A stretch of DNA of 64,000 nucleotides from Streptomyces sp. NRRL S-1022 (GTDB lineage: Bacteria; Actinomycetota; Actinomycetes; Streptomycetales; Streptomycetaceae): positions 310,001 through 374,000 of the forward strand of contig NZ_JOIU01000001.1 in the NCBI RefSeq assembly GCF_000720135.1. The letters run 5' to 3'. A program made the translations under genes and the position numbers. Positions 1 to 64,000 of the stretch are shown in pieces; position 1 is the first letter of the stretch, and every line of letters begins with the position of its first letter. Under the pieces are notes generated by a model. The model was not told where the DNA came from. It searched no databases and was given only the letters and a program-made list of their open reading frames with translations.

Positions 1-2
1 CG

Positions 3-344
3 GGAGACTCTTACGGAGCAGCGATGGCGTACGAAGCACTCCTGGCCGATCTCATTCGCGTACTGGGGCAGCACGGCGGGCTCCGGCATCCGAAGGAGAC
101 ACGTACGGGGCCCTACGCGAGCGGCCTGGAAGACCTGACCGCGCTCTCCAACTGGTGCAAAGTGTTTGACGCCCACTACAGCCACGCTCACTGGCGTGGC
201 CGGGCCGGAGACGCCGCCGGGGCCGCGACCTCCCTCACGTATTTGCTGAACCAGCAGGTACAGATACTCGGCCCAGACCATCCACGAATCCTGGCCACAC
301 GTGAAGAGCTGGCCTACTGGGAGAAGCGCGCGCGGATCCGGTGA
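3..344 (+). CDS. TPR-type protein, C-terminal end (gene starts left of the window)
   Basis: The frame is open from the window edge and ends at the stop at 342-344, so the true start probably lies outside; the ATG at 24 is internal by this reading. Two units resemble the tetratricopeptide repeats of large actinobacterial NTPase/TPR proteins. The second carries the typical signature ILGPDHPRILATREELAYW; the first (EALLADLIRVLG) has lost its DHP segment. The role cannot be told from the tail; such proteins are usually regulatory or signalling scaffolds. The internal shrinkage of the first repeat may mean decay. Confidence 0.6.
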   Translation, partial: GDSYGAAMAYEALLADLIRVLGQHGGLRHPKETRTGPYASGLEDLTALSNWCKVFDAHYSHAHWRGRAGDAAGAATSLTYLLNQQVQILGPDHPRILATREELAYWEKRARIR

Positions 345-432
345 GCCTGCCGTCAACGGCCTCCAGCAGAGCGCGCGCCGGGGGCTGGCGACAGGGCCCT
401 GAACACCTTCGCATGGACCCGTTCGTTGCAGG

Positions 433-942
433 TCAGAGGCTCAGTGGACGGGCATAGAAGGCGACCCCGCGGCCCGTCAGGGTGCGTTCGCGGGCTTGGT
501 CGTCGGCGGTGACGAACTGGATCAGGCCCTCCTTGCGGCCGAGGTAGATGCACTGCTGGTGGTAACGGATCGAAATGCGGGGAATTTTGGCGCCGGTGAG
601 ACGGGTGGCGACGGCGTCGGCGGCTTGCCAGGCCATGGGGACGCCGGAGGCGCAGGACATCCGCAGCTCCTTGCCGCCCGGGCCGATCGCCATCGCTGCG
701 TCGCCCGCGGCGTACACGTCCTCGTGGGAGACCGAGTGCATGATGGTGTCGTCCAGGATCTGGCCGCGGTCGGTGAGTTCAAGCGTGGTGGCTTGGGCGA
801 TGGGGTGGACGGCGAAGCCGGTGGCCCAGACCGTGATCTCGGCGGGGACGGTCCGGCCGTCGGCTGTCGTCACGGCGTCTAGCCGCACGACGGTGCGCTG
901 TGCGTGTTGCCACGCAGTTAGACACTCACTCGAGCCGCCCAC
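433..942 (-). pseudogene. NAD(P)/FAD-dependent oxidoreductase fragment (NDH-2-like)
   Basis: The minus-strand reading carries the core of a pyridine-nucleotide-disulfide oxidoreductase: an ATGF-type turn (ITVWATGF) and the second FAD-binding motif VYAAGDAA, as in type II NADH dehydrogenases and related flavoproteins. The whole N-terminal half, with the first Rossmann motif, is missing. The C-terminus stops soon after GVAFYARPLSL, short of the usual length. At about 170 residues against roughly 400 it cannot fold as a working enzyme. It is a gene remnant in a debris-rich flank. Confidence 0.7.
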
Positions 943-999
943 AGCTCAGCAACCTCAGGTCGTTCAAAACCGTGACCCGGGCCAGGCGGCCGACGATCG

Positions 1000-1287
1000 T
1001 CACCACCTCGGCGTAGCGGGCCCGCTGGAGCCCGTGGGCGTGCGCCGTTGTTGATGCCAGTTGTGGATGTCAGGAGGCACGATGCTCACCGCGCGAAAGT
1101 TGTACCCGTCCTGCTTGAAGCCAGGGGCTTCCCACGTGAGGTCGACCTGCTGTCCGGGCGACAAAGCGCGGAAGCCGTTTGCTTGGATGTGAGAGTAATG
1201 ACCGAAGTAGCCGCCGGGGGTCTCGGGGGAGTCGAGAACCCCCCACCCTCCCTCGTCGTCCCACTCGCGGACGATCGCAGTCACCAT
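1000..1287 (-). CDS. Cold-shock-domain-like small protein
   Basis: A 95-residue protein whose first ~70 residues fit a single cold-shock (S1-like OB) fold: an N-terminal strand, the GWGVLDSPETPGGYFGHYSH stretch in place of the usual GFGFI...VFVH RNA-binding motifs, then GQQVDLTWE and FRAVSIVPP as later strands. Members bind single-stranded nucleic acid in the cytoplasm. Several aromatic RNA-contact positions are replaced, so this is a divergent member of the kind Streptomyces carries in accessory DNA. The tail after residue 75 is low in family features. It stands alone, with no operon partner visible. Confidence 0.6.
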   Translation of the reverse strand: MVTAIVREWDDEGGWGVLDSPETPGGYFGHYSHIQANGFRALSPGQQVDLTWEAPGFKQDGYNFRAVSIVPPDIHNWHQQRRTPTGSSGPATPRW

Positions 1288-1575
1288 GGACGGAATCTTA
1301 GGGGTTGCTCTGCGCCGACGCGGCTTCGTACCTCAGCTTGAAAAGTTTGGGTCTTGTGGCGGCGGTTGTTGCGCTGACCTGCGGTGGAGTGGCGTCAGAG
1401 CATAGCTCGCACCGTGGCCGGTCCCCGCTGTTACCCGCCCGATCTGGCACTGGCCCTTTCACCTCGAATGTCCCTGACAGCGACGGCCGACAGGGATTCG
1501 TGGTGCTGCTTAACCGGTGGATCAGGGAGTAGCGGTCCGGGTCCGCCACGGATGCCGGTATGCAGGGTGAGCAGG

Positions 1576-2244
1576 TCAACGGGGAGTCAGGAGGCCAGCC
1601 ACCAGAGCTCGGAGACCGTCCAGGTAAGTGTCCTCGGCGGTCAGCGGTGCCCAGCGGTCCGCGACCTGTGCCAAGCGGGGCAGTTCGTCCGGGTCGAGAT
1701 TGCCGAAGACTTGCTCTCGGTAGGTGGCACGGTCATCGTCTGCGCGCCGTCGGGACGCTGTCGTCCGGACCACGATCTCTCCGGCGGTGTAGTACCAGAT
1801 CGCCCGGTATCCGTACACGGCCTGCTCTAGGGACAGGCCGCATCCGACAAGGCCGTCGACGATCTGCTCGACGAACCACAGGGCGGATGTGGACATCAGG
1901 TCGTCGGCGGTCAGCACCTCCACGATCCAGGGGCAGGCGGCGAGCGCCTCGTGGATCGCTGCTGCGGCGACGACGACCCGCTCGCGGGGGTGGGCGGGCA
2001 GTTCGGGTCGGCGCAGCGCCCGCGCGGCGTAGTCGTCCAGCAGCAGGACGAGCAATGCTTCCTTGTTGCGGACGTGGTGGTAGAGCGCCATCGGCGTGCT
2101 GCCGATCTCGGTGGCCAGCCGCCGCATGGTCAGCCGGTCCACGCCTTCCTCGGTCACGATCCGGCGGGCCGTACCGATGACCTCTTCGCGGGAGATACGG
2201 GGCGGCCGGCCCAGGGCTTTGCGCGGTGCGGAAGATTGCGGCAT
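1576..2244 (-). CDS. TetR family transcriptional regulator
   Basis: A 222-residue regulator. Residues ~18-65 form the TetR helix-turn-helix (TMRRLATEIGSTPMALYHHV), and the remainder is the all-helical ligand domain of the TetR_C type. It is transcribed away from the MFS gene that starts 57 bp to its right, the usual arrangement of a local repressor controlling a drug exporter. A short palindrome (GCCTC-TT-GAGGC) at 2278-2289 lies across the likely -35 of the exporter gene and is a candidate operator. The start ATG at 2244 gives a normal family length. Confidence 0.9.
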   Translation of the reverse strand: MPQSSAPRKALGRPPRISREEVIGTARRIVTEEGVDRLTMRRLATEIGSTPMALYHHVRNKEALLVLLLDDYAARALRRPELPAHPRERVVVAAAAIHEALAACPWIVEVLTADDLMSTSALWFVEQIVDGLVGCGLSLEQAVYGYRAIWYYTAGEIVVRTTASRRRADDDRATYREQVFGNLDPDELPRLAQVADRWAPLTAEDTYLDGLRALVAGLLTPR

Positions 2245-2277
2245 GCCCCCATCATCCCTCAGCGGTCGACAGCGACG

Positions 2278-2310
2278 GCCTCTTGAGGCTACTTTCCTTA
2301 CATGTATAAA
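2278..2310 (+). promoter_or_regulatory. Candidate promoter and operator for the MFS gene
   Basis: TTGAGG at 2283-2288 and TATAAA at 2305-2310 are separated by 16 bp and would form a sigma-70-like promoter. GCCTCTTGAGGC at 2278-2289, a 5-2-5 palindrome, overlaps the -35 box and could bind the divergent TetR protein. If this -10 is used, transcription would start beyond the ATG at 2302, favouring translation from the in-frame GTG at 2335. Confidence 0.4.
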
Positions 2311-3750
2311 AACTCACGGGGGCGACCCCGACTGGTGCTGGCTGCTGCGGCCGTCGCACAGTTCGCCTTCGCTCTGGACATGTCGGTGGTCAACGTCGCA
2401 CTGCCCGCGATACGGACCGCGTTGGGATTCGCGCCGCTCGACCTGTCGTGGATCGTGCACGTCTACGCACTCACGTTCGGCGGACTCCTGTTACTGGGCG
2501 GCCGGGCGTGCGACCTGTACGGTCACCGTCGGCTGTTCGTGATGGGCCTGGCCGTTTTCGGGCTGTGCTCGCTGGCGGCCGGCCTGGCCCAGGCCCCCTG
2601 GCAACTGATCGCCGCCCGCGCCGGCCAGGGACTGGGAGCCGCTGCGGCCGCCCCGGCCGCGCTGGGGATGCTCACCACCACCTTCCCTGAGGGCCCCCGT
2701 CGTGTCCGGGCGCTCGGGGTGTGGAGCGCGGTGAACGCCGCAGGAGGGGCGCTGGGAGTACTGGCGGGTGGTCTGCTGACCGAGTACGCCGGGTGGCGCT
2801 GGGTGATGCTGGTCAATCTGCCCATCGTGGCGGCGGCTCTCGCGCTGGATCCCGCCAGCGCGCCCAGGGGAGCACCGCCCGCCCGCGACGAGGGGCTCGA
2901 CGTGCTGGGTGCCGTCCTGGCGAGCGGCGGGGTCGGGCTGCTGGTGTTCGGCGTCGTGCGCACCGACACGCAAGGATGGGGATCCCCGGCCTCCCTGGCG
3001 ACCCTCACCGCCGCGGCCACTGTCCTGGCCGCTTTCGTCTTCGCCGAATCCAGGGCCCCCGCACCGCTGTTGCGTCTCGGCCTCTTGCGCAGTCGCTGGG
3101 TCGCCGGTGCCAACGTGCTGGTGTTCTTGGCCGCAGCCGGGCAGTTCTCGGCGTTCTACTTCGTGTCCCTGTACATGCAGCAAGTGCTGGGCATGAGTGC
3201 CGCAACGACCGGCGCCGCCTTCCTGCCCTTCTCCGCAGGACTGGTCGCTGGCACCCTCGTCGCGACCCGCGTCGCCGCCGCACGCACCCCCCGCGCAGCC
3301 CTGGTGCCCGGCGCCCTGCTGGCCGCCGCGGGCCTGGCCTGGTTCGCCTTCATCACTCCCGACGGCGGCTTTCTCACCGACGTGCTCGGCCCCTCCCTGA
3401 TGACCAGCATCGGCACCGGACTCGTCCTCGCCCCGGTCGCCGCCGCCGCAACCACCGGTGTCACCGCGCGCGAGGCCGGCATGGCCTCCGGCCTCTTCAA
3501 CAGCTCCCGCCAACTCGGCGGCTGCATCGGCCTGGCCGCCCTGGCCACCGTAGCCGCACACCGCACCGGCACAGCATCCGGCCCCGCCGCGCTCAACGAC
3601 GGCTACGCCTCGGGCCTGGCCGCCGCCGCCGCCCTCTTCGCGCTGGCGGCGGTCGTGGCGATCGGCGCGCTCCCGCGCCGCCTGGCCATGACACCTGACC
3701 CGCAACCGGCCGCCCCCGCAGAGAATCGACTGGAAGGAACGCCGTCATGA
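2302..3750 (+). CDS. MFS drug exporter, DHA2 (EmrB/QacA) family
   Basis: A 482-residue integral membrane protein with the layout of 14-helix proton antiporters. The first helix holds the LDMSVVNVALP motif (motif D1 of the DHA2 family), followed by the GGRACDLYGHRR loop (motif A) and the GQGLGAAAAAPAALG motif (motif B/C). It would pump small hydrophobic compounds out of the cell. The divergent TetR gene is the likely repressor, and the cupin gene follows with a 4-bp ATGA overlap. Codon 64 is TTA (2491-2493), so expression may depend on the bldA tRNA. The ATG at 2302 lies inside a possible -10 box, so the GTG at 2335 is an alternative start that removes only 11 residues. Confidence 0.9.
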   Translation: MYKNSRGRPRLVLAAAAVAQFAFALDMSVVNVALPAIRTALGFAPLDLSWIVHVYALTFGGLLLLGGRACDLYGHRRLFVMGLAVFGLCSLAAGLAQAPWQLIAARAGQGLGAAAAAPAALGMLTTTFPEGPRRVRALGVWSAVNAAGGALGVLAGGLLTEYAGWRWVMLVNLPIVAAALALDPASAPRGAPPARDEGLDVLGAVLASGGVGLLVFGVVRTDTQGWGSPASLATLTAAATVLAAFVFAESRAPAPLLRLGLLRSRWVAGANVLVFLAAAGQFSAFYFVSLYMQQVLGMSAATTGAAFLPFSAGLVAGTLVATRVAAARTPRAALVPGALLAAAGLAWFAFITPDGGFLTDVLGPSLMTSIGTGLVLAPVAAAATTGVTAREAGMASGLFNSSRQLGGCIGLAALATVAAHRTGTASGPAALNDGYASGLAAAAALFALAAVVAIGALPRRLAMTPDPQPAAPAENRLEGTPS

Positions 3751-4151
3751 CGACGACACCCATCTCATCCATCGACCTGTTCGCCTCTGCGCTGCACATC
3801 CACCCCGACGGTAATGTCCAAGTGGCCGAACGGCAGATGACGAGCAGCTACTCCGGTGCCTGGCAGATCGCGACGTTCCACGTGGAGACCGACGCCGACG
3901 TTCACGCTGACCAGTGGGAGATGCACCCCGGGGCCGAAGAGGCAGTGTGCTGCCTGGCAGGCGGCGTCCGCCTCCATCTCCGTCCTGCCGCGCCCGGCGG
4001 CGCCGAGGCCATGGTGCAGTTGCGGGCAGGCAACGCAGTGATCGTCCCCCGCGGCCGCTGGCACCGCCTGGAGCTGGACGCCCCCAGCGACCTGATGTCG
4101 ATCACCCTCCGCCACGGCACTCGCCTCGAAAGGCGTACCGACACTCACTGA
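3747..4151 (+). CDS. Cupin-domain protein
   Basis: A 134-residue single cupin. Residues ~35-75 hold the first cupin motif (DADVHADQWEMHPGAEEAVCCLAG, quoted in part: HADQWEMHPGAEE), and ~90-115 the second (GNAVIVPRGRWHRLEL). The histidines and glutamate typical of metal binding are largely present. Its ATG overlaps the stop of the MFS gene (ATGA), so the two are translationally coupled. It may sense, sequester or modify the compound that is exported. No catalytic type can be assigned from sequence. Confidence 0.8.
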   Translation: MTTTPISSIDLFASALHIHPDGNVQVAERQMTSSYSGAWQIATFHVETDADVHADQWEMHPGAEEAVCCLAGGVRLHLRPAAPGGAEAMVQLRAGNAVIVPRGRWHRLELDAPSDLMSITLRHGTRLERRTDTH

Positions 4152-4311
4152 CCCGATCAGTCAGGCCCGCGGGAGCGGATTCGACACCCCGGCCACCCTC
4201 GTCAGGCCTTCCACCGCCGCCGGAAGGCCGGCGGCCGGCGGATCGATGGGCCAGTGATCCGTCGCAGCCACGCCGCACCGGTCACAGCGGTAACCGGCTG
4301 GTGATCGAGTG

Positions 4312-4345
4312 TCAGCGACACGCCGGGCACTCGGCGTGTCGCTGA
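4312..4345. terminator. Bidirectional hairpin terminator
   Basis: A perfect 14-bp inverted repeat (TCAGCGACACGCCG and its complement) with a 6-base loop sits between two converging genes, the cupin gene ending at 4151 and the FG-GAP gene ending at 4408. There is no U tract, which is usual for Streptomyces terminators, and it would work in both directions. Confidence 0.8.
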
Positions 4346-4407
4346 GACGGAGCGCACGCGTGGCACGGGTGGCTTGCGAGCCCCACGCCCGAGCTGCCGG
4401 AGGACTG

Positions 4408-6876
4408 TCAGAACAGCTCCTTGGCACGGCTGAAGCCACTACCGATCCTGACGCGTGTGCCGTACGACCCCCTGCCGTCGCCGGACTGGCGGTAGAGGTT
4501 GCCGGTGGTGTCGCGGGCAATCAGATCGTTCCTGCCGTCGCCGGTGATGTCGCCGACGCCGACCGCCACGTTGTAGGAGCCGCCCCAGTTGCCGGCGATC
4601 TTGACGCGGCCGGCGAAGGTGCCGTTGCCCTTGCCGTAGTAGCGGTAGAGGTTGTTGGAGGTGTCCTGGGCGACCAGGTCGCCGATGCCGTCGCCGTTGA
4701 GGTCACCGGCGCCGACGACTTTCTTGTACGTCTTCCAGTTCGCGTACAGCTTTACCCGCGCGGAGAGGGTGCCGCTGCTGGTGCCCTTGTAGAGGTAGAC
4801 CGCGCCGGTGGGGGAGTTGCGGGCGATCAGGTCCGGGCGGCCGTCCTTGGTGACGTCACCGGGGCAGGTCAGGACGTCGTACTGCTTCCAACCGGTGCTG
4901 GAGACCGTCTTGTACGGCGTGCCCGCGGCTGACGGCGCGTTGCCACAGCCCGGCCGGTAGGCGCGCAGGGCGTCGCCGACGCGGACGAGGAAGTCGTTGC
5001 AGCGGTCACCGTTGAGGTCACCGAAGGGCACCGCCTTGATGCTCGTCGACCAGCCACCGCCGATCTCGCCCCCCGTCAGGTCGCCGTGGCCCGTGCCCAG
5101 GAGCCACTGGAGCCTGCCCGAGGTGTCGAGTTGGAGCAGGTCGCCGAAGCCGTCGGAGAAGATGTCGGCGCCGCCGCCGAAGTCACGGATGGCCGGTCTG
5201 CCGCCGGCCACCGCGACGGTGCCGGTCTGCAGCGTCGACGCAGTGCCGGAGCCGTACTGGACGGCCTTCAGCGTCCAGGTGAGCCTGCCGTTCTCGGCGA
5301 TCGCGCCGGTGCTGGTGCGGCCGTTCCAGACCGGAGCGATCGTCGTGGCGGAGCCGGGGTCACCGGTGAGGGTGCGGACGGTGCGCCCCGCGGTGTCCTT
5401 GAGCGTGAGCGTCCAGGAGGCGACGGGGGAGTTGGTGGTCCAGGAGGGCTTCCAGGCGGCGCTGGAGGAGGTGGTGCCGTTCAGGAACACCTTCGCCGGG
5501 ACCGCGCTGTCCGTCACCTGGAGGGTGGGCCAGGCCATGGTTGAGGCCATCACCTCCGTGTCGGGGGAGATGGTGGACGACGGCCCCCAGACCGCGGTGG
5601 CGGAGCCGACGGCGTCCGCTGCGATCTCGACGTGCACCGACCGTCCACCACCCACGCGGCGCGCGGACGTCCACGTCCCGCCGGCCAGGGTGGACTCCCA
5701 CACGGACTCGTGCTGCTGGTCGGCGTCGAGCTCGGGCCACAGCACATGGACCGAGCCGTCGGGGGAGATGACTGCGTCGGACGTGTACTGGGCGTCGCCG
5801 GAGGACAGCGTCCTCGGCGCCGACCAGGTGCCGCCGGCGCTGTCGAAGGTGGTGGCCCGTACCGCGCCCGCGCCCGTGGCCTTGTCGGTCCAGACGAGGG
5901 TGACATCGCCGTCGGGCCCGACCAACGGCTGAGGAACCTCGGTGGGCTTGCCGACGGCGGTCGCGGCGGTTTGCGGCCGGCTCCACGCGGAGGCCGCGTC
6001 AGCGCGGCGCACGATCTGGAAGGTGCCGTTCGCGTCCTGCCACACCAGGTGGACCGAGCCGTCCGGGGCCGAGGCCAGCTCCGGAGCGACGGAAGCTGCG
6101 GTGATCTCCTGCGGGGTCGGCCAAGTGGAAGCGCCGAACGGCCTGGTGTTGGTCATCACCCTGTAGTACTGGGAGCTCACGCTCATCCAGTACGAGACGA
6201 CGAGCCCGCCCTGTCCGTCGTAGGCGACCTGCGGGTGCCCGACGGTCCCGTAGCCGGAGACACCCGCGTACGTGGCAGCGTTGCTGACCTGAGCCGGAAT
6301 GGACCAGCTCCCCTCCCCGGACATGGTGGCGGCGTACGCCTCACTCCTGCCGGTCCGCCACACACGCTGGCTCCACACGGCGGCGATCGTCCCGCCCGGC
6401 CCCACAGCGAGGTCGGGGGAGTCGAAGTTCGTGCTCTGGTCCGAGGCGATCACCGTGGGCTGCGACCAGGCCGACCGTCCGGCGCCCAGGGTGGCGGAGG
6501 CGATGTGGGCGGTCGTGGTCCACACCGCGGCGACCGATCCGTCCGGCAGGGCCGCCAGGCGCGCCTTCCCGACCGTCTCGGAGGCCAGGATCCGAGCGGT
6601 GGTCCACTTCTCGCTGTTCGCGGGGCGCGTCGCCCAGTAGAGGACGCCGGTCGTGTATTGGGTCCAGACGGCCACGGCAGTGCCGCTCTTGGCGATGACG
6701 ACGTCCTGGACCTCGGACTTGTAGTCATACAGCGACACCGGGCTGCTCCACGGCGGCTGCACGGTCGCCGCGGCGGCCGGTACGGCCGGGAGCGTGCTGC
6801 CCGCGAGAGCGAGCGAGACGGTGACGAATGCGACGGCCGCACCACGACGGCGCGTCGACAGCGCTGATCTACCCAT
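4408..6876 (-). CDS. Secreted FG-GAP/VCBS repeat protein
   Basis: An 822-residue exported protein. The chosen ATG at 6876 has a GGAGGGG ribosome site upstream and begins a Sec signal peptide (arginine-rich start, hydrophobic core, cleavage near residue 36-38 after PAAAA). Residues ~40-520 are propeller-like repeats with recurring AVW-x-Q/T and DGSVH...W motifs. These are followed by a FlgD-like Ig module (~545-610) and then FG-GAP/VCBS repeats with calcium-loop motifs such as DLNGDGIGDLV and DITGDGRNDLI to the C-terminus. Such proteins act outside the cell in adhesion, or carry hidden lectin or glycosidase activity. A longer reading to 7212 is open but lacks a signal peptide, so it was rejected. 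Confidence 0.85.
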   Translation of the reverse strand: MGRSALSTRRRGAAVAFVTVSLALAGSTLPAVPAAAATVQPPWSSPVSLYDYKSEVQDVVIAKSGTAVAVWTQYTTGVLYWATRPANSEKWTTARILASETVGKARLAALPDGSVAAVWTTTAHIASATLGAGRSAWSQPTVIASDQSTNFDSPDLAVGPGGTIAAVWSQRVWRTGRSEAYAATMSGEGSWSIPAQVSNAATYAGVSGYGTVGHPQVAYDGQGGLVVSYWMSVSSQYYRVMTNTRPFGASTWPTPQEITAASVAPELASAPDGSVHLVWQDANGTFQIVRRADAASAWSRPQTAATAVGKPTEVPQPLVGPDGDVTLVWTDKATGAGAVRATTFDSAGGTWSAPRTLSSGDAQYTSDAVISPDGSVHVLWPELDADQQHESVWESTLAGGTWTSARRVGGGRSVHVEIAADAVGSATAVWGPSSTISPDTEVMASTMAWPTLQVTDSAVPAKVFLNGTTSSSAAWKPSWTTNSPVASWTLTLKDTAGRTVRTLTGDPGSATTIAPVWNGRTSTGAIAENGRLTWTLKAVQYGSGTASTLQTGTVAVAGGRPAIRDFGGGADIFSDGFGDLLQLDTSGRLQWLLGTGHGDLTGGEIGGGWSTSIKAVPFGDLNGDRCNDFLVRVGDALRAYRPGCGNAPSAAGTPYKTVSSTGWKQYDVLTCPGDVTKDGRPDLIARNSPTGAVYLYKGTSSGTLSARVKLYANWKTYKKVVGAGDLNGDGIGDLVAQDTSNNLYRYYGKGNGTFAGRVKIAGNWGGSYNVAVGVGDITGDGRNDLIARDTTGNLYRQSGDGRGSYGTRVRIGSGFSRAKELF

Positions 6877-7385
6877 GAGCGTGAATTCCCCTCCGCGTGA
6901 GGGCTGTTCGCCCCCCGACGCGCAGCTTATGGGCTTCGTGAGCGAATCATGAAGGAGTTTGATCAAAAGCGCAGAGGAGGTGAAGAAGACTGTCTCGGCC
7001 AGTGGCAACCCTTCACGGCGCGGCTCGGCGACCACTGACGGGGCGTCAACCCGTGCTCCACGGCCGCAAGAACACCGCGGCCGGACGCCCAGGACGGCGG
7101 CCACTTCATTCCCATCGCCTGGGCCGTCACCGGTAATGCGAGGTCTTCGTCGTCGGTGTAGAGCAGGAAGCCCATCCTGCTGCCCAGCCCCAGCTTTTGG
7201 GCCGGGGGACATAGGCGGGCCAGCGCTGGGCCGACCACCGCACTCACCATCGCCCTCGTGCTCCTCGCGCGAGTGCTCGTTTCAGGGGAGGTCTTCCGTG
7301 CGTCGCTCACCTGCCATAGGCGAGGTCCGGAATGATCACTGAGGCCGACGCGAACGGTGTCCGGCTCCATCGAGGAGAGGCTTGC
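6877..7385. other. Intergenic region between divergent genes
   Basis: About 500 bp separates the minus-strand FG-GAP gene from the plus-strand acyl-carrier-like gene and must hold both promoters. Open frames run through it on the minus strand, but none has a ribosome site or family match. I see no convincing gene, repeat or hairpin. Confidence 0.4.
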
Positions 7386-7625
7386 ATGAGCAGCATCGAA
7401 GAGCGCGCGAAGAAGGTTATTGCCCGGGAACTGGGATGCGACATGGAGGAGCTGAGGAACAACCGCGTCTCGCTTGTCTACCTCGGGATGGATGAACTGG
7501 CCAGACCAGGTCTGGTTATGGCCTTGGAGGAAGAGTTCGATGCCGAGATCACCGACGAGATGGGCGACAGGCTCGCCATCGTCCAGGACGTCATTGACGC
7601 CGTCACTCCACGCAAACGCGACTGA
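7386..7625 (+). CDS. Acyl-carrier-protein-like protein lacking the attachment serine
   Basis: A 79-residue protein very close to bacterial fatty-acid ACP: it starts MSSIEERAKKVIA and contains LVMALEEEFDAEITDE, the helix II and III landmarks. The start at 7386 follows a strong GAGGAGAGG ribosome site. The conserved DSL motif that carries 4'-phosphopantetheine reads D36-E37-L38, so the serine is replaced by glutamate and the protein cannot be charged. The helix II start is also altered (ARPGL for the usual DTVEL). It stands alone between two genes for exported proteins. It may be a regulatory or partner-binding mimic of ACP, or an early pseudogene; the rest of the fold is well kept, which argues against random decay. 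Confidence 0.8.
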   Translation: MSSIEERAKKVIARELGCDMEELRNNRVSLVYLGMDELARPGLVMALEEEFDAEITDEMGDRLAIVQDVIDAVTPRKRD

Positions 7626-7804
7626 GGCCAGCGGCGGGGCGGCCCGCTGCTCCCCTCGGCGGTCGTGACAGTCAGGGAGAATGGAGGCGCATTGGCGTCC
7701 GACGGGAAGGCGTTGTGCGCCAGTGCGCCCCCGCAGGCCGGATGTGTGCAACCTGCGCTCCTGCCACTCTGGCCGGTGGAGCAGGGGCAGGGGCAGGGGA
7801 GACC

Positions 7805-9253
7805 ATGTCATCGATGACAGGGCTTGTGTTCAGGTGGCGTCAGACCATCGCGCTGTTCTCTGCCGCGGTTGCCCTGGCAGGGATGCTGGTGGGGCTTTCA
7901 GCGGCTCCGGCCTTCGCGGATACCCCGCTGGCACGCTGCCAACGAGGCGAGAAGGGCGAGGGTGAGGTCACCCTTTCGTATGCCGGCAAGCAACGTGGAA
8001 GTTCCTATCCGCCGGCGGAGAGCCCGGCGAACGTTCTCCGGCCCGGTGATGTGGTGTCGGTGGTCGTCTCGAGCGACACCATCACGGCCGGCTGGGGCCC
8101 CCGCTATGGTCCCGACGGTGACGCCCAGGCGGCGCCCGCCGGATTCCCGGCGCCGGGCCTGCGCAAGTACAGCTCGATCGCCCGTTTCAACAACAACCCG
8201 GGAGGTTGGGTCGGCGAGTGGATGCAGACCACCGCCTTGACCACTTGCCGGGTGGTTCCGGCCGTGGAGACCCGACTGCTGTTCGGCATCAACGATGACA
8301 ACCTGTCCGACAACGGAGGCCTCTGGCGGATCACGGTGCGTCACTACCGTGCGGACGCGCCGACGGCCGCTCCCGGAAGTCCGCTGGCCATCTGCCGCAC
8401 CCGTGGCGGCGGCGATTCCGCGACCGTGATCACACAACCCGCCCACGGGCCCGGCGTCGCTTACCCGAACGTCGTCGACCCTCCCAACGTCCTGAACCCA
8501 GGCGATGCGTTCACCATCGACTTCTGGCCGGACCCGGCATCCGTCGGTGACGGCCTGTACGGCCCGGAGGGCAAGCTGGAAGCCGCACCACCAGGCCAGG
8601 GCTACCCGGTCCCTGGCCTCAACAAGTACAGCCTGCTCGTGAGAGCCAACAACTACCCCACTGGCTGGATCGGTGACTGGCGTCAGGCGACCGAACTCGG
8701 CGGATGCCAGGGCACACCCGCCGTCCACGCCCGGCTGCTGTTCGCGATCAACGACTCCAACCTTGGCGACAACACCGACCACTGGAGAATGACGATCCGG
8801 CACTACCGCGCCACCCCGGTGAAAACCAGCGCTTCCGCCGCCATGGCCCGCTGCAAGTCCGGCGACGAAGGCACCGTCACCTTCACCGACATGCTCTGGT
8901 GGGGCGCCGAAGGCGGCCTCACGCTACGCCCCGGCGACGTCTACCGCGTCACGGTGCGGGGCCAGATGCGGATCGGCCCCTGGCCCTGGGACGGCAAGTA
9001 CACCGCGGACGGGACAGGCTGGTCGGATCTGGCACCCCCCGGCGGAACCTGGCCCCAACCCGGACTACCGAAATACGGACTGCTCGGGTCCTGGACAGGC
9101 CTGCCCAACCACTACTGGCTGGGTGCCAACAGCCTCTGCATCCAGTGGACCGGCACCAACCCCGTCCAGGTCGCCTTCACCCTCAACGACTACTACCTCA
9201 ATGACAACGACGGCCGATGGGACATCTTCATCCACAACTACCTGACTCAATGA
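7805..9253 (+). CDS. Secreted protein with three LecA-like (PA-IL) repeats
   Basis: A 482-residue protein. The ATG at 7805 follows a GGGGAG site and opens a Sec signal peptide (TIALFSAAVALAGMLVG, cleavage after AFA near residue 38). Three tandem units of ~135 residues follow, starting near residues 45, 195 and 350. Each opens with a cysteine, then has a PGDV/PGDA strand, a G-P-x-G-x segment, a PxPGLxKY loop, a second cysteine and a closing LLFxIND-x-LxDN...WRITVRHY motif. The PGD...GP...IND...DN pattern is that of the galactose-binding LecA/PA-IL lectin fold. A sugar-binding, possibly multivalent extracellular lectin is the best inference. The third unit is the most diverged. There are no membrane anchors. 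Confidence 0.75.
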   Translation: MSSMTGLVFRWRQTIALFSAAVALAGMLVGLSAAPAFADTPLARCQRGEKGEGEVTLSYAGKQRGSSYPPAESPANVLRPGDVVSVVVSSDTITAGWGPRYGPDGDAQAAPAGFPAPGLRKYSSIARFNNNPGGWVGEWMQTTALTTCRVVPAVETRLLFGINDDNLSDNGGLWRITVRHYRADAPTAAPGSPLAICRTRGGGDSATVITQPAHGPGVAYPNVVDPPNVLNPGDAFTIDFWPDPASVGDGLYGPEGKLEAAPPGQGYPVPGLNKYSLLVRANNYPTGWIGDWRQATELGGCQGTPAVHARLLFAINDSNLGDNTDHWRMTIRHYRATPVKTSASAAMARCKSGDEGTVTFTDMLWWGAEGGLTLRPGDVYRVTVRGQMRIGPWPWDGKYTADGTGWSDLAPPGGTWPQPGLPKYGLLGSWTGLPNHYWLGANSLCIQWTGTNPVQVAFTLNDYYLNDNDGRWDIFIHNYLTQ

Positions 9254-9428
9254 GCCTCCGTTGTTCGACGAGCTTGTCGTGGCGGGCGGCGGAGGTCCAG
9301 CCGACGCCGCCGCGGCTCGTGCCCCGGCGATCTGCTCGCCGATCCGGGTCACCCGCTCGGCCGCGGCGAGGTCATCGCGCTCGGCTCGTCACTTCGCCTG
9401 CGGCACGGCCAGTTGAGGGTGCACACCG

Positions 9429-10020
9429 CTACGGCACGGCGTAGAGGCCGGCGATGTGGTTGTCCTTCCGCCAACGGAGCAGGGCCTGGTAGCCCTCGAG
9501 CCACACCAGGGACTCGGGCCGGTACACCCGGGTGCGTAGGAACGCCGCGATCGTGCCCGCGTCCTTGGGGGAGGGGAAGTGGAGCAGGGCGGATTTCGCG
9601 GCGGTCTGGGCGGTGTCCTCTGCCTGGTTGCCGCCGGCCTCGCTGCCCGTCCAGGCCTCGGTACTTGGTGCCGGTGATCCGGCCGTTCTCGTCGCGCTGC
9701 AGGTGGACCTTGCGCTCGCGTGTGCTGCGGGTGAGGGCGCGGGAGGCGATCTGCTCGACCAGGCGCTCAGCGTGGCTGCGCAGGCCCTGGAGCACGGCCA
9801 CAAGCGGCTTGAAGCTCGTGCTGACGACCATGTCGGTCAGGTCCTCGTTCTTCCTCAGGAAGACGGGCACGCTGATCCGCGCCACCTTGGTGCCTCCGTC
9901 GCGGTTCAGCCTGAGCGCCCGGCCGATGTTCTGCACGATCTCGACCTGGGAGCCGCGGGTGTCGGCGAAGCAGATCGCCTCCACTCCGCGCTCGCCGGTG
10001 ATGTCGACGCCTTCCTGAGT
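9429..10020 (-). pseudogene. Helicase fragment with helicase-associated domain, frameshifted
   Basis: Two minus-strand frames together give the C-terminal half of a superfamily 2 helicase of the kind found near Streptomyces telomeres. The first frame (~10020 to ~9650) carries the motif V/VI region EGVDI...QNIGRALRLNRDGG. The second (~9650 to 9429) carries a helicase-associated segment with AAKSALLHFPSP and WLEGYQALLRWRKDNHIAG. They are joined by a frameshift near 9650, and a TAG ends the reading early at 9429. The DEAD-box N-terminal half is missing. It is a dead relative of terminal helicases such as TtrA; that comparison is from memory. Confidence 0.75.
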
Positions 10021-10189
10021 GACCGACCCGGCAGCACCGCACGGCCTGTTCAAACGGTCGCATGAGGCGGGCGTTGCCCCGGGGGGCGGGAGGCTGCGGC
10101 ACGGCTGTCTGCGGTGGCGGTGACGGTGGCTGTGGTGTCCGGGCACGGGCGGATTGGCCCCGCAGCAGTCGTTCGGCCATGGCCTGGAG

Positions 10190-10450
10190 CCGGGCTGCCC
10201 GGCCGGCCCTTGTGTAGTGTCCGGGCCAGCACAGTCGGCTCGACCCCACACAGTCCGGCGAGCACATCCCGCCTGGCTTCGTTGAGCACGATCTCTCCGT
10301 CGGTTTGCACGCCGCCGCCGGCCAGCCGGGCGGGGGAGCTACGGCACGTCCACTGCCGCAGCAGGTCTGCGGCCGGCAGGCCGTAGCGGGCCGCGACCCT
10401 GCCGATCAGCGACGCGGTCAGCTCCCGGCCAGCGGCACGGTCTGCAACGC
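10190..10450 (-). pseudogene. TniQ-like transposition protein fragment
   Basis: One minus-strand stretch resembles the N-terminal domain of TniQ proteins of Streptomyces Tn7-like elements: a SLIGRVAARYGLPAADLLRQ helix pair, then EIVLNEARRDVLAGLCGV and LARTLHK. TniQ/TnsD proteins guide target choice in such transposons. No start codon or full length is present, and flanking readings lose all family character, so this is a scrap. Pieces of the same kind of element occur at 30.1-30.5 kb (TniB) and 38.6-39.4 kb (TnsA-like). Confidence 0.5.
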
Positions 10451-11097
10451 CCCTGCTGCCAGGGCCTCCTCCAATGCCCTTTCCTGCTGTGACTGAGCGC
10501 TTCAGTTGGCCAGTCAGAGCGTCATAGTTGGCAGGCCGACGAGCCGCGCGCGTACCTGCTGACCCGCGGTTCATACCTGTGCGTGTACACGGTTGTGCTG
10601 CAGGTGCGACGAGAAGTACCGGTTTCGGCGCGACCCACCTCGCGACGGCCGAGTCTGCTGGTGACCTCAGCGGTTCAGTGGCCCACCCTGAGCAGCGCAT
10701 TCGTATTCCGTGAAAAGTTCTTTCCGCGTGGCAGCGGTTGTGCGTCAGCCTCGTTCGCGTGCGGCCGTCTGCCGTGCACTGTTCCCGACCCAAGCCCTGC
10801 TCCAGGGCCGGCACCCGCGAGGCCGTGAGCTCGACGTACAGCGGTTTCCCGGTCTGTATGCTGTCCAACCTTCGTCGTCCCCCGCTCGGCCCCAGCGACT
10901 GGCCCCGCAGCTCGGGACCCTTGCCGGAGCGTGGGGTTTTGCCTGGCGGCACACGCGGTGCACGCGCACGTACGTGTGAGGGCCCGCCCCGACCGCGGGT
11001 TGGACCGGATCGGGCTGTCACAGGCCCGTGGCACCGGGTCTGTCACAGCTCCGGTCACCGTCCGGCGCGGTGGGGCCGGCCCCGAGCGTTCGGCGCC
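10451..11097. other. Non-coding or degenerate stretch
   Basis: Between the TniQ-like scrap and the transposase scrap several frames are open because of the high G+C, but none shows a family match, ribosome site or consistent codon bias. It is probably decayed mobile-element DNA. Confidence 0.4.
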
Positions 11098-11161
11098 CGG
11101 CCGTCGGGCGCGGCTTCGGCTCGGCGGCCGGGATGGCGGGGGAGGCGTTGGCGAGCGCGAG
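11098..11161. repeat. 64-bp dispersed repeat, copy 1
   Basis: This segment matches 26001-26064 in the same orientation at about 60 of 64 positions (for example GCGCGGCTTCGGCTCGGCGG in both). Here its right edge falls exactly where the transposase fragment loses similarity to its family, so it looks like the end of an inserted or recombined mobile element. Confidence 0.75.
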
Positions 11162-11350
11162 ATCGACCAGAGTCCGGACCGGACCGTCACTGCAGAGCAG
11201 CGCGTCTGTCAGCTCGAACAGGGTGTCTGCCCGTCCACTCATCGACGCGTACAGCTCCGCCCGGAAGCGTGACGGCATCGCGAATGCCCCACACTCCGGT
11301 TCTCCACCCAGCAGACTCATCCGCACGGCCTCCGCCTGATCCAGGCGCAC
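11155..11350 (-). pseudogene. Transposase N-terminal fragment (IS701-like family)
   Basis: The minus-strand frame starting near 11350 contains MPSRFRAELYASMSGRADT and LFELTDALLCSDGPVRTLVD. This is the recognisable N-terminus of a transposase family common in Streptomyces (the IS701-type group, from memory). After about 60 residues the match stops abruptly at the 64-bp repeat. No DDE catalytic residues remain. Confidence 0.75.
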
Positions 11351-11687
11351 TCCTTGGTCTGAGCACAGGATCAGGCGGAGGTGGTCCTCACGTCCGGTGA
11401 ATCCTCGAGTGAGGAACCGAGTGGGAGACGCTGTTCGAGGATACGGTCAACGGCAAGCTCAGCTCAGCCACCGCTTTCCCCGCGAGAGCGCACGCGACAT
11501 CTTCGGGCGACGGCTGGAGATGGCGCTGACCGCCGCGCACGGGGGCGCGATCGATGGCCCTGGGAATGGACGTCGGACGGACCACGCGACCGGAGACAGC
11601 GCCGCGGTGGTACGTGCCCTGGGCGAGGCAGGCGTGCCTGCGGGTGTCCGCGGCGGTGATCACCGCCGTGCTGCCCATGGTGCCTGC
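11351..11687. other. Intergenic stretch
   Basis: The 337 bp between the transposase scrap and the 3' end of the protease gene hold no gene I can support and no strong hairpin. Confidence 0.4.
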
Positions 11688-12413
11688 TCAGACTCCGGTG
11701 ACGCTGTGGATCCATCGCCGTACGCCGGTCTCGCCGATGGCGACGATGTGCACGACGCGCCCGGGGATATCGACCGAAGCGGTCACGCCCAACTGTACGT
11801 GCAGTGCGTTGCTCACCGGTCCGCCGGAGTCGCCGGGGAGGGGGAGCCCGTCGAGGCCGAACCCGCTGAAGGTGTTTGTGTCCGGAAAGTCTATGACGCG
11901 CACGGTGCACACCTTGAGCACTGGGGACGGTGTGCTGTTGCCAATGGCTGTGTCTCCCCACCCGGACAGGGCGAGATTCGTGTTGCCCGCGGGCAACACA
12001 CCCTCGCCGACGATCGGGGTGATCCAGGCGTTGCTCTTCGCGGGCACCGCGAGTTCCATCAGAGCCACATCGGCGAAGGCATAGCCGGTGTATCCCCTCA
12101 CAGGGACGCGCTGACCGCCTGTGGAGCCGCCGAGGTCCCTTGAGCCAAGAACGACGCTGTAGTTGCCGGGGGTGGGGTTGCCGTTGTTGGTGATGCAGTG
12201 TCTGGCCGTCATGATCCACGTCGGCGCGATCAGGCTGGCCGTGCACGTGTATCGACCATTGAGCTCGAGCTGGGCGGCTCCTCGCAGGGCCCCGGCGATC
12301 TGGCCATCGGAGATGGCGTTGGCCGGGGCAGCCGTGAACACCCCGGAAAGGATCACCGACAGGGCCATCAACAGACCCATCATCATTCGACGCGCTGTTG
12401 CTCCTGGACGCAT
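11688..12413 (-). CDS. Secreted trypsin-like serine protease (S1 family)
   Basis: A 241-residue exported protease. The ATG at 12413 has an AAAGAGG site 7 bases upstream. The signal peptide (MMMGLLMALSVILSGVF, cleavage after ANA at residue 33) has no pro-region of note. The chymotrypsin-fold triad is present: H72 in WIMTARHCI, D115 in FADVALMEL and S196 in GDSGGP. C57 and C73 probably pair around the active-site histidine. It should be an active extracellular endopeptidase. A perfect 22-bp tandem duplication lies just upstream of its ribosome site (12424-12467). It is adjacent to, but probably not part of, the SRPBCC cluster, being separated from it by ~180 bp. Confidence 0.92.
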   Translation of the reverse strand: MRPGATARRMMMGLLMALSVILSGVFTAAPANAISDGQIAGALRGAAQLELNGRYTCTASLIAPTWIMTARHCITNNGNPTPGNYSVVLGSRDLGGSTGGQRVPVRGYTGYAFADVALMELAVPAKSNAWITPIVGEGVLPAGNTNLALSGWGDTAIGNSTPSPVLKVCTVRVIDFPDTNTFSGFGLDGLPLPGDSGGPVSNALHVQLGVTASVDIPGRVVHIVAIGETGVRRWIHSVTGV

Positions 12414-12423
12414 TGCGTACCTC

Positions 12424-12467
12424 TTTCTCCGGTAGGGGGGAATGATTTCTCCGGTAGGGGGGAATGA
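12424..12467. repeat. Perfect 22-bp tandem duplication upstream of the protease gene
   Basis: Two identical 22-bp units lie head to tail at 12424-12445 and 12446-12467. On the minus strand each ends in CCGGAGAAA, so the duplication copies a GGAG ribosome-site-like core in the protease mRNA leader. Confidence 0.9.
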
Positions 12468-12596
12468 CCCACGGTCGGATTCTCCGGCGCCGGCCGCAGG
12501 ACCAGCCTGCGAACGTGATGTCACTTCAGCACTACGCACCGGCGGCGGCTGCCGCGCCTTCGCTGGCAGGTCCCGAATCGACCGCACGGTGACGGG

Positions 12597-13181
12597 CTAC
12601 TTCGCGGCCTCGGCCTCGGCCTCGTGTCGGAGGTTGTCGACCCAGTCGTGGAGGGAGTTGTCGAGGGCGGCCTGTAGGACAGCCTGGTTGGCGACGACGG
12701 GCTCTCCGGTCCACGACTCCTCGGTGTGGACGAGGACGCCGTCGCGGGTCGGCGTGAACGTCCACACGTGGACGGCGGTGATGCCCTGGGCGGGGCCGCC
12801 CCAGGCGAGGCGCTTGCCGGGTCTGACCTGCTTGACGGTGGAAGTGATGTCCAGCCCCTCGGTGCTCCAGCGGAAAACCGAGCCGGGGCGCAGGCGTCCG
12901 GGGGTGTCCTTGACGACCCTCTCCACGCCAGGCTGCCAGGCGGGCCACTTCTCGACATCCGTCTGGATCTTCCAGATGGTGCGCAGGGGGGCGTGGATGA
13001 GGATGTTCTCCCGCGTGATGACCGGCGCGGTCTGATCGATCTGCACGTCAGCGGTGTGCGCGGCGAGGCTCTCGCCAGGGGCGGTGGGCCTGTCGTCGGT
13101 GAGGGCGTGGGCGGTGCCGGAGACGGCGAGGACGAGCACGGTGGAGGCGGCGGTGAACCTCGCCACGGTGAACGTACGCAC
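12597..13181 (-). CDS. Exported SRPBCC (START-like) protein 1
   Basis: A 194-residue protein with a signal peptide (MRTFTVARFTAASTVLVLAV...HA) followed by a polyketide-cyclase/START-like helix-grip domain. Landmarks are the ENILIHAPLRTIWKIQTDVE start, the P-x-WQPGVE loop, the GSVFRWSTEGLDITSTV strand, the GGPAQGITAVHVWTF motif and the C-terminal long helix. It closely resembles the two SRPBCC proteins at 14.7 and 16.6 kb, but only this one has an export signal. The GTG at 13181 follows GAAAGG. SRPBCC folds bind hydrophobic ligands; no catalytic role can be assigned. It is the last gene of the minus-strand cluster, 96 bp after the carotenoid oxygenase gene. Confidence 0.85.
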   Translation of the reverse strand: MRTFTVARFTAASTVLVLAVSGTAHALTDDRPTAPGESLAAHTADVQIDQTAPVITRENILIHAPLRTIWKIQTDVEKWPAWQPGVERVVKDTPGRLRPGSVFRWSTEGLDITSTVKQVRPGKRLAWGGPAQGITAVHVWTFTPTRDGVLVHTEESWTGEPVVANQAVLQAALDNSLHDWVDNLRHEAEAEAAK

Positions 13182-13277
13182 GATGCTTGGCCTTTCGAGG
13201 AGTCTTCGGGGATTTCAGGGAACGGGTGGTGGGTGCGGGCCCGGCCGGGAGGAGCGGACCCCGGCCGCGGGGCGATT

Positions 13278-14669
13278 TCAGCTGTCGGAGGCGTCGGTGC
13301 CGGTGCCGGTGCCGGTGTCGGTGCCGGTGTCGGTGTCCGGGATCCAGGAGCCGTGGATGCCGCCGGTGACCCGTCGTGGCAGGTGGACGGTGGCGATCCG
13401 GTCGAGGCCGGAGGCGTCCAGGACCAGGAGTTGGGAGGCGTCCTGCTTGAGGTCGGAGACGACCGTGAGCAGATAGCCGTCGTCCTCGCGGGTGGCTCCT
13501 GCGGCGGGCACGAACACGGCCTCGCTGGGCAGGCGGGCGTCCCCGGCCTGGTGGACGCGGCGGGCGCCGGTGGTGCGGTCGTACTTGACGATGCCGTAGC
13601 CGCCGTAGCCGTCCTGGTCGGGGAAGGAGACCGCGTACTGGTAGCGGTTCTCGGCGCCGAGGAAGTCCTCGTTGAGCGTGGGGAACTCGACGGCGAGGTC
13701 GTCGGTGATCCGCTCGTCGACGCGGCCGGCGGCCAGGTCGACGACCCAACGGCGGTTGTATGAGCGCGTGTTGGGCTCCGTGCCGCGGCCGGGGGCGCCG
13801 ACCCACCAGTTCCAGGAGAGCTGGAAGCCCTCCTTGTCCACCGTCGGGCCCTCCAGCACGATGCGGCCCTGGGTGTCCTCGTAGGCGTTGCCGGCGTGCA
13901 GCATGTTGCCCGGCTCGATGGGGAACCAGCGGATCTCTCCGGCGCCCTCCGGGCCGCGGGGCATGACGCCGATCCGGGCGGGCTGGTCGTCGTTCCAGGA
14001 GTACGGGATGCCGGAGTGCTCGGTCGGGTCGAAGGTGACCGTGCCTTCGACGAAGACCACGTAGTGACGTGTGAGCGCGAAGTCGTGCTTGAGGGAGGCG
14101 GTGGCGCCCGGCACCTCGAAGCTGTGCGTGACCTGGCCCTTGGCGTCGGCGACGTAGTACATCAGGTACGGCGGGAACGGCGAGGAGCCGAAGAAGTGCA
14201 ACTCCCCGGTGACCGGGTCGGTCTTGGGGTGTGCGGTCATCGCGCTGCGCAGCTTGCCGTCGAAGTCGTAGGCGCCGACGGTGTCCAGGTCCCGGGTGAG
14301 TTCGAAGGGGAGGTTCGCCTCGCACAGGGCGAGGAGGCGCCCGGCGTGTTCCACGACGTGGGTCCCGGCGGTGCTGGCGGTCAGGTCGGGGCCGTGCTCG
14401 GTGAGGTAGGGGGCGCCGTCCAGGGCGGGGGTGCGGACCCAGCGGTTGCGGTACCACTCGGCGCGGCCCTCGCGCAGACGGATGCCGTGGACCATGCCGC
14501 TGCCCTTGAACCAGTGGGTGGGGGTGACGCCGGGCTTGGGGTTGTGGCTGTTGCGGATCAGCCGGCCGGTCAGCTCCGGCGGCAGGCTGCCCTCGACGGT
14601 CAGACCGGTGGCGGTGATCTCGTCGACGGCCGGGGTGTAGTGGCCGATCAGGTAGGGCTTGGTGGACAT
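13278..14669 (-). CDS. Carotenoid oxygenase family dioxygenase (RPE65/CCD-like)
   Basis: A 463-residue enzyme of the seven-bladed propeller family that cleaves carbon-carbon double bonds with Fe(II) and O2 (carotenoids, apocarotenoids, stilbenes). All four iron-binding histidines are present in family context: H147 (AHPKTDP), H195 (KHDFALTRH), H258 (NMLHAGNAYE) and H439 (GGIHGSW). Residues ~446-463 form a Thr-Asp-Gly tail encoded by a short tandem repeat. It is cytoplasmic, with no signal peptide. SRPBCC genes flank it on both sides and an exporter and LuxR-type regulator lie upstream, so it probably acts in a small pathway on a hydrophobic substrate. Whether that is a carotenoid, a stilbene or something else cannot be told. 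Confidence 0.93.
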   Translation of the reverse strand: MSTKPYLIGHYTPAVDEITATGLTVEGSLPPELTGRLIRNSHNPKPGVTPTHWFKGSGMVHGIRLREGRAEWYRNRWVRTPALDGAPYLTEHGPDLTASTAGTHVVEHAGRLLALCEANLPFELTRDLDTVGAYDFDGKLRSAMTAHPKTDPVTGELHFFGSSPFPPYLMYYVADAKGQVTHSFEVPGATASLKHDFALTRHYVVFVEGTVTFDPTEHSGIPYSWNDDQPARIGVMPRGPEGAGEIRWFPIEPGNMLHAGNAYEDTQGRIVLEGPTVDKEGFQLSWNWWVGAPGRGTEPNTRSYNRRWVVDLAAGRVDERITDDLAVEFPTLNEDFLGAENRYQYAVSFPDQDGYGGYGIVKYDRTTGARRVHQAGDARLPSEAVFVPAAGATREDDGYLLTVVSDLKQDASQLLVLDASGLDRIATVHLPRRVTGGIHGSWIPDTDTGTDTGTGTGTDASDS

Positions 14670-14720
14670 GTGTGAACCTCGTCGCTCGGTGGTGTCGTTG
14701 TGGGTGCTGATGATGGTCAG

Positions 14721-15161
14721 TCAGGAGGACTGCTCGGCACGGGACTTGAGGGCCAGGAGCCAGGACTGGAGGGACTGTTCGAGGGCTTGGCCGAGTTCTT
14801 CGACGGCGGCCTCGACGGGGGCACCGGCCCAGGACTCCTCGGTGCGGACGGTCACCTGGCCGCCGTCGGCTTCGAAGGTCCACACATGGACGCCGTCGAT
14901 GCCGTTCGCGGGGCCGCCCCAGACGATCCGGGCGCCGGGGACGATCTCGTGGAGGGTGGAGGTGATGTCCAGTCCGTGGGTCTTCCAGCGGAAGGAGCTG
15001 CCGGGCTGGAGCGGGCCGTCGAGCCTGGCCTCGTCGACGTGCGTGTTCCACTCGGCCCAGGCGTCGATGCCGGTGTGCAGGTTCCACACCGTCTCCAGCG
15101 GAGCGTCGATCACGGTCGAGAGCCGGACGACGACGGGAGCGGATTCGTCGATGGTGCGCAT
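14721..15161 (-). CDS. SRPBCC (START-like) protein 2
   Basis: A 146-residue cytoplasmic member. Landmarks are RLSTVIDAPLETVWNLHTGI, the WAEWNTHV loop, SSFRWKTHGLDITSTLHEI, the shared GGPANGIDGVHVWTF motif, the RTEESWAGAPVE strand-turn and the long C-terminal helix. The ATG at 15161 follows AGGGAAA and lies inside the 3' end of the MFS gene (52-bp overlap), so the two are coupled. Its stop is 51 bp from the carotenoid oxygenase start. It is a paralogue of the genes at 12.6 and 16.6 kb. Confidence 0.88.
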   Translation of the reverse strand: MRTIDESAPVVVRLSTVIDAPLETVWNLHTGIDAWAEWNTHVDEARLDGPLQPGSSFRWKTHGLDITSTLHEIVPGARIVWGGPANGIDGVHVWTFEADGGQVTVRTEESWAGAPVEAAVEELGQALEQSLQSWLLALKSRAEQSS

Positions 15162-16576
15162 GGTGCTTTCCCTGCTTTCGTGTTCGAACGGGTCAGAAGA
15201 GAGGCGAGAAGGGCGGTTGCCACAAGGACTGCGGCGGAGATGCCGAACGCGGTGCGGTATCCCTCGGTCAGCGCCTCCAGGTGTGGCCGGTGGGCGGCCG
15301 AGGTGACGGTTCCGGCGACGGTGGTCAGCACCGCGAGGCCGATCGCACCGCCGACCTGGCGTGTGGTGTTCACCAGTCCCCCGGCCACCCCGGAGTCGTC
15401 CTTGGCCACGCCTTCGATGGAGAGGGCGGTGAGCTGGACGAACGCGACGCTCAGGCCGAGGCCGACCAGGACGCTCGGGCCCAGGACATCGGTGACGAAG
15501 CTTCCGTGCACACCGATGCGCGAGAGCCACAGCATTCCGGCGGCCTCGGTGAGCAGTGCTCCGATCACCGTGGCCGTGGCGCCGATCCGGCGTGCGATCC
15601 GCGGTGCGAGGGTCGCGCCGAGCATGTTCGCGGCGGCGAGGGGGAGTTGTCCGAGACCGGTGACCAGCGGGCTGGCACCGAGGACCTGCTGCTGGTAGAG
15701 CGGCAGGAAGAAGAACAGCGCGATCCATACCGAACCGAACAGGCCCATCAGGACGTTTCCTGCGGTCACCCGGCCCCCGGCGAACAGCCTGGGCGGCACC
15801 AGCGGGTGGCGGCTGCCCCGTTCGATCAGGACGAACGCCGCCCCGAGGACGGCCGCCAGCACGAAGGCGCCGAGTACGGGGCCGTCCGTCCACCCGTCGC
15901 TGCGGGCGGTGGTCAGCCCCCACACCAGACCGGTCAGCGCGAGGCCGATCGTGGCGGTGCCGGGGAGATCGAACCGAGCCGCCGCCGCTGCCGCGGTCTG
16001 TGGGACGAGGACGGCTGAGGCGCCCAGGACCAGGAACGTTCCGACAGCGACCGCGTGGAAGATCCATGGCCAGCCCCACGCCTGGTTCAGTACGCCGCCG
16101 AGGACGACCCCCGCCGCGCCTCCGGCGCCGGACACCGCGCCCCAGATACCCAGCGCCCTGCCCCGCCCCGGCCCCGGCGGGTAGAGGTCCATCACCAGAG
16201 CGAGGGCCGCGGGGGCGACGACCGCGGCGCCGGTCCCCTGCACCGCGCGGGCACCGATGAGGACGGCGGGCGAAGTCGCCAGTCCCGCTGCCGCCGAGGC
16301 CGCCCCGAAGAGCGCGAGGCCCGCGAACAGCACCCGGCGGCGTCCCAGCAGGTCTGCTGCTCGCCCGCCGGCGAGCAGCAGGGCTCCGAACGCCAGGCCG
16401 TAGGCGTTGACCACCCAGGTGGTGCCGCCGTCCGACAGACCGACGCCGTCGCGGATCTGGGGCAGAGCGACGTTCACGATCGACGTCGCGAGCATGACGG
16501 TGAACTGCGCGGCGGCCAGAGCGGTGAGGGCGGCGCCGCGGGATCGCTTGCGCATGGCGGGCTCCACAGCGGTCAT
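15110..16576 (-). CDS. MFS exporter, DHA2-like, in the SRPBCC/carotenoid-oxygenase cluster
   Basis: A 488-residue membrane protein with 14-helix DHA2 layout: SIVNVALPQIRDGV in helix 1, the GGRAADLLGRRRV loop, and the RAVQGTGAAVVAPAALALVM motif. The start ATG at 16576 overlaps the stop of the upstream SRPBCC gene by 4 bp (ATGA), and its 3' end overlaps the next SRPBCC gene. It would export a hydrophobic product or intermediate of the cluster. It belongs to the same broad family as the 2.3-kb exporter but is clearly a different protein. Confidence 0.93.
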   Translation of the reverse strand: MTAVEPAMRKRSRGAALTALAAAQFTVMLATSIVNVALPQIRDGVGLSDGGTTWVVNAYGLAFGALLLAGGRAADLLGRRRVLFAGLALFGAASAAAGLATSPAVLIGARAVQGTGAAVVAPAALALVMDLYPPGPGRGRALGIWGAVSGAGGAAGVVLGGVLNQAWGWPWIFHAVAVGTFLVLGASAVLVPQTAAAAAARFDLPGTATIGLALTGLVWGLTTARSDGWTDGPVLGAFVLAAVLGAAFVLIERGSRHPLVPPRLFAGGRVTAGNVLMGLFGSVWIALFFFLPLYQQQVLGASPLVTGLGQLPLAAANMLGATLAPRIARRIGATATVIGALLTEAAGMLWLSRIGVHGSFVTDVLGPSVLVGLGLSVAFVQLTALSIEGVAKDDSGVAGGLVNTTRQVGGAIGLAVLTTVAGTVTSAAHRPHLEALTEGYRTAFGISAAVLVATALLASLLTRSNTKAGKAPCAPSTNPLPSSSGSRP

Positions 16577-17028
16577 CGCGGTTTCTCCGCGGCGGTCTTG
16601 AGGTGGCCGAGCCATTGGGCGAGGGAGTCGTCGAGCGCCTGCCGGATGTTGGCGGCGTCGGCCCGCACCGGGGCGCCGTCCCACGACTCCTCGGTCGTGA
16701 CGAGGGTCGCGGCGGGGCCGGACGAGATGAGCGTCCACTGATGTACGGCGACAATGCCCTGGGCCGGGCCGCCCCAGAGGATGAGGCCGGGCGCCTCCAT
16801 CGCGTAGACGGTGGAGGCGATGTCGAGGGCCGCGGTGCGCCAGTGGAACGTCGCGCCCGGCGTCAACGGCGTGCGGGCGCGTGCGGAGACGATGTCGGGC
16901 TGCCAGGACGGCCAAGCGGGCACGTCGGTCAGTAACCCCCAGACCGCGGGGGCGGGAGCTCTGATCGTCAGTTCGTGGCGGGCGACGACGGGGGCGGCGC
17001 GGTCGATGCCGGCGGGCGGGTTGTCCAT
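16573..17028 (-). CDS. SRPBCC (START-like) protein 3
   Basis: A 151-residue cytoplasmic SRPBCC protein: ELTIRAPAPAVWGLLTDVPA, the WPSWQPDI loop, TFHWRTAALDIASTVYAM, the shared GGPAQGIVAVHQWTL motif, TTEESWDGAPV and a final amphipathic helix. It is the first structural gene downstream of the LuxR-type regulator (62-bp gap) and is coupled to the MFS gene by an ATGA overlap. The three SRPBCC paralogues keep the same Trp and GGPA positions, which suggests a shared ligand class. Confidence 0.88.
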   Translation of the reverse strand: MDNPPAGIDRAAPVVARHELTIRAPAPAVWGLLTDVPAWPSWQPDIVSARARTPLTPGATFHWRTAALDIASTVYAMEAPGLILWGGPAQGIVAVHQWTLISSGPAATLVTTEESWDGAPVRADAANIRQALDDSLAQWLGHLKTAAEKPR

Positions 17029-17090
17029 GCGGCCGAGTCTGCTGTGGCGAGACCCGGCCGCTCTTCGGTGAAAGTCGCCTAGACCGTCAC

Positions 17091-19796
17091 CTAGATCGCC
17101 TGGGTGACGAGGTCGGTGAGCTGGCGGCGCGAGGTGATGTCGAGCTTCTTGAAAATGTTGCGCAGGTGGGCGTCGACCGTCCGGGGGCTGAGGAAGAGCC
17201 GGTCCGCGACCTCGCGGGAGGTGGCGCCGGTCGCGACGAGCCGGGCTATGTTGAGTTCCTGGCCGGTGAGCGCCTCCAGCACCCCTCTCGTCACCGATCT
17301 GGCCTGCTCGCCCGCGGCGGCCAGTTCGGCCCGGGCCCGTTCGGCGAATCCCTCCGCGCCCGTCGTGGTGAACAGGTCGTGGGCCGCGCGCAGGGCCTCC
17401 AGCGACTCACGGCGGCGGCCGTCGCGGCGCAGCCACGCCCCTTGGTGCAGCAGGGCCCGGCCATGCCAGATCCGCATGCCGCCGGCGCCCAGCCTGGCCA
17501 CCGCCTCGGTATGCAGGGCTTCCGGCTCGTCCGACAGCAGAGCGCCGAGAGCCGCGCGCACCCCGAGCGCCCAGTCGGTGCCCGCGGCCCGCGTGTGCTC
17601 GTCGAGCCGGGCGAACGCCTCGCGGGCGACGGCCTCCTGGCCGCACCGCACCGCCGCCTCGACCAGTTCGGGCAGTGCCATGCTGCTCATCGACAGGTCG
17701 CCGTCGGTGAGTGCCAGCTTCGCAGATTCGAGCGCCGCGCGGTGGTCGGCGACGCCGTTGGCGTAGAACGCGGCGGCGCTGTGGGCCATCGCCGTCAGCA
17801 TCCCCTTGCGGCGGGCCCGCGACTCGGCCAGCACCCGGTCGATCAGCGGCCTGGCTTCGGCGGGCCGGCCGCGCACGGCCGCGACCTGCAGGTGACCGTA
17901 CCAGTGGACCGGGACCCCGGTCACCTCGGCGATGCCGTCGGCCTCGCCGAGCAGGGCGGAGGCGTCGAGCAGCGCGCCGCGCTGGGCGGCGGCCATGGCC
18001 CGCATCCAGAGGCCGACCGGCAGGATCATCAGCGCTCCGCAGCTCCGGGCCGCTGTGACGGCCTGGGTGGCGAATCGTTCCTCCAGGGCGAAGTCCCACA
18101 GTTCCACGGCGAGCAGCGCCGCCAACGACAGGCGCCGTGACCACAGCGGGTCGGTCGTGTCCGACAGCATGCGGGACAGTACGGGCACCGTCGCGAGATC
18201 ACCGTCGAGGTAGGCGACCAGCGTGTCCAGCAGGTCGTCGGCGCCGGTGCGGTGCCCCGGGGGAACGGATGCCTGCCGGGCCGCCTGAAGGGCGGTACGG
18301 CAGGCGGGCGAGGACCGGCCGACGACGAGCCCCGCCTGCAGCGCGTCCAGCAGGTACAGCCGGGCCCGGCCGGGGTCGAGTCCGGCGGCCCGGATCAGAT
18401 GGCCGACGGCGTCGGCCGCGCCGTCGCGGAAGAACGCCGCCTGTCCGCGGGCGAGTTCGGCCTCGACCCGCCCGGCGTCGTCGATGGGGCCGTGCTCTGC
18501 CGCGTCGACCAGGGTGATAGCGGTCTCGAAGGCGCCGGCCTCCAGCGCCGCCCGTGCCGCGGCGAGGCTGCGCTTGGCCCGGAACCGGGGATCGGGAGTG
18601 AGGGACGCGGCCTGTTGGAGGAACGCGGCCTCGGCCGCCGCCCCGCCCCGCCGCCGGGCCCGCTCCGCGCTGCGCAGCAGATCGGCCGCGACGTCCTCAT
18701 CGGGCCGGGGTGCGGCCTGAGACCGGTGCCAGGAGCGCCGGTCGGGATCAGTCTGCGGGTCGGTGACGTCGGCGAGCGCTCCGTGGACGAGCCGCCGGTC
18801 GGCCGGTGACGCGGCGGCGTACACGGCCGACCGCACCAGCGGGTGCCGGAACCGGGACCGGCCTCCCAACTCGATCAGCTCCTCCGCCTCGGCCTCGGTT
18901 CCGGCCTCCGGTTTCACGTCGAGCAGATCCGCGGCCCGCCACAGCAGACCCGGGTCGCCGAGCGGCTCGGAGGCCGCGATCAGCAGCAACATCCGGGCTC
19001 CGGGCGACAGCCGGGAGACCCGCTCCCGGTAACTCTGCTCGATCCGGTTCGCCGGCGAGGCGGGAGTGGGCAGCCCGAATCCGCCCGCGAGTCCGGCGGG
19101 ACCGAGCCTGCGCGGCAGTTCCAGCAGCGCGAGCGGATTGCCGCGCGCCTCGGCGAGAATCCGCTCACGCACCCGGTCGTCAAGCGGCACCGGAACCCCG
19201 GACGCCAGCAGGTCGCGTGCCGCCTGATCGGACAAGCCCGACAGCTTCAGCTCCGGCAGCCCGTCCAGCTCGTCGACGCCGTGCGGATCGCGCAACCCGA
19301 ACACGAGCGCGATCGGCTCCGCGCCGATCCTGCGCGCCGCGAACGCCAGAACCTGCGCCGACGCCCGGTCGAGCCACTGCGCGTCATCCACGACGCAGAC
19401 CACGGGCGACTCTCCCGCCGCCTCCGACAGCAGCCCCAACACACCGAGTGCCACCGCGAACTGACTGGGCGCGCTGCCCTCCCCGAGCCCGAACGCCACC
19501 GACAGATCGTTCCCCTGCCGGGCCGGCAGCCGCCCGATCCGGTCGTGCAACGGCCGGGTGAGCTGATGCACCGCCGCGTAGGCGAAGTCCGCCTCGAACT
19601 CGGCCCCGTTCACCCACAGCACCCGCAACCCGTCCTGAGCGTCCAGGACATGCCGCAGGAGAGTGGTCTTGCCGATGCCCGCCTCACCGCGGACCACCAC
19701 CGCGCCACCACGACCGGACGCGGCCGCCGCGATCAGATCGGTTATGGCAGCGCGCCCATCTGGTGGGAAATAGCTTGGAATCGTAAGAAAATCCAC
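17091..19796 (-). CDS. LAL-type LuxR family regulator with altered N-terminus
   Basis: A ~900-residue large ATP-binding LuxR regulator. The Walker A motif GEAGIGKT is at ~37-44 and Walker B (VVCVVDDAQWLD) at ~132-141, followed by a long helical middle and a C-terminal LuxR helix-turn-helix (LTGQELNIARLVATGATSRE ... SPRTVDAHLRNIFKKL). It is the natural activator candidate for the five-gene cluster just downstream on the same strand. The first ~13 codons (GTG at 19796) lie in A+T-rich DNA with non-Streptomyces codon use, and the family's usual first ~15 residues (the LxGRE segment) are missing. The native start was therefore probably lost in the rearrangement that also cut the neighbouring SGNH gene. 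The core motifs are intact. Confidence 0.88.
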   Translation of the reverse strand: MDFLTIPSYFPPDGRAAITDLIAAAASGRGGAVVVRGEAGIGKTTLLRHVLDAQDGLRVLWVNGAEFEADFAYAAVHQLTRPLHDRIGRLPARQGNDLSVAFGLGEGSAPSQFAVALGVLGLLSEAAGESPVVCVVDDAQWLDRASAQVLAFAARRIGAEPIALVFGLRDPHGVDELDGLPELKLSGLSDQAARDLLASGVPVPLDDRVRERILAEARGNPLALLELPRRLGPAGLAGGFGLPTPASPANRIEQSYRERVSRLSPGARMLLLIAASEPLGDPGLLWRAADLLDVKPEAGTEAEAEELIELGGRSRFRHPLVRSAVYAAASPADRRLVHGALADVTDPQTDPDRRSWHRSQAAPRPDEDVAADLLRSAERARRRGGAAAEAAFLQQAASLTPDPRFRAKRSLAAARAALEAGAFETAITLVDAAEHGPIDDAGRVEAELARGQAAFFRDGAADAVGHLIRAAGLDPGRARLYLLDALQAGLVVGRSSPACRTALQAARQASVPPGHRTGADDLLDTLVAYLDGDLATVPVLSRMLSDTTDPLWSRRLSLAALLAVELWDFALEERFATQAVTAARSCGALMILPVGLWMRAMAAAQRGALLDASALLGEADGIAEVTGVPVHWYGHLQVAAVRGRPAEARPLIDRVLAESRARRKGMLTAMAHSAAAFYANGVADHRAALESAKLALTDGDLSMSSMALPELVEAAVRCGQEAVAREAFARLDEHTRAAGTDWALGVRAALGALLSDEPEALHTEAVARLGAGGMRIWHGRALLHQGAWLRRDGRRRESLEALRAAHDLFTTTGAEGFAERARAELAAAGEQARSVTRGVLEALTGQELNIARLVATGATSREVADRLFLSPRTVDAHLRNIFKKLDITSRRQLTDLVTQAI

Positions 19797-19829
19797 AATG
19801 GTATCATGTCACGCGCACCACGGAACGGA

Positions 19830-20447
19830 CAGGGGGCCGGGTAGCCGACCACGATCACCTCGGCATCGGGGCTGCGCCGCCTGATGTCGGTGAGAGCGTC
19901 ACGGACACGGCCTTCGACCGTGTCGATGCGTTCACCGAGCACGTTCTTGCCACCGGCCGTCGAGTACTTCTTGCACGGTCTTCCGGCCGGATCCCAGGAC
20001 GCCACGAGCGCACACGTGGTCAGCACGCTCGTGAAGCCGAGATCGTTGTCTCCCACCGCCACCGTGACGAGCTTGGTATCGGGGGTGAGGGCGTTCGGTT
20101 GCGCGGGCTTGGAGCCCTGCGCGTTCCACAGGGCGGCCGTGGTGGCGCCGGTGCAGGTGACGTTCTTGAAGGCACGACCCTTGCCCGCCGGCGTCCGGGA
20201 GATGACGGCGGCGTAACCTGCGGTGGTGCGGTCGCACTGGGTGTCCGTGACGCCGGGAAGCCCGGCGCCGAAGGCGTAGGAGTCGCCGAGCGCGACGTAG
20301 CTGGGGCCCGGCCGTCGAGGACGCGGCGAAGGCGGAGGGGGCGGCTCCGGCGGACAGCGACGTGGTCCCGGCCACGGTGATCGCCGCGAGGGTCCGGTGT
20401 GCGGGCAGCAGCCGGTTGGTGAGTGCATCATGGCGGCTTTGAATCAT
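19830..20447 (-). pseudogene. SGNH/GDSL lipase pseudogene
   Basis: A secreted SGNH hydrolase broken twice. The ATG at 20447 opens a signal peptide (RTLAAITVAGTTSLSAGAAP...AFA). Near 20310 the frame shifts, and the mature enzyme continues in another frame with the block I motif VALGDSYAFGAG and the VAVGDNDLGF block. The reading ends at VVGYPAP near 19830, so the C-terminal third, with the catalytic DxxH, is absent. The break coincides with the A+T-rich junction that begins the LAL regulator, so one rearrangement probably damaged both genes. Confidence 0.8.
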
Positions 20448-20640
20448 GTGGACGATGGGGGAGCGTCCCGACCCCGAGCGGGGCGGGGCATGCCCCGTTC
20501 GACGTACTCCCGAAGTCCGGGCCCTACGGTGGTCCACCCGCGGTCGGCGCTCCGTGGACCACAACGGTGAAGTGCAGGGCCGGGTTCACCCGCGGCGCCG
20601 GCCCGGCAGACGGCCGGCGCGTGCTCCGTCACCCAACCTG

Positions 20641-21228
20641 TCAAGCGGCCGCCGCCACGACCGGCCGCCCCGCGGCGGATCCGGGCAGTGCGAAGCGCCG
20701 CAGCAGCTCACGTGCCGAGGGTCTGCCGAGGGAGAGGCGCACGAGGAGGTAGCCGAACAGCCCGCCCAGGGTGTTGGCGAGCAGGTCGTTGATGTCGACG
20801 GCGCGGCCGTTGTTGAAGAGCACGTACGACAGCAGCTGCGTCGACTCGATGCACAGGCTCGCCAGCGCGCTCACCCCGACGGCCCGGACCGTGCTGCTCA
20901 CGCGCGTGAGGAGAGGCAGCATGACGCCGAGCGGCACGAACATCAGGATGTTGGGCACCGCGGTCATGTCGGCGGTGACCAGAGGAATGAAGTTGATCTG
21001 GTTCCACCACGGCATCTGGTTAGCGTACTTGCCCCAGGTCACCTCCAGGGGGAAGACCGTGATCGACAGCACGGCCGCGGCGTAGAGACACGCGGCGGCG
21101 CGCAGTACCACGTGCCGGCCCGCCCAGCCGGACTGTGCACGATGGTGGCGCACGGCGACCACAGCGAGGAAGGCGGCGAGGGCGGGGCCCAGGACGTACG
21201 TCGCTTCGATGGTCAGGTTCACATTCAT
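20641..21228 (-). CDS. VanZ-like membrane protein
   Basis: A 195-residue integral membrane protein with about five hydrophobic helices. It carries the VanZ landmarks: INFIPLV after the second helix, the NILMFVPLGVMLPLL segment and AVDINDLLANTLGGLFGYLL near the end. VanZ-family proteins are linked to teicoplanin resistance and envelope homeostasis; their chemistry is unknown. It is divergent from the histidine kinase gene (152-bp gap), which suggests control by that two-component system. Confidence 0.85.
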   Translation of the reverse strand: MNVNLTIEATYVLGPALAAFLAVVAVRHHRAQSGWAGRHVVLRAAACLYAAAVLSITVFPLEVTWGKYANQMPWWNQINFIPLVTADMTAVPNILMFVPLGVMLPLLTRVSSTVRAVGVSALASLCIESTQLLSYVLFNNGRAVDINDLLANTLGGLFGYLLVRLSLGRPSARELLRRFALPGSAAGRPVVAAAA

Positions 21229-21379
21229 GCGTCAGTCGCTCCGGGGTCCGACGGGGTATCGGTGGCCACCTTCCCGGATGCCGGTCACTGTGCGGATCCC
21301 GCGAAAGACAGGTTTCTCGGGCGATGCTTACGACTTTCGGCAGAGGGCGAGGCGAGCCGGCTGTCTTACCCTTCACTGC

Positions 21380-22582
21380 ATGTCCTCCCCTCGACCTCGG
21401 CCGCCGGCCCTCCTGCGCGGTGCGGTCACACTGCTGTGGTCAGCCCTGCTCCTTCTCGCGGTGGCCGCCGCAGGACTCGACTTGCGGTGGGGAACCTTCC
21501 ACCAGCCGGTCACCGGTCTACTGCTGGGGCTGTCGGCGATGACGACGGCAGTCGTCCTGCTCGCACTGCCCTTCATCACGTTGTGTGGCGCCGGTCCCTG
21601 GAGCACGGCCTGTGCGGGCCTCTGCGCCGCGGTGGCGTCGCTGGCCTTCACCACGGCGGTGCACCTGCGCGCGGACCACGGCGCGTCCTCGGCGTACGGC
21701 GCCTTCGAGCCTGTCGCGCTGCTGATCGTGCTGGCGTTCACGGCCCGGCGCGGGGCAGCCGCCCCCGCGGCGGTGGGGACGGTGGCGTTGATCGCCGCCG
21801 TCGTTTCGCGCCCCCTCGCGGTGGAGGTCCGCGAGGGCAGCGTCATCGTCGCTTTCATCCTGACGCTGATCGCCGTGGCTGTCGCGGGCGCCGCCGTGAC
21901 CGCCCGACTCGTCGCGGCCGACCGGCGGCAACGGGAGTACCGCATCCGCCTCGAACAACGCATGCGACTGGCCAGGGACCTCCACGATTACGTCGCCCAT
22001 CACGTGACGGGCATGGTGGTCCAGGCCCAGGGCGCCGGGGCCATCGCCGACAAGCGGCCCGACCTCGTGCCGGCCGCTCTGCGGCGCATCGAGGACACCG
22101 GCGCGGAAGCGATCGTGTCCCTGCGCCGCATGGTCGGCGCGCTCAGGGCAGACGATCCGGGTGCCCCGGTCACCCCGCCCGGCGGCATGACCGCCGTACG
22201 CGCACTGGTAGCGGGCTTCGGCCTCGTCGGTGTGTCCGTGCGACTTGTCGAGGACGGACCCACTGAGCAGCTTCCGATGGACGTGGCAGCCATCGTCCAC
22301 CGCGTGGTGATGGAAGCCCTGACCAACATCCGCAAGCACGCTCCCGCCTGCCGCACGGTGGCCGTGCGGGTGCAGGCCGAACAGCGGCACGTCACCGTCT
22401 CGGTCGACAACGACGGAGCGGCCGGGCCCACGGCCCCGCCCGGCTACGGCCTCACGGGCCTGAAGGAGAGGGTGACCAGTGCGGGGGGCAGCCTGCGAAC
22501 CGGTGCCGGGGGCGACGGCACCTGGCAGGTCCACGCACGCCTGCCACTGTCCCTCCCGTTTCATCGGGCGGACGCCGCGTGA
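21380..22582 (+). CDS. Two-component sensor histidine kinase (NarL/DesK type)
   Basis: A 400-residue kinase. Residues ~12-175 form about five transmembrane helices without a large sensor loop. Then come the HisKA_3 dimerisation helix with the phospho-accepting H202 (RLARDLHDYVAHHVTGMVV) and a HATPase domain with the N-box TNIRKHAP and G-box GYGLTGLKERV. The start at 21380 was chosen because it opens the first membrane helix; longer in-frame starts add no domain. It overlaps the response regulator gene by 4 bp and would phosphorylate that partner. Confidence 0.92.
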   Translation: MSSPRPRPPALLRGAVTLLWSALLLLAVAAAGLDLRWGTFHQPVTGLLLGLSAMTTAVVLLALPFITLCGAGPWSTACAGLCAAVASLAFTTAVHLRADHGASSAYGAFEPVALLIVLAFTARRGAAAPAAVGTVALIAAVVSRPLAVEVREGSVIVAFILTLIAVAVAGAAVTARLVAADRRQREYRIRLEQRMRLARDLHDYVAHHVTGMVVQAQGAGAIADKRPDLVPAALRRIEDTGAEAIVSLRRMVGALRADDPGAPVTPPGGMTAVRALVAGFGLVGVSVRLVEDGPTEQLPMDVAAIVHRVVMEALTNIRKHAPACRTVAVRVQAEQRHVTVSVDNDGAAGPTAPPGYGLTGLKERVTSAGGSLRTGAGGDGTWQVHARLPLSLPFHRADAA

Positions 22583-23229
22583 TCCGGACCATGATCGTGG
22601 ACGACCAGGCCATTGTCCGCACGGGCATGGCCATGATCCTGTCCGTGGAGGATGACATCACCGTCGTCGCCGAGGCCGAGGACGGCGTGCAGGCCGTCGC
22701 CCTGGCCGCACGCCACCGTCCCGACGTCGTCCTCATGGACATCCGCATGCCCCGCCTCGACGGGCTCGACGCCCTGCGGGCCCTGGCCCGGCCCGGTGCG
22801 CTTGACGTGCCGAGGGTCGTCATGGTGACGACGTTTGATGACGACGAGTACGTCACCCGCGCCCTCCAGTCCGGCGCCTGCGGCTTCGTCCTCAAGGACG
22901 CCGGCCCCCGTCTCCTGGTCGAGGCGGTACGTGCGGCGGCGGTCGGTGACTCGCTCATCAGCCCCGCCATCACCGTCCGTCTGCTGGAACGGATGATGCG
23001 GACGCCCCCTCCGCAAGGCGCGGAAACATATCTCTCGCCGCGCGAGTTCGATGTGGTCCGCCTGGTGGCCCAGGGGCTGACCAATGCCGAGATCGCCGAG
23101 GCCCTTAACATCACCGTAGGTACTGTGAAGACGCACCTGACCAACATCCAGGCCAAGCTTTCGGCTCGCAACCGTGTGGAGGTCGCCGTGTGGGCGTGGC
23201 GGAACGGCTACGCCCACCATGAGACGTGA
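22579..23229 (+). CDS. Response regulator, NarL/FixJ family
   Basis: A 216-residue regulator that starts at a GTG overlapping the kinase stop (GTGA). The receiver domain shows D8/D9, the phospho-accepting D54 in VVLMDIRMP, and the conserved lysine in VLKDAG. The C-terminal LuxR-type helix-turn-helix reads LSPREFDVVRLVAQGLTNAE ... ITVGTVKTHLTNIQAKL. It should control transcription, possibly of the divergent VanZ-like gene. Confidence 0.95.
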   Translation: MIRTMIVDDQAIVRTGMAMILSVEDDITVVAEAEDGVQAVALAARHRPDVVLMDIRMPRLDGLDALRALARPGALDVPRVVMVTTFDDDEYVTRALQSGACGFVLKDAGPRLLVEAVRAAAVGDSLISPAITVRLLERMMRTPPPQGAETYLSPREFDVVRLVAQGLTNAEIAEALNITVGTVKTHLTNIQAKLSARNRVEVAVWAWRNGYAHHET

Positions 23230-23957
23230 AGGCGTCGGCGCGGCGACCGTGTGCCTTCCCGGACCAGCGAATCACCGTGCCACGGGATTGGATCACGTGC
23301 CCGCACCGCTGCGAGGACACTTCGGCGGTGCCCAGACCCTCGAGCAGGTCCGGTGGTCCTGAAATGTGTACGTGACAACCGACTCCGGAAGCCGGGCGAA
23401 CCGCCTGCGGATCGCGGAACAAGACATTCGTGGGACGGTCCGAGGAAGTGGGCTGAACCATTCCGGGACTGGTGGAGACTCCGAATTGCGCACTGTGACC
23501 TGGGGTTTCTTATCGGTCAGGTGGTAGTTGGCTTCGAATACTGCGGGTGGGACGTGGCCGGTCCCACCGTGCGGGCGGTGGACGGCAGCCCGCCGCAGCC
23601 ATTACCGACGACGCTCCGGCGGCGGACCGACCGTAGACCAGGCCACCCCTACAGTCGGGGTCATGCCGATGCCCACGAGGGCGTACGGGAGCCCGGGGGG
23701 CACCTGATATCGCGTGCGTGCGTTCTGGGGGCCCCAGCGGGGGCCGGATCCGGCAGAGCTGGGTCCGTTCAGCGTGCTGGTCGAGCGTGCGCCCGCTCAC
23801 GGCCTTTCCTGCTCGTGGTGTCGCTGACCGGCGGAAACCGCAACGTCGCGGGACCTCGCCGGGTCTCAGCCTGGCCGTGGGCCGCGGAGGCAGGGCCCGG
23901 ACCGGTGATCGCCGCGCGACGGACGCGGACTGCTCGGGCGCTCGCCCACCGGCGCAG
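23230..23957. other. Stretch without a supportable gene
   Basis: After the response regulator no frame on either strand shows a protein family, a ribosome site or steady codon bias for about 730 bp. A slightly A+T-richer patch at 23450-23560 may be an old junction. Nothing more can be supported. Confidence 0.4.
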
Positions 23958-24338
23958 CGCTGCCAGGGGCTCTTCGGCACCCCGCCGGCCGAGTACGAGG
24001 AAGTGATCGACGCCTTGAACGCTGTGCCTCGTCTGGACCGCCAGCAGGTGCGGCTGTTGCCGGCGAACGCAGCTGTACCGCTTGAGTACGAGCGCAATGG
24101 GCTCGAGAATGTGCGCGGTGCAAGACAGGCACGGGCCGAGCGGCAACGCGCCTACGAGGCCGCACGGCACGACCTGATAGCCGCCGCCCGGCACGTGCTG
24201 AACATGAACGAACCGGAAGGCGGCCAAGCGCATTCCCGGCCCGGTCTGACGAGTTGGTGCGTGATAGCGGGTGAGGCGTCGTGCCTGGCCGGTGGCATGA
24301 TCCGTCTGTGGCGATCATGGTCAATCGAACGGTGCTGA
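23958..24338 (+). pseudogene. C-terminal fragment of an unknown helical protein
   Basis: A stretch with coding-like composition reads EEVIDALNAVPRLDRQQVRL and then a charged helical segment (RQARAERQRAYEAARHDLI) before losing character near 24220. No start is visible, the upstream reading looks like noise, and I do not recognise the family. It lies just before a transposase remnant, so it was probably cut by it. Confidence 0.3.
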
Positions 24339-24885
24339 CACAGCGGCTGCTCACGGGGATCTCTCGGCTTCATCTCGGCTGCCTGGTCGAGGAGTTGGCC
24401 GTGTCGTGGCAGGCCGGGGTCGAGGGTCGTCGCCATGCTGCACGAGGTGGAGCCAGGAAGTGGGCCGCGGGAGCCGGCGCCCGCCACCAGCTGGTCTTCG
24501 TCGACCGGCTGGTGGCCGCACTGATCCACCTGCGGCACGACCCTGCCGCACTCCGTGCTGGGGCTGCTGTTCGGCGTCGACCGCTCCACCATCACCCGTG
24601 CGATCGCAGAGATACGTCCGCTCCTGGCCGAGCGGGGGTGCGCGGTCCCCGACCGCCCCGGCCTGCGGTTACGGACACTGGCGGACGTGTTCGCCTACGC
24701 CCGGGCCGAGGGCATCGAGCTGTGGTTGGACGCCACCAGGATGCAGGTCCGCCGGCCCCCGGCCGGCTGCGGCGGCCGCCGCGCGTTCGTCTCGGGCAAG
24801 AAGAAGCAGAACACCATGAGGGCCACCGTCATCGCTGACTGGCGTGGTCGCACGTTATGGACCGACGCCCTGCGGCCTGGCCGTA
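24308..24885 (+). pseudogene. IS5-family transposase fragment, frameshifted
   Basis: The reading starts at GTG 24308 (RLLTGISRLHLGCLVEELAV), shifts frame near 24545, and continues with VLGLLFGVDRSTITRAIAEI, the RPGLRLRTLADVFAYA segment and a first DDE aspartate (ELWLDATRMQV). It ends at RATVIADWRGRTLWTDALRPG. The last third is missing. It is clearly related to the fragment at 33541 (same ERSTITRAI/DVFAYA blocks), so these are two dead copies of one IS subfamily. Confidence 0.8.
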
Positions 24886-25463
24886 TGCGCGCAAGACTCT
24901 GGCCGCCGTACTCGACCGTCTTGCCGGAGAGGGTGCGGAGGAGCTGCGTGAAGGCGGGCCACACCCCGGCTTCCATCACGGCGTGTTCGCGGCCGGACGT
25001 TCTTGCTCGGCCCGCCGTTCCTGTGCTTGCAGCAGGGCCTCTTGCAGACACCGTTCGGCGGCAGCGGCATGCGCGGCAGCAGTCCGGCGGGCCTGCCCGG
25101 CGGCCCTGGCACGCGCGGCGGCAACGGCATCCGCCTGGCAGCCGACCGTGGGCGGCCGCCAGTTCCGCGTACGCGGGGACCCTCCACCACATCGTGCCGC
25201 CCGGCCCAGTATGGGGGTGCACACGCCCCTGGAGGATCCACCGCACCGCACCGCACCGCATCGCCGAGCGGGCAGGTGATGTGGGTCCAGCCCGCCTTCG
25301 CTGTCAGCGTGCGCGGGGCCCAGGTGTAGCGCGCCAGGCCGTGCCGCACCCTCCAGCCGGCCCTGACGGCCGCTTCACCACCCGCCTGTGACCGGGGACG
25401 CCATCGCCCGGAGCGGTGCGGCGCGAGCGTGACCGGGGTGCCCCCGGCGGCCGTTGGAATTGT
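24886..25463. other. Degenerate mobile-element debris
   Basis: Between two transposase fragments both strands are open but give no reliable family. One minus-strand reading is an Ala/Arg/Gln-rich helix (AAERCLQEALLQAQERRAEQ) of unknown origin. A short CACCG run lies near 25240-25262. Confidence 0.35.
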
Positions 25464-25870
25464 GTGACGAAAACCGATGAACGCGCCGAGGACACCTGCC
25501 CGCTTGTCTGTCAGTGCCGTCTGCCGCTGTCCACGCGCACCGTCAACCACCTCGCTGGTCTGCTGCGCCGCCACCTCAAGGCAATACGGTCCCGGTGGCG
25601 GATCATGCCGCCCGGCCGGATCGCGGTGATAGTCCTGGCGGTGCTGCGGCACGATCAGTGCCTGGCCGAGATGGCCGGCGGAAACAACGTGTCCGAATCC
25701 ACCGTCCGCCGCTGGCGTGACGAGGTGGTTGCCCTGCTCGCAGCCCGGGCACCGCGCCTGGACCGGGCCCTGAGGAAAGTCGCCAAGAGAGGCGGGGAGG
25801 TGGTCCTGATCGACGGCACACTCATACCCACCCAGCGCCGCACCGGCATGGCCAACCGGCGGAACTCGCC
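25464..25870 (+). pseudogene. IS5-type transposase N-terminal fragment
   Basis: It starts at GTG 25464 and carries TVNHLAGLLRRHLKAIRSRW, a helix-turn-helix (SESTVRRWRDEVVALLAARA) and the first DDE motif VVLIDGTLIPTQRRTG. After NRRN the transposase similarity stops and the frame runs into an unrelated ATPase fragment. It belongs to a different subfamily from the pieces at 24.3 and 33.5 kb. Confidence 0.8.
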
Positions 25871-26000
25871 GTCTTCCGTGCCGTTCTGGCCGGGCACGCG
25901 GGTGCCCCCGCAGTGCTCTTCGTCCATGGGCCCGGGGGGGGGATCGGCAAGTCGACGCTGCTGCGCCGTTTCGCGGCCGAGGCAAACGCGGCCGGCCGGC
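25862..26000 (+). pseudogene. P-loop NTPase fragment (NB-ARC/AAA-like start)
   Basis: About 45 codons read ELAVFRAVLAGHAGAPAVLF, then VHGPGGGIGKSTLLRRF, a Walker A region typical of Streptomyces ATP-binding regulators. One extra glycine sits in the loop, from a G run. It is fused at both ends to unrelated DNA: a transposase piece on the left and the 64-bp repeat on the right. Confidence 0.6.
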
Positions 26001-26064
26001 CGGCCGGCGGGCGCGGCTTCGGCTCGGCGGCCGGGACGGCGGGGGAGGTGTTAGCGAGCGCGAG
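26001..26064. repeat. 64-bp dispersed repeat, copy 2
   Basis: Same orientation as 11098-11161, with about four differences. Here it follows the NTPase fragment. The same segment at two broken-gene junctions marks a recombined mobile-element end. Confidence 0.75.
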
Positions 26065-26161
26065 GGCGCGGCAGGCTCGCTTCGTGCTGGTGGTCGGTCG
26101 GGGATGAGGCGGGGGACGTTTCTCACGAGCCGCTGCCCTCGGTCCGGCCTGCGGCGATCGC

Positions 26162-26476
26162 TCAGCCAGCCGCTTGGCTGCCGTCTCTCTCCGGCGGTGG
26201 GCCCAAGGTAGGCATGCCGAGGTCGGTCGGTGCTGGTGCCGTGCGGCAGGCAGATGTCCGGCGTCGGTGAAGTACGACGAGGACTCCGAGCCCGGCTGCC
26301 ACGGCCAGGACCGCTAGGGCGGGTCTCCATAGCGCGCCGATCGCGGAGGTGACGCCGATTCCGCCGAGGACGGCCAGGAGTGGCCCCGCGCAGCACACCG
26401 CGCAGGCGGCGATCGCGGCCGCGCCGGCGCCGAGCGTGCCCCAGGGCCGGGACGGACGGACAGAGGAGGCGGTCAT
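26162..26476 (-). CDS. MerT/MerF-like small membrane transporter
   Basis: A 104-residue protein with two to three membrane helices. The first contains a vicinal cysteine pair (ACAVCCAGPLLAVLGG), the hallmark of mercuric-ion uptake proteins of the MerT/MerF type. A third helix (PALAVLAVAAGLGVLVVLH) precedes a polar tail. The ATG at 26476 overlaps the stop of the MerR-type gene by 4 bp, so both form one operon. A thiol-reactive metal is the likely substrate; mercury itself is inference, and no merA reductase is in the window. Confidence 0.75.
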   Translation of the reverse strand: MTASSVRPSRPWGTLGAGAAAIAACAVCCAGPLLAVLGGIGVTSAIGALWRPALAVLAVAAGLGVLVVLHRRRTSACRTAPAPTDLGMPTLGPPPERDGSQAAG

Positions 26477-27249
26477 GCGGGTGCTCCGAAGAGGTCGTCC
26501 AGTATGCCGGCGGCGGACTCGGGGGCCCGCACGTCCAGCTGGAGAGCGGTCGGGGTCAGGTGCAGGGTGAAGTCGAAGAACGCGCAGCAGCTCTGTTCCG
26601 CCGCAGCCAGCTTCGCGAGGTCACCGGCCAGCTCAGCGTCTGCGGGGAAGGACAGTCGAAGGCCGTCGGTGATCTCCTCGTGGCTCGTGGCCTTGGCGAC
26701 CAGCTGCTGCCACTGTGCTGTGCGCTCGCCCAGCTCGGCGCCGCCCAGGGCGCAGGCCACCGGGACCTCCCGCCACGGCTCGGTGTCCATTGAGAAGGGT
26801 GTCGGCGACAGCTCGATGGGCACAGGCTCGGCCGCCAGCGCCGGGCTGGTCGTGGTGCAGCCGCAGTCCGGCCCGCACGCCCCCGTCGGAGCCGGGCCGG
26901 ACAGGTCGGCATGGACGCGAGCCAGGTGGGCGGAGAACGCGCGCAGCTCGGCGATCCGGCCGTCGGTCTGCGCGATTCGCCCCCAGATCAGCGGCAGCAT
27001 CCGTGCCCGGACCGAAGCGCACACCCCTGCCTCGCGGACGTCCAGGAGCTCGCGGATCTCGTCGAGGGCAAGGCCCAGGAGCTTGGCCGATGAGATGAAG
27101 GCCAGGCGCTCCACCGCGTCCTCGCCGTACACCCGGTACCCGGAAGGCGTGCGGTCGGCGGGCAGCAGACCGGAGTCCTCGTAGAAGCGCAGCGTCGTGG
27201 CCGGAACGCCGGAGCGCTGGGCCAGCTGCGAGATGCGGTAGCTCGTCAC
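26473..27249 (-). CDS. MerR family metal-responsive regulator with extra C-terminal domain
   Basis: A 258-residue protein. Residues 1-70 are the MerR winged helix (YRISQLAQRSGVPATTLRFY), followed by the dimer helix and a cysteine cluster CGPDCGC near residue 135 that could bind metal. A ~110-residue C-terminal domain follows with its own Cys pair (EQSCCAFFDFTLHL), unusual for classic MerR. The start is the GTG at 27249, only 7 bases from the -10 box, so the mRNA is probably leaderless. A perfect operator lies in the promoter (27264-27285). It is co-transcribed with the MerT-like gene. Confidence 0.88.
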   Translation of the reverse strand: MTSYRISQLAQRSGVPATTLRFYEDSGLLPADRTPSGYRVYGEDAVERLAFISSAKLLGLALDEIRELLDVREAGVCASVRARMLPLIWGRIAQTDGRIAELRAFSAHLARVHADLSGPAPTGACGPDCGCTTTSPALAAEPVPIELSPTPFSMDTEPWREVPVACALGGAELGERTAQWQQLVAKATSHEEITDGLRLSFPADAELAGDLAKLAAAEQSCCAFFDFTLHLTPTALQLDVRAPESAAGILDDLFGAPA

Positions 27250-27256
27250 ACAAGCG

Positions 27257-27288
27257 ACCGTAAACCTTCGACCCGACTCGAAGGTCAA
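27257..27288 (-). promoter_or_regulatory. MerR-type promoter with operator (ACCTTCGA-N6-TCGAAGGT)
   Basis: On the minus strand TTGACC (27288-27283) and TACGGT (27262-27257) are 20 bp apart, the long spacing that MerR proteins correct by twisting DNA. Between them lies a perfect 8-bp inverted repeat with a 6-bp centre (27264-27285). The GTG start follows the -10 almost at once. Confidence 0.85.
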
Positions 27289-27569
27289 GTCGGAGCAGCC
27301 GAAGAGCCTCCGCTCGCGAATGGACCTCCTCAGCACACCTGGCGTGCCCCTCTGCAAGGCCAACTAGCGTGCTCAAGCGCCAACTATCGCGCTCAGTCTC
27401 AACACCCTTGCCCAGAGCACAGCGAGACATCGCCGGCGACGATGGCAAACGGCTGTCCTGCTCCATCTACGTCTGGGCGCAGGTCACCAAGGGCGAGCAG
27501 CGATGCGCCCCTTGTCCACCTGGAGCCCGGAGCGATCCAGGGCGGCACTACCTCACACGCGGATGCAGT

Positions 27570-28245
27570 ACAGGCTACGCAGCCCTCAAGCGACGGCCGC
27601 AGCAACTTTGCCCTGCGCAGGGTCAGATCGGCCTCGAACTCGTAGGCAAGGCCCTTGTCTGCGGTCAGCAGCAGGCCGGGCCGGTCGGTGACCGCGTCCG
27701 GATCGCGGTCCGGTATAGCGGTGAGCACCTCGCGCTCGTCCAGCTTCGAGGTTCGCCAGGGCCCACAGGATCGGCATGCCCGTCGGGGTGCACACCAGGT
27801 ACAGACGCAGCCCCCGGAAGAACCGTGAGTGGCTGGCGCAGTACCCGTATCCCGCCCAACCGGCCAGGTCCGACCGCTTCACTGTGGGCCGCGAGCGTCC
27901 GCATTCAACCGGGGTGGAGTCGATGATCCAGTGGTTGTCGAACAGGAAGTCGGTGTCCGTTGCGAGGAGCCGTATGGCCCGCTTGGCCGGCGGAAGCGCG
28001 GCTCGCAGCCGCTTGTTCCAGCCCGGCTGCTTCGGGACGTAACGGAACAGCCCTCCCAGGCGGGAGCGGACGAACCGTAGCCACCTGGACTCCGAGGCGA
28101 AGCCCAGTATTGCCTGGGCGACGGCCAGGCGGACCAGCTCGGAGTCCGTCAACCGCGGAGGTCGGCCCGGCCATCGGGTGTCTCCGATCTCGTCGTCGCT
28201 TCACGGAGTGCGGTGAGCAGGGTGTCCAGAGCGCTTGTCACAGAA
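27570..28245 (-). pseudogene. IS982-family transposase pseudogene
   Basis: The minus-strand readings give a broken transposase. There is an N-terminal piece (VTSALDTLLTAL), a frameshift near 28205, the main block with LTDSELVRLAVAQAILGF, FRYVPKQPGWNKRLRA and the DDE aspartate in HWIIDSTPVECGRSR, a second frameshift near 27745, and then LTADKGLAYEFEADLTLRRA with the second catalytic aspartate. The C-terminus ends early near 27570. At least two frameshifts make it inactive. Confidence 0.8.
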
Positions 28246-28383
28246 CGATCTTGGATGCCTTGTTCACGTCTCCGGACGCACCCCATGTGACTGAAGTCGG
28301 CGGGGTTGAGCGCCTCAGCTGGCGATGCCTGCAGGCGACGACCGGCTGGAAGGCCGCGTGACGCGTCCCACTTCCGTCAGGGT

Positions 28384-28414
28384 TTGACCTGGAGCGCACT
28401 CCAGGTTTTACGGT
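28384..28414 (+). promoter_or_regulatory. MerR-type promoter with operator (ACCTGGAG-N4-CTCCAGGT)
   Basis: TTGACC at 28384-28389 and TACGGT at 28409-28414 are separated by 19 bp. A perfect 8-4-8 inverted repeat at 28387-28406 fills the spacer. This is the standard architecture of an autoregulated MerR-family promoter; the ATG follows at 28421. Confidence 0.88.
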
Positions 28415-28420
28415 CTTCTC

Positions 28421-28837
28421 ATGGCCGATGGAAACGCTGCCCGCCGGCGGGAACCCACCCTCACGATCGCCCAGGTCGCCGAGCGGACCGGGCTCTCGCC
28501 CGACACCCTGCGCTACTACGAACGCGCCGGGCTGATTGAACCGGTGGGCCGTACCACCGGCAACCAACGTCGCTACGCGGCCGCCGATCTGGCCTGGCTG
28601 GATTTTCTGCTGCGGCTGCGCGAGACCGGCATGTCCATCAGCGACATGCAGCAGTACGCCCGACTGCGGGCCGCCGGCGACGCCACGATCGCCGACCGGC
28701 TGGCCATGCTCCGCGAGCACCAGGCCGACCTCAACGAGCGCATCCGCAGCCTGCGCCGCAACGCTGCCGCACTGGACAACAAGATCAAGTACTACGAGAC
28801 GCTGCTCGACCAGCAGACAGAAACGGAACAACCATGA
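28421..28837 (+). CDS. MerR family transcriptional regulator
   Basis: A 138-residue protein: winged helix at residues ~13-50 (LTIAQVAERTGLSPDTLRYY), a second DNA-contact wing, then the long dimerisation helix (RSLRRNAAALDNKIKYYETL). There is no cysteine cluster, so it belongs with the small-molecule or carbonyl-stress MerR group rather than the metal sensors. It is coupled to the next gene by an ATGA overlap and is likely autoregulated through the operator at 28387-28406. Confidence 0.92.
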   Translation: MADGNAARRREPTLTIAQVAERTGLSPDTLRYYERAGLIEPVGRTTGNQRRYAAADLAWLDFLLRLRETGMSISDMQQYARLRAAGDATIADRLAMLREHQADLNERIRSLRRNAAALDNKIKYYETLLDQQTETEQP

Positions 28838-29253
28838 GCGCCAACCCCGCTACTGAGACCCGCCAGGACCGCTTCGACCGCGGCATGGAGATCCTCACCC
28901 GCGTCGACGGCGAAGCCGGGCAGCGCGTCGTCGACGCCCTCGCCGACATCAGCCCCGAGCTCAGCCACCAGGTAGTCGCCTGGGCCTTCGGCGAGATCTA
29001 CGACCGGCCCGGCCTGTCGCCGCGCGACCGGCAACTGGTCACCCTCGGCATGCTTACCGCCCTCGGCGGCTGCGAGCCGCAGCTGGAAGTGCACATCAAT
29101 GCCGCCCTCAACGTCGGCCTCACCCCCGAAGAGATCGTCGAAGCCCTGCTGCACGCCGCCGTCTATTGCGGCATGCCCAAGGCCCTCAATGCCACCTTTG
29201 TCGCCAAGAAGGTCCTCGGCGAACGCGACCTCCTCCCGGTCAAGACGCAGTAA
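28834..29253 (+). CDS. Carboxymuconolactone decarboxylase family (AhpD-like) protein
   Basis: A 139-residue all-helical CMD-domain protein: AFGEIYDRPGLSPRDRQLVT, LGGCEPQLEVHINAALNVG and EIVEALLHAAVYCGMPKALN are the family blocks. The CxxC of AhpD peroxidase reductases is absent; single cysteines occur in GGCEP and YCGMP. It may be a decarboxylase-like or reductase-like stress enzyme. It is translated with the upstream MerR gene, which probably induces it, and is followed by a hairpin terminator. Confidence 0.9.
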   Translation: MSANPATETRQDRFDRGMEILTRVDGEAGQRVVDALADISPELSHQVVAWAFGEIYDRPGLSPRDRQLVTLGMLTALGGCEPQLEVHINAALNVGLTPEEIVEALLHAAVYCGMPKALNATFVAKKVLGERDLLPVKTQ

Positions 29254-29264
29254 CCAGCTCAACC

Positions 29265-29298
29265 GCATGCGGCCAGGTCGAGGGTCCCGGCCGCATGC
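29265..29298 (+). terminator. Hairpin terminator after the CMD gene
   Basis: GCATGCGGCC at 29265-29274 pairs perfectly with GGCCGCATGC at 29289-29298 across a 14-base loop, 12 bp after the CMD stop codon. Confidence 0.7.
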
Positions 29299-29362
29299 CC
29301 CCACGCCGCACGTGATGGCTCACGTCAGTATTCGGAATGACTCGTCCAGGTGCGGGGCGGGG

Positions 29363-29635
29363 TCAGAGGGTGGGGACGGTGCCGCCGTCGATGGTGTGCT
29401 CGGCGCCCGTGATGGCGGCGGCGCGGTCGGAGACGAGGAAGGCGACCAGCTCGGCCACCTCCTCGGGGCGTGCCGGACGGCCGAGGGGAATGCCACCGAG
29501 CGAGGCCAGCACCTGGTCCCAGGCCGCAGCCCGGTCGATGCCCTGTGCGTCGGCGATGCGGGCGACGAGGGCCGTGGTGCCCTCCGTCGCGATCACGCCC
29601 GGGGAGACGACGTTGACCCGTACTCTGCCAGCCCT
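29363..29635 (-). pseudogene. Short-chain dehydrogenase C-terminal fragment
   Basis: The minus-strand frame carries the last ~90 residues of an SDR enzyme: [33 protein letters not shown] and the terminal [16 protein letters not shown]. The Rossmann start and the catalytic Ser-Tyr-Lys region are absent. The similarity stops near 29630 at unrelated DNA. Confidence 0.8.
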
Positions 29636-29639
29636 GCCA

Positions 29640-30054
29640 GGTGGTGATCGGCCCCTGCGGTTCGGCCTCGTGGGCGTGCGGCCAGGGGGCTTCGGCGGCG
29701 GTGCGGGCAGGCTGGCCTGCCGGGCTGGGGGAGTGGCTGGCGGTGGTGGTGTGTGGGTGGGGGTCACCAGTTGAGGGCTGGCTTCCTGGCGGGGTCGTAG
29801 AGGCCGAGTCCGGTGTAGGGGACGGGGGCGTCGGTAACGCTCGGAGGGGGGTTTGTTGGTGTGCTGAGTGTTTGTTGGCCTGGGGTGTTGTGGGTTCGCT
29901 GAGAAGTGGAGTGGGCGGTTGGGTGGGGGTGGGCGGGGGTTTGAGCTGGGGTTATGTGTTCTGCGTGGAGTGTGGCGGGGTGGGTTGTAGGTAGTTCTGG
30001 CATGTAATGGCTGGTTTGGTGTTTTTGCTGGTCAGTTTCGCCTGGTGGGTGGGG
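29640..30054. other. Strongly G/T-skewed segment without a clear gene
   Basis: On the plus strand this stretch is dominated by G and T, with runs such as GGGTGGGGGTGGGCGGGGGT, unlike its neighbours. Long frames on the minus strand are Pro/Thr/His-rich and look like products of the skew rather than proteins. It lies between the SDR and TniB fragments and may be the decayed inside of a transposon. Confidence 0.5.
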
Positions 30055-30480
30055 CGTTAGCGGCTTCGGGTGGGGCGGTGATGGGTTTCGGCGAGGTGGT
30101 CGAGGCGTACGGCGTCGAGGGCGATTTTGGTGATGCGTTCGGTGCCGTCGTGGATGGCGGTGATGGCGGCTTGGCGGATGAGTCTGGTGAGGGATCCGAT
30201 ACGGCCGGCGGTGCGTTGGTGGAGGTAGGGGGTGTGCCGGGGGAGGGTTCCGGGTTTGTGCTGGTGGAGGTCGAGGGCGTTTTCGATGTCGGTGATGACC
30301 TCGCGGAAGGGTTCGCTGGTGCCGTGTCGGGCGGGGAGGGGGCCGCAGTCGACGAGGGTGGCGCGTCCGGCGAGCTGGGCGCCGCGGGTGCCGCTGAAGA
30401 GGGGGGGGTGTCGGTGACGTTGATGCCGGCGTAGACGAACGTGGCCGGGAGGCTTGCCGCCAGAGAGAAGCGGCTGGCGC
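30055..30480 (-). pseudogene. TniB-like transposition ATPase, C-terminal fragment
   Basis: Minus-strand reading: AASLPATFVYAGINVTDT, LFSGTRGAQLAGRATLVDCG, RHTPYLHQRTAGRIGSLTRL and RQAAITAIHDGTERITKIAL. This is the sensor and lid end of TniB/TnsC-type AAA proteins from Streptomyces transposons. A run of eight C (eight G on the plus strand, 30401-30408) adds two bases and breaks the frame. The Walker A and B half is absent. Confidence 0.75.
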
Positions 30481-30528
30481 CATGGTCTGGGAGGTATGCC
30501 GCACGACCAGGAGGCCGTCTTCCTCCGG

Positions 30529-31107
30529 TTACGCAGATGCCGGCAGCCTCGCGTCGAGGAGCTGCTCCGCCAGTTGGATCATGTGGTCGCCCGGGGTTTC
30601 GGTCGCCATCGCGGCTGCGAGGACTTGGGCACCATCGAGGATCACCAGGAGCTTGCCGGCGGTGTCGTCAGGGTTCGCGTCGCCTGCTTCGCGGAGCTGT
30701 TTACTCAGCCAGGTCTGCACCTCTGTCTTATGGGCAACGGCCGCGGCGTGGGCGGGATGGTCCTCGTCGGGGAACTCGCTGGTGACGTTCAGGGTGGCGC
30801 AGCCGCGGTAGCCGGGCGTCGCCATGTCCTGCCGGGTGAGGGCGAACAGGGCTTCTATGCGGGCGCGGGGGCCGGGTGCTGCTGCCGTTGCTTCGCGCAG
30901 GCGCCGCCACCAGTCCTCGTTACGGGTGACGAGGTAGGCGGTGACCAACTCGTCCTTGGTGGCGAACTGGCGGTAGAGCGTCGCGTTGGCGACGCCTGCC
31001 GTGCCGATCACCAGGTCCATTCCGACGGCGCGTACGCCACGGGAGTAGAACAGGTCGCCGGCCACGTCCAGGATGTGCCGTCGCGTCTCCTCGGCAGATC
31101 GTCGCAC
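30529..31107 (-). CDS. TetR family regulator
   Basis: A 192-residue regulator. The GTG at 31107 was chosen because AGGAGG lies 6 bases upstream; longer readings lack a ribosome site. Residues 1-50 are the helix-turn-helix (ETRRHILDVAGDLFYSRGVR ... GVANATLYRQFATKDEL). It is divergent from the SDR gene, and three copies of an operator-like motif lie between the two (31155-31234), so it is very probably the repressor of both. Confidence 0.92.
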   Translation of the reverse strand: MRRSAEETRRHILDVAGDLFYSRGVRAVGMDLVIGTAGVANATLYRQFATKDELVTAYLVTRNEDWWRRLREATAAAPGPRARIEALFALTRQDMATPGYRGCATLNVTSEFPDEDHPAHAAAVAHKTEVQTWLSKQLREAGDANPDDTAGKLLVILDGAQVLAAAMATETPGDHMIQLAEQLLDARLPASA

Positions 31108-31154
31108 CTGGAGCCTCCTGTTCGTCCGGTTGGGGAAAAGGAACCGATCCATTA

Positions 31155-31234
31155 TGAGACGGATCGTTCTCTCCATCAAGCGGTTGACAAGAGAGAACGT
31201 TCCGTCTCATTCTGAGAGAGAACGATCCGTCTCA
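31155..31234. promoter_or_regulatory. Three-copy TetR operator region
   Basis: One motif occurs three times: TGAGACGGATCGTTCTCTC at 31155-31173 and, in the opposite orientation, GAGAGAACGTTCCGTCTCA at 31191-31209 and GAGAGAACGATCCGTCTCA at 31216-31234. Each is itself a near-palindrome. TTGACA at 31184-31189 is a likely -35 for the SDR gene, so two copies cover its promoter and one faces the regulator gene. Confidence 0.88.
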
Positions 31235-31296
31235 GTAGATGGATCTCAGGGCGCCACCGGTTGACGGGCGCCGCACTTACCCAAGGGATCTCACTC

Positions 31297-32091
31297 ATGC
31301 ACATCGACCTCACCGGCCGTACCGCCCTGGTCACCGGTTCCACGCTGGGCATCGGCCTGGCCACCGCGGAAGCCTTCGCCCGAGCGGGGGCCCGCACCGT
31401 CCTCAACGGACGCGACGAGGCCCGGCTCAAGTCGGCTGCCGACGGCATCCGCGCCCGGGTGCCCGGCGCAGACCTCGTCACCGTCGCCGCCGACGTATCC
31501 ACCGCCGAGGGCGCACGAGCGCTGCTGGAGGCGGTGCCCGAGGTCGACGTCCTGGTCAACAACACCGGGATCTTCGCCTCCACCCCGGTCCTGGAGATCC
31601 AGGACGAGGAATGGCGTCGTTTCTTCGAGGTCAACGTCCTCAGCGGCGTCCGGCTCGCGCGCCAGTACATGCCCGGGATGATGGAGCGCGGGTTCGGCCG
31701 CATCGTGTTCGTCTCGAGCGAGACGGCCATCGACACACCACTCGACATGGTCCATTACGGCATGACCAAGACCGCCCTGCTGGCGGTGGCCAGCGGTCTG
31801 GCCAAGGCCGCCGCCGGCACCGGCGTCACCGTCAACTCCGTGCTGCCGGGCCCCACCCATACGGAAGGCATCGAGGAGTACATCACCGCCCTCATCCCCG
31901 AGGCCGAGACGTTCGACGCCGCGCAGCGCGAGTTCATCGCACGGTTCCGGCCGACATCACTGATCCAGCGGCTCATCCGGCCGTCCGAGGTGGCCGATCT
32001 GATCGTGTTCACCAGTTCCGACCGTGCGTCGGCGACCACCGGCGCGGCGCTGAAGGTCGAAGGAGGCACCCTCACCTCCCTCACGCCGTGA
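31297..32091 (+). CDS. Short-chain dehydrogenase/reductase
   Basis: A 264-residue NAD(P)-dependent oxidoreductase of the classical SDR family: TGSTLGIG at 13-20 (cofactor loop), NNTG at 88-91, N113, the catalytic serine in VFVSSE (S140/S141), Y154 and K158 (YGMTK). The C-terminal ATTGAALKVEGG closes the fold. The start at 31297 has an AAGGGA site. It is controlled by the adjacent TetR protein. Its substrate is probably a carbonyl or alcohol compound that also acts as inducer (inference). Confidence 0.93.
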   Translation: MHIDLTGRTALVTGSTLGIGLATAEAFARAGARTVLNGRDEARLKSAADGIRARVPGADLVTVAADVSTAEGARALLEAVPEVDVLVNNTGIFASTPVLEIQDEEWRRFFEVNVLSGVRLARQYMPGMMERGFGRIVFVSSETAIDTPLDMVHYGMTKTALLAVASGLAKAAAGTGVTVNSVLPGPTHTEGIEEYITALIPEAETFDAAQREFIARFRPTSLIQRLIRPSEVADLIVFTSSDRASATTGAALKVEGGTLTSLTP

Positions 32092-32556
32092 CGCAGGCTA
32101 CGCCGCCGCATCCGGTCATGAGTCCGCCCCATCGGGCTGCCGCGTCAGTGAGCCGCTCGCGTACGACGGTGAGCGCCGGATTGGCCGGCGCTCCGCGGCG
32201 CACCGCGAGGTAGACGGTGTTGAGCGGAGGCGCCACCGGGCGGTGGAGCAGGGCGATACGGCCCTCGGACAGCGCGGGCTCGGCCAGGTAGCGCGGCAGG
32301 GCGGAAATCCCGGCGCCCGCTTCGAGGGCCGCCAGGACCGCACGCAGGTCGGGCGCGACGAGGGCGGCCGGATTGGCGGGACGGCGGCCGAACTCCTGCG
32401 CCAGTAGCGGCGCAGGATGGGCAACTCTTCCCCGTAGGCGACCAGCGGCAGTGCGGCCAGGGCGACGACCTGTCCTCCCCGCCGGCGCGGGGGTGTTCCG
32501 CCGGCTCGGCCCGCCCGCAAGACCACGGCTAACGAGGTTGTGAGCGAATCGGGCAT
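32081..32556 (-). pseudogene. LysR-type regulator, C-terminal remnant
   Basis: Two frames give a LysR substrate-binding end: VVALAALPLVAYGEELPILR in one, then a shift near 32400 and PAALVAPDLRAVLAALEAGA, GISALPRYLAEPAL and PLNTVYLAVRRG. The N-terminal helix-turn-helix and half of the effector domain are missing. Its stop overlaps the 3' end of the SDR gene. Confidence 0.7.
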
Positions 32557-32688
32557 TGGGTGACGCGGCTAGGTCGAGGTCGTTTGTCGGTGCCGGGATA
32601 GGAGTTTGCGGTAAGGGCCAGCGGCGACGTGCCGAGCTTGGTGGCTACTCTCGTCTGACCACCGATCTTGACTGCAGGGGAGCAGACT

Positions 32689-33464
32689 GTGCGTACCACC
32701 ACCGTGACGGCCGACGGTGACCAGATCCGCTGGGTGGAGTTGCCGGGACAGGAGCCGTCCCGCGTCTACATACACGGTCTGCGACGTCGCCTGCCTACTT
32801 CGCCGAGGTCGCGGTCCACCCTCTGCTGGCTGGCCACCGTTCGCTGCTGATCGACTTGCTCGGGCACGGCATCAGTGACCGACCGTCGAGCTTCGACTAC
32901 ACCCTGGAATCGCACGCCGACGCCCTCGCTGCAGCCCTTGATTCTGCAGGCGTCACCGGCGCCGAGCTGATCGCGCACAGCATGGGCGGCTCCGTGGCCA
33001 TCGTCCTGGCCGCCCGTCACCCCCACCTGGTCTCCCGCCTGGTCCTGATCGACGCCAACCTCGACCCGATCCCGCGCGCGCCCGGCTCCAGTGGCAGCAG
33101 CGGCATCGCCGCGTACTCCGAGCAGGAGTTCCTGACAGGCGGCTGGGAAGAGGTCCGCGACCGGGTCGGGCCCCACTGGTGGTCCACCATGCGCCTCGCC
33201 GGCCGGGTAGCCCTCCACCGCAGCGCTACCCACCTCATCCGCGGGACCGTTCCCACCATGCGCGAACTGCTGGTGGACCTGAAGATTCCCCGCGCCTACC
33301 TGCTGCCCGAGGCCGACGGGCCGCTCCCGGGCACCGACGCACTCACCCGAGCCGGGGTGTCCGTCGTCCCGATCCCGGACTGTGGCCACAACATCATGCT
33401 GGACAACCCCCAAGCCTTCGTACGCGCCACCGCAGCGGCGCTCGCAGACCATTCCCAGCCGTAG
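32689..33464 (+). pseudogene. Alpha/beta hydrolase with a single frameshift
   Basis: A full-length hydrolase is legible apart from one shift. From GTG 32689 the reading gives RWVELPGQEPSRVYIHGL; a base appears lost near 32782, and the next frame continues SPAYFAEVAVHPLLAGHRSL, LIDLLGHGISDRP and the nucleophile elbow AHSMGGS, ending with DCGHNIMLDNP, which holds the catalytic histidine. Every other landmark is intact, so this is a very recent pseudogene or a sequencing error in an active gene. An 18-bp palindrome follows its stop. Confidence 0.75.
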
Positions 33465-33481
33465 CCGGCATGCATGCCGGC
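33464..33481. repeat. 18-bp perfect palindrome after the hydrolase
   Basis: GCCGGCATGCATGCCGGC starts at the last base of the hydrolase stop codon. It can form a hairpin only with a very tight turn, so it may be a terminator or a protein-binding site. Confidence 0.5.
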
Positions 33482-33540
33482 AACATAGGGGCGTGACGTG
33501 GAGGAGGCCGCACGGGTTCCTCGTGTGTGACGACGAAGGA

Positions 33541-34000
33541 ATGGGCCCGTGCGGCCTTGTCCGTCCTGCCTTCACGGCCATCTCCCGTGCACATCTCGGC
33601 GGTTTGATCGAGGAGTTGGCCGGTCCGTGGGCCGCACGGTGCGAGTCCGCGCTGCACAAGCGGCGCTGCGGTGGCCGCAGGCAGCGGCCGGGTGCCGGAC
33701 CGAAGCACGACCTGGTCTTTACCGACCGGGTGCTGGTCGCCCTGGTCCACCTGCGGCATCAACTCCCGCACGCCGCTCTCGCGGAGCTCTACGGCCTGGA
33801 GCGGTCCACCATCACCCGAGCGATCGGCGAGATCCGCCCTGTCCTGGCCGAGCGGGGCTTCGCCGTCCCCGACCGGCCCGGCCTGCGGCTGCACACCCTG
33901 GCGGACGTGTTTGCCTACGCGGCCGCGGAGAATGTGAAACTGCGGATCGACGGCACCGAGACCCAGGTCCGCCGCCCCAAAGCACACCGGCGCGGCCGCA
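33541..34000 (+). pseudogene. IS5-family transposase N-terminal fragment
   Basis: About 150 residues remain: AISRAHLGGLIEELAGPWAA, HAALAELYGLERSTITRAIG, RPGLRLHTLADVFAYAAAEN and the first DDE aspartate in LRIDGTETQVRRPK. It then runs into the convergent zinc-ribbon gene near 34000. It is a sister of the frameshifted copy at 24308. Confidence 0.8.
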
Positions 34001-34653
34001 GGTGGTGCAGCGGCAGCGGCAGCGCCACGGCGTCATGGCCGTGGTGTAGGGCTCCAGGGGCTCGAGGCCGGCCTCGCGCATGGAGGCGGCGGCGCGCTCG
34101 GGTCTTCCCGCCGTGCGGCGGCGGCGCGGAGGTCGGCGCAGCGTCTGCATCCGCTTTGGCCGGCGAGGATAGATCCGAAGGTCGGCGAGGTGATGGTGCC
34201 GCAGCCGTGGCACAGGCACCGCCAGGGGTACTTGACCCCGTGGCGCTGTGCCGCACCGGTCGCCCGGTCCGAACAGGGCTTGCAGGACGGACGCCGGCTC
34301 CGGCCGGTCAGGGAGCCCAGGCGCGGGGAGACGATGGCCCCGCACTTGGTGCAGCGGCTCTTCCACGGGAACGCGGTGCCGGCGTACGGCTCCAGCGGCT
34401 CCAGGCCGGCCGCCCGCATCACGCCGGCCGCGGCTTCGGGGTCGATCCGGGCCCGCCCGGAGCAGTACACGCAGCCGCCCTGCCCGGTGGTGACATTGCC
34501 TAGGCGGGGAGTGACCTCCCGCCCGCACACCGTATGGCGGCACCGCCACGGGGCGGCAATGCCGGGGTAGGGCTCCAGCGGCTCCAGGCCGGCCGCCCGC
34601 ATGATGTCTTCCGGCTCGCGGGGGTCCTTCCGTGGTCTGCCGGTGCGCGCCAT
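34000..34653 (-). pseudogene. Repeat protein of zinc-ribbon-like modules, frameshifted end
   Basis: It starts at ATG 34653 with MARTGRPRKDPREP, then repeats a ~48-residue module: MRAAGLEPLEPYPG, PWRCRHTVCGREVTPRLGNV and GQGGCVYC, so a Cys pair before and one after a short sheet. Copies begin near residues 18, 78 and 130. A fourth copy (MREAGLEPLEPY, PWRCRC) is in another frame at 34000-34095, cut by the transposase fragment. The module resembles probable zinc-ribbon domains that accompany nucleases in actinobacterial mobile DNA. Nucleic-acid binding is the best guess. I am sure of the repeat, not of the function. Confidence 0.6.
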
Positions 34654-34895
34654 GGGTCCAACTCCCCGCTCTTGAAGGGTGAGCGGGGTCGTGCCTCGCT
34701 GTGCGGCGCAGCATAGAGGCGGCCACTGACATCGCCCCGGGCCGCCGCCTTGCCGCCGAGACGACCGCGCTGTTCAACCGTCAGGCTGAACTGAACGGCA
34801 CCGAGGTGATGCAGTGCGAAGACCACGGCTGCCGACGTCACGAGGCCCAGGAGGTTGCGATGCCAGCCGCGCTCCTATGCGGTCCGCCCGGTGGG

Positions 34896-35612
34896 TCAGC
34901 GGTCCGGGTTGATGCCGTTCGAGACGGACTTCACGCGGGCGATCTGCACCTTGGCCGCGTACTCGACGTTGTCCGGTGAGGCGCCGTCCGCGTCGAGGTA
35001 GGCGACGACCGCGCCGACGCGCATGACGACGTCGATGCTGTCCCCGTCCTGCATGGCGTCGGTCGCGTCGGCGTCAGTTTTCAGGGTCACCGGCTTCGCC
35101 GGGGCGCCTTCCTCCGCCCACTTTTTGCGCCGCTGGTCCGCGAGGTTCTTCATGGCCTTGCCAGCCTCCTCGGCGGTGGGGAAGGTGAAGAGGGTGAATT
35201 CCACGCGGGTGCTGTCGGAGTTGCCGCGCGCCTCCATGTCCCGGTGTCCGGCGGCCTGGATCCCGGGGCACGGCGAGGCGGTCTCCTTCTCGCAGTACGT
35301 GGCCGCTTCGCCTCCCTGGATCACGAAGGGCTCGCCGCCAACCATGACGTCGCCGACGCTGCCGTCGGACGGGAGTGCTGAGTACAGACCCGTTGCATCC
35401 ACCCAAACCGGGGGAAAGTTCGGCGTCACGCCCTGGCCATCGGAGGGTGCCGATGACCCTCCGCCTCCCTTGGCCGGCGACTGTGCCGTCGCCCCTTCCG
35501 TGGCCGGGCTTCCCTTCGCCGCGCCGTCCGCCGGGGCGTTCCCGTCCTTGCACCCGGTCAGGGCAAGCGCCATCATCGCCGCGACGGCGGCCCCCCGTAT
35601 TACAGCCTTCAC
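34896..35612 (-). CDS. Lipoprotein of unknown function
   Basis: A 238-residue lipoprotein. The GTG at 35612 follows GGAGGAG; the signal peptide ends in the lipobox ALTGC, so the protein would be tethered to the outer face of the membrane. A Gly/Ser/Ala linker (~24-52) leads to a globular part with FPPVWVDATGLYSALPSDGS, two cysteines (ATYCEKETASPCPG) and EFTLFTFPTAEEAGKAMKNL. The layout is like the sensor-domain or DUF lipoproteins of Streptomyces. No partner gene is evident. Confidence 0.8.
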   Translation of the reverse strand: MKAVIRGAAVAAMMALALTGCKDGNAPADGAAKGSPATEGATAQSPAKGGGGSSAPSDGQGVTPNFPPVWVDATGLYSALPSDGSVGDVMVGGEPFVIQGGEAATYCEKETASPCPGIQAAGHRDMEARGNSDSTRVEFTLFTFPTAEEAGKAMKNLADQRRKKWAEEGAPAKPVTLKTDADATDAMQDGDSIDVVMRVGAVVAYLDADGASPDNVEYAAKVQIARVKSVSNGINPDR

Positions 35613-35749
35613 CCGGACTCCTCCGATGCTCTGATCACGCCCGGAGATGACCGGTCCATGATCGAACTCACTGACGCGCATACCCAACCCCATCAGCCGT
35701 CGACCGGCCAAATTGGATGCAGCTTCACGCTGTCGTGGAACCGCGCAGG

Positions 35750-36304
35750 TCATGTGGGGGTAACGGCGGACCGGGTCGACGCGAGAGGCGCCTGGCGGGT
35801 TCGGCGCGGTGTGAGGACCGCGGTGAGGAGCACCGTGGCCGGCCACAGCACGATGCCGGCAGCGATGAGGGTCAGGGGCGGAAAGCCGGCGTGGTGGGCG
35901 GCGAACAGCACGGTGGTGATCTGCAGGGCGCCGGCAGTCGTCGCGAGGTCCCGTGCCAGGCCGCGCGGTGGAGCGTGTGTTCGACCAAATGGCGCAGAGC
36001 GCTGGCGCAGGCGACCAGGGGGGCCGCCGAGGATGCTGATGGCCAGGGCAGTCGCCCACAGGGAGACTTCGGTGACGAGGATAGTGAGCGCTGGGCCGCC
36101 GGTCAGGAGCAGCAGGGTCATCAGCGCGGCCGTGGTGATCTTCAGCTGTCCAGCGTGCGGTGGCTGGGGCGGGTCAAGAAGGTAGAGGGCGGCGAGCAGC
36201 AGGCCGGCGAGAGTGCCGAGGGCGGTCGTCCCGGCCGCTGGCAGGGTGGTGACCAGCGAGAGGATGCCGGTGATGGCGGCCGCGGTCAGGCCGGCCACTG
36301 ACAC
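35750..36304 (-). CDS. Putative multi-pass membrane protein
   Basis: About 184 residues with four to five hydrophobic segments (AGLTAAAITGILSLV, LGTLAGLLLAALYLL, TAALMTLLLLTGGPALTIL, SLWATALAISILGG, IAAGIVLWPATVLLTAVL). I do not recognise the family. A GTG at 36304 or 36298 is a possible start, but the upstream frame stays open, so the N-terminus may be truncated. It is divergent from the small gene at 36335. Confidence 0.4.
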   Translation of the reverse strand: MSVAGLTAAAITGILSLVTTLPAAGTTALGTLAGLLLAALYLLDPPQPPHAGQLKITTAALMTLLLLTGGPALTILVTEVSLWATALAISILGGPPGRLRQRSAPFGRTHAPPRGLARDLATTAGALQITTVLFAAHHAGFPPLTLIAAGIVLWPATVLLTAVLTPRRTRQAPLASTRSAVTPT

Positions 36305-36334
36305 CGCGGTGCGGCGGGCACTCGCCTCGCAGCG

Positions 36335-36568
36335 GTGGCCGACGGCGCTGGTGGCGGTCGGTTCACCGACGAACGGTGGAAGGCCATCGAGGCCGCCGGG
36401 TGGGGCGCCCCACGCGACACCCACCCGCACCTGTGCGACGACTGCAAGCAGCAAGCCATCACCGCCGAACGCCAAGCCGAGCAGGCCTGGCCCGAGCACC
36501 AGGTGCACGACCAGGCCGTGCCCGAGCAGAAGGCCGGCGGCACCTGGCTCTCCCGCTTCCGCAGGTGA
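36335..36568 (+). CDS. Small LCxDC-motif protein A
   Basis: A 77-residue protein: RFTDERWKAIEAAGWGAP, then HLCDDC and a Glu/Gln-rich tail ending AVPEQKAGGTWLSRFRR. It is a paralogue of the protein at 37638-37882, which has the same W...GW spacing, LCGDC and an AVPEQKATGWLSRLRR tail. That copy also has an N-terminal CTEC pair, missing here, so this copy may be truncated at its start. A four-cysteine metal site in the ancestor is likely. Function unknown. Confidence 0.5.
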   Translation: MADGAGGGRFTDERWKAIEAAGWGAPRDTHPHLCDDCKQQAITAERQAEQAWPEHQVHDQAVPEQKAGGTWLSRFRR

Positions 36569-36647
36569 CCCGGCCGGACCGGGCTGTCAGTGGCAACTGC
36601 CAGGCTGAACGGAAAGCGCTACTTCCTGGTCGTAGCCATCTGGCAGG

Positions 36648-37616
36648 GTGTGGCGTGTGACAAGCGAAGGCGATACGAGCAGGGACGGCGAGGCGTGGGC
36701 GATGGATATTCTCGTCCAGCTGCGCCAAGGCAGACAGGAGGCACATGCGCGTCGTGACGCGCTTGCGGCAGCGGTCGACGAAATAGCCGACGGTTTCACG
36801 CAACTGGGCCTCAAGCCTTGGAAATCGGAGCGTAAGAGCCCGGCGCGAGAGGACATGAAGGTCCCGGACGTCATGCTCGGTGACCGCGCCGAACCAGCTG
36901 CAACGGTTCTCCGGTATGAATCAGCGGTCAACATCCTCAGCGCCGCCGATCAGCTTCGGGGTTTCGCCGTCCTGCTTCGTGCAGAGAAATCGCTGATGGG
37001 CGCGGTCTCGGTCGCGCGTGGTGTCTTCGAGGCGTGCCTGTGGGCCACAGCGGTAATCGACCCGACTATCAGCACTGACGAACGCCTGCAACGTGCCCTC
37101 ACGCGTCGCCTCGCACGACTCTCGGCAGGTATCCGTCTCAGGAAAATGCTCGGCGGCGATACCGATGCCGACCAGCTCGTTGAGAACGACGGCGACCTGG
37201 ATGACGCGCACGGGACCAACCGCGATCCTGCGAAGGACATCAGCGACATCTTGGCTTACGCCAAGGACCGGGGCTGGCCTGTGAAGAGGGGCCGTCGCAC
37301 CCCCGAGATCACACCCCTTTCGATTGACTGGCTCAGCGAGAACCTTGAGCGCCGTATCGGTATCGAGGGGTACGCCTGGACGAGCGGCTCGTCGATGGCT
37401 CACGGCGAGCATGCTGCCGACACGGCGGTGTGGGTTGAACTGTCCCAGGACATCGGCACAGCTCCGGCATGGCTGATCCAGTTGTGGTCGAACGGTGCTT
37501 GGGCGGGACCGCGTCTCTTCCTTGCAACGCACGCCGCCTACACAGGGAAGGGCAGCCTGCGCCGCGAGTATCAGCGGTTCGAAGAGTTGTTCTTGAGCGA
37601 GACCGGCAAGAGCTGA
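36648..37616 (+). CDS. Hypothetical protein, mostly helical
   Basis: An intact 322-residue soluble protein with clear Streptomyces codon use. The N-terminal 60 residues are helical and charged. The middle has YESAVNILSAADQLRGFAVL and SLMGAVSVARGVFEACLWAT, where a central His/Glu pattern is lacking. The end has YAWTSGSSMAHGEHAADTAV and a conserved-looking W-rich stretch. It loosely resembles plasmid-borne DUF proteins of ~300 residues, but I cannot name the family. Starts at GTG 36648 or 36657 are both possible. Confidence 0.65.
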   Translation: MWRVTSEGDTSRDGEAWAMDILVQLRQGRQEAHARRDALAAAVDEIADGFTQLGLKPWKSERKSPAREDMKVPDVMLGDRAEPAATVLRYESAVNILSAADQLRGFAVLLRAEKSLMGAVSVARGVFEACLWATAVIDPTISTDERLQRALTRRLARLSAGIRLRKMLGGDTDADQLVENDGDLDDAHGTNRDPAKDISDILAYAKDRGWPVKRGRRTPEITPLSIDWLSENLERRIGIEGYAWTSGSSMAHGEHAADTAVWVELSQDIGTAPAWLIQLWSNGAWAGPRLFLATHAAYTGKGSLRREYQRFEELFLSETGKS

Positions 37617-37637
37617 GGCCCTAGAAATCCATACAGC

Positions 37638-37882
37638 ATGCCCTCATGCGCTACGCCCTGCACCGAGTGCAAGGCAGCGTTCACGTACGAGTGGTGGCAG
37701 GCGGTGGAGTGCACTGGCTGGGACGCCTCACTCCGAAGGCCCGTCCGACCCTGTGCGGGGACTGCGACCAGCGACATGGGACCGACTGGGAGGAAGCCTG
37801 GCCGAACGCGACGCGCCAGGAGCAAGAGTCGGCCGTGCCGGAGCAGAAGGCCACCGGCTGGCTCTCGCGCCTGCGCCGCTGA
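37638..37882 (+). pseudogene. Small CxxC...CxxC protein B, frameshifted
   Basis: The first frame (ATG 37638) reads MPSCATPCTECKAAFTYEWW and QAVECTGWDASL. Near 37725 the meaning passes to the next frame: TPKARPTLCGDCDQRHG and the tail AVPEQKATGWLSRLRR, stop at 37882. Joined, the protein would have Cys-x2-Cys pairs ~45 residues apart, a likely zinc site. Paralogue of the gene at 36335. Confidence 0.5.
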
Positions 37883-38001
37883 GCTGGGCACGCCTCCCGA
37901 CCAGCCGCGCTTCTCCTTGTGGCATGGACCAGCCCGGCGAATTGGATGGCTACGACGGAGAAGGCACGTCATGCTGGAAGCGATCGATGCGAGGGGGAAG
38001 C

Positions 38002-38637
38002 GTGAGCCGCGGGCAGACGGAAACTCTTGACGAGAAGCACCAGCGCTTGCTGGAAGCTTTCGTGTTGAGGGCCCGCAGGGTGGAGGAGCATTCGCTGGCC
38101 GCCGACTGGGACGCCCTTGTCGAGCTGACCCGCATGAGCATCAACGTCCGTGTCGACCGCGGTGAGGTCCGGATCTCGTACGAGCTCCCGCCCGAGGAAG
38201 TGGTCGAATCTGCGGCAGCGCGTATCAGGCCAATACTGCTGGAGCAGGAGGACTGTTTCCACATGAAGGCGCTCTCGGCTCTGGGCTACACCTGTCGAGC
38301 AGCGCCGCAAGATGCGGCGTGGATACGGGCCGCACGCGCTGAGTGGCGGACACGGGTGAGCCCCTCCACGCGCGACGAATCCGGCTATTGGGTCATGGTC
38401 GCTGACACGTCCACGGGCGAAGAGCGTGACCTCGATGCGCATGGGCTGGCCATGGCCTGGATCTACGGAGACGTGGTGCATCACGACCCAGAGCGACGCA
38501 AGGAAGGCGATACCTTCGGACTGCGCGACCGGTTTCGCGCCGCTGTGCCCCTGGTGGCCTGGGCGATGGTCGGCACGATCGAACTGCGGGCCGACGAGGA
38601 CGCGTTCGTGCAGCGGCGTGTCCAGACCAGCCGTTAA
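38002..38637 (+). CDS. Hypothetical protein
   Basis: A 211-residue soluble protein. The GTG at 38002 follows GAGGGGGA; an upstream ATG at 37987 is also possible. The N-terminal half is helical (ETLDEKHQRLLEAFVLRARR); the middle reads MSINVRVDRGEVRISYELPP; the end has LAMAWIYGDVVHHDPERRKE and VPLVAWAMVGTIELRADED. The family is not recognised. Its last ~50 bp overlap the opposite-strand TnsA-like reading, so its C-terminus may be a junction product. Confidence 0.6.
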   Translation: MSRGQTETLDEKHQRLLEAFVLRARRVEEHSLAADWDALVELTRMSINVRVDRGEVRISYELPPEEVVESAAARIRPILLEQEDCFHMKALSALGYTCRAAPQDAAWIRAARAEWRTRVSPSTRDESGYWVMVADTSTGEERDLDAHGLAMAWIYGDVVHHDPERRKEGDTFGLRDRFRAAVPLVAWAMVGTIELRADEDAFVQRRVQTSR

Positions 38638-39354
38638 CCGGCCGTGCCACAGGGCGTGGAACACGCAGGGAAGGACTTCGATCGGGTCGCCGACCGTTTC
38701 GGTGCCCTCGATTCGCGGCCGTGGCCGCGTGAACGCCTCGACGACCGCTGCCGCCAGACTGGGGCGGCCGGCGTTGCGGGGGTGGCGGTAGCCGGCCAGC
38801 CATTTCAGGTTGGCGGCCAGCACGTCGTCGAGCGGTGCCAGGCGCTGGTAGGTCCAGCCGATGTGCGCGCACGCCTGCGCGACCGCCTCGGCGGCGCCCC
38901 GGGCGCGTTCCCCGCCCGCGTCGGGGTGGCTGGGGCAGTCGGCGAGCAGTGCGGTGCCGTCGGCACGGCGGGCGAAGAGCTGCGGCACCCAGGAACGGAC
39001 CTGCCCGCGTGGATCACGCCACAGCAGCCGTACCGGCCGTCCCGCCAGGCCCGTCACGTCCGCGTCGCGGTCCAGGACCATCAGATGGGCGCGCATCGCG
39101 TTCGATCCCGCGGCCACGTGCCTGCCGGTGCTCGCCGACCACCACAGGCCCGGTCCCCAGCGCCGCCCCGGGATTACCGGGAACGCCGATACCGGCGGCA
39201 GGTCCTCGAACGCCACGGTCATGGCGGCATCCGCCCACCGCTGCTGCACAGGGCGCCCCACCGGGTCGAGGAACACCGCCTCGAACCCGCCGCCCTGGTC
39301 CACGCCCGCCCGCCCTGCCCGGCTCCGGGGCCGGGCTGCTCCTGTGCTGGTCAC
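38590..39354 (-). CDS. TnsA-like transposase endonuclease subunit, possibly decayed
   Basis: About 250 residues from GTG 39354: FEAVFLDPVGRPVQQRWADA, the middle GLAGRPVRLLWRDPRGQVRS and WVPQLFARRADGTALLADCP, then the C-terminal VLPCVFHALWHGRLTAGLDT-PLHERVLV. This order is that of TnsA-like 5'-strand endonucleases of Streptomyces Tn7-like elements. From memory, relatives have H-x-PD-F-F at the catalytic aspartate; here it reads WVPQLF, so catalysis is probably lost. The frame does not stop after HERVLV but runs on without family similarity, so the end given is approximate. Confidence 0.6.
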
Positions 39355-39463
39355 CCGCGCCAGCCAAGCCGCTCCCGCCGGTGCACACCGCTGTTTTCAG
39401 TGTTTCTGCCACGAACGAGTGCCGTATCGGCTAACAGCCGACTCGGCCCTCACCTCATCGCGC

Positions 39464-40183
39464 TCAGCCGCCGTTGTCCCGGCCGTCCGCGGTCAGCATC
39501 TCCCGGAGTACCTCGACGGGCATGTCCACCCACCGGGCCACCTCCTGAAGGGGCACCCCGCCGTTCACCGCCGCCAGAGCGGTCCGCTTCCAGGCGTTCT
39601 CGATCAGGCCGGCACTGTGACCGAGGCCGCGCAGCAGCCGCCGGGCGACATCGGCGGTCGGACCGCTGTGCACCCCGCGCAGCTGCAGCAGCTGCTCCTG
39701 GACGCTGTCGAGCGTGCTGGTGATCAGCATCCGCTGCTCGGCGGGCACCGCAGCCCGCCACATCGTTCCCGAGCCGGGTGCCTTCTTCTCCTTGCCCAGG
39801 ACCCGCAGCTGGCCGGCCATGGTCGCGGCCTGGTGTTCCTGCCGCAGCCACCACGGGTCGTTGCCGTACCCGGGCGGCCCGCCGGCGCCGCGGCGAAGAC
39901 GGATGACGCTGCCCATCCACGCCAAAAGCGGCCCGCCGTGGTCCGCCGCGGCCAGCGGCCCCAGCCATGGCCAGTCCAGCCGGACCCACCCCGCCGCTCC
40001 GAAGCGGTCCAGACTCATGGCGGCAAATGATCGGTCCTCCTGATACGAGAGCACCATCACGGAGTCGCCGACGGCCTCCAGGAGAGCCGCGATCGCCCCC
40101 CCGCTGTATCCCGTACATCTCGCTGGCGCCCACGCTGCTCCTACCGTTCCCTCTGCACCTGAACGGCACCGAGTACCGTTCAA
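39464..40183 (-). CDS. Hypothetical protein with a C-terminal helical domain
   Basis: Up to 239 residues. Coding character begins near ALLEAVGDSVMVLSYQEDRS and continues through WVRLDWPWLGPLAAADHGGP and MLITSTLDSVQEQLLQLRG to a last HTH-like helix pair, NGGVPLQEVARWVDMPVEVL. The reading before ~40110 looks artificial, so the gene is probably 5'-truncated or starts later. Family not recognised. Confidence 0.45.
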   Translation of the reverse strand: MNGTRCRSGAEGTVGAAWAPARCTGYSGGAIAALLEAVGDSVMVLSYQEDRSFAAMSLDRFGAAGWVRLDWPWLGPLAAADHGGPLLAWMGSVIRLRRGAGGPPGYGNDPWWLRQEHQAATMAGQLRVLGKEKKAPGSGTMWRAAVPAEQRMLITSTLDSVQEQLLQLRGVHSGPTADVARRLLRGLGHSAGLIENAWKRTALAAVNGGVPLQEVARWVDMPVEVLREMLTADGRDNGG

Positions 40184-40434
40184 CCCCGCCCCCCGCCCCC
40201 GGCCGTCTTTCGCGGATCCTCATCAGCTCCGGGGCGGACCGGTCTCAGAGCTCCCACCAGAGGTCGATGTTCGGGTGGACTCTCTCGCGCAGACAGCTTG
40301 AGTGCGAGTAGGCCCGCTGCCGTACATCACCGCCTCGCACCGGGTCGACAGCACCAAGCCTGACCTGCGTCGCTGCACTGTCCTGGTCGATCGACGATCT
40401 GGAAGCAGAAGCAACAGGTGGGGTTCAGGTTCAA

Positions 40435-40722
40435 GATGCCCTCTCACGTGGCCGGGACAACGGCGCCGACCACGCCGTCCAGCAGACGGGCACCCGCGGC
40501 CAAGAGATAGCCGAGCTGGGCCGCCATATCTTCGTCGCCGACGTCAAAGGCCGACGGCTCTTCGAACTCGGCGTCTGCATTGAGATCGGCTACGCCGCCG
40601 CCCGCGGCGTCGTCCTACTGACCGACTTCCAGGACTACTCCGCCACCTCAGACGGCTCCCGCACCTACTGCGGCACCGCGCGGTCCTTCTGGGGGACACC
40701 GCTGCTCTCGGGAGCGGGGTAG
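40435..40722 (+). pseudogene. Nucleoside 2-deoxyribosyltransferase-like fragment
   Basis: An open frame without a start codon reads IAELGRHIFVADVKGRRLFE and LGVCIEIGYAAARGVVLLTD, then FQDYSATSDGSRTYCGT. The E-x-GYA-x-ARG motif and the following TDF are typical of the Rossmann-like nucleoside deoxyribosyltransferase family, which includes accessory-genome enzymes linked to XRE regulators. The N-terminal half is missing or scrambled. The 3' end overlaps the convergent XRE gene by 58 bp. Confidence 0.45.
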
Positions 40723-40943
40723 AGCACGGCGAGCTGTTCCAGCAGGCGCTCGTACGCCTCCCGCTCCGGCGGCCGCGGCTCGGTCCTGCCGGACTCCCAT
40801 GCGCCGACGGTCGCTCGCCGCACCTTCAGTGAGGCGGCCACCTCCTCCAGGGTGAGTGCGTGAGCCTGGCGCACCCGCCTGCGCTCCGCTGGCGGCGGCA
40901 GTGGGGACCGGGACGCGACCAGCGCGTCAACAGCATCAAACAA
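40665..40943 (-). CDS. XRE family helix-turn-helix protein
   Basis: A 92-residue regulator with a Cro/CI helix-turn-helix at residues ~22-60: RVRQAHALTLEEVAASLKVR, then RATVGAWESGRTEPRPPERE. The start is uncertain: TTG 40943 is in frame, with GGAGG 16 bases upstream. It probably regulated the neighbouring nucleoside-transferase-like gene or a lost partner. Confidence 0.75.
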   Translation of the reverse strand: MFDAVDALVASRSPLPPPAERRRVRQAHALTLEEVAASLKVRRATVGAWESGRTEPRPPEREAYERLLEQLAVLYPAPESSGVPQKDRAVPQ

Positions 40944-41224
40944 CTCAGACAGGGCACACCTCCACCCTCACCTTAACCATGAAGCGAACATATCGCGTAC
41001 ACATCACGTGCATAGAGCGGGCTAATAGCGTACGGGGTGATAGATTCCGCGAAGGCCTACCGACCGTCCGCTTCCTGTGATGCCGTCGCTCCGAGCGGCC
41101 CGACCAGCCGGGCGCCTGGGAGACCTTCCAGGCCTCCCTCGCCCTGATACCTGACGGACCCCGCATGACCTCAGACGTTGCACAGCGCCGGCCGTCCCCG
41201 CGCCAGGCCAACGCCGTCTGCGCT

Positions 41225-42383
41225 GCGCCGCCGGAGAGGGTGCGTGAGCTGCGGCGGTTATGGCTTGCGAGGTTGACGATGTCGAAGTTGTCGGCGAACC
41301 CAGCCGTCCGCCGGACAGTTGCTGCAGCAGCTCGCTGCCGTGTGCGAGCAGCGCGCGGGTCCGAAGGTCGGTGAGGTGACCGGGAACTTTTCCGTCCGTC
41401 AGGTGTGCGGCCACGGTCTGCCATGCGGCTTTCTGGCGCTGTCCGGCGTCGATCGCGGCCATGAGGCGGTCCTTGTGCGGGATCTGGGACAGGGCGTCCT
41501 GTTCTTCCTGGAGCGCGCGGGCGGCCTCGCTGCGGAGCGTGCCAGCCTGGCTGGTCAGGCCGTCCAGGAGTTCGGGGTCCAGGGGATCCGGCGGCGATGC
41601 TGGGGTAGGTGGAGGCCAGTGCGTCAGCGTGTACGGCAAGCTGTGCAACCAGGTCTGCCACGGCCGCCCGTGCGACGGTTTCATGCTCGTCAAGGGATGC
41701 CAGTAGCCGCGTGGTGACCGTTTCCAGGGCGGCTGCGTACTCCGGCGTGGCTGTTGCATCACCGGTGCTGTGAGGGCGGGGAGTGCCGGGCGCTGTCCTT
41801 CCTCGAGCAGTTCGGCTGCGCTGCGCGCGCTGTCTGCCCACCGGTGCAGTCCGGCCTCCAGTCGGTGCAGGGGTTCGGTGACCTCATAGCGTCTGCGCTC
41901 GGCAAGTTGCTCCCGCTCGGCCAGGAGCGATTGCAGCAGCGTGCGCAGTTCCCTGTGCCGTTCGGCCAGTTCCTCGTGGCGGTCCTGTTTCTGCCGGACG
42001 GCCTGGGCGGCCTCCAGATCATGTGCCGTCGGGAGGGCGGGCTGCTGGGGAAGATGCGCGCGGATCGGCCCGGGCAGAGCGGACAGGCTTGCCAGGACAT
42101 TGCACCGCTCTTCCGACAGACGGTGCTGGGCCTGCTGTGCTTGCGTGCGGCTCCGGTCCGCCGCGCGGGTGTCCGCCGCCAGCGAGGCACGCTCGGCGGC
42201 CAGGGAGGTCTCTGCCTGCGTCAGCTCGGTTCGGCCGGCGGCGACTGTCTCCTGCTGTTGCGTGACCCGGTCACGGGGCTCGCTGAGCAGCGTGACCAAC
42301 GCCTTCTCCCGGTGGTCCGCCGGTGTGGCGGGGTCGGCGAGGACGAAGAAGGCGGCCGCGGCGGCGTCCTCCACCTCCTCCAC
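41225..42383 (-). pseudogene. SbcC/SMC-like ATPase remnant
   Basis: Frames join to the C-terminal part of a coiled-coil ATPase. From 42383 it reads DHREKALVTLLSEPRDRVTQ and long Gln/Glu/Arg helices. It shifts near 41775 (LETVTTRLLASLDEHETVAR), shifts back near 41590 (LLDGLTSQAGTLRSEAARAL), and shifts again to FADNFDIVNLASHNRRSSR and TLSGG, the ABC signature, at 41230. The N-terminal Walker A and the C-terminal Walker B are gone. It resembles the SMC-like subunits of defence or repair complexes and lies 2.6 kb before the intact Wadjet operon, but it is not a duplicate of that operon's JetC by eye. Confidence 0.65.
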
Positions 42384-42877
42384 GGCTGGGTCAGTGGCTG
42401 AGCAACCTGTGCCGCCGCTCCAGCCTGAGCGGCGTGAGCGGTGAGCAGCGCTGGACGAGCTCAGTGTGCGATCTACAGCGCCTCGACTGTCTCCTGGCCG
42501 CCACAGCGGCCTGATGGGTGCGCTGCAGGCGCTGCCTGCGGATGCTGCTTGCAGAATTGGCCGGATCCGTCATCGGACAGCTGGATCAAATATTGTCCCA
42601 CCATCCTGCCCTGAGCGAACGGGTGCGAGGCCTCGCCTTAACCGACTGCCCAGGTGAGACACAGCTTCGCCATCCTCACGCGGTGAGGAATGCCAGCAGG
42701 TTCGGCCCGCCCCATGCCTCTCCGGGAAATGCGCCTGCAGCCGCGACTGCAGGTCCCACACTGTCCTGAACTGCTCTCTATTCGAAGCAAGTTGAAGTCT
42801 CAGGGATGATCGGTTGTCAGTGCCGGCCGTCAGCATGTCAGTGATTGCGGGGGACACACGATCACTGGGAGGACCAC
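42384..42877. other. Intergenic region before the Mrr gene pair
   Basis: About 490 bp with no gene I can support. It separates the SMC remnant from a plus-strand gene pair and should hold their promoter. No strong inverted repeat was seen. Confidence 0.4.
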
Positions 42878-43228
42878 ATGCCATTTGTCCGGCCGTACGT
42901 GCGCTCCGATGGGACGCCAGTACGCGGACACTCCCGATGGGCGCCGGGCGCGCGCAGGGAGATGACCATCTTCGCTCTATTCGGCTTGGCCGTGTTCGGC
43001 TTTGGCCATACCTCGACGGCGAACGGAACGGACAGCGCACCGCGCCGGCCGGCTGTGACCTCCCCGATCCGCTTGGATCACCATGCCGGCAGTACCTCAA
43101 GGGATGCCATGCCGCGCCCAACCGTGTCGTACCCGATCAAGTTCGACGCTCCCGAGCCGAGGAAGCCGGCACCTCAGCCGATGGTCTCGTACCCGATCGA
43201 CTTCTCCACCCTGAGGGCTGAGCGATGA
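42878..43228 (+). CDS. Small single-pass membrane protein paired with the Mrr-like nuclease
   Basis: A 116-residue protein. The ATG at 42878 follows GGGAGG. It starts MPFVRPYVRSDGTPVRGHSR, has one hydrophobic helix (MTIFALFGLAVFGFGHT), and ends in two copies of a short motif, PTVSYPIKFD and PMVSYPIDFS. Similar small proteins occur in actinobacterial accessory DNA, but I cannot name a function. It overlaps the nuclease gene by 4 bp (ATGA), so the two are made together, possibly as a membrane-bound pair. Confidence 0.7.
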   Translation: MPFVRPYVRSDGTPVRGHSRWAPGARREMTIFALFGLAVFGFGHTSTANGTDSAPRRPAVTSPIRLDHHAGSTSRDAMPRPTVSYPIKFDAPEPRKPAPQPMVSYPIDFSTLRAER

Positions 43229-43911
43229 CCCGGCGCCCTCCGGCCAGGCGGCGGACCACCAGCCGCACCAGCCGCCAGAAGGGCGGGCAATCCGTCCTCC
43301 CGGCCGCCGCCGCAGCGGTCGTGATCACAGTGATGGTGGTCGAATGGCTCCTCGCCCACTGGTGGCTGCTGCTGATGGGAGCCGTCCTTGCGATTGTGGG
43401 CGGCTTGTGGTGGTGGCAGGAGCGGACGCAGCGCGTGGAGCAGGAACGGGCCAGGGCGCGGGCACTGCGCTATCAGCTGGGGCAGCTGGATGTGCTGTCT
43501 CACCGGCAGTTCGAGTACGCGATCCGTGATCTGATGCACCGGGACGGTTGCAGCGATGCCGTCCAGGTCGGTGGACGGGGTGATCTGGGAGCGGATGTGA
43601 AAGCGACCGATCCGCTGGGGCGGCGTTGGGTGATCCAGTGCAAGCACCGCCGCAACGGTGCCCAGGGCGCACCGGTGGGCACCCCGGAGCTGCAGGTGCT
43701 CAACGGGACAGGCCGCCCGGTCCACAAGGGTGATGTCGTGTTGATGGTGACCAATGGCAGGATCACCGAGCCCGGCCGCGTTTTCGCCCGTCAGCAGCGG
43801 CTGCACCTCGTCGACCGCCAGCTGCTGGCGTCATGGGCCGCAGGTTCGAGGCCGCTGTGGGAGCTGCTGCCTGCTCTCCCGGCGCCTCGCAGGCCGTCAC
43901 ATCTCTCCTGA
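43225..43911 (+). CDS. Membrane-anchored Mrr-type restriction endonuclease-like protein
   Basis: A 228-residue protein: Arg-rich start, two membrane helices (~23-44 and ~45-64), a short coiled segment, and a PD-(D/E)xK nuclease domain of the Mrr_cat type. Landmarks are LSHRQFEYAIRDLMHRDGCS, the catalytic D124 in GDLGADVKATD and the Q138-C-K140 motif in WVIQCKHRR, then VVLMVTNGRITEPGRVFARQ. Such enzymes cut modified or foreign DNA. Anchoring the nuclease to the membrane suggests action on incoming DNA (inference). It sits between an SMC remnant and the Wadjet operon. Confidence 0.9.
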   Translation: MTRRPPARRRTTSRTSRQKGGQSVLPAAAAAVVITVMVVEWLLAHWWLLLMGAVLAIVGGLWWWQERTQRVEQERARARALRYQLGQLDVLSHRQFEYAIRDLMHRDGCSDAVQVGGRGDLGADVKATDPLGRRWVIQCKHRRNGAQGAPVGTPELQVLNGTGRPVHKGDVVLMVTNGRITEPGRVFARQQRLHLVDRQLLASWAAGSRPLWELLPALPAPRRPSHLS

Positions 43912-44125
43912 GCCCGGCCTCCACCAGGCACTCGGCACCCCGGAGCGGGCACGAGCCATAGTACTCCTGCCCCAGGGTGCTGCCGCAGTGCGGATCAGGC
44001 CGTCACTGGCATGGGCACGCAGCGAGCGGATCCGCAGCTGCGCGGCAACCCGCGCAGCTGGCCAGCGGTCCTTTCGTGATTGCGATCTCCTCACGCAGGT
44101 CGAGGACTGTCGGCTCCGAGTGCGG

Positions 44126-44440
44126 TCAGTGAAGCGTGTCGATGGCCTGGGTGATCAGAGCTCGGGCCTCGGCTCCGTAGACGGCCGCGCTGCGCAGCTG
44201 TTCGAACGCCGTAAGGTAGAGGGCGATTTCGTCCGGCTGTGTGATCCGTACGCGTGCGGAGACGAGTTCGACGCTGACGAGACGGTCGTCGTAGACGTGG
44301 AACGTCTCGCGAGGCCACTGGTGACGGGAGGGGGATGCCGTGGGGATGATCCCGACGGAGACCTGGGGGAGGGCACCTGCGGTCAGGAGGTAGCCGAGCC
44401 CGGGCGGCCCGACACCGGGCGGAGCGGTCGAACATAACAA
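44126..44440 (-). pseudogene. DUF5753 regulator C-terminal fragment
   Basis: The reading GYLLTAGALPQVSVGIIPTA, FHVYDDRLVSVELVSARVRI and TQPDEIALYLTAFEQLRSAA is the end of the DUF5753 effector domain found in Streptomyces XRE regulators. The helix-turn-helix and half of the domain are missing on the 5' side near 44420. Confidence 0.75.
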
Positions 44441-45014
44441 TCGCCGATCGGACTTCCCCCGGCGCGGTGCCTGCTGCGCTCCTCATCCGAGGTGGTGTTA
44501 ACCGGCCTGAATGATCTTCTGCAGGCAATCGTGGCCATAAAGATCAGCTAGTGGAATTCGAACGAGTAGGCGAATTCCTTGTCAGGGTATGGATGTTCAT
44601 TATTCCGCGGGGAGGGGGTGGCCGGTCTCTCGTGAGGATATGACTTGATTTCGGCTACTGCCGACAGGCCGAATCGGCCCCGCCTTGTGATGGTGTGACT
44701 CCTTGCCGTCGCAGATCTCGAGCACGTCAGATTCCGCGTTTTCGCAGTTCAGGCAAGTCTTGCTGGACCTCTTCCCCTGGGTGGTACAGGGCACGAACCG
44801 GTCCGTGCACCGTTCTTGAATCCAGTGCACTGGCTGAGGCGAATAGCGCAGGTTCAAGTCATTGACGAGTGCCGGATCCCCTTGATTTCCGGTTCTTCCC
44901 GGCGGCGTTGTCAGTGGCGGCATCTAGCTTTCATGAAGGGCTCGGAAGCAGAGAGCGGCACCATTTTGCCGGTCCCCTTCACCGAGCGTCACGGTGCCGT
45001 CGTGTGCAGGGGAG
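44441..45014. other. A+T-richer leader region of the Wadjet operon
   Basis: The ~570 bp before jetA are clearly lower in G+C than the surroundings (for example around 44530-44620 and 44640-44780). One minus-strand frame (44600-44923) is open but has no family or ribosome site, so I do not call it a gene. The operon promoter must lie here; no operator stands out. Confidence 0.5.
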
Positions 45015-46580
45015 ATGGTGTTGCGTTCGCGTAGGTGGTGGCAGGAGGTCGTACCGGAGGACTGGTACGTGTTCGGGACGCCCGAGGGCCTCGTCAAGGA
45101 GCGCTACCTTGCGCTGCTGGCCGCTTTGGAGGAGCTGTCCACGCGGGGGCCGATGGCGACACTGTCGGACATCTCCGCACAACTGAGGGCGGTTGGCTAC
45201 CACGACCCGCTGCCGGAATCTGAACTGCGTTCTTTGCTGGACCAGTTGCTGTCTTGGCATTTCGCCGAGCCGTTTCACGACTACGCGGCTCCGCTGCGCA
45301 GCCTGCAAGGCCTGTCGGCGCGCGAGGAGGCGTGGGCGCTGACCCAACGGGGACGCGGGGTGGTGGCCGCCGTGCGTACCGCGGTCGTCGACGTCGTACG
45401 CGCCCTTCAGCTGCCCAGCCGCCTTCTGGACGGAGTTCAGGACACGCTGCGCGAGATCCTCGACCACCTGAAGGAGGATCACGGCCGGCTGCCGGGTGAC
45501 CTGGAGAACGTTCGCACCCGCATCGACGAACTGCAGCGGGTGACGGCCGACTTCTACGCGGCACTGGCGAAGATGGTGCAGTCCGACGTCACGGACAACG
45601 ACGTGTTCGGCGAGAACCGCGACCGCGTCGTCGAAGCCCTGCGCCAGTTCCCCCGTGAATACGGACGCGGCCTCCCACGCGTCGAGAGGGCCCTCGCCGA
45701 GCTACGCACGGCTGGGTTGGCCCGCACAGTGGAAGCCGCTGTCGAGCACGCAGGTCTCCTGGACGCCGCGGACCAGCAGCACTGGGTCGACGAACGCATC
45801 CGCCGCCTGAACGATCTGGAGGCCTGGTTCGAACCGGACGGCACGGTGCACCGGCTGATCGACTCGGCCAGTGGCGCCGTGCACACTCTGCTGGTCGCCA
45901 TCGACCGCCGCTACATGGCCCGTCGGCGTGGCAGCGACCTGGGCGTCGATTTCAGAGCCCTCGCCTACAGCCTGTACCGCCAGCCGGACGACACTGAGGC
46001 TCGCCGCGTGTACGCGGCCGCCTTTGGGGACTGGCCCGCCTGGCACGCCGTCATCGGCGCCGCCGAGGAGGACGTCGCCCACGGCACGCCCGCCCAGTCC
46101 GGCGCCGGCCGTCACCAGGTCGAGGTGACCTTGCGGGAACACGAGCGGCACGGGCGCACCACGGGGCGCCCCCGCAAAGTGCCCGACACCACCGCCGACC
46201 GGGCCGCGGCCCACGCCCAGGCACAGGCAGCCGCACAGCGTCGCCGCCGTCTCGCCGCGCTGCTGGCCACCGACGGCGAGGTCGGCCTCGAATACCTTGG
46301 CCAACTGCCGTTTGAGGCGGCGCTGATTCTGCTCAACGCCGTCGAGGTCGCGCTCACCCAGTACCACCCGCAGGACGGAGTGGGGCGGGCCACCGTCGAC
46401 GAGGCCGGCCTGGACGTCACGGTCAGGCCTGGCTGGCCCGACACCACTGTCACCGTCGAACTGGCCGAAGGACGCCTGTCCGGGCCTGACCTTCGGCTGT
46501 CGGTCACCCCCCAGGACAACACATCCTCTCCCCGCCGCCCAGCCGAGCACGCGGCAGGGCCCAACTGGAGCGTGGCATGA
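45015..46580 (+). CDS. jetA: Wadjet subunit JetA (DUF2397 / TIGR02677)
   Basis: A 521-residue protein matching the DUF2397 family, the kleisin-like subunit of this Wadjet form. It opens with WYVFGTPEGLVKERYLALLA and a winged-helix-like N-terminal region, followed by long helices and a ~46-residue Ala/Arg/Gln helix (ERHGRTTGRPRKVPDTTADR onward). The C-terminal part carries LLNAVEVALTQYHPQDGVGR. It would bridge the JetC ATPase heads. Starts at 44994 (GTG), 45015 (ATG) and 45018/45021 are all possible; AGGGGAG at 45006-45012 supports a start near 45015-45021. The stop overlaps jetB by 4 bp. Confidence 0.9.
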   Translation: MVLRSRRWWQEVVPEDWYVFGTPEGLVKERYLALLAALEELSTRGPMATLSDISAQLRAVGYHDPLPESELRSLLDQLLSWHFAEPFHDYAAPLRSLQGLSAREEAWALTQRGRGVVAAVRTAVVDVVRALQLPSRLLDGVQDTLREILDHLKEDHGRLPGDLENVRTRIDELQRVTADFYAALAKMVQSDVTDNDVFGENRDRVVEALRQFPREYGRGLPRVERALAELRTAGLARTVEAAVEHAGLLDAADQQHWVDERIRRLNDLEAWFEPDGTVHRLIDSASGAVHTLLVAIDRRYMARRRGSDLGVDFRALAYSLYRQPDDTEARRVYAAAFGDWPAWHAVIGAAEEDVAHGTPAQSGAGRHQVEVTLREHERHGRTTGRPRKVPDTTADRAAAHAQAQAAAQRRRRLAALLATDGEVGLEYLGQLPFEAALILLNAVEVALTQYHPQDGVGRATVDEAGLDVTVRPGWPDTTVTVELAEGRLSGPDLRLSVTPQDNTSSPRRPAEHAAGPNWSVA

Positions 46581-47929
46581 ACGACACCCTGCTGCTGGAT
46601 GCCGACCTGCGCGCGAGCGCCCGCCTGCTCAGTGCGACCGGCCGCCTCACCGTCGAAGACGATCCCGAGCACTACCGGGTGGCCCTGCAGGGCCACCCGG
46701 CCCTGGCGGAGTTCTTCCGCACCGAACTGAACTGGACCCTGGAGGTCCACAAGGTCGCCGGTCTGATCCGCCTGCACAAACGCCGCCACGATGTGCCGGC
46801 CGACCGGGGCCCGAGGCTGGTGCGGGAGAAACAGCCGCTGGCCGGTGCCCTGGTCATGATCCTCATCTGCCTGGCCTGCGAACAGCTGTGGCGCCGCCCG
46901 CGCATGAGCGTGCGCGAACTCATGCAGGCCATCGCCCAGGTCTGTGCGGCCGACACCACCGGCGGGCGCCTGCCCCGATTCCCGGTCGTCACCACCGAGG
47001 ACGTCAGCAAGAAAGAGGCGCGCCACAACCGCCAGAGCCTGGCCGACGCTCTGAAGATCCTCGTCGCGGAAGGCACCATCACCGTCGACGCCGACCTCGA
47101 CCGCGCCCTGGCCGACGAGGACGGCGACCTCATCGTCACGGCCTCCCGAGACCGCCTCGCCACCAAATTCTCCTCCCTGTCACCCACCCTCCTGCAACTC
47201 GACGTAGTGCCGCCGGACCAGCACGCCGCTGCCCTGTCCGCCGAATCCCTCCTGGACCACACCGCCCACACTGCAGGTGATGCCCCCACACTGGAGCAAC
47301 GGCGCCTGAACGCCATCCGCCGCCTGGTCGACGACCCCGCCACCGACCCTCTCGACGACGACACCGACACCACCCCCTACCTGCACACGCTGACCGGACG
47401 CGAACGCGCCCTCAACGCCGTCGCCGCCCTCGGACTCACCGCAACCGTGCGCCGCGACTGGTGGCAGATCACCGACCCCAGCGGCCAGTCCAGCAGCATC
47501 GACTTTCCCAACGGCCGCCGCACCGAACGCCAGGCAGCCCTCGCCCTGTTGGCCACCCTCCCCGGCCGCGAGGACCCCACCGCACCGCTGACCCTCACCG
47601 ACATTGCGGAACTCTTCACCCAGCTACGCGCCAACCAGCCCCGCTGGGCGGCCACCTACGACCGCATACCCGCACTGGCCCGCGCCGCGGCCGCCGAACT
47701 GACCAGCGTCGGCCTGCTCGTCCCCGACCCCGCCCACCCCGATACCTGGCTGCCGACACCCGGCGTCCACCTGTGGCGCATCCGCGTCCGCCAGCCCGCC
47801 CCGCCACCCTCACCGGCCGCCACCCCGGACTTGGACCCGGCGCTACCCCTGTTCCCGCCGCCCGAGACGGCCCAGGCCGCCCCCACCCCCGATGCCGCGC
47901 CCCAGGCTCGCCGAGGAGACGACGGATGA
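46577..47929 (+). CDS. jetB: Wadjet subunit JetB (DUF2398 / TIGR02678)
   Basis: A 450-residue DUF2398 protein, the accessory (KITE-like) subunit that binds the kleisin. Landmarks: ARLLSATGRLTVEDDPEHYR-like start (residues ~12-35), WTLEVHKVAGLIRLHKRR, PLAGALVMILICLACEQLWR, RQSLADALKILVAEGTITVD and DWWQITDPSGQSSSIDFPNG. A Pro-rich C-terminal tail of ~50 residues follows. Its ATG overlaps the jetA stop and its TGA overlaps the jetC start, giving tight stoichiometric coupling. Confidence 0.9.
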   Translation: MNDTLLLDADLRASARLLSATGRLTVEDDPEHYRVALQGHPALAEFFRTELNWTLEVHKVAGLIRLHKRRHDVPADRGPRLVREKQPLAGALVMILICLACEQLWRRPRMSVRELMQAIAQVCAADTTGGRLPRFPVVTTEDVSKKEARHNRQSLADALKILVAEGTITVDADLDRALADEDGDLIVTASRDRLATKFSSLSPTLLQLDVVPPDQHAAALSAESLLDHTAHTAGDAPTLEQRRLNAIRRLVDDPATDPLDDDTDTTPYLHTLTGRERALNAVAALGLTATVRRDWWQITDPSGQSSSIDFPNGRRTERQAALALLATLPGREDPTAPLTLTDIAELFTQLRANQPRWAATYDRIPALARAAAAELTSVGLLVPDPAHPDTWLPTPGVHLWRIRVRQPAPPPSPAATPDLDPALPLFPPPETAQAAPTPDAAPQARRGDDG

Positions 47930-50900
47930 AACCCACCGAGCACCCCACCTCACACCTGAGCCTGACAGCCGACGAGCCGGCCGTCGGCACCCCCACCGCC
48001 GAGGGCCGCTGGCAGCCCACGCGCGCCGGCATCGTCAACTCCTGGGCCTGGGCCAGCGAGCAGCTGTACTTCTCCGGCGGCTGGCTCGCCCTGGTCGGCC
48101 CCAACGGCTCCGGAAAGTCCCTGACCGCCTCCATGCTGATCACCGTCCTGCTGGACGCCGACACCTCCCAGACCGCCCTGTCGGTGTCCGGCAAAGCCGC
48201 AGGCACCCTCACCAGCCGCCACACCGACTTCAACGACCGCGAAGACCGCACCGGCATCTGGTGGCTCGAGTACGGGCTGCACGACCCGGCCGACGGCAGC
48301 ACCCGGTACATGACCACTGGCCTGTGGCTGCGGGCCACCGCGGGTCACCTGCACCGCGCCTTCTTCCTCTCTCCCGGCCGAGTGGGCAGCGACCTGACCG
48401 TGGAACAGGAACGCGAGCCCGTCGCGCTGGACGCGCTCGCCGGGCAGCTGGCCGCCTGCCAGGGCGAGATGTTCACCGACTCCAAAGCCCTGCGCGGCTC
48501 TCTGAAACAACTCAGCCCTCAAGACGAGCGCTCCTACCGCCACACCGTGCGCACCCGTCTGTTCGCCTCGCTCAACGAGGTCCAGTTCGAGGCACTGCTC
48601 GCCGTCCTGCGCTCCCTGCGCAGCGTGCGCACAGCCGAAGCCATTTCCCCCACCCGGATGCGGCAGGTCCTCACCGACGCCCTGCCCGCCCTCGACACCG
48701 ACAACCTCACCCAGGTCGCCGAGGCGATGGAACGCATCTCCGAACTCGAAAACAAACTGGAGCGCACCCGCCAGGAAGCCAAACTCCTGGACGGCACCGA
48801 CCGCAGCTACCGCCGCTACCTGCGCACCGTGGCCCAGGTGGAAGCCGCCGCCCTGACCGCAGCCAACACCGAGTTCGACGACCATGCCCGCAGCCTCAAG
48901 AAGGCCACCGACCAGCTGACCACTGCCCGGCAGGCATCCCAGGACGCGGCTCAGGAGCATGCCCGCGCGCAGAGCGACATCTCCCGCACCCGTGGGCAGC
49001 TGTCCGCGGACGATGTACTGCTGAGCGAACACGCCGGGGCCGAACTGCCCCACCACGAGGAACGTGCCCGCGACCTCGCCGCCCAGGCCCAAGCCGCCGC
49101 CAAACGCGCGGAAACGGCCGGCACCGACGCCGGCGAGGCCGACCGCAAGGCCGTCGACAGCCGAAGCGACGCCCGGGCCGCCCAAGTCCAACTCACCCGG
49201 GTCGCCGGGGACCTGCGTACCACTGCCACCGCTCTGGGAGCGCAGGCCGCTTGCGAACAGCTCATGGCGACATCCGAAGCCCTCGCGCAAGCCCGCAGCG
49301 CTGCCGACACCGCGCTCGACGCAGCGTGGTTGTGCAGCCACCCGCTGGCCTGGGCGGAAGACCACCAGCGCCAGATCCAGGCCGTCGACCGGGCCCTGCG
49401 CACCTACCAGCACATGCAGGACAACCAGCGCACCGCCACAGACGAACAGCGTGCCGCTGAAGATGCAGAACACGCACACCGTGAGGCGGCCGGCCAGGCC
49501 ACCAGCGACCGCCGGCACGCGGAGGAGGAGCTCTCCGTCCGCCTCGACGCCTGGCAGGAGGCGGCGCCGCTGCTCGGACCGCTGCCGTCGTACCTGACCG
49601 AACCGGCGGAGGCCGAGGAACGCACCGATACTCGCCGGCTCACCGCCTGGCTTGCGTCCGCCTCTGCTGCGGCCCGCACCCGCATCGACCTGTCCGGGCA
49701 CCAGCAGCAAGCGGCCGCCGACGCCGCTCTCGCCCACGCCGCAGCCCGCACCGCAGGCCAGGCCCGCACCGACCACGCCGCAGCCAAAGAGACCGCAGAC
49801 GAGGCCGGCGCCGCGCACGAAGCCGCCGTGCAGCAGGCACGCGCCGAGGCGGAAGCCGACGAGGCCCGCCGTACCCAGGCCCGCCGAGCCCACCAGCAGA
49901 CCCGCAGCGACGCCCAGGCAGCGCTTGACGCCGCCGAACAGGCCCACACCGAGGCCGATGCGGCAGCCCTTCAGGCGGTTCGCGACTGGCTGGGCCGGGT
50001 GCGCGGATGGCGAGACGACCTCACCTATCTGTCCGCCAGCGACCTTCCCCTGCCCCAGGTGACCGCACCGGCAGCCGACCTGAACCTGCTGCGGGCCGCC
50101 GACCTCACCCTGGCGGCGGTGCGTGCACACGCCCAGGCCACACCGCGCCTCCAACGCCAGGCCGAGCAAGCGGCCCGGCAGGTCCAGGCCGCGACCGAAA
50201 CCGTCACCGCCCTCACCGAAGACCTGCACGAGGCGCAGCAGGCCGCACCCATCCCGGCGCCTCCGGCCTGGCGCACCCGCACCGAGGGGGACGGCGTCCC
50301 GCTGTGGGCACTCGTCGACTTCGCCCCCGGCCTGAGCGCCGCCGACGCCGACCGCATCGAAGGCGCCCTCCTCGTTTCAGGCCTCCTGGACGCCCTGGTC
50401 ACCCCGGACGGCCGGGTGTGCGACGGCGATCTCACCTTCACCCCCACCACCCCAGCCCAGGGACACACCCTGGCCAACTTGTTGGTCGTCGAGGACACCC
50501 CAGCCATCGACACCACCCGAGTACGCCAGACCCTTGCCGCCATCCCGCTGGACGCCCCCGGCAGTGACCCGGCAATCGGCCGGCTGGCCAACGGCGTCCT
50601 CACCGCCACCGCTCCAGCCGGATACCGGGCCGCCTTCATCGGCCGCACCACCCGGGAGAGGACACGCCAACAGCGTGTCAGGCGCCTCGAAGCCGACCTG
50701 GCCGCCGCCCACCGCACCCTCCAAGAAGCCGAAGAACACCTGGCGCGCCGCCACCAGGACATCGCCGAAGCCGCCGCGGAACGCGACAGCCTCCCGCCTG
50801 CCGACCGTGTCAACGTCGCCCGCGGCCAGGCCGCCGACCGGCGCGCGGCCGCCGAAGCCGCCAAACACAGCACCGCCGCGGCGCTGACCGAAGCCGACCG

Positions 50901-52923
50901 GGCTCTGGAACGCATCCTGGCCGAACTCGAGGCAGCCCAGGCCGCCCGCACCGCCGCCGTCGCCACCGCTGCCCTCACCCACGAACACGCCCGGCACAGT
51001 GAGGACCGCGCCGCCGAAGCCGCCCAAGCCGCCGCAGATGCAGCGGCCGACCAGGCGGCCACCGCCCAGGCCAGCGCAGACGCACGGGCCCGAGCCGCAG
51101 CAGACCAGCAGGCCGCCGACACCGAACACGACAACTTCCCGCACCAGGCGATCGAAGCCGTCGAGGCAGCGCACACGGCGGAGAACGCAGCCGAGCAGGA
51201 CTTGAACCGAGCACGCGCCGAAGCCGTCAAGGCCGCAGCCCGCCACGCGGACGCCTCCAAGGCCGTCAGCGAGGCCCTGCGCGTACTCAACCGCGCAGCA
51301 GCCCTTCCCGCAGGCGACATGCTGCGCACCGAAGCAGACCATCTCGACGCCCGACGGGAAACGGTCGCTCAATTCGTGGGCCATATCCATGCCTGGGCTC
51401 CAGCCGCCCAGCGGGTCGCCGAACTGCTCGCACGGGCCGACGACGACCACCAGGAAGCCGCCGAGCGCCGCACACGCCACGCCCAGGCCGAACAGGAAGC
51501 CGCCCAGTCCCAGAGACGCGCCGAGGAGGAAGCCTCAACGGTTGCCGAAATGCGTGCTCTGCACGGCGCCCAGTACCAAGAGCTCCTGGCCCACCGGGAA
51601 GCCACCGCCGAGAGGCTACGGCAGGCCGAAGAGCGTGCCGAGCAATGCCGCACCCGGCAGCATGAAGCCGACGGGCAAGCCATCGCCGCCGAGGCCACAC
51701 TGACGATGGTCGCCCCGCAGCGGGAAGCCGCCGAGAAGAACCGCGACGCCTGCACGGCCCGCCTCGCACGCCTGGCCGAGGAGCGTCTCGCCGTCGTCCC
51801 CGACGACCTGCCCACCACCGGCCCCGGCCTCCCCGCCAACCTCACCGCGGGCCTGGCCTGGGCCAGGCGCCTGCTGGCCGACGCTCCCGGCGGCACCGAC
51901 CGCCGCGCCGTCCTGGAACGGCAGCGCGACCGCGACCTGGCCCTGCTGGAAACCGCCGCCCGCAAGGCCAGCGCCGACCTGGCCGGCTTCGACCGGCAGG
52001 TGACACTGGTGGGCATCGAAGACACCCCCTGGCGGCGTGCCGTCGTCGCCGACCCCGCCGCGGTGCGAGGCCAAGACGTCCCCACCACTGTCCAAGACCT
52101 CAAAGCCACCGCCGCCCAACTCGAGGACGACCTGCGCGCCGACATCAAGCAGGTCCTCAAGACAAGCCTGTTCACCCGCCTGCAGCGCGACATCCAGCTG
52201 CGCCGGCAAGCAGCCGCCGAACTGGTCGCCCAAATCCACGACACCCTCAAAGACGTCCGCACGGGCGTGGCCCACGTCGGCGTCCAGGTCGAATGGGACG
52301 TCCGCGACACCCCTGAGGCCCAGCGCATGGTGGACCTCATCGGCATGCCGCCCTCCGACGACACCTTCGAGCAGATGTACGACGCGCTGCGCCAGCGCAT
52401 GAACGAAAAGGCCGGCGAGCCCTGGGCCGAACGCGTCGCCCACACCTTCGACTACCGCAGCTGGTACGACTGGACCATCTCCGTCACCCACGCCTCCTTC
52501 GAGGCCGCCGGCAAGGAGAAGTTCCGCGAAATCACCGCCCGCTCCAACCCGCTGGAAGCCCTCTCTACTGGTGAGAGGCGCCTGGCCACCATGCTGCCCC
52601 TGCTCGCGGCCGCCTGGTCGATGTACTCCGCCCCGGGCTACGCGGGCCCCCGCCTGCTGTCCATCGACGAGATCGACGCAGCCTTCGACGAACGCAACCT
52701 GCGCCAGGTCCTGGCCCTGCTGCGCTCCTGGGACTTCGACGTCCTGGCCACCGCCCCGTTCATGACACCCATGATCAAACGGGAGACCCGGCGCGCCATG
52801 GTCCACGAGGTCGTCACCGCCGGCCGGCGCCGCATCACCGTCCCCTGGCTATGGCACGGCCATGGCGAGCCCCAGCCCCTCACTCTCGACATGACGGCTG
52901 CGCAGCCCCAGGACACTCCATGA
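47926..52923 (+). CDS. jetC: Wadjet SMC ATPase subunit JetC (TIGR02680)
   Basis: A 1665-residue SMC/MukB-like ATPase. Walker A GPNGSGKS is at residues 58-65. Two very long Ala/Arg/Glu/Gln coiled-coil arms (~290-770 and ~910-1430) flank a hinge-like globular part (~775-905: PLWALVDFAPGLSAADADRI, LLDALVTPDGRVCDGDLTF). The C-terminal head has the signature LSTGER at 1546 and Walker B RLLSIDEIDAAFDE from 1576. It would dimerise through the hinge and extrude DNA loops with ATP, finding small circular DNA for cleavage. The start at 47926 overlaps the jetB stop (ATGA); a longer open frame upstream is out of phase with jetB coding and was rejected. Confidence 0.95.
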   Translation: MKPTEHPTSHLSLTADEPAVGTPTAEGRWQPTRAGIVNSWAWASEQLYFSGGWLALVGPNGSGKSLTASMLITVLLDADTSQTALSVSGKAAGTLTSRHTDFNDREDRTGIWWLEYGLHDPADGSTRYMTTGLWLRATAGHLHRAFFLSPGRVGSDLTVEQEREPVALDALAGQLAACQGEMFTDSKALRGSLKQLSPQDERSYRHTVRTRLFASLNEVQFEALLAVLRSLRSVRTAEAISPTRMRQVLTDALPALDTDNLTQVAEAMERISELENKLERTRQEAKLLDGTDRSYRRYLRTVAQVEAAALTAANTEFDDHARSLKKATDQLTTARQASQDAAQEHARAQSDISRTRGQLSADDVLLSEHAGAELPHHEERARDLAAQAQAAAKRAETAGTDAGEADRKAVDSRSDARAAQVQLTRVAGDLRTTATALGAQAACEQLMATSEALAQARSAADTALDAAWLCSHPLAWAEDHQRQIQAVDRALRTYQHMQDNQRTATDEQRAAEDAEHAHREAAGQATSDRRHAEEELSVRLDAWQEAAPLLGPLPSYLTEPAEAEERTDTRRLTAWLASASAAARTRIDLSGHQQQAAADAALAHAAARTAGQARTDHAAAKETADEAGAAHEAAVQQARAEAEADEARRTQARRAHQQTRSDAQAALDAAEQAHTEADAAALQAVRDWLGRVRGWRDDLTYLSASDLPLPQVTAPAADLNLLRAADLTLAAVRAHAQATPRLQRQAEQAARQVQAATETVTALTEDLHEAQQAAPIPAPPAWRTRTEGDGVPLWALVDFAPGLSAADADRIEGALLVSGLLDALVTPDGRVCDGDLTFTPTTPAQGHTLANLLVVEDTPAIDTTRVRQTLAAIPLDAPGSDPAIGRLANGVLTATAPAGYRAAFIGRTTRERTRQQRVRRLEADLAAAHRTLQEAEEHLARRHQDIAEAAAERDSLPPADRVNVARGQAADRRAAAEAAKHSTAAALTEADRALERILAELEAAQAARTAAVATAALTHEHARHSEDRAAEAAQAAADAAADQAATAQASADARARAAADQQAADTEHDNFPHQAIEAVEAAHTAENAAEQDLNRARAEAVKAAARHADASKAVSEALRVLNRAAALPAGDMLRTEADHLDARRETVAQFVGHIHAWAPAAQRVAELLARADDDHQEAAERRTRHAQAEQEAAQSQRRAEEEASTVAEMRALHGAQYQELLAHREATAERLRQAEERAEQCRTRQHEADGQAIAAEATLTMVAPQREAAEKNRDACTARLARLAEERLAVVPDDLPTTGPGLPANLTAGLAWARRLLADAPGGTDRRAVLERQRDRDLALLETAARKASADLAGFDRQVTLVGIEDTPWRRAVVADPAAVRGQDVPTTVQDLKATAAQLEDDLRADIKQVLKTSLFTRLQRDIQLRRQAAAELVAQIHDTLKDVRTGVAHVGVQVEWDVRDTPEAQRMVDLIGMPPSDDTFEQMYDALRQRMNEKAGEPWAERVAHTFDYRSWYDWTISVTHASFEAAGKEKFREITARSNPLEALSTGERRLATMLPLLAAAWSMYSAPGYAGPRLLSIDEIDAAFDERNLRQVLALLRSWDFDVLATAPFMTPMIKRETRRAMVHEVVTAGRRRITVPWLWHGHGEPQPLTLDMTAAQPQDTP

Positions 52924-54185
52924 CCGCCGACCACGCCCTCCTCGCCGACGACCCGGAACTCGCCCCGCTGTGGCAGGCCATCCACGACCGCCTCAGCGCC
53001 GGCAGCACCCCGGACGACATCGCCACCGTCACCGTGCCCGGCCTGACGCCAGGCGCGGTGGCCGCCCTGAAAGCATGGCTCGACACATCCGCCCAGCGCC
53101 GACGAGGCCGCACGCGTGTCCCTCACACCGACCGCGGCGTCAAAGTGCCGCTGCCCCCGCTCCTGGACGCGCTCGGCCTCACCCCGGGCACCCTGCAGTC
53201 CTTGGTCGAGGCCGCCGTGGGCCGCGCAGTCGTCAACCGCAGGCACGGCCGCCTCGCCACCGTCGAACTGCGCCAAGAACTGGTCCGCTATGCCCAGGAG
53301 CAACTGCCGCACCTGCCCCGGCTACGGGCCCGGCTCACCTCAGGAGCCGCTGAAGAAACCGTTCCCGAGATGCGCCGTCTCATCGACGCCCTCGCCTCCC
53401 TCACCCGCCGCCTTCCCCACACGCCGCCCCGTGCCCTGGCCAAACTTGCCCACGACCACGCAGGCGACCCGCACTACTTCGATCCCGTAACCGGGCCCGG
53501 ACAGCGCCTCATTACCGCTCTCGCCGAGCTCGCAGACCGCCCGGAACCCACCCGCCCCGACCACATACGCGCCCTGCTGGCCAGCCACGGCATCATCGCC
53601 GACCGCCTCTCCGCCACCGTCCTGCTCCACCAGGTCAGAGCTCTCGGCGACGGCCCCATCGACCGCCGCCTCAACGAGGCCACCACCCCCGTCGCCCTCA
53701 ACCTCCTGGATCTCACTCGCACTCCGCCCCGGCTGGCTCCGCATCCGTTGACCGTCGTCGAGAACCCCTCCGTCCTCGAGGCCGCGATGGAGTGCGCCAG
53801 CCCCCAGCCCATGGCCTGCACCAGCGGCCAGCTCCGGGCCGTCGACCACGCCCTGCTCCAACTGGCATTCGACCAGGGCGTACCCCTGCGTTACGCAGGA
53901 GACCTGGATGCCGCAGGCCTGCACATCGCCGCCACCGTGCAGCAGACCTACGGAGCCGTGCTTGTCGCCATGGACACCGCACTCGTGCGTGCAGCAGGCG
54001 ACCGGCCGTCTGTCATCCCGCTCGGCCCTCTCCCGAGCAGTTGTGATCCCGAGCTGGCCGCCCAACTGCAGGAAACAGGACGCGTCCTCTACCAGGAACA
54101 CGACGCCGTACTCATGCGCCTCCTTGACTCGCAGTCCTCACGAGGGGAAACCTTGCACCCCGCTCCTCGCCAGGCGGGGGAGTGA
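52920..54185 (+). CDS. jetD: Wadjet nuclease subunit JetD (DUF2399, Toprim fold)
   Basis: A 421-residue protein: a helical N-terminal arm (residues 1-250, with LRQELVRYAQEQLPHLPRLR-type blocks) and a C-terminal Toprim-like DUF2399 domain. The acidic motifs are E281-N282 in VVENPSVLEAAM and D328-L-D330 in YAGDLDAAGLHIAATV, matching topoisomerase-VI-like catalytic centres. JetD cuts the DNA held by the JetABC complex. The ATG at 52920 overlaps the jetC stop by 4 bp. It ends the operon. Confidence 0.93.
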   Translation: MTADHALLADDPELAPLWQAIHDRLSAGSTPDDIATVTVPGLTPGAVAALKAWLDTSAQRRRGRTRVPHTDRGVKVPLPPLLDALGLTPGTLQSLVEAAVGRAVVNRRHGRLATVELRQELVRYAQEQLPHLPRLRARLTSGAAEETVPEMRRLIDALASLTRRLPHTPPRALAKLAHDHAGDPHYFDPVTGPGQRLITALAELADRPEPTRPDHIRALLASHGIIADRLSATVLLHQVRALGDGPIDRRLNEATTPVALNLLDLTRTPPRLAPHPLTVVENPSVLEAAMECASPQPMACTSGQLRAVDHALLQLAFDQGVPLRYAGDLDAAGLHIAATVQQTYGAVLVAMDTALVRAAGDRPSVIPLGPLPSSCDPELAAQLQETGRVLYQEHDAVLMRLLDSQSSRGETLHPAPRQAGE

Positions 54186-54539
54186 GCCCCGGAACGCGGA
54201 TGACGCAGATAGAGTGCTGGCCCACGTGCCACGCAGCGTTGCCGAGGAGCACGCGACCTGTCCGCAACAGCCCGCGGACGCGTATATTTGACGTACGGTT
54301 CACCTATTTTCGGTCAATCTGATGACTAGCCGCATATCTCCCTGGCAAACACCCTCCCCGCTGTGCACAGACCGTTACGATGACCGCATCAATGTCCTGA
54401 CACAGCGTCAGCGACCCCTCTCAGGGCAGGCGTTCACGCCGCGAGGAACAACACACAGCCCGTCGGCTCGGACGCGGCGCGGACATGCGGTTGATGCCCA
54501 GTCACTGGGCCTCTGCGCAAGAGATTCACGGGGTGGGTC
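54186..54539. other. Region after the Wadjet operon
   Basis: About 350 bp with an A+T-rich patch at 54285-54325 (ATATTTGACG and TATTTTCGG) that could hold a promoter for the next gene. No clear terminator or gene was found. Confidence 0.4.
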
Positions 54540-55013
54540 ATGTCGGGCGAATTCGCTCAACTCGTCGTTGACGAGGCCATCTTTCACTGGGCGAGGACGA
54601 CACAGCTCAGTGGTGGCATCGCCAGACCGATGACGTCCAACCCCCGCCCCCCACCGAAACCCTCTCGCCAGGGCCGCTTCGACGAAGCCCCCACCAGCAC
54701 ACTTCTGCGTATCCTGCGACATCTGGCCGCGCAGACCTCCCGCCGGCCACGCTCCGCCGCAGTCATCGCACTCATGAAGTTCCTGCCCACCGCCGTCGCC
54801 GTCGGATACCTCCGCGAACCCGACATGGAGATGCCCCTGCCCGGCCCCGACTTCGCCCAGAAGATCCGCACACTGCTGACAACCGCCGCTGGCCGACCGA
54901 ACGACTCCGGCGAGCCATCCACCCGTCTTGAGACGCGCCTGCGCAAACGACGCGGTACCGCTCGCACCATGCCGCGGATTCCCGAGCAGATGGGGGAGAC
55001 CGCCACACGATGA
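54540..55013 (+). CDS. Hypothetical protein
   Basis: A 157-residue basic protein from ATG 54540. The middle reads LLRILRHLAAQTSRRPRSAA and VIALMKFLPTAVAVGYLREP, then DFAQKIRTLLTTAAGRPNDS. Codon use fits the neighbourhood but the ribosome site is weak and no family is recognised. It may be a small accessory gene of the defence island or noise. Confidence 0.4.
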   Translation: MSGEFAQLVVDEAIFHWARTTQLSGGIARPMTSNPRPPPKPSRQGRFDEAPTSTLLRILRHLAAQTSRRPRSAAVIALMKFLPTAVAVGYLREPDMEMPLPGPDFAQKIRTLLTTAAGRPNDSGEPSTRLETRLRKRRGTARTMPRIPEQMGETATR

Positions 55014-55446
55014 GCCTCTCGAAAACGTCCCGAACCGTCACGGGGCGACCACGCCCCGACCATGGATCGGGCGGTGCCGCGCTCATTCCCAGCCGCAGCT
55101 GGTCAGCTGCGTTGCGCCTGCTGGCACGCACGCGTTGACCGGGATCGTGGACCGGGCGCCCCCACGGTGCTGAGGGGTCGTGGTGGAGCAGGTCGGTCAG
55201 CGGCGCCGCGAGGACGGGGACATCGCGCAGAAGGACGTAAGGGGTCTGGCGGCCGCGCGCAGGGCGCTGACCCGGTTCGCGCCCGGCCACCGCCGGGCCA
55301 TCCCCGACGATCAGGAGCTACGCGCCGCCATCGCCGCGGTGCTCGTGCTCCCCTGACGTCCAATGGCGTCAGGCCGGGGGCCCGCCGTGTGTCCGGCGTG
55401 GCCGCCGGCCCGCGCTGGACGGCGAGCGCGATATGGGTCAGGTCGG
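55014..55446. other. Mosaic stretch without a supportable gene
   Basis: A short plus-strand reading at 55180-55356 (RGLAAARRALTRFAPGHRRA, stop TGA) has coding character but no start or family. The rest is unassigned and looks like joined gene scraps. Confidence 0.35.
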
Positions 55447-55700
55447 TCATGACGAGCGGCCGTGACGTCCTGCACCGCGTCTTCCGCCGTGAGATCCGCT
55501 CCTGGTCGACCTGGTCGAAACCGCCGCCCCCGGCGACCGACGGCGTACCACCGAACTCACCGACCACCTCGACCTGGTCCTCGGCGCTCTGGGGGAACAC
55601 CACGAGGGCGAGGATCATCTGCCGTGGCCCAAGCTGCGCGCGCGCCGCCCCCGAGGCCGGCGTCGTTTCACGGATGGCCGACCAGCTCCCATCGCCGACG
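55447..55700 (+). pseudogene. Hemerythrin (HHE) domain pseudogene
   Basis: Alternating frames spell an HHE-domain protein: VLHRVFRREIRS in one, then after a shift near 55500 LLVDLVETAAPGDRRRTTEL and TDHLDLVLGALGEHHEGEDH with the iron-ligand pattern H...HHEGEDH, followed by LPWPKLRAR. A second shift near 55645 returns to AAPEAGVVSRMADQ. Two frameshifts and a missing C-terminus make it inactive. Such proteins bind a di-iron centre. Confidence 0.7.
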
Positions 55701-56118
55701 GCATCCTCGGCACCGGCGGCATCATCGACGGCCTCTTCGGCAGCATGCCGGCGCGTCGGATCCCGGCCGCCTACTGGATGCCGCCGACGGCGGTGACGGT
55801 GAGCTGGTTGGCGCATCAGGAGGCGGGCGACCCAGGCCGGGGTCTGGCACACAAGGCGCGCCCCCCTGGCGAGCTTCGTTGGACAGCAGTTGGTACGTGT
55901 CGCCCAGTGCGTAGCCGTCCACGCGGTGCTCGACTGCAGGCCGCCCGCAAGGTCTGTTCGCCCAGATGGTCGTCGTCCCGCTGCTCCGGCGGTACCGCAT
56001 CCTCACCCAGGTCTCCGCACCGACGAGCAGGTCGCACTCACCGAGGTCGGCAACTGTCCGAACGCTCCCGTAACCGTCACACCGGCCCGCTGAGCCCGGC
56101 CCCACAGGCGCCCGGTCG
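55701..56118. other. Unassigned stretch left of the IS element
   Basis: Frames on both strands are open without a recognisable family; one minus-strand reading contains YALGDTYQLLSNEARQGG, which I cannot place. Probably debris. Confidence 0.3.
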
Positions 56119-56913
56119 ATGACGGGGGGCGAGTACAGGCACTCGCGCGTGCTTGTCTACCCATCGGGGATCGATCTGTCCACCTCGACCCTGTGCTACC
56201 TGTCCAACCTGCTGACAGCCCGGCGCCGGGAGCGCGGCACGCGCTGGCGCCGCCTGACCGCACACCGACAGGCCCTACTCGTCCTAGCCCACCTGCGCTG
56301 CGGGCACACGTACGCCCAACTCGCGTTCGGCTTCGGGATCGGGCTGGCCACCGTCTACCAGTACATCGCCGAGGCGGTTGAGGTCCTGGCCGCCCTCGCC
56401 CCCACCCTTCAGCAGGCCATGACCGTCGCCGCCAACAAGGCGTTCGTGATCTTGGACGGCACCCTGCTGTCCATCGACCGCATCGCCGCTGACCGCCCCT
56501 TCTACTCTGGCAAGCACAAGCGCCACGGCATGAACGTCCAGGTCATCGCCGATGCGTTCGGACGCCTGCTCTGGGCCTCACCTGCCCTGCCGGGTGCCGT
56601 CCACGACATCAAGGCCGCACGCACCCACGGCATCATCGAAGCACTCACCCATGCCGGCATCCGGACGTGGGCAGACAAGGGATATCAGGGAGCCGGGGGG
56701 ACGATCCGGGTGCCTTACCGGGGCCGCTGGAGCGCGCTCCCAGCCGGGAAGCGGGCGGCGAACTCCTCCCACGCCAGGATCCGAGCAGTCGGCGAGCAGG
56801 CCAACGCCACCCTGAAGAGTTGGCGGCTCCTGCGCAAACTCCGTTGCAGCACTGTCCGCATCACCGACATCGTCAAGGCCGTCCTGGCCTTGCACCTCGC
56901 CACGCCAGCCTGA
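56119..56913 (+). mobile_element. IS5-family transposase, apparently intact
   Basis: A 264-residue DDE transposase in one frame (alternative start GTG 56148, which gives the usual family N-terminus LVYPSGIDLS). A helix-turn-helix lies at ~70-95 (GHTYAQLAFGFGIGLATVYQ). The DDE triad region includes VILDGTLLSIDRIAADRPFY, SGKHKRHGMNVQVIADAFGR, SPALPGAVHDIKAARTHG (second Asp), KGYQGAGGTIRVPYRG and a Glu in ARIRAVGEQANATLKSWRLL. It is the only complete transposase in the window. An 8-bp CCACAGGC at 56102 is mirrored by GCCTGTGG at 56924, a weak candidate for terminal repeats. Confidence 0.88.
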
Positions 56914-56982
56914 GGCCGGTGCGGCCTGTGGCATGGACAAGGACAGCGCCGCCATCAACGACAGCAAGGGAGCCCGCCCACC

Positions 56983-57228
56983 GTGGCAGACTTCAGAGTC
57001 ACCTACGACAAGACCGTGGACGCAGCGTACGTGTACCTCACCGAACCGCAGGCCCGCGTGAAGTCCGCGCGCATGTATCCCTGCGATCCGGTGGACGTTG
57101 ACGCCATGATCAACCTCGACTTCGACGAGCAAGGCCGCCTCATCGGGATCGAAGTGCTGGCCGCCAGTTCAAAACTGCCCGAGTACCTGCTCCAGTCCGC
57201 GGAGCGGCTGGACAGCGGAGGCGCATGA
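56983..57228 (+). CDS. DUF2283 family small protein
   Basis: An 81-residue protein from GTG 56983 (AAGGGAG upstream) with the family pattern YDKTVDAAYVYLTEPQ, then MINLDFDEQGRLIGIEVLAA and a final short helix. DUF2283 proteins are common on mobile DNA, sometimes as partners in toxin-antitoxin-like pairs; their role is unknown. No toxin partner is visible next to it. Confidence 0.85.
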   Translation: MADFRVTYDKTVDAAYVYLTEPQARVKSARMYPCDPVDVDAMINLDFDEQGRLIGIEVLAASSKLPEYLLQSAERLDSGGA

Positions 57229-57279
57229 ACAGGCGAGCACCATGCTCTCGGCGACCGCAGTGCGCTTTGCGGCAGGTTG

Positions 57280-58088
57280 GAAAAGGCTCACTGAAGGTGG
57301 CTGAGCAGCTCGACTACCACCGTCCCACGGTGCCGGTGGTTTCCAACCTGACCGGCCGGATCGCCGTCGAGACAGACCTCATGAACCCCGCCTACTGGGT
57401 GCGCCATGCGCAGGAGCCGGTGCGCTTCGCCGACGGCGTGCGCGAACTGGCGGGCGGCGTGCGTGGTTTCCTCGAACTTGGCCCGGACGCCGTGCTGTCC
57501 TCGATAGTGCCCGAGTGCCCGGCTGGCCACGATGCCGCCCGGGCCGTCCCCGTGGCGCGCGGCGACCGGCCCGAACCGGTCTCCTTCCTCAGCGCCCTGG
57601 GCGACCTTCACGCCCAGGGCAGGACTCTCGACTGGAGCCCGCTCTACGACGAACGGCGGCCGAGGTTCCTCACGACACTGCCGACGTACGCCTTCCAGCG
57701 GCGCCGGCACTGGCTGGAGACCGACCAACCGGCGGCAAGGACGGGGGTGACGGCGGCTGCGGCGGCGGTCACCGTGGTGGAAGCCGAGGAGCACGCCCCG
57801 CAGGAGGCGCCGGGCCAAGAGGTCGCCGCTCTGTCCGGCTCCGAACTCCTCGCCGCACTCGTGCGGATCGTCGCGGAGACGGCCGCGAATGTCCTCGGCC
57901 ACGAGGGCCCCGAACCGCTTGACCGCGACGCCGAACCCCTCGACCTGGGCATCACCTCGCTCATGGCCGTGGAGCTGCGCACGCGCCTGGCAGAGACCCT
58001 GGCGCTGGACCTGCCCCCCACGCTGGCCTACGACCACCTGCGCATCGAGGACACGGCGCGATTTCTGGACGAGGAGCTGAACCGGTGA
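57280..58088 (+). pseudogene. Modular type I polyketide synthase, 3' end (AT end plus ACP)
   Basis: The last ~270 residues of a PKS. The end of an acyltransferase domain comes first (LDYHRPTVPVVSNLTGRI, YWVRHAQEPVRFADGVRELA, LELGPDAVLSS, FLTTLPTYAFQRRRHWL), then a linker and an acyl carrier domain with the phosphopantetheine site LDLGITSLMAVELRTRL. No reducing domains lie between AT and ACP and no thioesterase domain follows. The AT catalytic GHS half and all upstream domains are missing, cut near 57290. The ATG at 57225 that overlaps the DUF2283 stop is fortuitous by this reading. Confidence 0.85.
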
Positions 58089-58465
58089 ACTTGCCGAACG
58101 ACAGCTGGCTGCGGTGCTTCCACACCGTGCCGGACCCGGTGGCACGCCTGGTGTGCTGCCCTCACGCGGGCGGTTCCGCGAGCACATTCTTCCGGCTCTC
58201 CAGAGAACTGGCCGGCCGGGCACGAGTGGAGGTGGTCGCCGTCCAGTACCCCGGCCGCAAGGACCTGCGCGTGGCACCTACGGGGCGGGGCATCCGGGCC
58301 ATGGCGAAGCGGATCGCCGAAGAGCTGTCCGTATGAGCCGACCGCCCGCTGACGGTCTTCGGCCACAGCATGGGAGCCACGGTCGGCTACGAACTGGCGC
58401 GAGTACTGGAGGCGACCGCCCCGCCGGGACCGGACCAGATGATTGTCTCCGGCCAGCGTTCCCGA
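58085..58465 (+). pseudogene. Type II thioesterase, nonsense-mutated and truncated
   Basis: It starts at GTG 58085, overlapping the PKS stop by 4 bp. LVCCPHAGGSASTFFRLSRE and VVAVQYPGRKDLRVAPTG are the N-terminal blocks of editing thioesterases. An in-frame TGA at 58334-58336 interrupts the gene, after which the same frame continues with RPLTVFGHSMGATVGYELAR (catalytic GHSMG) to about 58465, where similarity ends. Both the stop and the lost C-terminus kill it. Confidence 0.85.
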
Positions 58466-59039
58466 TCTGCAGAGCAGCAGACCAGTGGCCGAGCTGGAGG
58501 CCGGGGCGCGGCGCCAGCCGCTGTCGTTGATCGGGTTCCAGCGGGAGCGGATCGCCGTGCTACAGGTGCGTGCTGCACAAAACCCGCATTCCCGCGATGG
58601 AGTGCATGGTTGCTCCGCGTCCGGGTGGTACCCAGCTGCGGGTCCTCGTGTGGCTCATCCGGGCCAGACGCAACGCCCAGGAGCTGGCCCCTCGGGCCTC
58701 GGTAGAGTCGGGGCTGAGCAATCGGAGCCTCATTCTTGCCTGTATGGATGGAGCGCTGCGGGCCCACGCGGGTGTGGGTGGAAACGTTCACCGGATTGCG
58801 GATGGGTCAGAGAAGCTGCTTCGGCTAGTGCGGGAGCGAGGCGGCAACGGCCCCGGTGGTGGCTGGCCGTGGCGTCTTCTGCTGGCCGAGGCTGTGCTGC
58901 TGTTGGCTGTTTACTACCTCGGCTGCTCACCTGCCTCTGTCTGCCATCAGGCCGCAGTGTAGGTAGAAGCTTGTTCACTTCGAGGTCGCTTCCACACTTC
59001 GCCAGCAGTCAATCGTGTTGATCATCACGCTATGTAGGA
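58466..59039. other. Intergenic region with one doubtful small frame
   Basis: A 130-residue plus-strand frame (58570-58962) reads RARRNAQELAPRASVESGLS and ends in one hydrophobic helix (LLLAEAVLLLAVYYLG). It could be a small tail-anchored protein but has no ribosome site or known family. The segment 58970-59039 is A+T-richer and should carry the promoter of the acyl-CoA oxidase gene. Confidence 0.35.
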
Positions 59040-60878
59040 GTGATCGATTCCACTATCTTTCAGGTCGTGACCGACACTCACCTTGACTCATTAGAAGAAA
59101 TGACTGGATGCTTCAAGCGCATCCTCTTCGGGCCTCGCGCAAAACAGATCCACGAGCCTTGGAGGCGCCTGTTCGATGGCCCCCGGTTCGCCTTTCAGGA
59201 GGGCCTGAGCCCGCAGGAGCGCATAGCACTTTCGTATGAGCGACTCCGCTTCGTCAGCGAAGCGATGGCGGATCCGGTGGGTTTGTCCTCGGACATCGAG
59301 TCGCTCACGGCGATGCACGAGTGGGCCGGTGTGGTGGACGCAGGTATGGCCACAATCGCAAGTATCCACTGGAACCTGCACATCGGCAGTCTGGTCGATC
59401 ACGACCCTGGTGGGCGGGACCTGTCTCCGTATGCCCGCATAGAGAGCGTTGGGACGTTTTTGTGCACCGAGTTGGACCATGGGAACGACGCTGCGTCGCT
59501 GGAGACAACAGCAAGGTTCGAACCCGAGACGAGCGGTTTCATCCTCGAGACACCAAGCCCTGGCGCGTGCAAGTGGATGCCCAACACCTCCGGCGCGGGT
59601 GGCGCTAAGAACGCTGTCGTGGCGGCCCGTCTGGTGGTGGACAATGTCGACCACGGCGTTTTCCTCTTCCTCACCCCGCTCACTGACAGGGCGGGCCGGC
59701 ATTACCCAGGCGTGGAGGTACGGCCTCTGCCGCAGACTGCCAGCGCGCCTGTCGACCACTGCGCCACGTCCTTCCACGGCGTGCGACTTCCCTTCGAAGC
59801 CATGCTGCAGGGGGAACAGGGTCGCCTGTCACGCGACGGCACGTTCGTCAGTGCGCTGGGCAATCCGCGCAAACGATTCCTCAAGTCCATCAAGCGGGTT
59901 CACGCTGGCAAATTGTGCATGAGCGCCTACAGCCTCGGCGTGACGCGGCACGCCCTGGCCGTCGCCATGAGGCACTCTCACCGGCGGCTCACCTCCGGAA
60001 TGACGACCGGTCGCAAGGTCTCCCTCATCGAGCACCGCAGCCACCATGCCCCGCTCCTCGCCGCAGTCGCCACCACCTACGCCGCGACCCTGCTGCACCG
60101 CGAGGTGGTACAGCGATGGACGAGCAGCGGCGAGGCGGAACGTGAAGAGACCGAGCGTCTTGCAGCTGTGACCAAAGCCTGGATCACCTGGCAAGCGAGG
60201 ACGGTCATGACCGAATGCCGTGAGCGCTGCGGAGCACAAGGCCTACTGCTGTCGAATGGCATCGCCTACCAGCTGGCGGCGAATGAAGGAACTGTCACCG
60301 CAGAGGGCGACAACCGCGTGATCTGGGTGAAGGCCGCCGGCGAGATGCTCACGGGCGGTTTCACCCCAACGCCCCCTTCTGAAGTATCCGCTGGCAGCCG
60401 CTCGCTGGAGAACTCTGATCATCTGCAGGAACTCCTCGCGGACATCGAGCGCATATGGCACAGCAGGGCCCGCAGTCGATTGCGGAACGGCCGCCGCGGC
60501 GACCCACTCGCCCGATGGAACGGAACCGTGACGCCAGCCTTGCAGCTTGTCGAAGCTCACGTGCACCGCCTGGCGGCGGAGGCGCTGCTGGGCGCCGCCG
60601 ACAAGGAGCCCGACTCCCATGTCCGGGCAATCCTCGAGCAACTGCACCGCCTGTTCGCCTTGGGCCAAGTGAAGGCTCACAGCGGGGATTTGCTGGCTGG
60701 CGGTCACATCACCTCCGACCATATTCACCAACTGTTCCACGCGGAGGAGGAACTGATCGAGGCGCTTGTGCCGTATGCGCTGCAGCTGACGGAGGGTTTC
60801 GCGGTACTGGAGGGCGTGATGGCTGAGCATCCGATGCTGCACACCGCGGAGACCGCCGCCGAGATGGTGCCCGTGTAG
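59040..60878 (+). CDS. Acyl-CoA oxidase family protein (candidate butenolide-type hormone enzyme)
   Basis: A ~612-residue flavoprotein of the acyl-CoA oxidase/dehydrogenase superfamily: an N-terminal helical domain (ERIALSYERLRFVSEAMADP), a middle beta-domain with FLCTELDHGNDAASLETTAR and KWMPNTSGAGGAKNAVVAAR, and the helical FAD domain with RHALAVAMRHSHRR and ERCGAQGLLLSNGIAYQLA. It would desaturate an acyl-CoA using O2. Length and context (a receptor-like TetR gene 2.2 kb away) recall Aco of avenolide biosynthesis in S. avermitilis. Codon 18 is TTA (59091-59093), pointing to bldA control. GTG 59040 lies right on the AGGAG, so GTG 59067 is also possible, but that start keeps the TTA codon too. 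Confidence 0.85.
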   Translation: MIDSTIFQVVTDTHLDSLEEMTGCFKRILFGPRAKQIHEPWRRLFDGPRFAFQEGLSPQERIALSYERLRFVSEAMADPVGLSSDIESLTAMHEWAGVVDAGMATIASIHWNLHIGSLVDHDPGGRDLSPYARIESVGTFLCTELDHGNDAASLETTARFEPETSGFILETPSPGACKWMPNTSGAGGAKNAVVAARLVVDNVDHGVFLFLTPLTDRAGRHYPGVEVRPLPQTASAPVDHCATSFHGVRLPFEAMLQGEQGRLSRDGTFVSALGNPRKRFLKSIKRVHAGKLCMSAYSLGVTRHALAVAMRHSHRRLTSGMTTGRKVSLIEHRSHHAPLLAAVATTYAATLLHREVVQRWTSSGEAEREETERLAAVTKAWITWQARTVMTECRERCGAQGLLLSNGIAYQLAANEGTVTAEGDNRVIWVKAAGEMLTGGFTPTPPSEVSAGSRSLENSDHLQELLADIERIWHSRARSRLRNGRRGDPLARWNGTVTPALQLVEAHVHRLAAEALLGAADKEPDSHVRAILEQLHRLFALGQVKAHSGDLLAGGHITSDHIHQLFHAEEELIEALVPYALQLTEGFAVLEGVMAEHPMLHTAETAAEMVPV

Positions 60879-60937
60879 CTGTACGGCTGAGACGGATCAT
60901 GGCTGGCGCTGCTTCTCGTCCTCGACACTCCGCGCCT

Positions 60938-61564
60938 TCACGTGGGGTAGAGGGCCCGATGCGTGGCATAGGCGAAAGTGTCATCACCGCTGAGAATCCC
61001 GACAACCGTCTCACAGTGATCGCGGTACTCTCGCTCTTGTTCAGCGTCGAGGCTGACGACGGTCACCGGCCCTCGCGGCGCTCCACGGCCAAAGGCAGCC
61101 AGCAGTTGTGGGGGCGATGGCAGACGGAGGACTTGCAGGACTCGACGAAAATGGCCGATCAAGTCGATGCCGTCATCGATCTCACGTAGCACATCGGCCA
61201 GCGGGTCCAGCGGGCCGCGCCAGCTGTCGAGCTGTGCCTGGCGCAGCATCATGTAACAGATTTCGAGGTTGCTGATCCGTAGCCCGGCGTCTACGGGATA
61301 CAGTCTCGTCAACCGTTGCCCTGCTAAGCCTTCGAGTACATACCCGTCTTCCTCACTGGCCTCAGCGTCCGGGGACTGCGCGTGGAATCGTGAGGGCAGC
61401 ATCTGCTGCAACTGTCCCCAGCTCTCATAAGCCACTCCTATAGTGTCCGCCTGAGAAGCCGTTAACTCTGTCCTGTACAGGTAGTGAAGGGAGAATAAAA
61501 GAGGCTGCTCAAGAACGAGAAAGCTCGCAGCGAGGACCGGGTCGTCGGGTACAAGGACGTGCAT
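60938..61564 (-). CDS. Hypothetical protein co-transcribed with the XRE regulator
   Basis: A 208-residue soluble protein; the ATG at 61564 has GGAGG 5 bases upstream. Blocks: LEQPLLFSLHYLYRTELTAS, LRISNLEICYMMLRQAQLDS and DGIDLIGHFRRVLQVLRLPS. It is mostly helical and not recognised. It contains a TTA leucine codon at 61463-61465 (in TEL-TAS), so like the acyl-CoA oxidase it may be bldA-dependent. It lies 42 bp after the XRE/MmyB-like gene on the same strand and converges with the oxidase gene. Confidence 0.7.
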   Translation of the reverse strand: MHVLVPDDPVLAASFLVLEQPLLFSLHYLYRTELTASQADTIGVAYESWGQLQQMLPSRFHAQSPDAEASEEDGYVLEGLAGQRLTRLYPVDAGLRISNLEICYMMLRQAQLDSWRGPLDPLADVLREIDDGIDLIGHFRRVLQVLRLPSPPQLLAAFGRGAPRGPVTVVSLDAEQEREYRDHCETVVGILSGDDTFAYATHRALYPT

Positions 61565-61606
61565 GAAGCCTCCAGTGTTAACAGTTGGGAAATGATGGCC
61601 AGTGTG

Positions 61607-62359
61607 TCACGACGGTTCTACAAGAAAAGTCAACAGGCGGAATCCTTCTGATTCCGCCACCAGGATCCGCACACGCTTCGTGCCCCGCTCCGGATGTCGC
61701 AGTGAGGCGGTACGGCCGTTCAAGCCGGCGTCGGCCCTGGGCAGCCGGCGCAGTCGGGGATCCTCCGCCAAGTCCGCATGCAGGTGGCGGATGGCCTCGT
61801 GGTCGCGATAACGGAGTGACAGCAGGCGGCACTCTTCCAACAGATAGGGGGCCCAGCTCTGCTCCCAGTCGCAGAGGACGGTGTCACGTGCGCGGTCGGA
61901 CATCAGAGACCAGCGCCAGAGGTTCGAAGGGACGTCGTCGTCGCCGAATATCGCGGCGAAGGCCGTGTTGTGAGCTGTGAGTTGTCCATCCGGAGCCAGG
62001 ACGCACATCATCTCCCGCTGGCCGTCGACTGCGCGCTGCCAGTGCGGTGAGGGCGTTCCGATCGATGGTGGTGGCTCCGAGCCGAACAGCTCGAGGTGGG
62101 CCACGCGCCTGTCATGCGAGCTGAAGCCCAGTGTTTGCGCGATCCGCAAGAAGAACTCGGGGGACGGACGCAGCCGACCGCTCTCCACCTTCTGGTAGAC
62201 GCCGGCACCGCACCTCAGGGCCTCGTCGACGTCCGGTTGTCGCAACTTCGTCTGCCGGCCCCCGTCAGGGCGGGGCTCCAGTCCCACGTCTGGCCGAGTC
62301 AGCCTCTCGCGGTAGCACCTCATCAACCGCTGGTATTCGTGGGATGTCTCACGCCCCAT
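61607..62359 (-). CDS. XRE family regulator with MmyB-like ligand domain
   Basis: A 250-residue regulator. Residues ~35-85 form a Cro/CI helix-turn-helix (QPDVDEALRCGAGVYQKVES, GRLRPSPEFFLRIAQTLGFS). A C-terminal PAS-like MmyB ligand domain follows (MMCVLAPDGQLTAHNTAFAA, SNLWRWSLMSDRARDTVLCD, LRYRDHEAIRHLHADLAEDP). Streptomyces has many such regulators, often beside a gene they control; here that is the downstream hypothetical gene. The operator-like motif at 62421-62445 lies ~62 bp upstream of its start, so it may be a target of the receptor-like TetR protein. Confidence 0.88.
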   Translation of the reverse strand: MGRETSHEYQRLMRCYRERLTRPDVGLEPRPDGGRQTKLRQPDVDEALRCGAGVYQKVESGRLRPSPEFFLRIAQTLGFSSHDRRVAHLELFGSEPPPSIGTPSPHWQRAVDGQREMMCVLAPDGQLTAHNTAFAAIFGDDDVPSNLWRWSLMSDRARDTVLCDWEQSWAPYLLEECRLLSLRYRDHEAIRHLHADLAEDPRLRRLPRADAGLNGRTASLRHPERGTKRVRILVAESEGFRLLTFLVEPS

Positions 62360-62420
62360 AGCACCCCCTTCTCATTCATGAGTTGTGTGACAACCGCAGG
62401 TCTCGAACAACGATCGCTAT

Positions 62421-62445
62421 CCAACCATGCGTCCGGTCGGTTTTG
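62421..62445. promoter_or_regulatory. Candidate autoregulatory (ARE-like) element, copy 1
   Basis: The core AACCATGCGTCCGGTCGGTT at 62423-62442 has inverted AACC/GGTT arms and an ARE-like CCGGTCGGTTTT half. It shares 15 of 18 positions with the motif at the right window edge. It is 60-odd bp upstream of the XRE/MmyB-like gene. Binding by the receptor-like TetR protein is inference. Confidence 0.45.
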
Positions 62446-63095
62446 ACAGTTCTGGCGTCCCCCACCCATCACCAATGGCTCGAATCGACGTACCCCGTAG
62501 AGAGTGGATGAAAGTGAAACTAACGCAGTGTAGCTCTTGGGGGGTCAATGGTAACGGATCGTATCGAAGTGCCAGGTTAGCTTTGTGAAAACGGGGAGCC
62601 AGCCGGTTTGCTGCACGTTGGCCTTGGCGACGGTGTCCGGTGGTCGAGGAGGCTCAGCCATCCCGGAGGGGGCAGCGGTGAGGGACGCCCAGTCATGGCT
62701 CAGAGCCAGCTACGTGCCCGTCGCTTTGCCGTGCACCGCCCTCATTGCGGAAGCTGGGCCGAGAGTCCCGCCTGATCTGTTACGGGGCGGGTACCCCGGT
62801 TGAACTCGTCACCGCAGCTGCCGCCGGTCAACGATGTCACCCAAGCCCTCGCCCTGGGTCGACGGCGTCTCGCCCGTGGTCCCCACTGGCAACGACGCCT
62901 CGCCCTGCACCACGCCCTTGGGGCACCCGCGCGCAACCTCGTCTACTGGCTGCACCTCAAGAAGACCTGTTCTTGATCGTGTTGCGGACGGCGCGGTTGC
63001 GTGAAAGCCCATGCCGTGACCGAACCGGCGTGATGCCAAGCGGAATCGTCCTCCGCGGTGGTGCTGTCAGCGCACGCAAACGCACCGTCCGACGG
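62446..63095. other. Intergenic region with doubtful coding scraps
   Basis: 62446-62600 is A+T-richer and promoter-like. A plus-strand reading at ~62808-62976 (DVTQALALGRRRLARGPHWQ, RRLALHHALGAPARNLVYWL, then a stop) has coding character but no start and no family I know, so it is probably a gene tail. No further gene can be supported. Confidence 0.35.
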
Positions 63096-63797
63096 TCACG
63101 TCTTGTGCCAGTCGAAAGGCGCAGAGGTGCGGGGGGCCACCTTGTCGAGATACTCGGCTGCCCACGGTGAACGCCGCAGCAACTCTCGGCCCCGTTCCAC
63201 GGTCATGTCCAGCTCAGCCAGTGTTCTCTCTGTGGCGATGCCCGCGACGAAGTGCAGGTTCATTTCGGCGACTTTCCGCGGCAGAGCCGCGTAGTCCAGC
63301 CGGCACATCAGATCGACACCGGTGTAGGCGGCCACCCACACCCAGGATGTCTCGTCGGGCTTCACGCCTGGCTTGAGCTCCTCGCGTCGCTTGGCCTCCT
63401 CCAGCAACTGGGTGACACGGGGGATGTACTGGGACCAGAGGTAGCCGAACGTGTCTTTGTGGTCCTGGTCGGTGGCAAGCCGTGCTGCTGCCTGCACCAC
63501 AGGCACCTGGGGGGTGAGCCACGCCAGGACGATCGACGCGTCGACAACAGCCTGCAAGGGACCTGCCTGTGGCGGTGTGTCATCCATGGCGAAACCCTCG
63601 GTGACGACCGCGACGGCAATCTCCTGCTTGGTTCGGAAGTGGTAGTAGAGTCCGCCCTTCGTCAGGCCGGTTTGATCCAAGATGTCCTGCAGCGACGTCT
63701 GCGAGTAGCCCTTCTCCGCGAACAGGATCGCAGCCACATCGAGGATCTCCGCACGCGTGGCTATGCCGCGGGCTTGGGCAGGTTGCCGCACTGTCAC
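63096..63797 (-). CDS. Gamma-butyrolactone receptor-like TetR regulator (ScbR/ArpA/AvaR family)
   Basis: A 233-residue regulator; GTG 63797 follows GAAGGA. The N-terminal DNA-binding domain is typical of the hormone-receptor group: RGIATRAEILDVAAILFAEK, GYSQTSLQDILDQTGLTKGG, LYYHFRTKQEIAVAVV. The ligand domain keeps LQAVVDASIVLAWL, QAAARLATDQ, SWVWVAAYTGVDLMCRLDYA and AELDMTVERGRELL. Such proteins bind ARE operators and release DNA on binding a butyrolactone or butenolide. The W-V-A-A-Y-T-G-V-D-L segment matches the ligand-pocket region. It may be a true receptor or a pseudo-receptor. An acyl-CoA oxidase gene nearby and two copies of one operator-like motif support a signalling locus. Confidence 0.88.
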   Translation of the reverse strand: MTVRQPAQARGIATRAEILDVAAILFAEKGYSQTSLQDILDQTGLTKGGLYYHFRTKQEIAVAVVTEGFAMDDTPPQAGPLQAVVDASIVLAWLTPQVPVVQAAARLATDQDHKDTFGYLWSQYIPRVTQLLEEAKRREELKPGVKPDETSWVWVAAYTGVDLMCRLDYAALPRKVAEMNLHFVAGIATERTLAELDMTVERGRELLRRSPWAAEYLDKVAPRTSAPFDWHKT

Positions 63798-63982
63798 GTC
63801 CGTCCTTCATCCTGAGCCGGTGCTCTGTCACCGGAGTTGCGAGTCACCGCCGGCCTGTACGTAGAACGCCAGTGCAGTACGCCGGATAGTCACGAGCGCA
63901 GCGACTGTAGCCGCACAATCACTGCGCGCACCAACGTGGCCGTTGATTTCGTCCACCTTGCGTGGAAGAGTCTGATCACCTT

Positions 63983-64000
63983 AACCAGGCTACCGGTCGG
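63983..64000. promoter_or_regulatory. Candidate ARE-like element, copy 2 (cut by the window edge)
   Basis: AACCAGGCTACCGGTCGG fills the last 18 bases and matches the first 18 positions of the motif at 62423 except at three places. It lies ~186 bp upstream of the receptor-like gene and probably faces a gene outside the window. Confidence 0.45.

Follow-up and report, generated by a model that had tools for sequence, protein, structure and literature searches.

Six genes lie together on the minus strand between positions 12597 and 19796 of the window, i.e., the whole stretch of 64,000 nucleotides of Streptomyces DNA that was analyzed. All the open reading frames described in an earlier note on this sequence, a LAL regulator with five minus-strand genes downstream of it, were found. 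The LAL gene (17091..19796, 901 aa, GTG start) encodes Pfam AAA_16 and GerE domains. It is followed by SRPBCC-A (16573..17028, 151 aa), an MFS transporter of the drug-efflux type resembling EmrB/Lmr(A) (15110..16576, 488 aa; PF07690, MFS_1), SRPBCC-B (14721..15161, 146 aa), an enzyme of the carotenoid-cleavage-oxygenase family (CCO; 13278..14669, 463 aa; PF03055, RPE65, 363 bits) and SRPBCC-C (12597..13181, 194 aa, GTG start). The two overlaps described before are also present, SRPBCC-A with the MFS gene by 4 bases and the MFS gene with SRPBCC-B by 52 bases. Third-position GC is 0.86-0.96 across all six ORFs and the proteins are conserved in other species, and on these grounds we regard all six as coding. 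They may form a single operon. A promoter and terminator scan of the window gave no convincing signal, and scans of the window for Rfam families and tRNAs gave no matches.

The CCO matches the PF03055 family profile and has the propeller fold. It keeps the four iron histidines, as had been noted, at H147, H195, H258 and H439. These residues and the second-shell glutamates E117, E328 and E383 are invariant in an alignment of 22 sequences, and the four histidines are present in all 113 aligned CCO rows. Carotenoid-cleavage oxygenases are common in bacteria, and their substrates are often not known. The best NCBIfam match of the window CCO is NF052295, the model for 8'-apo-carotenoid 13,14-cleaving dioxygenase; the score of 340 bits is below its equivalog cut-off of 675. 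The lignostilbene dioxygenase models NF053778 (176 bits, equivalog cut-off 800) and NF053780 (156 bits, equivalog cut-off 650) also fall short. We compared the enzyme with CAO1, whose K164 and Y133 we take to be the residues at the phenol of the substrate. K164 aligns with C116 of the CCO. The 95 close rows (which include several strains in duplicate) have Cys there 90 times and Ser 5 times, and none of the 113 rows has Lys. Y133 falls opposite H92 in a gappy stretch, where the position is variable and is Tyr in 1 of the 95 close rows. With the models so far below their cut-offs and K164 of CAO1 replaced by Cys or Ser, identification as a canonical lignostilbene dioxygenase is unsupported. A fold search placed LsdA, VP14 and NOV1 within 1 Z unit, and ACO 1.8 below the top; this ranking does not separate the stilbene-cleaving from the carotenoid-cleaving members.

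All three SRPBCC proteins score above the cut-off for Polyketide_cyc2 (PF10604), have the START-like helix-grip fold, and share the motif that had been reported, which reads GGPAQGIVAVHQWTL in SRPBCC-A, GGPANGIDGVHVWTF in SRPBCC-B and GGPAQGITAVHVWTF in SRPBCC-C. The AlphaFold2 model of SRPBCC-B has a pLDDT of 97. The profile match to TcmN is weak (E 1e-4), and chains of the CalC type are absent from the SRPBCC profile search of solved structures, a result that is not informative about the fold. Some databases label these proteins 'Shy6', and the literature matches to that name are unrelated. SRPBCC-A and -B have no leader, and SRPBCC-C has a putative N-terminal signal peptide. By hydropathy, a hydrophobic N-terminus is seen in the window protein and in 15 of 15 orthologues, the starts of the latter having been set at the codon giving the most hydrophobic leader, a choice that favors this outcome. 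The leader proposed earlier is thus seen by hydropathy; the suggestion that it had been gained is unsupported. Are the three proteins the product of a local triplication, as was also proposed? In a quick tree SRPBCC-A, -B and -C fall into separate supported groups, with A in a starred clade of its own, and the topology uniting the three is rejected (AU p 1e-80, also from a quick tree). Evidently they are old, separate lineages that were not copied in place.

The MFS protein exceeds the cut-off of MFS_1, and scores 211.9 bits against TIGR00711 (DHA2 efflux), below the cut-off of 230.2. Its nearest curated models are the drug exporters EmrB and Lmr(A), a family relationship suggesting that it works in the direction of export. 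The regulator has the N-terminal AAA ATPase, the C-terminal LuxR HTH and the length of about 900 aa of a LAL protein. In six genomes of a sister clade (57-60% CCO identity) the best LAL match of the genome adjoins the CCO, and LAL relatives at 43-45% are also found away from any CCO, for example in genome G241.

The gene set recurs in other actinomycetes. From 149 CCO relatives we took the best 80, with two loci coming from each of five genomes; genes at these loci were called by a GC-bias script and the neighbors were often named by eye. Among the 73 loci with sufficient flank, and with nearness depending on the bit-score limits chosen, an MFS gene was near the CCO in 64, SRPBCC-B in 47, SRPBCC-C in 13 and SRPBCC-A in 3. 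The linkage was also counted in 249 genomes of the family, using 67 CCO places and 72 SRPBCC places, the latter being the strongest of the 112 listed (40 weaker ones were left out). An SRPBCC gene lay within 4 kb of the CCO at 32 of 53 full-length orthologue places and at 5 of 10 places of 57-60% identity. Conversely, a related CCO lay within 4 kb of 55 of the 72 strongest SRPBCC-B-like places. The co-occurrence elsewhere that had been set as a test of the cluster, and that does not refute it, is clearest for the strongest SRPBCC-B matches, 31 of 34 having a related CCO no more than 4 kb away; in the middle and lower score bands (19 genes each) 6 and 8, respectively, lack a CCO nearby. The linkage of SRPBCC-B and CCO exceeds chance.

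The order of the genes is shuffled, with adjacency retained. Over 101 loci (S denoting SRPBCC) the arrangements included MFS-S-CCO (30), MFS-S-CCO-S (9), LAL'-MFS-CCO-S (6), MFS-CCO-S (2) and CCO-MFS-S-S (1). MFS-CCO without SRPBCC accounted for 22, and at the thresholds used, which define the term, the CCO was alone in 15, some of them on short contigs. The complete LAL-A-MFS-B-CCO-C set was present at 3 of the 80 loci (L009, L015 and L029); L022, on a short contig, lacks the LAL gene only, and two further loci taken from the genome draw, L109 and L113, are complete as well. The commoner unit is regulator-MFS-(SRPBCC)-CCO, and the full six-gene set is rare. Ten of the loci examined have no MFS gene beside the CCO, four reading TetR-SRPBCC-CCO and six AAA-CCO (one with an SRPBCC after the CCO). 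At 6 of the 10 sister-clade places a related LAL, MFS and CCO occur together, ordered differently, and an SRPBCC accompanies them at five; G248, G031, G224 and G004 have neither LAL nor SRPBCC, and G162 has no SRPBCC. Two loci, L115 and L116, carry SRPBCC-MFS-SRPBCC without a CCO.

The regulators are interchangeable among loci. At the 73 CCO loci an AAA protein was found in 36, TetR in 29 and LAL in 3, with AAA and TetR together in five, and a divergent PadR gene occurs once, at a locus with 46% CCO identity. Regulators of the LAL, TetR, AAA and PadR types often respond to xenobiotics. Over the whole fetched locus, P450 genes are limited to a minority of loci, and SnoaL_2 or SnoaL-like proteins occupy similar positions in some. 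SRPBCC-C (15 loci) and a secreted SnoaL (7 loci) are found jointly at none of the 80, which is not significant, about 1.3 being expected. The distribution is patchy (48 of 249 genomes), and copies are also seen on plasmids. The cluster is therefore a conserved actinomycete module that exists in shuffled forms.

What compound might such a module act on? The least probable answer that we considered is turnover of the host's own carotenoid, in spite of the family of the enzyme and a CrtI gene in the window genome. That gene (C5:86261-87718) lies on a different contig from the cluster, although it makes the strain's own carotenoid a possible substrate here. CrtI scores over the cut-off in 10 of 48 carriers compared with 94 of 201 other genomes (Fisher p 0.001, a value that ignores phylogeny). 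Of the 38 carriers without such a match, 35 have none at E 1e-60 and three (G126, G181 and G004) have one under the cut-off. Since CrtI is rarer in carriers than in other genomes, the substrate is not in general the host's own carotenoid, and we reject its cleavage as the general function. A role in breaking down or detoxifying stilbenoids or phenylpropanoids from plants, with an enzyme of the lignostilbene-dioxygenase type, is unlikely given the scores and the replaced K164 of CAO1 described above; moreover, the recurrent neighbors include, by eye, no aldehyde dehydrogenase or ring-cleavage gene.

It is somewhat easier to envisage, though still on the improbable side, that the cluster makes and exports an apocarotenoid-like compound or another small signal or antibiotic. 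The SRPBCC and SnoaL proteins would then be cyclases, the CCO and P450 tailoring enzymes, the MFS protein the exporter of the product and the LAL protein the pathway activator. P450 and SnoaL neighbors would suit biosynthesis as well as detoxification, but P450 occurs at a minority of loci only, no core synthase was recognized by eye among the recurrent neighbors within 10 kb, and no cyclodipeptide synthase was seen by eye among the mid-sized upstream ORFs of five P450 loci. CalC and CalU are START-fold proteins that confer self-resistance through sequestration, and by analogy the SRPBCC proteins could protect a producer of polyenes or enediynes. The several SRPBCC homologues, the efflux-type pump and the two loci with SRPBCC-MFS-SRPBCC fit this, but a nearby biosynthetic core was not recognized, and we consider it very unlikely.

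The reading that we prefer, at a little under even confidence, is an inducible unit that binds, cleaves and pumps out a hydrophobic compound of exogenous origin, either a polyene or something resembling an apocarotenoid. This remains the best account along the lines of the pathway for binding, cleaving and exporting a hydrophobic compound proposed in the earlier note, without the triplication in place and with a pump that is not universal. The regulator, LAL here and TetR, AAA-ATPase or PadR elsewhere, would sense the ligand and switch on the MFS, SRPBCC and CCO genes. The inducer would be a hydrophobic conjugated compound from outside the cell, an apocarotenoid, a carotenoid fragment or another polyene. 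SRPBCC-A and -B may bind the compound or its products and pass these on, either to the CCO or to the pump. The CCO may use its iron to cut a C=C bond to give carbonyl products, and the MFS protein may pump out product or substrate. The secreted SRPBCC-C could capture the compound outside the cell. The role of the module would probably be tolerance or detoxification.

In dozens of species, then, the CCO is accompanied by a recurrent toolkit of binder, pump and sensor. With 38 of 48 sampled carriers of one family lacking CrtI, the role of such enzymes in soil actinomycetes becomes directly testable. The small soluble binders could serve as bait for the ligand, and the regulator offers an inducer assay. 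If the substrate were a plant apocarotenoid, this would bear on the chemistry between plants and actinomycetes.

The view that no system of this make-up has been described agrees with searches of open-access full text, in which none was found and no carotenoid oxygenase and SRPBCC were named together; subscription journals fall mostly outside this scope. In the parts of the texts available, the terms 'carotenoid oxygenase' and 'polyketide cyclase' both occur in PMC10217956 and in a study of Mycobacterium phylogenomics (PMC5819568), and a limocrocin paper (PMC11727611) is unrelated to the cluster. MtCCO (Rv0654) and the apocarotenoid-cleaving enzymes of NF052295, the best-matching model, share the four iron histidines with the window CCO. 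In the portion of PMC5133782 available, MtCCO is an active enzyme whose host has no carotenoid genes, and no SRPBCC or MFS partner is mentioned, unlike the window CCO. The lignostilbene and resveratrol dioxygenases LsdA, NOV1 and CAO1 differ in the position of Lys164 of CAO1 and in model score. TcmN and ZhuI, aromatase-cyclases, share the START-like fold with the window SRPBCC proteins, but no type II PKS was recognized nearby. The module could also be likened to plant abscisic-acid logic, a CCD/NCED-type dioxygenase with PYR/PYL-like START binders, one of them secreted. Plant or microbial apocarotenoids would then be captured, cleaved and sensed in soil, the LAL or TetR protein reading the ligand, either free or bound to an SRPBCC, and the MFS protein clearing it. 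We think this scenario quite unlikely. Identity to the PYLs is 8-16% in the rows shown, the PYL3 profile match has E 0.86, and the fold is tied with many START families, being equally common to aromatases and proteins of unassigned function. Finally, the window transporter belongs to the same family as the EmrB and Lmr(A) exporters that are found with regulators, but its gene stands together with those for a CCO and SRPBCC proteins.

All six genes that the earlier note had placed at 12597-19796 of the window (C1:310001-374000, in a genome of 8.9 Mb) are present as minus-strand open reading frames, and Pfam supports each family assignment. They encode an AAA_16/LuxR-type regulator (LAL, 17091-19796), START-like proteins SRPBCC-A (16573-17028), SRPBCC-B (14721-15161) and SRPBCC-C (12597-13181), an efflux-type MFS transporter (15110-16576) and a carotenoid-cleavage-oxygenase-family enzyme (CCO, 13278-14669). 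The two overlapping pairs were also recovered, with 4 bases shared between SRPBCC-A and MFS and 52 between MFS and SRPBCC-B; the remaining intergenic gaps are 51-96 bases, and third-position GC is 0.86-0.96. The proposed common motif, GGPA-x-GI...VH-x-W, was found in A, B and C, which are the only strong matches to SRPBCC-B in this genome, the fourth being a 26% partial match. A second CCO (44% identity) lies at another site, next to a LysR gene as read by eye.

The extension of the MFS frame into SRPBCC-B (15110-15161) is of unusual length. From 29 MFS-SRPBCC pairs flagged in related loci, three were set aside as other pairs, and just one of the remaining 26 overlaps (L042, 16 bases). At its C terminus the CCO has a low-complexity tail of Asp-Thr-Gly-Thr type (DTDTGTDTGTGTGTDASDS; 13278-13340, minus strand) with pLDDT <50, and many orthologue matches end at about residue 447. 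Directly 3′ of SRPBCC-C is a trypsin-like protease gene (11688-12587, minus strand); its reading frame opens 9 bases past C, but the likely start, judged by eye, is near 12413. Because a trypsin-like fragment, also read by eye, follows C in locus L008, the protease may be a recurrent neighbor.

The module is conserved. Scanning species genomes gave 149 CCO relatives, of which the best 80 were fetched as loci, from Streptomyces, Kitasatospora, Streptacidiphilus, Streptantibioticus, Actinomadura, Actinocorallia, Microbispora and Planobispora. Neighbors were counted in the 73 loci whose flanks reach 6.5 kb or more upstream and 1.5 kb or more downstream; near the CCO we find MFS in 64, SRPBCC-B in 47, C in 13 and A in three. 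Ten loci, read individually, show no MFS next to the CCO. A full-length CCO reaching 69% identity or more was found in 48 of 249 genomes from the family, where it occupies 53 places; SRPBCC lies within 4 kb at 32 of these 53, as it does at five of the ten sister-clade places (CCO at 57-60% identity). For the strongest 72 of 112 listed SRPBCC places, a related CCO lies within 4 kb at 31/34, 13/19 and 11/19 in three falling score bands, where we estimate a chance expectation of about 1/1000 in genomes of 8-9 Mb. The co-occurrence elsewhere that the earlier note wished to see checked is thus evident in the best band.

Gene order was tallied over 101 loci. MFS-SRPBCC-CCO is found in 30, MFS-CCO lacking SRPBCC in 22, MFS-SRPBCC-CCO-SRPBCC in nine, LAL′-MFS-CCO-SRPBCC (LAL′ being the related sister-clade regulator) in six, SRPBCC-CCO in four, LAL-SRPBCC-MFS-SRPBCC-CCO-SRPBCC in three, MFS-CCO-SRPBCC in two and CCO-MFS-SRPBCC-SRPBCC in one; CCO stands alone in 15, a class dependent on our bit-score thresholds. 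Linkage of the module outlasts rearrangement of its order. Plasmid copies comprise TetR, AAA, MFS, SRPBCC and CCO in one case and LAL, MFS, CCO and SRPBCC in another; a further set consists of PadR, MFS and CCO (CCO at 46% identity). SRPBCC-MFS-SRPBCC occurs without CCO in L115, adjoined by a TetR gene, and in L116. In L099 (8112-9430) a lone SRPBCC-B-like gene, without CCO, diverges from a TetR_C_33 regulator and adjoins an amidohydrolase; L101 and L102 resemble it in gene sizes.

Regulators are exchanged between loci. Upstream is an AAA-type gene in 36/73 loci, TetR in 29/73 (five have both) and LAL in 3/73, with none recognized in 10/73. The AAA-type regulators are about 670 aa long. In the one member tested (L021 5627-7690) an AAA_16 domain was recognized; its C terminus resembles a sigma-like helix-turn-helix by eye, and no Pfam or NCBIfam model recognized that element. 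In six of the ten sister-clade places LAL diverges from MFS-CCO, with SRPBCC after CCO in five; the other four (G248, G031, G224 and G004) have neither LAL nor SRPBCC. Since the divergent LAL is in all six genomes the best match to the window LAL (49-51% identity), the association looks old from sequence comparison. LAL relatives at 43-45% identity occur at other sites too.

Among other recurrent neighbors, counted over the whole of each of the 80 fetched loci, P450 occurs in 22, while SnoaL_2 proteins occur in leaderless form in 18 and with a leader in seven, four proteins of each SnoaL type having been identified with Pfam. The leader-bearing form (L041 9403-9873; L064 9555-9941; L072 11412-11912) lies, in L041 and L064, in the SRPBCC-B position that separates MFS from CCO, and in some of the other loci it follows CCO; it is possibly a stand-in for SRPBCC. 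The small folds of SnoaL and SRPBCC proteins differ, but both are used as polyketide cyclases or binders. Their occurrence in equivalent positions hints that binding or cyclization by a small protein is part of what the module does. Downstream genes are otherwise variable, including TAP-like hydrolase (11 loci) and multicopper oxidase (three; one of each run against Pfam). The oxidase follows CCO in different genera (L019 12332-13888, L021 and L047) after one or two small genes. In L071 the AAA-regulated module is preceded by a P450 (3828-5066) that belongs to TIGR04538, a subfamily associated with cyclodipeptide synthases (519.7 bits against a cut-off of 500), with no cyclodipeptide synthase recognized nearby; a second of this type, in L072, scores 474 bits against that cut-off. 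Another kind of neighbor, a membrane-like protein of 188-202 aa, precedes CCOs at 48-54% identity (L097 9008-9598; L098 7376-7981; L122 9095-9676; L123 6818-7381), and the single member tested, from L097, had no Pfam match.

Bacteria that make C40 carotenoids usually have CrtI as the desaturase. CrtI exceeds the cut-off in 104 of the 249 genomes, including the window host, and is rarer in carriers of the CCO (10/48) than in others (94/201; Fisher p 0.001 on raw genome counts, kinship ignored); three of the remaining 38 carriers have a match below cut-off. Taken with the swapped regulators, efflux-type MFS, plasmid carriage and patchy distribution, this scarcity fits an inducible unit that would bind, cleave and pump an exogenous hydrophobic conjugated compound, with cleavage, hand-over and export of this candidate ligand all predicted. 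We propose this tentatively, at somewhat less than an even chance. The main rival, that the module makes a secreted small molecule, could draw on the possible cyclase role of its small proteins; we consider it rather unlikely. No core synthase, carotenoid-synthesis gene or aldehyde dehydrogenase was recognized by eye among the recurrent neighbors.

Every single part of the module is a member of a known family. The earlier note knew of no described system of this make-up, and our searches of the open-access full-text literature likewise found no paper joining the parts; as far as that literature shows, the conserved gene set is uncharacterized. A precedent for an active CCO in a host like the CrtI-lacking carriers is Mycobacterium tuberculosis: according to a review (PMC5133782), this species has no carotenoid genes, although its enzyme Rv0654 cleaves both carotenoids and apocarotenoids. 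In plants, a CCO-family enzyme with the RPE65 Pfam domain makes abscisic acid, and the PYR/PYL sensors of that hormone bear the Polyketide-cyclase Pfam domain (PMC10217956). That the module is a bacterial system for apocarotenoid capture and sensing seems to us very improbable, because the fold evidence is unspecific; the same two Pfam types as in the plant abscisic-acid system are nevertheless joined in the window in one gene set.
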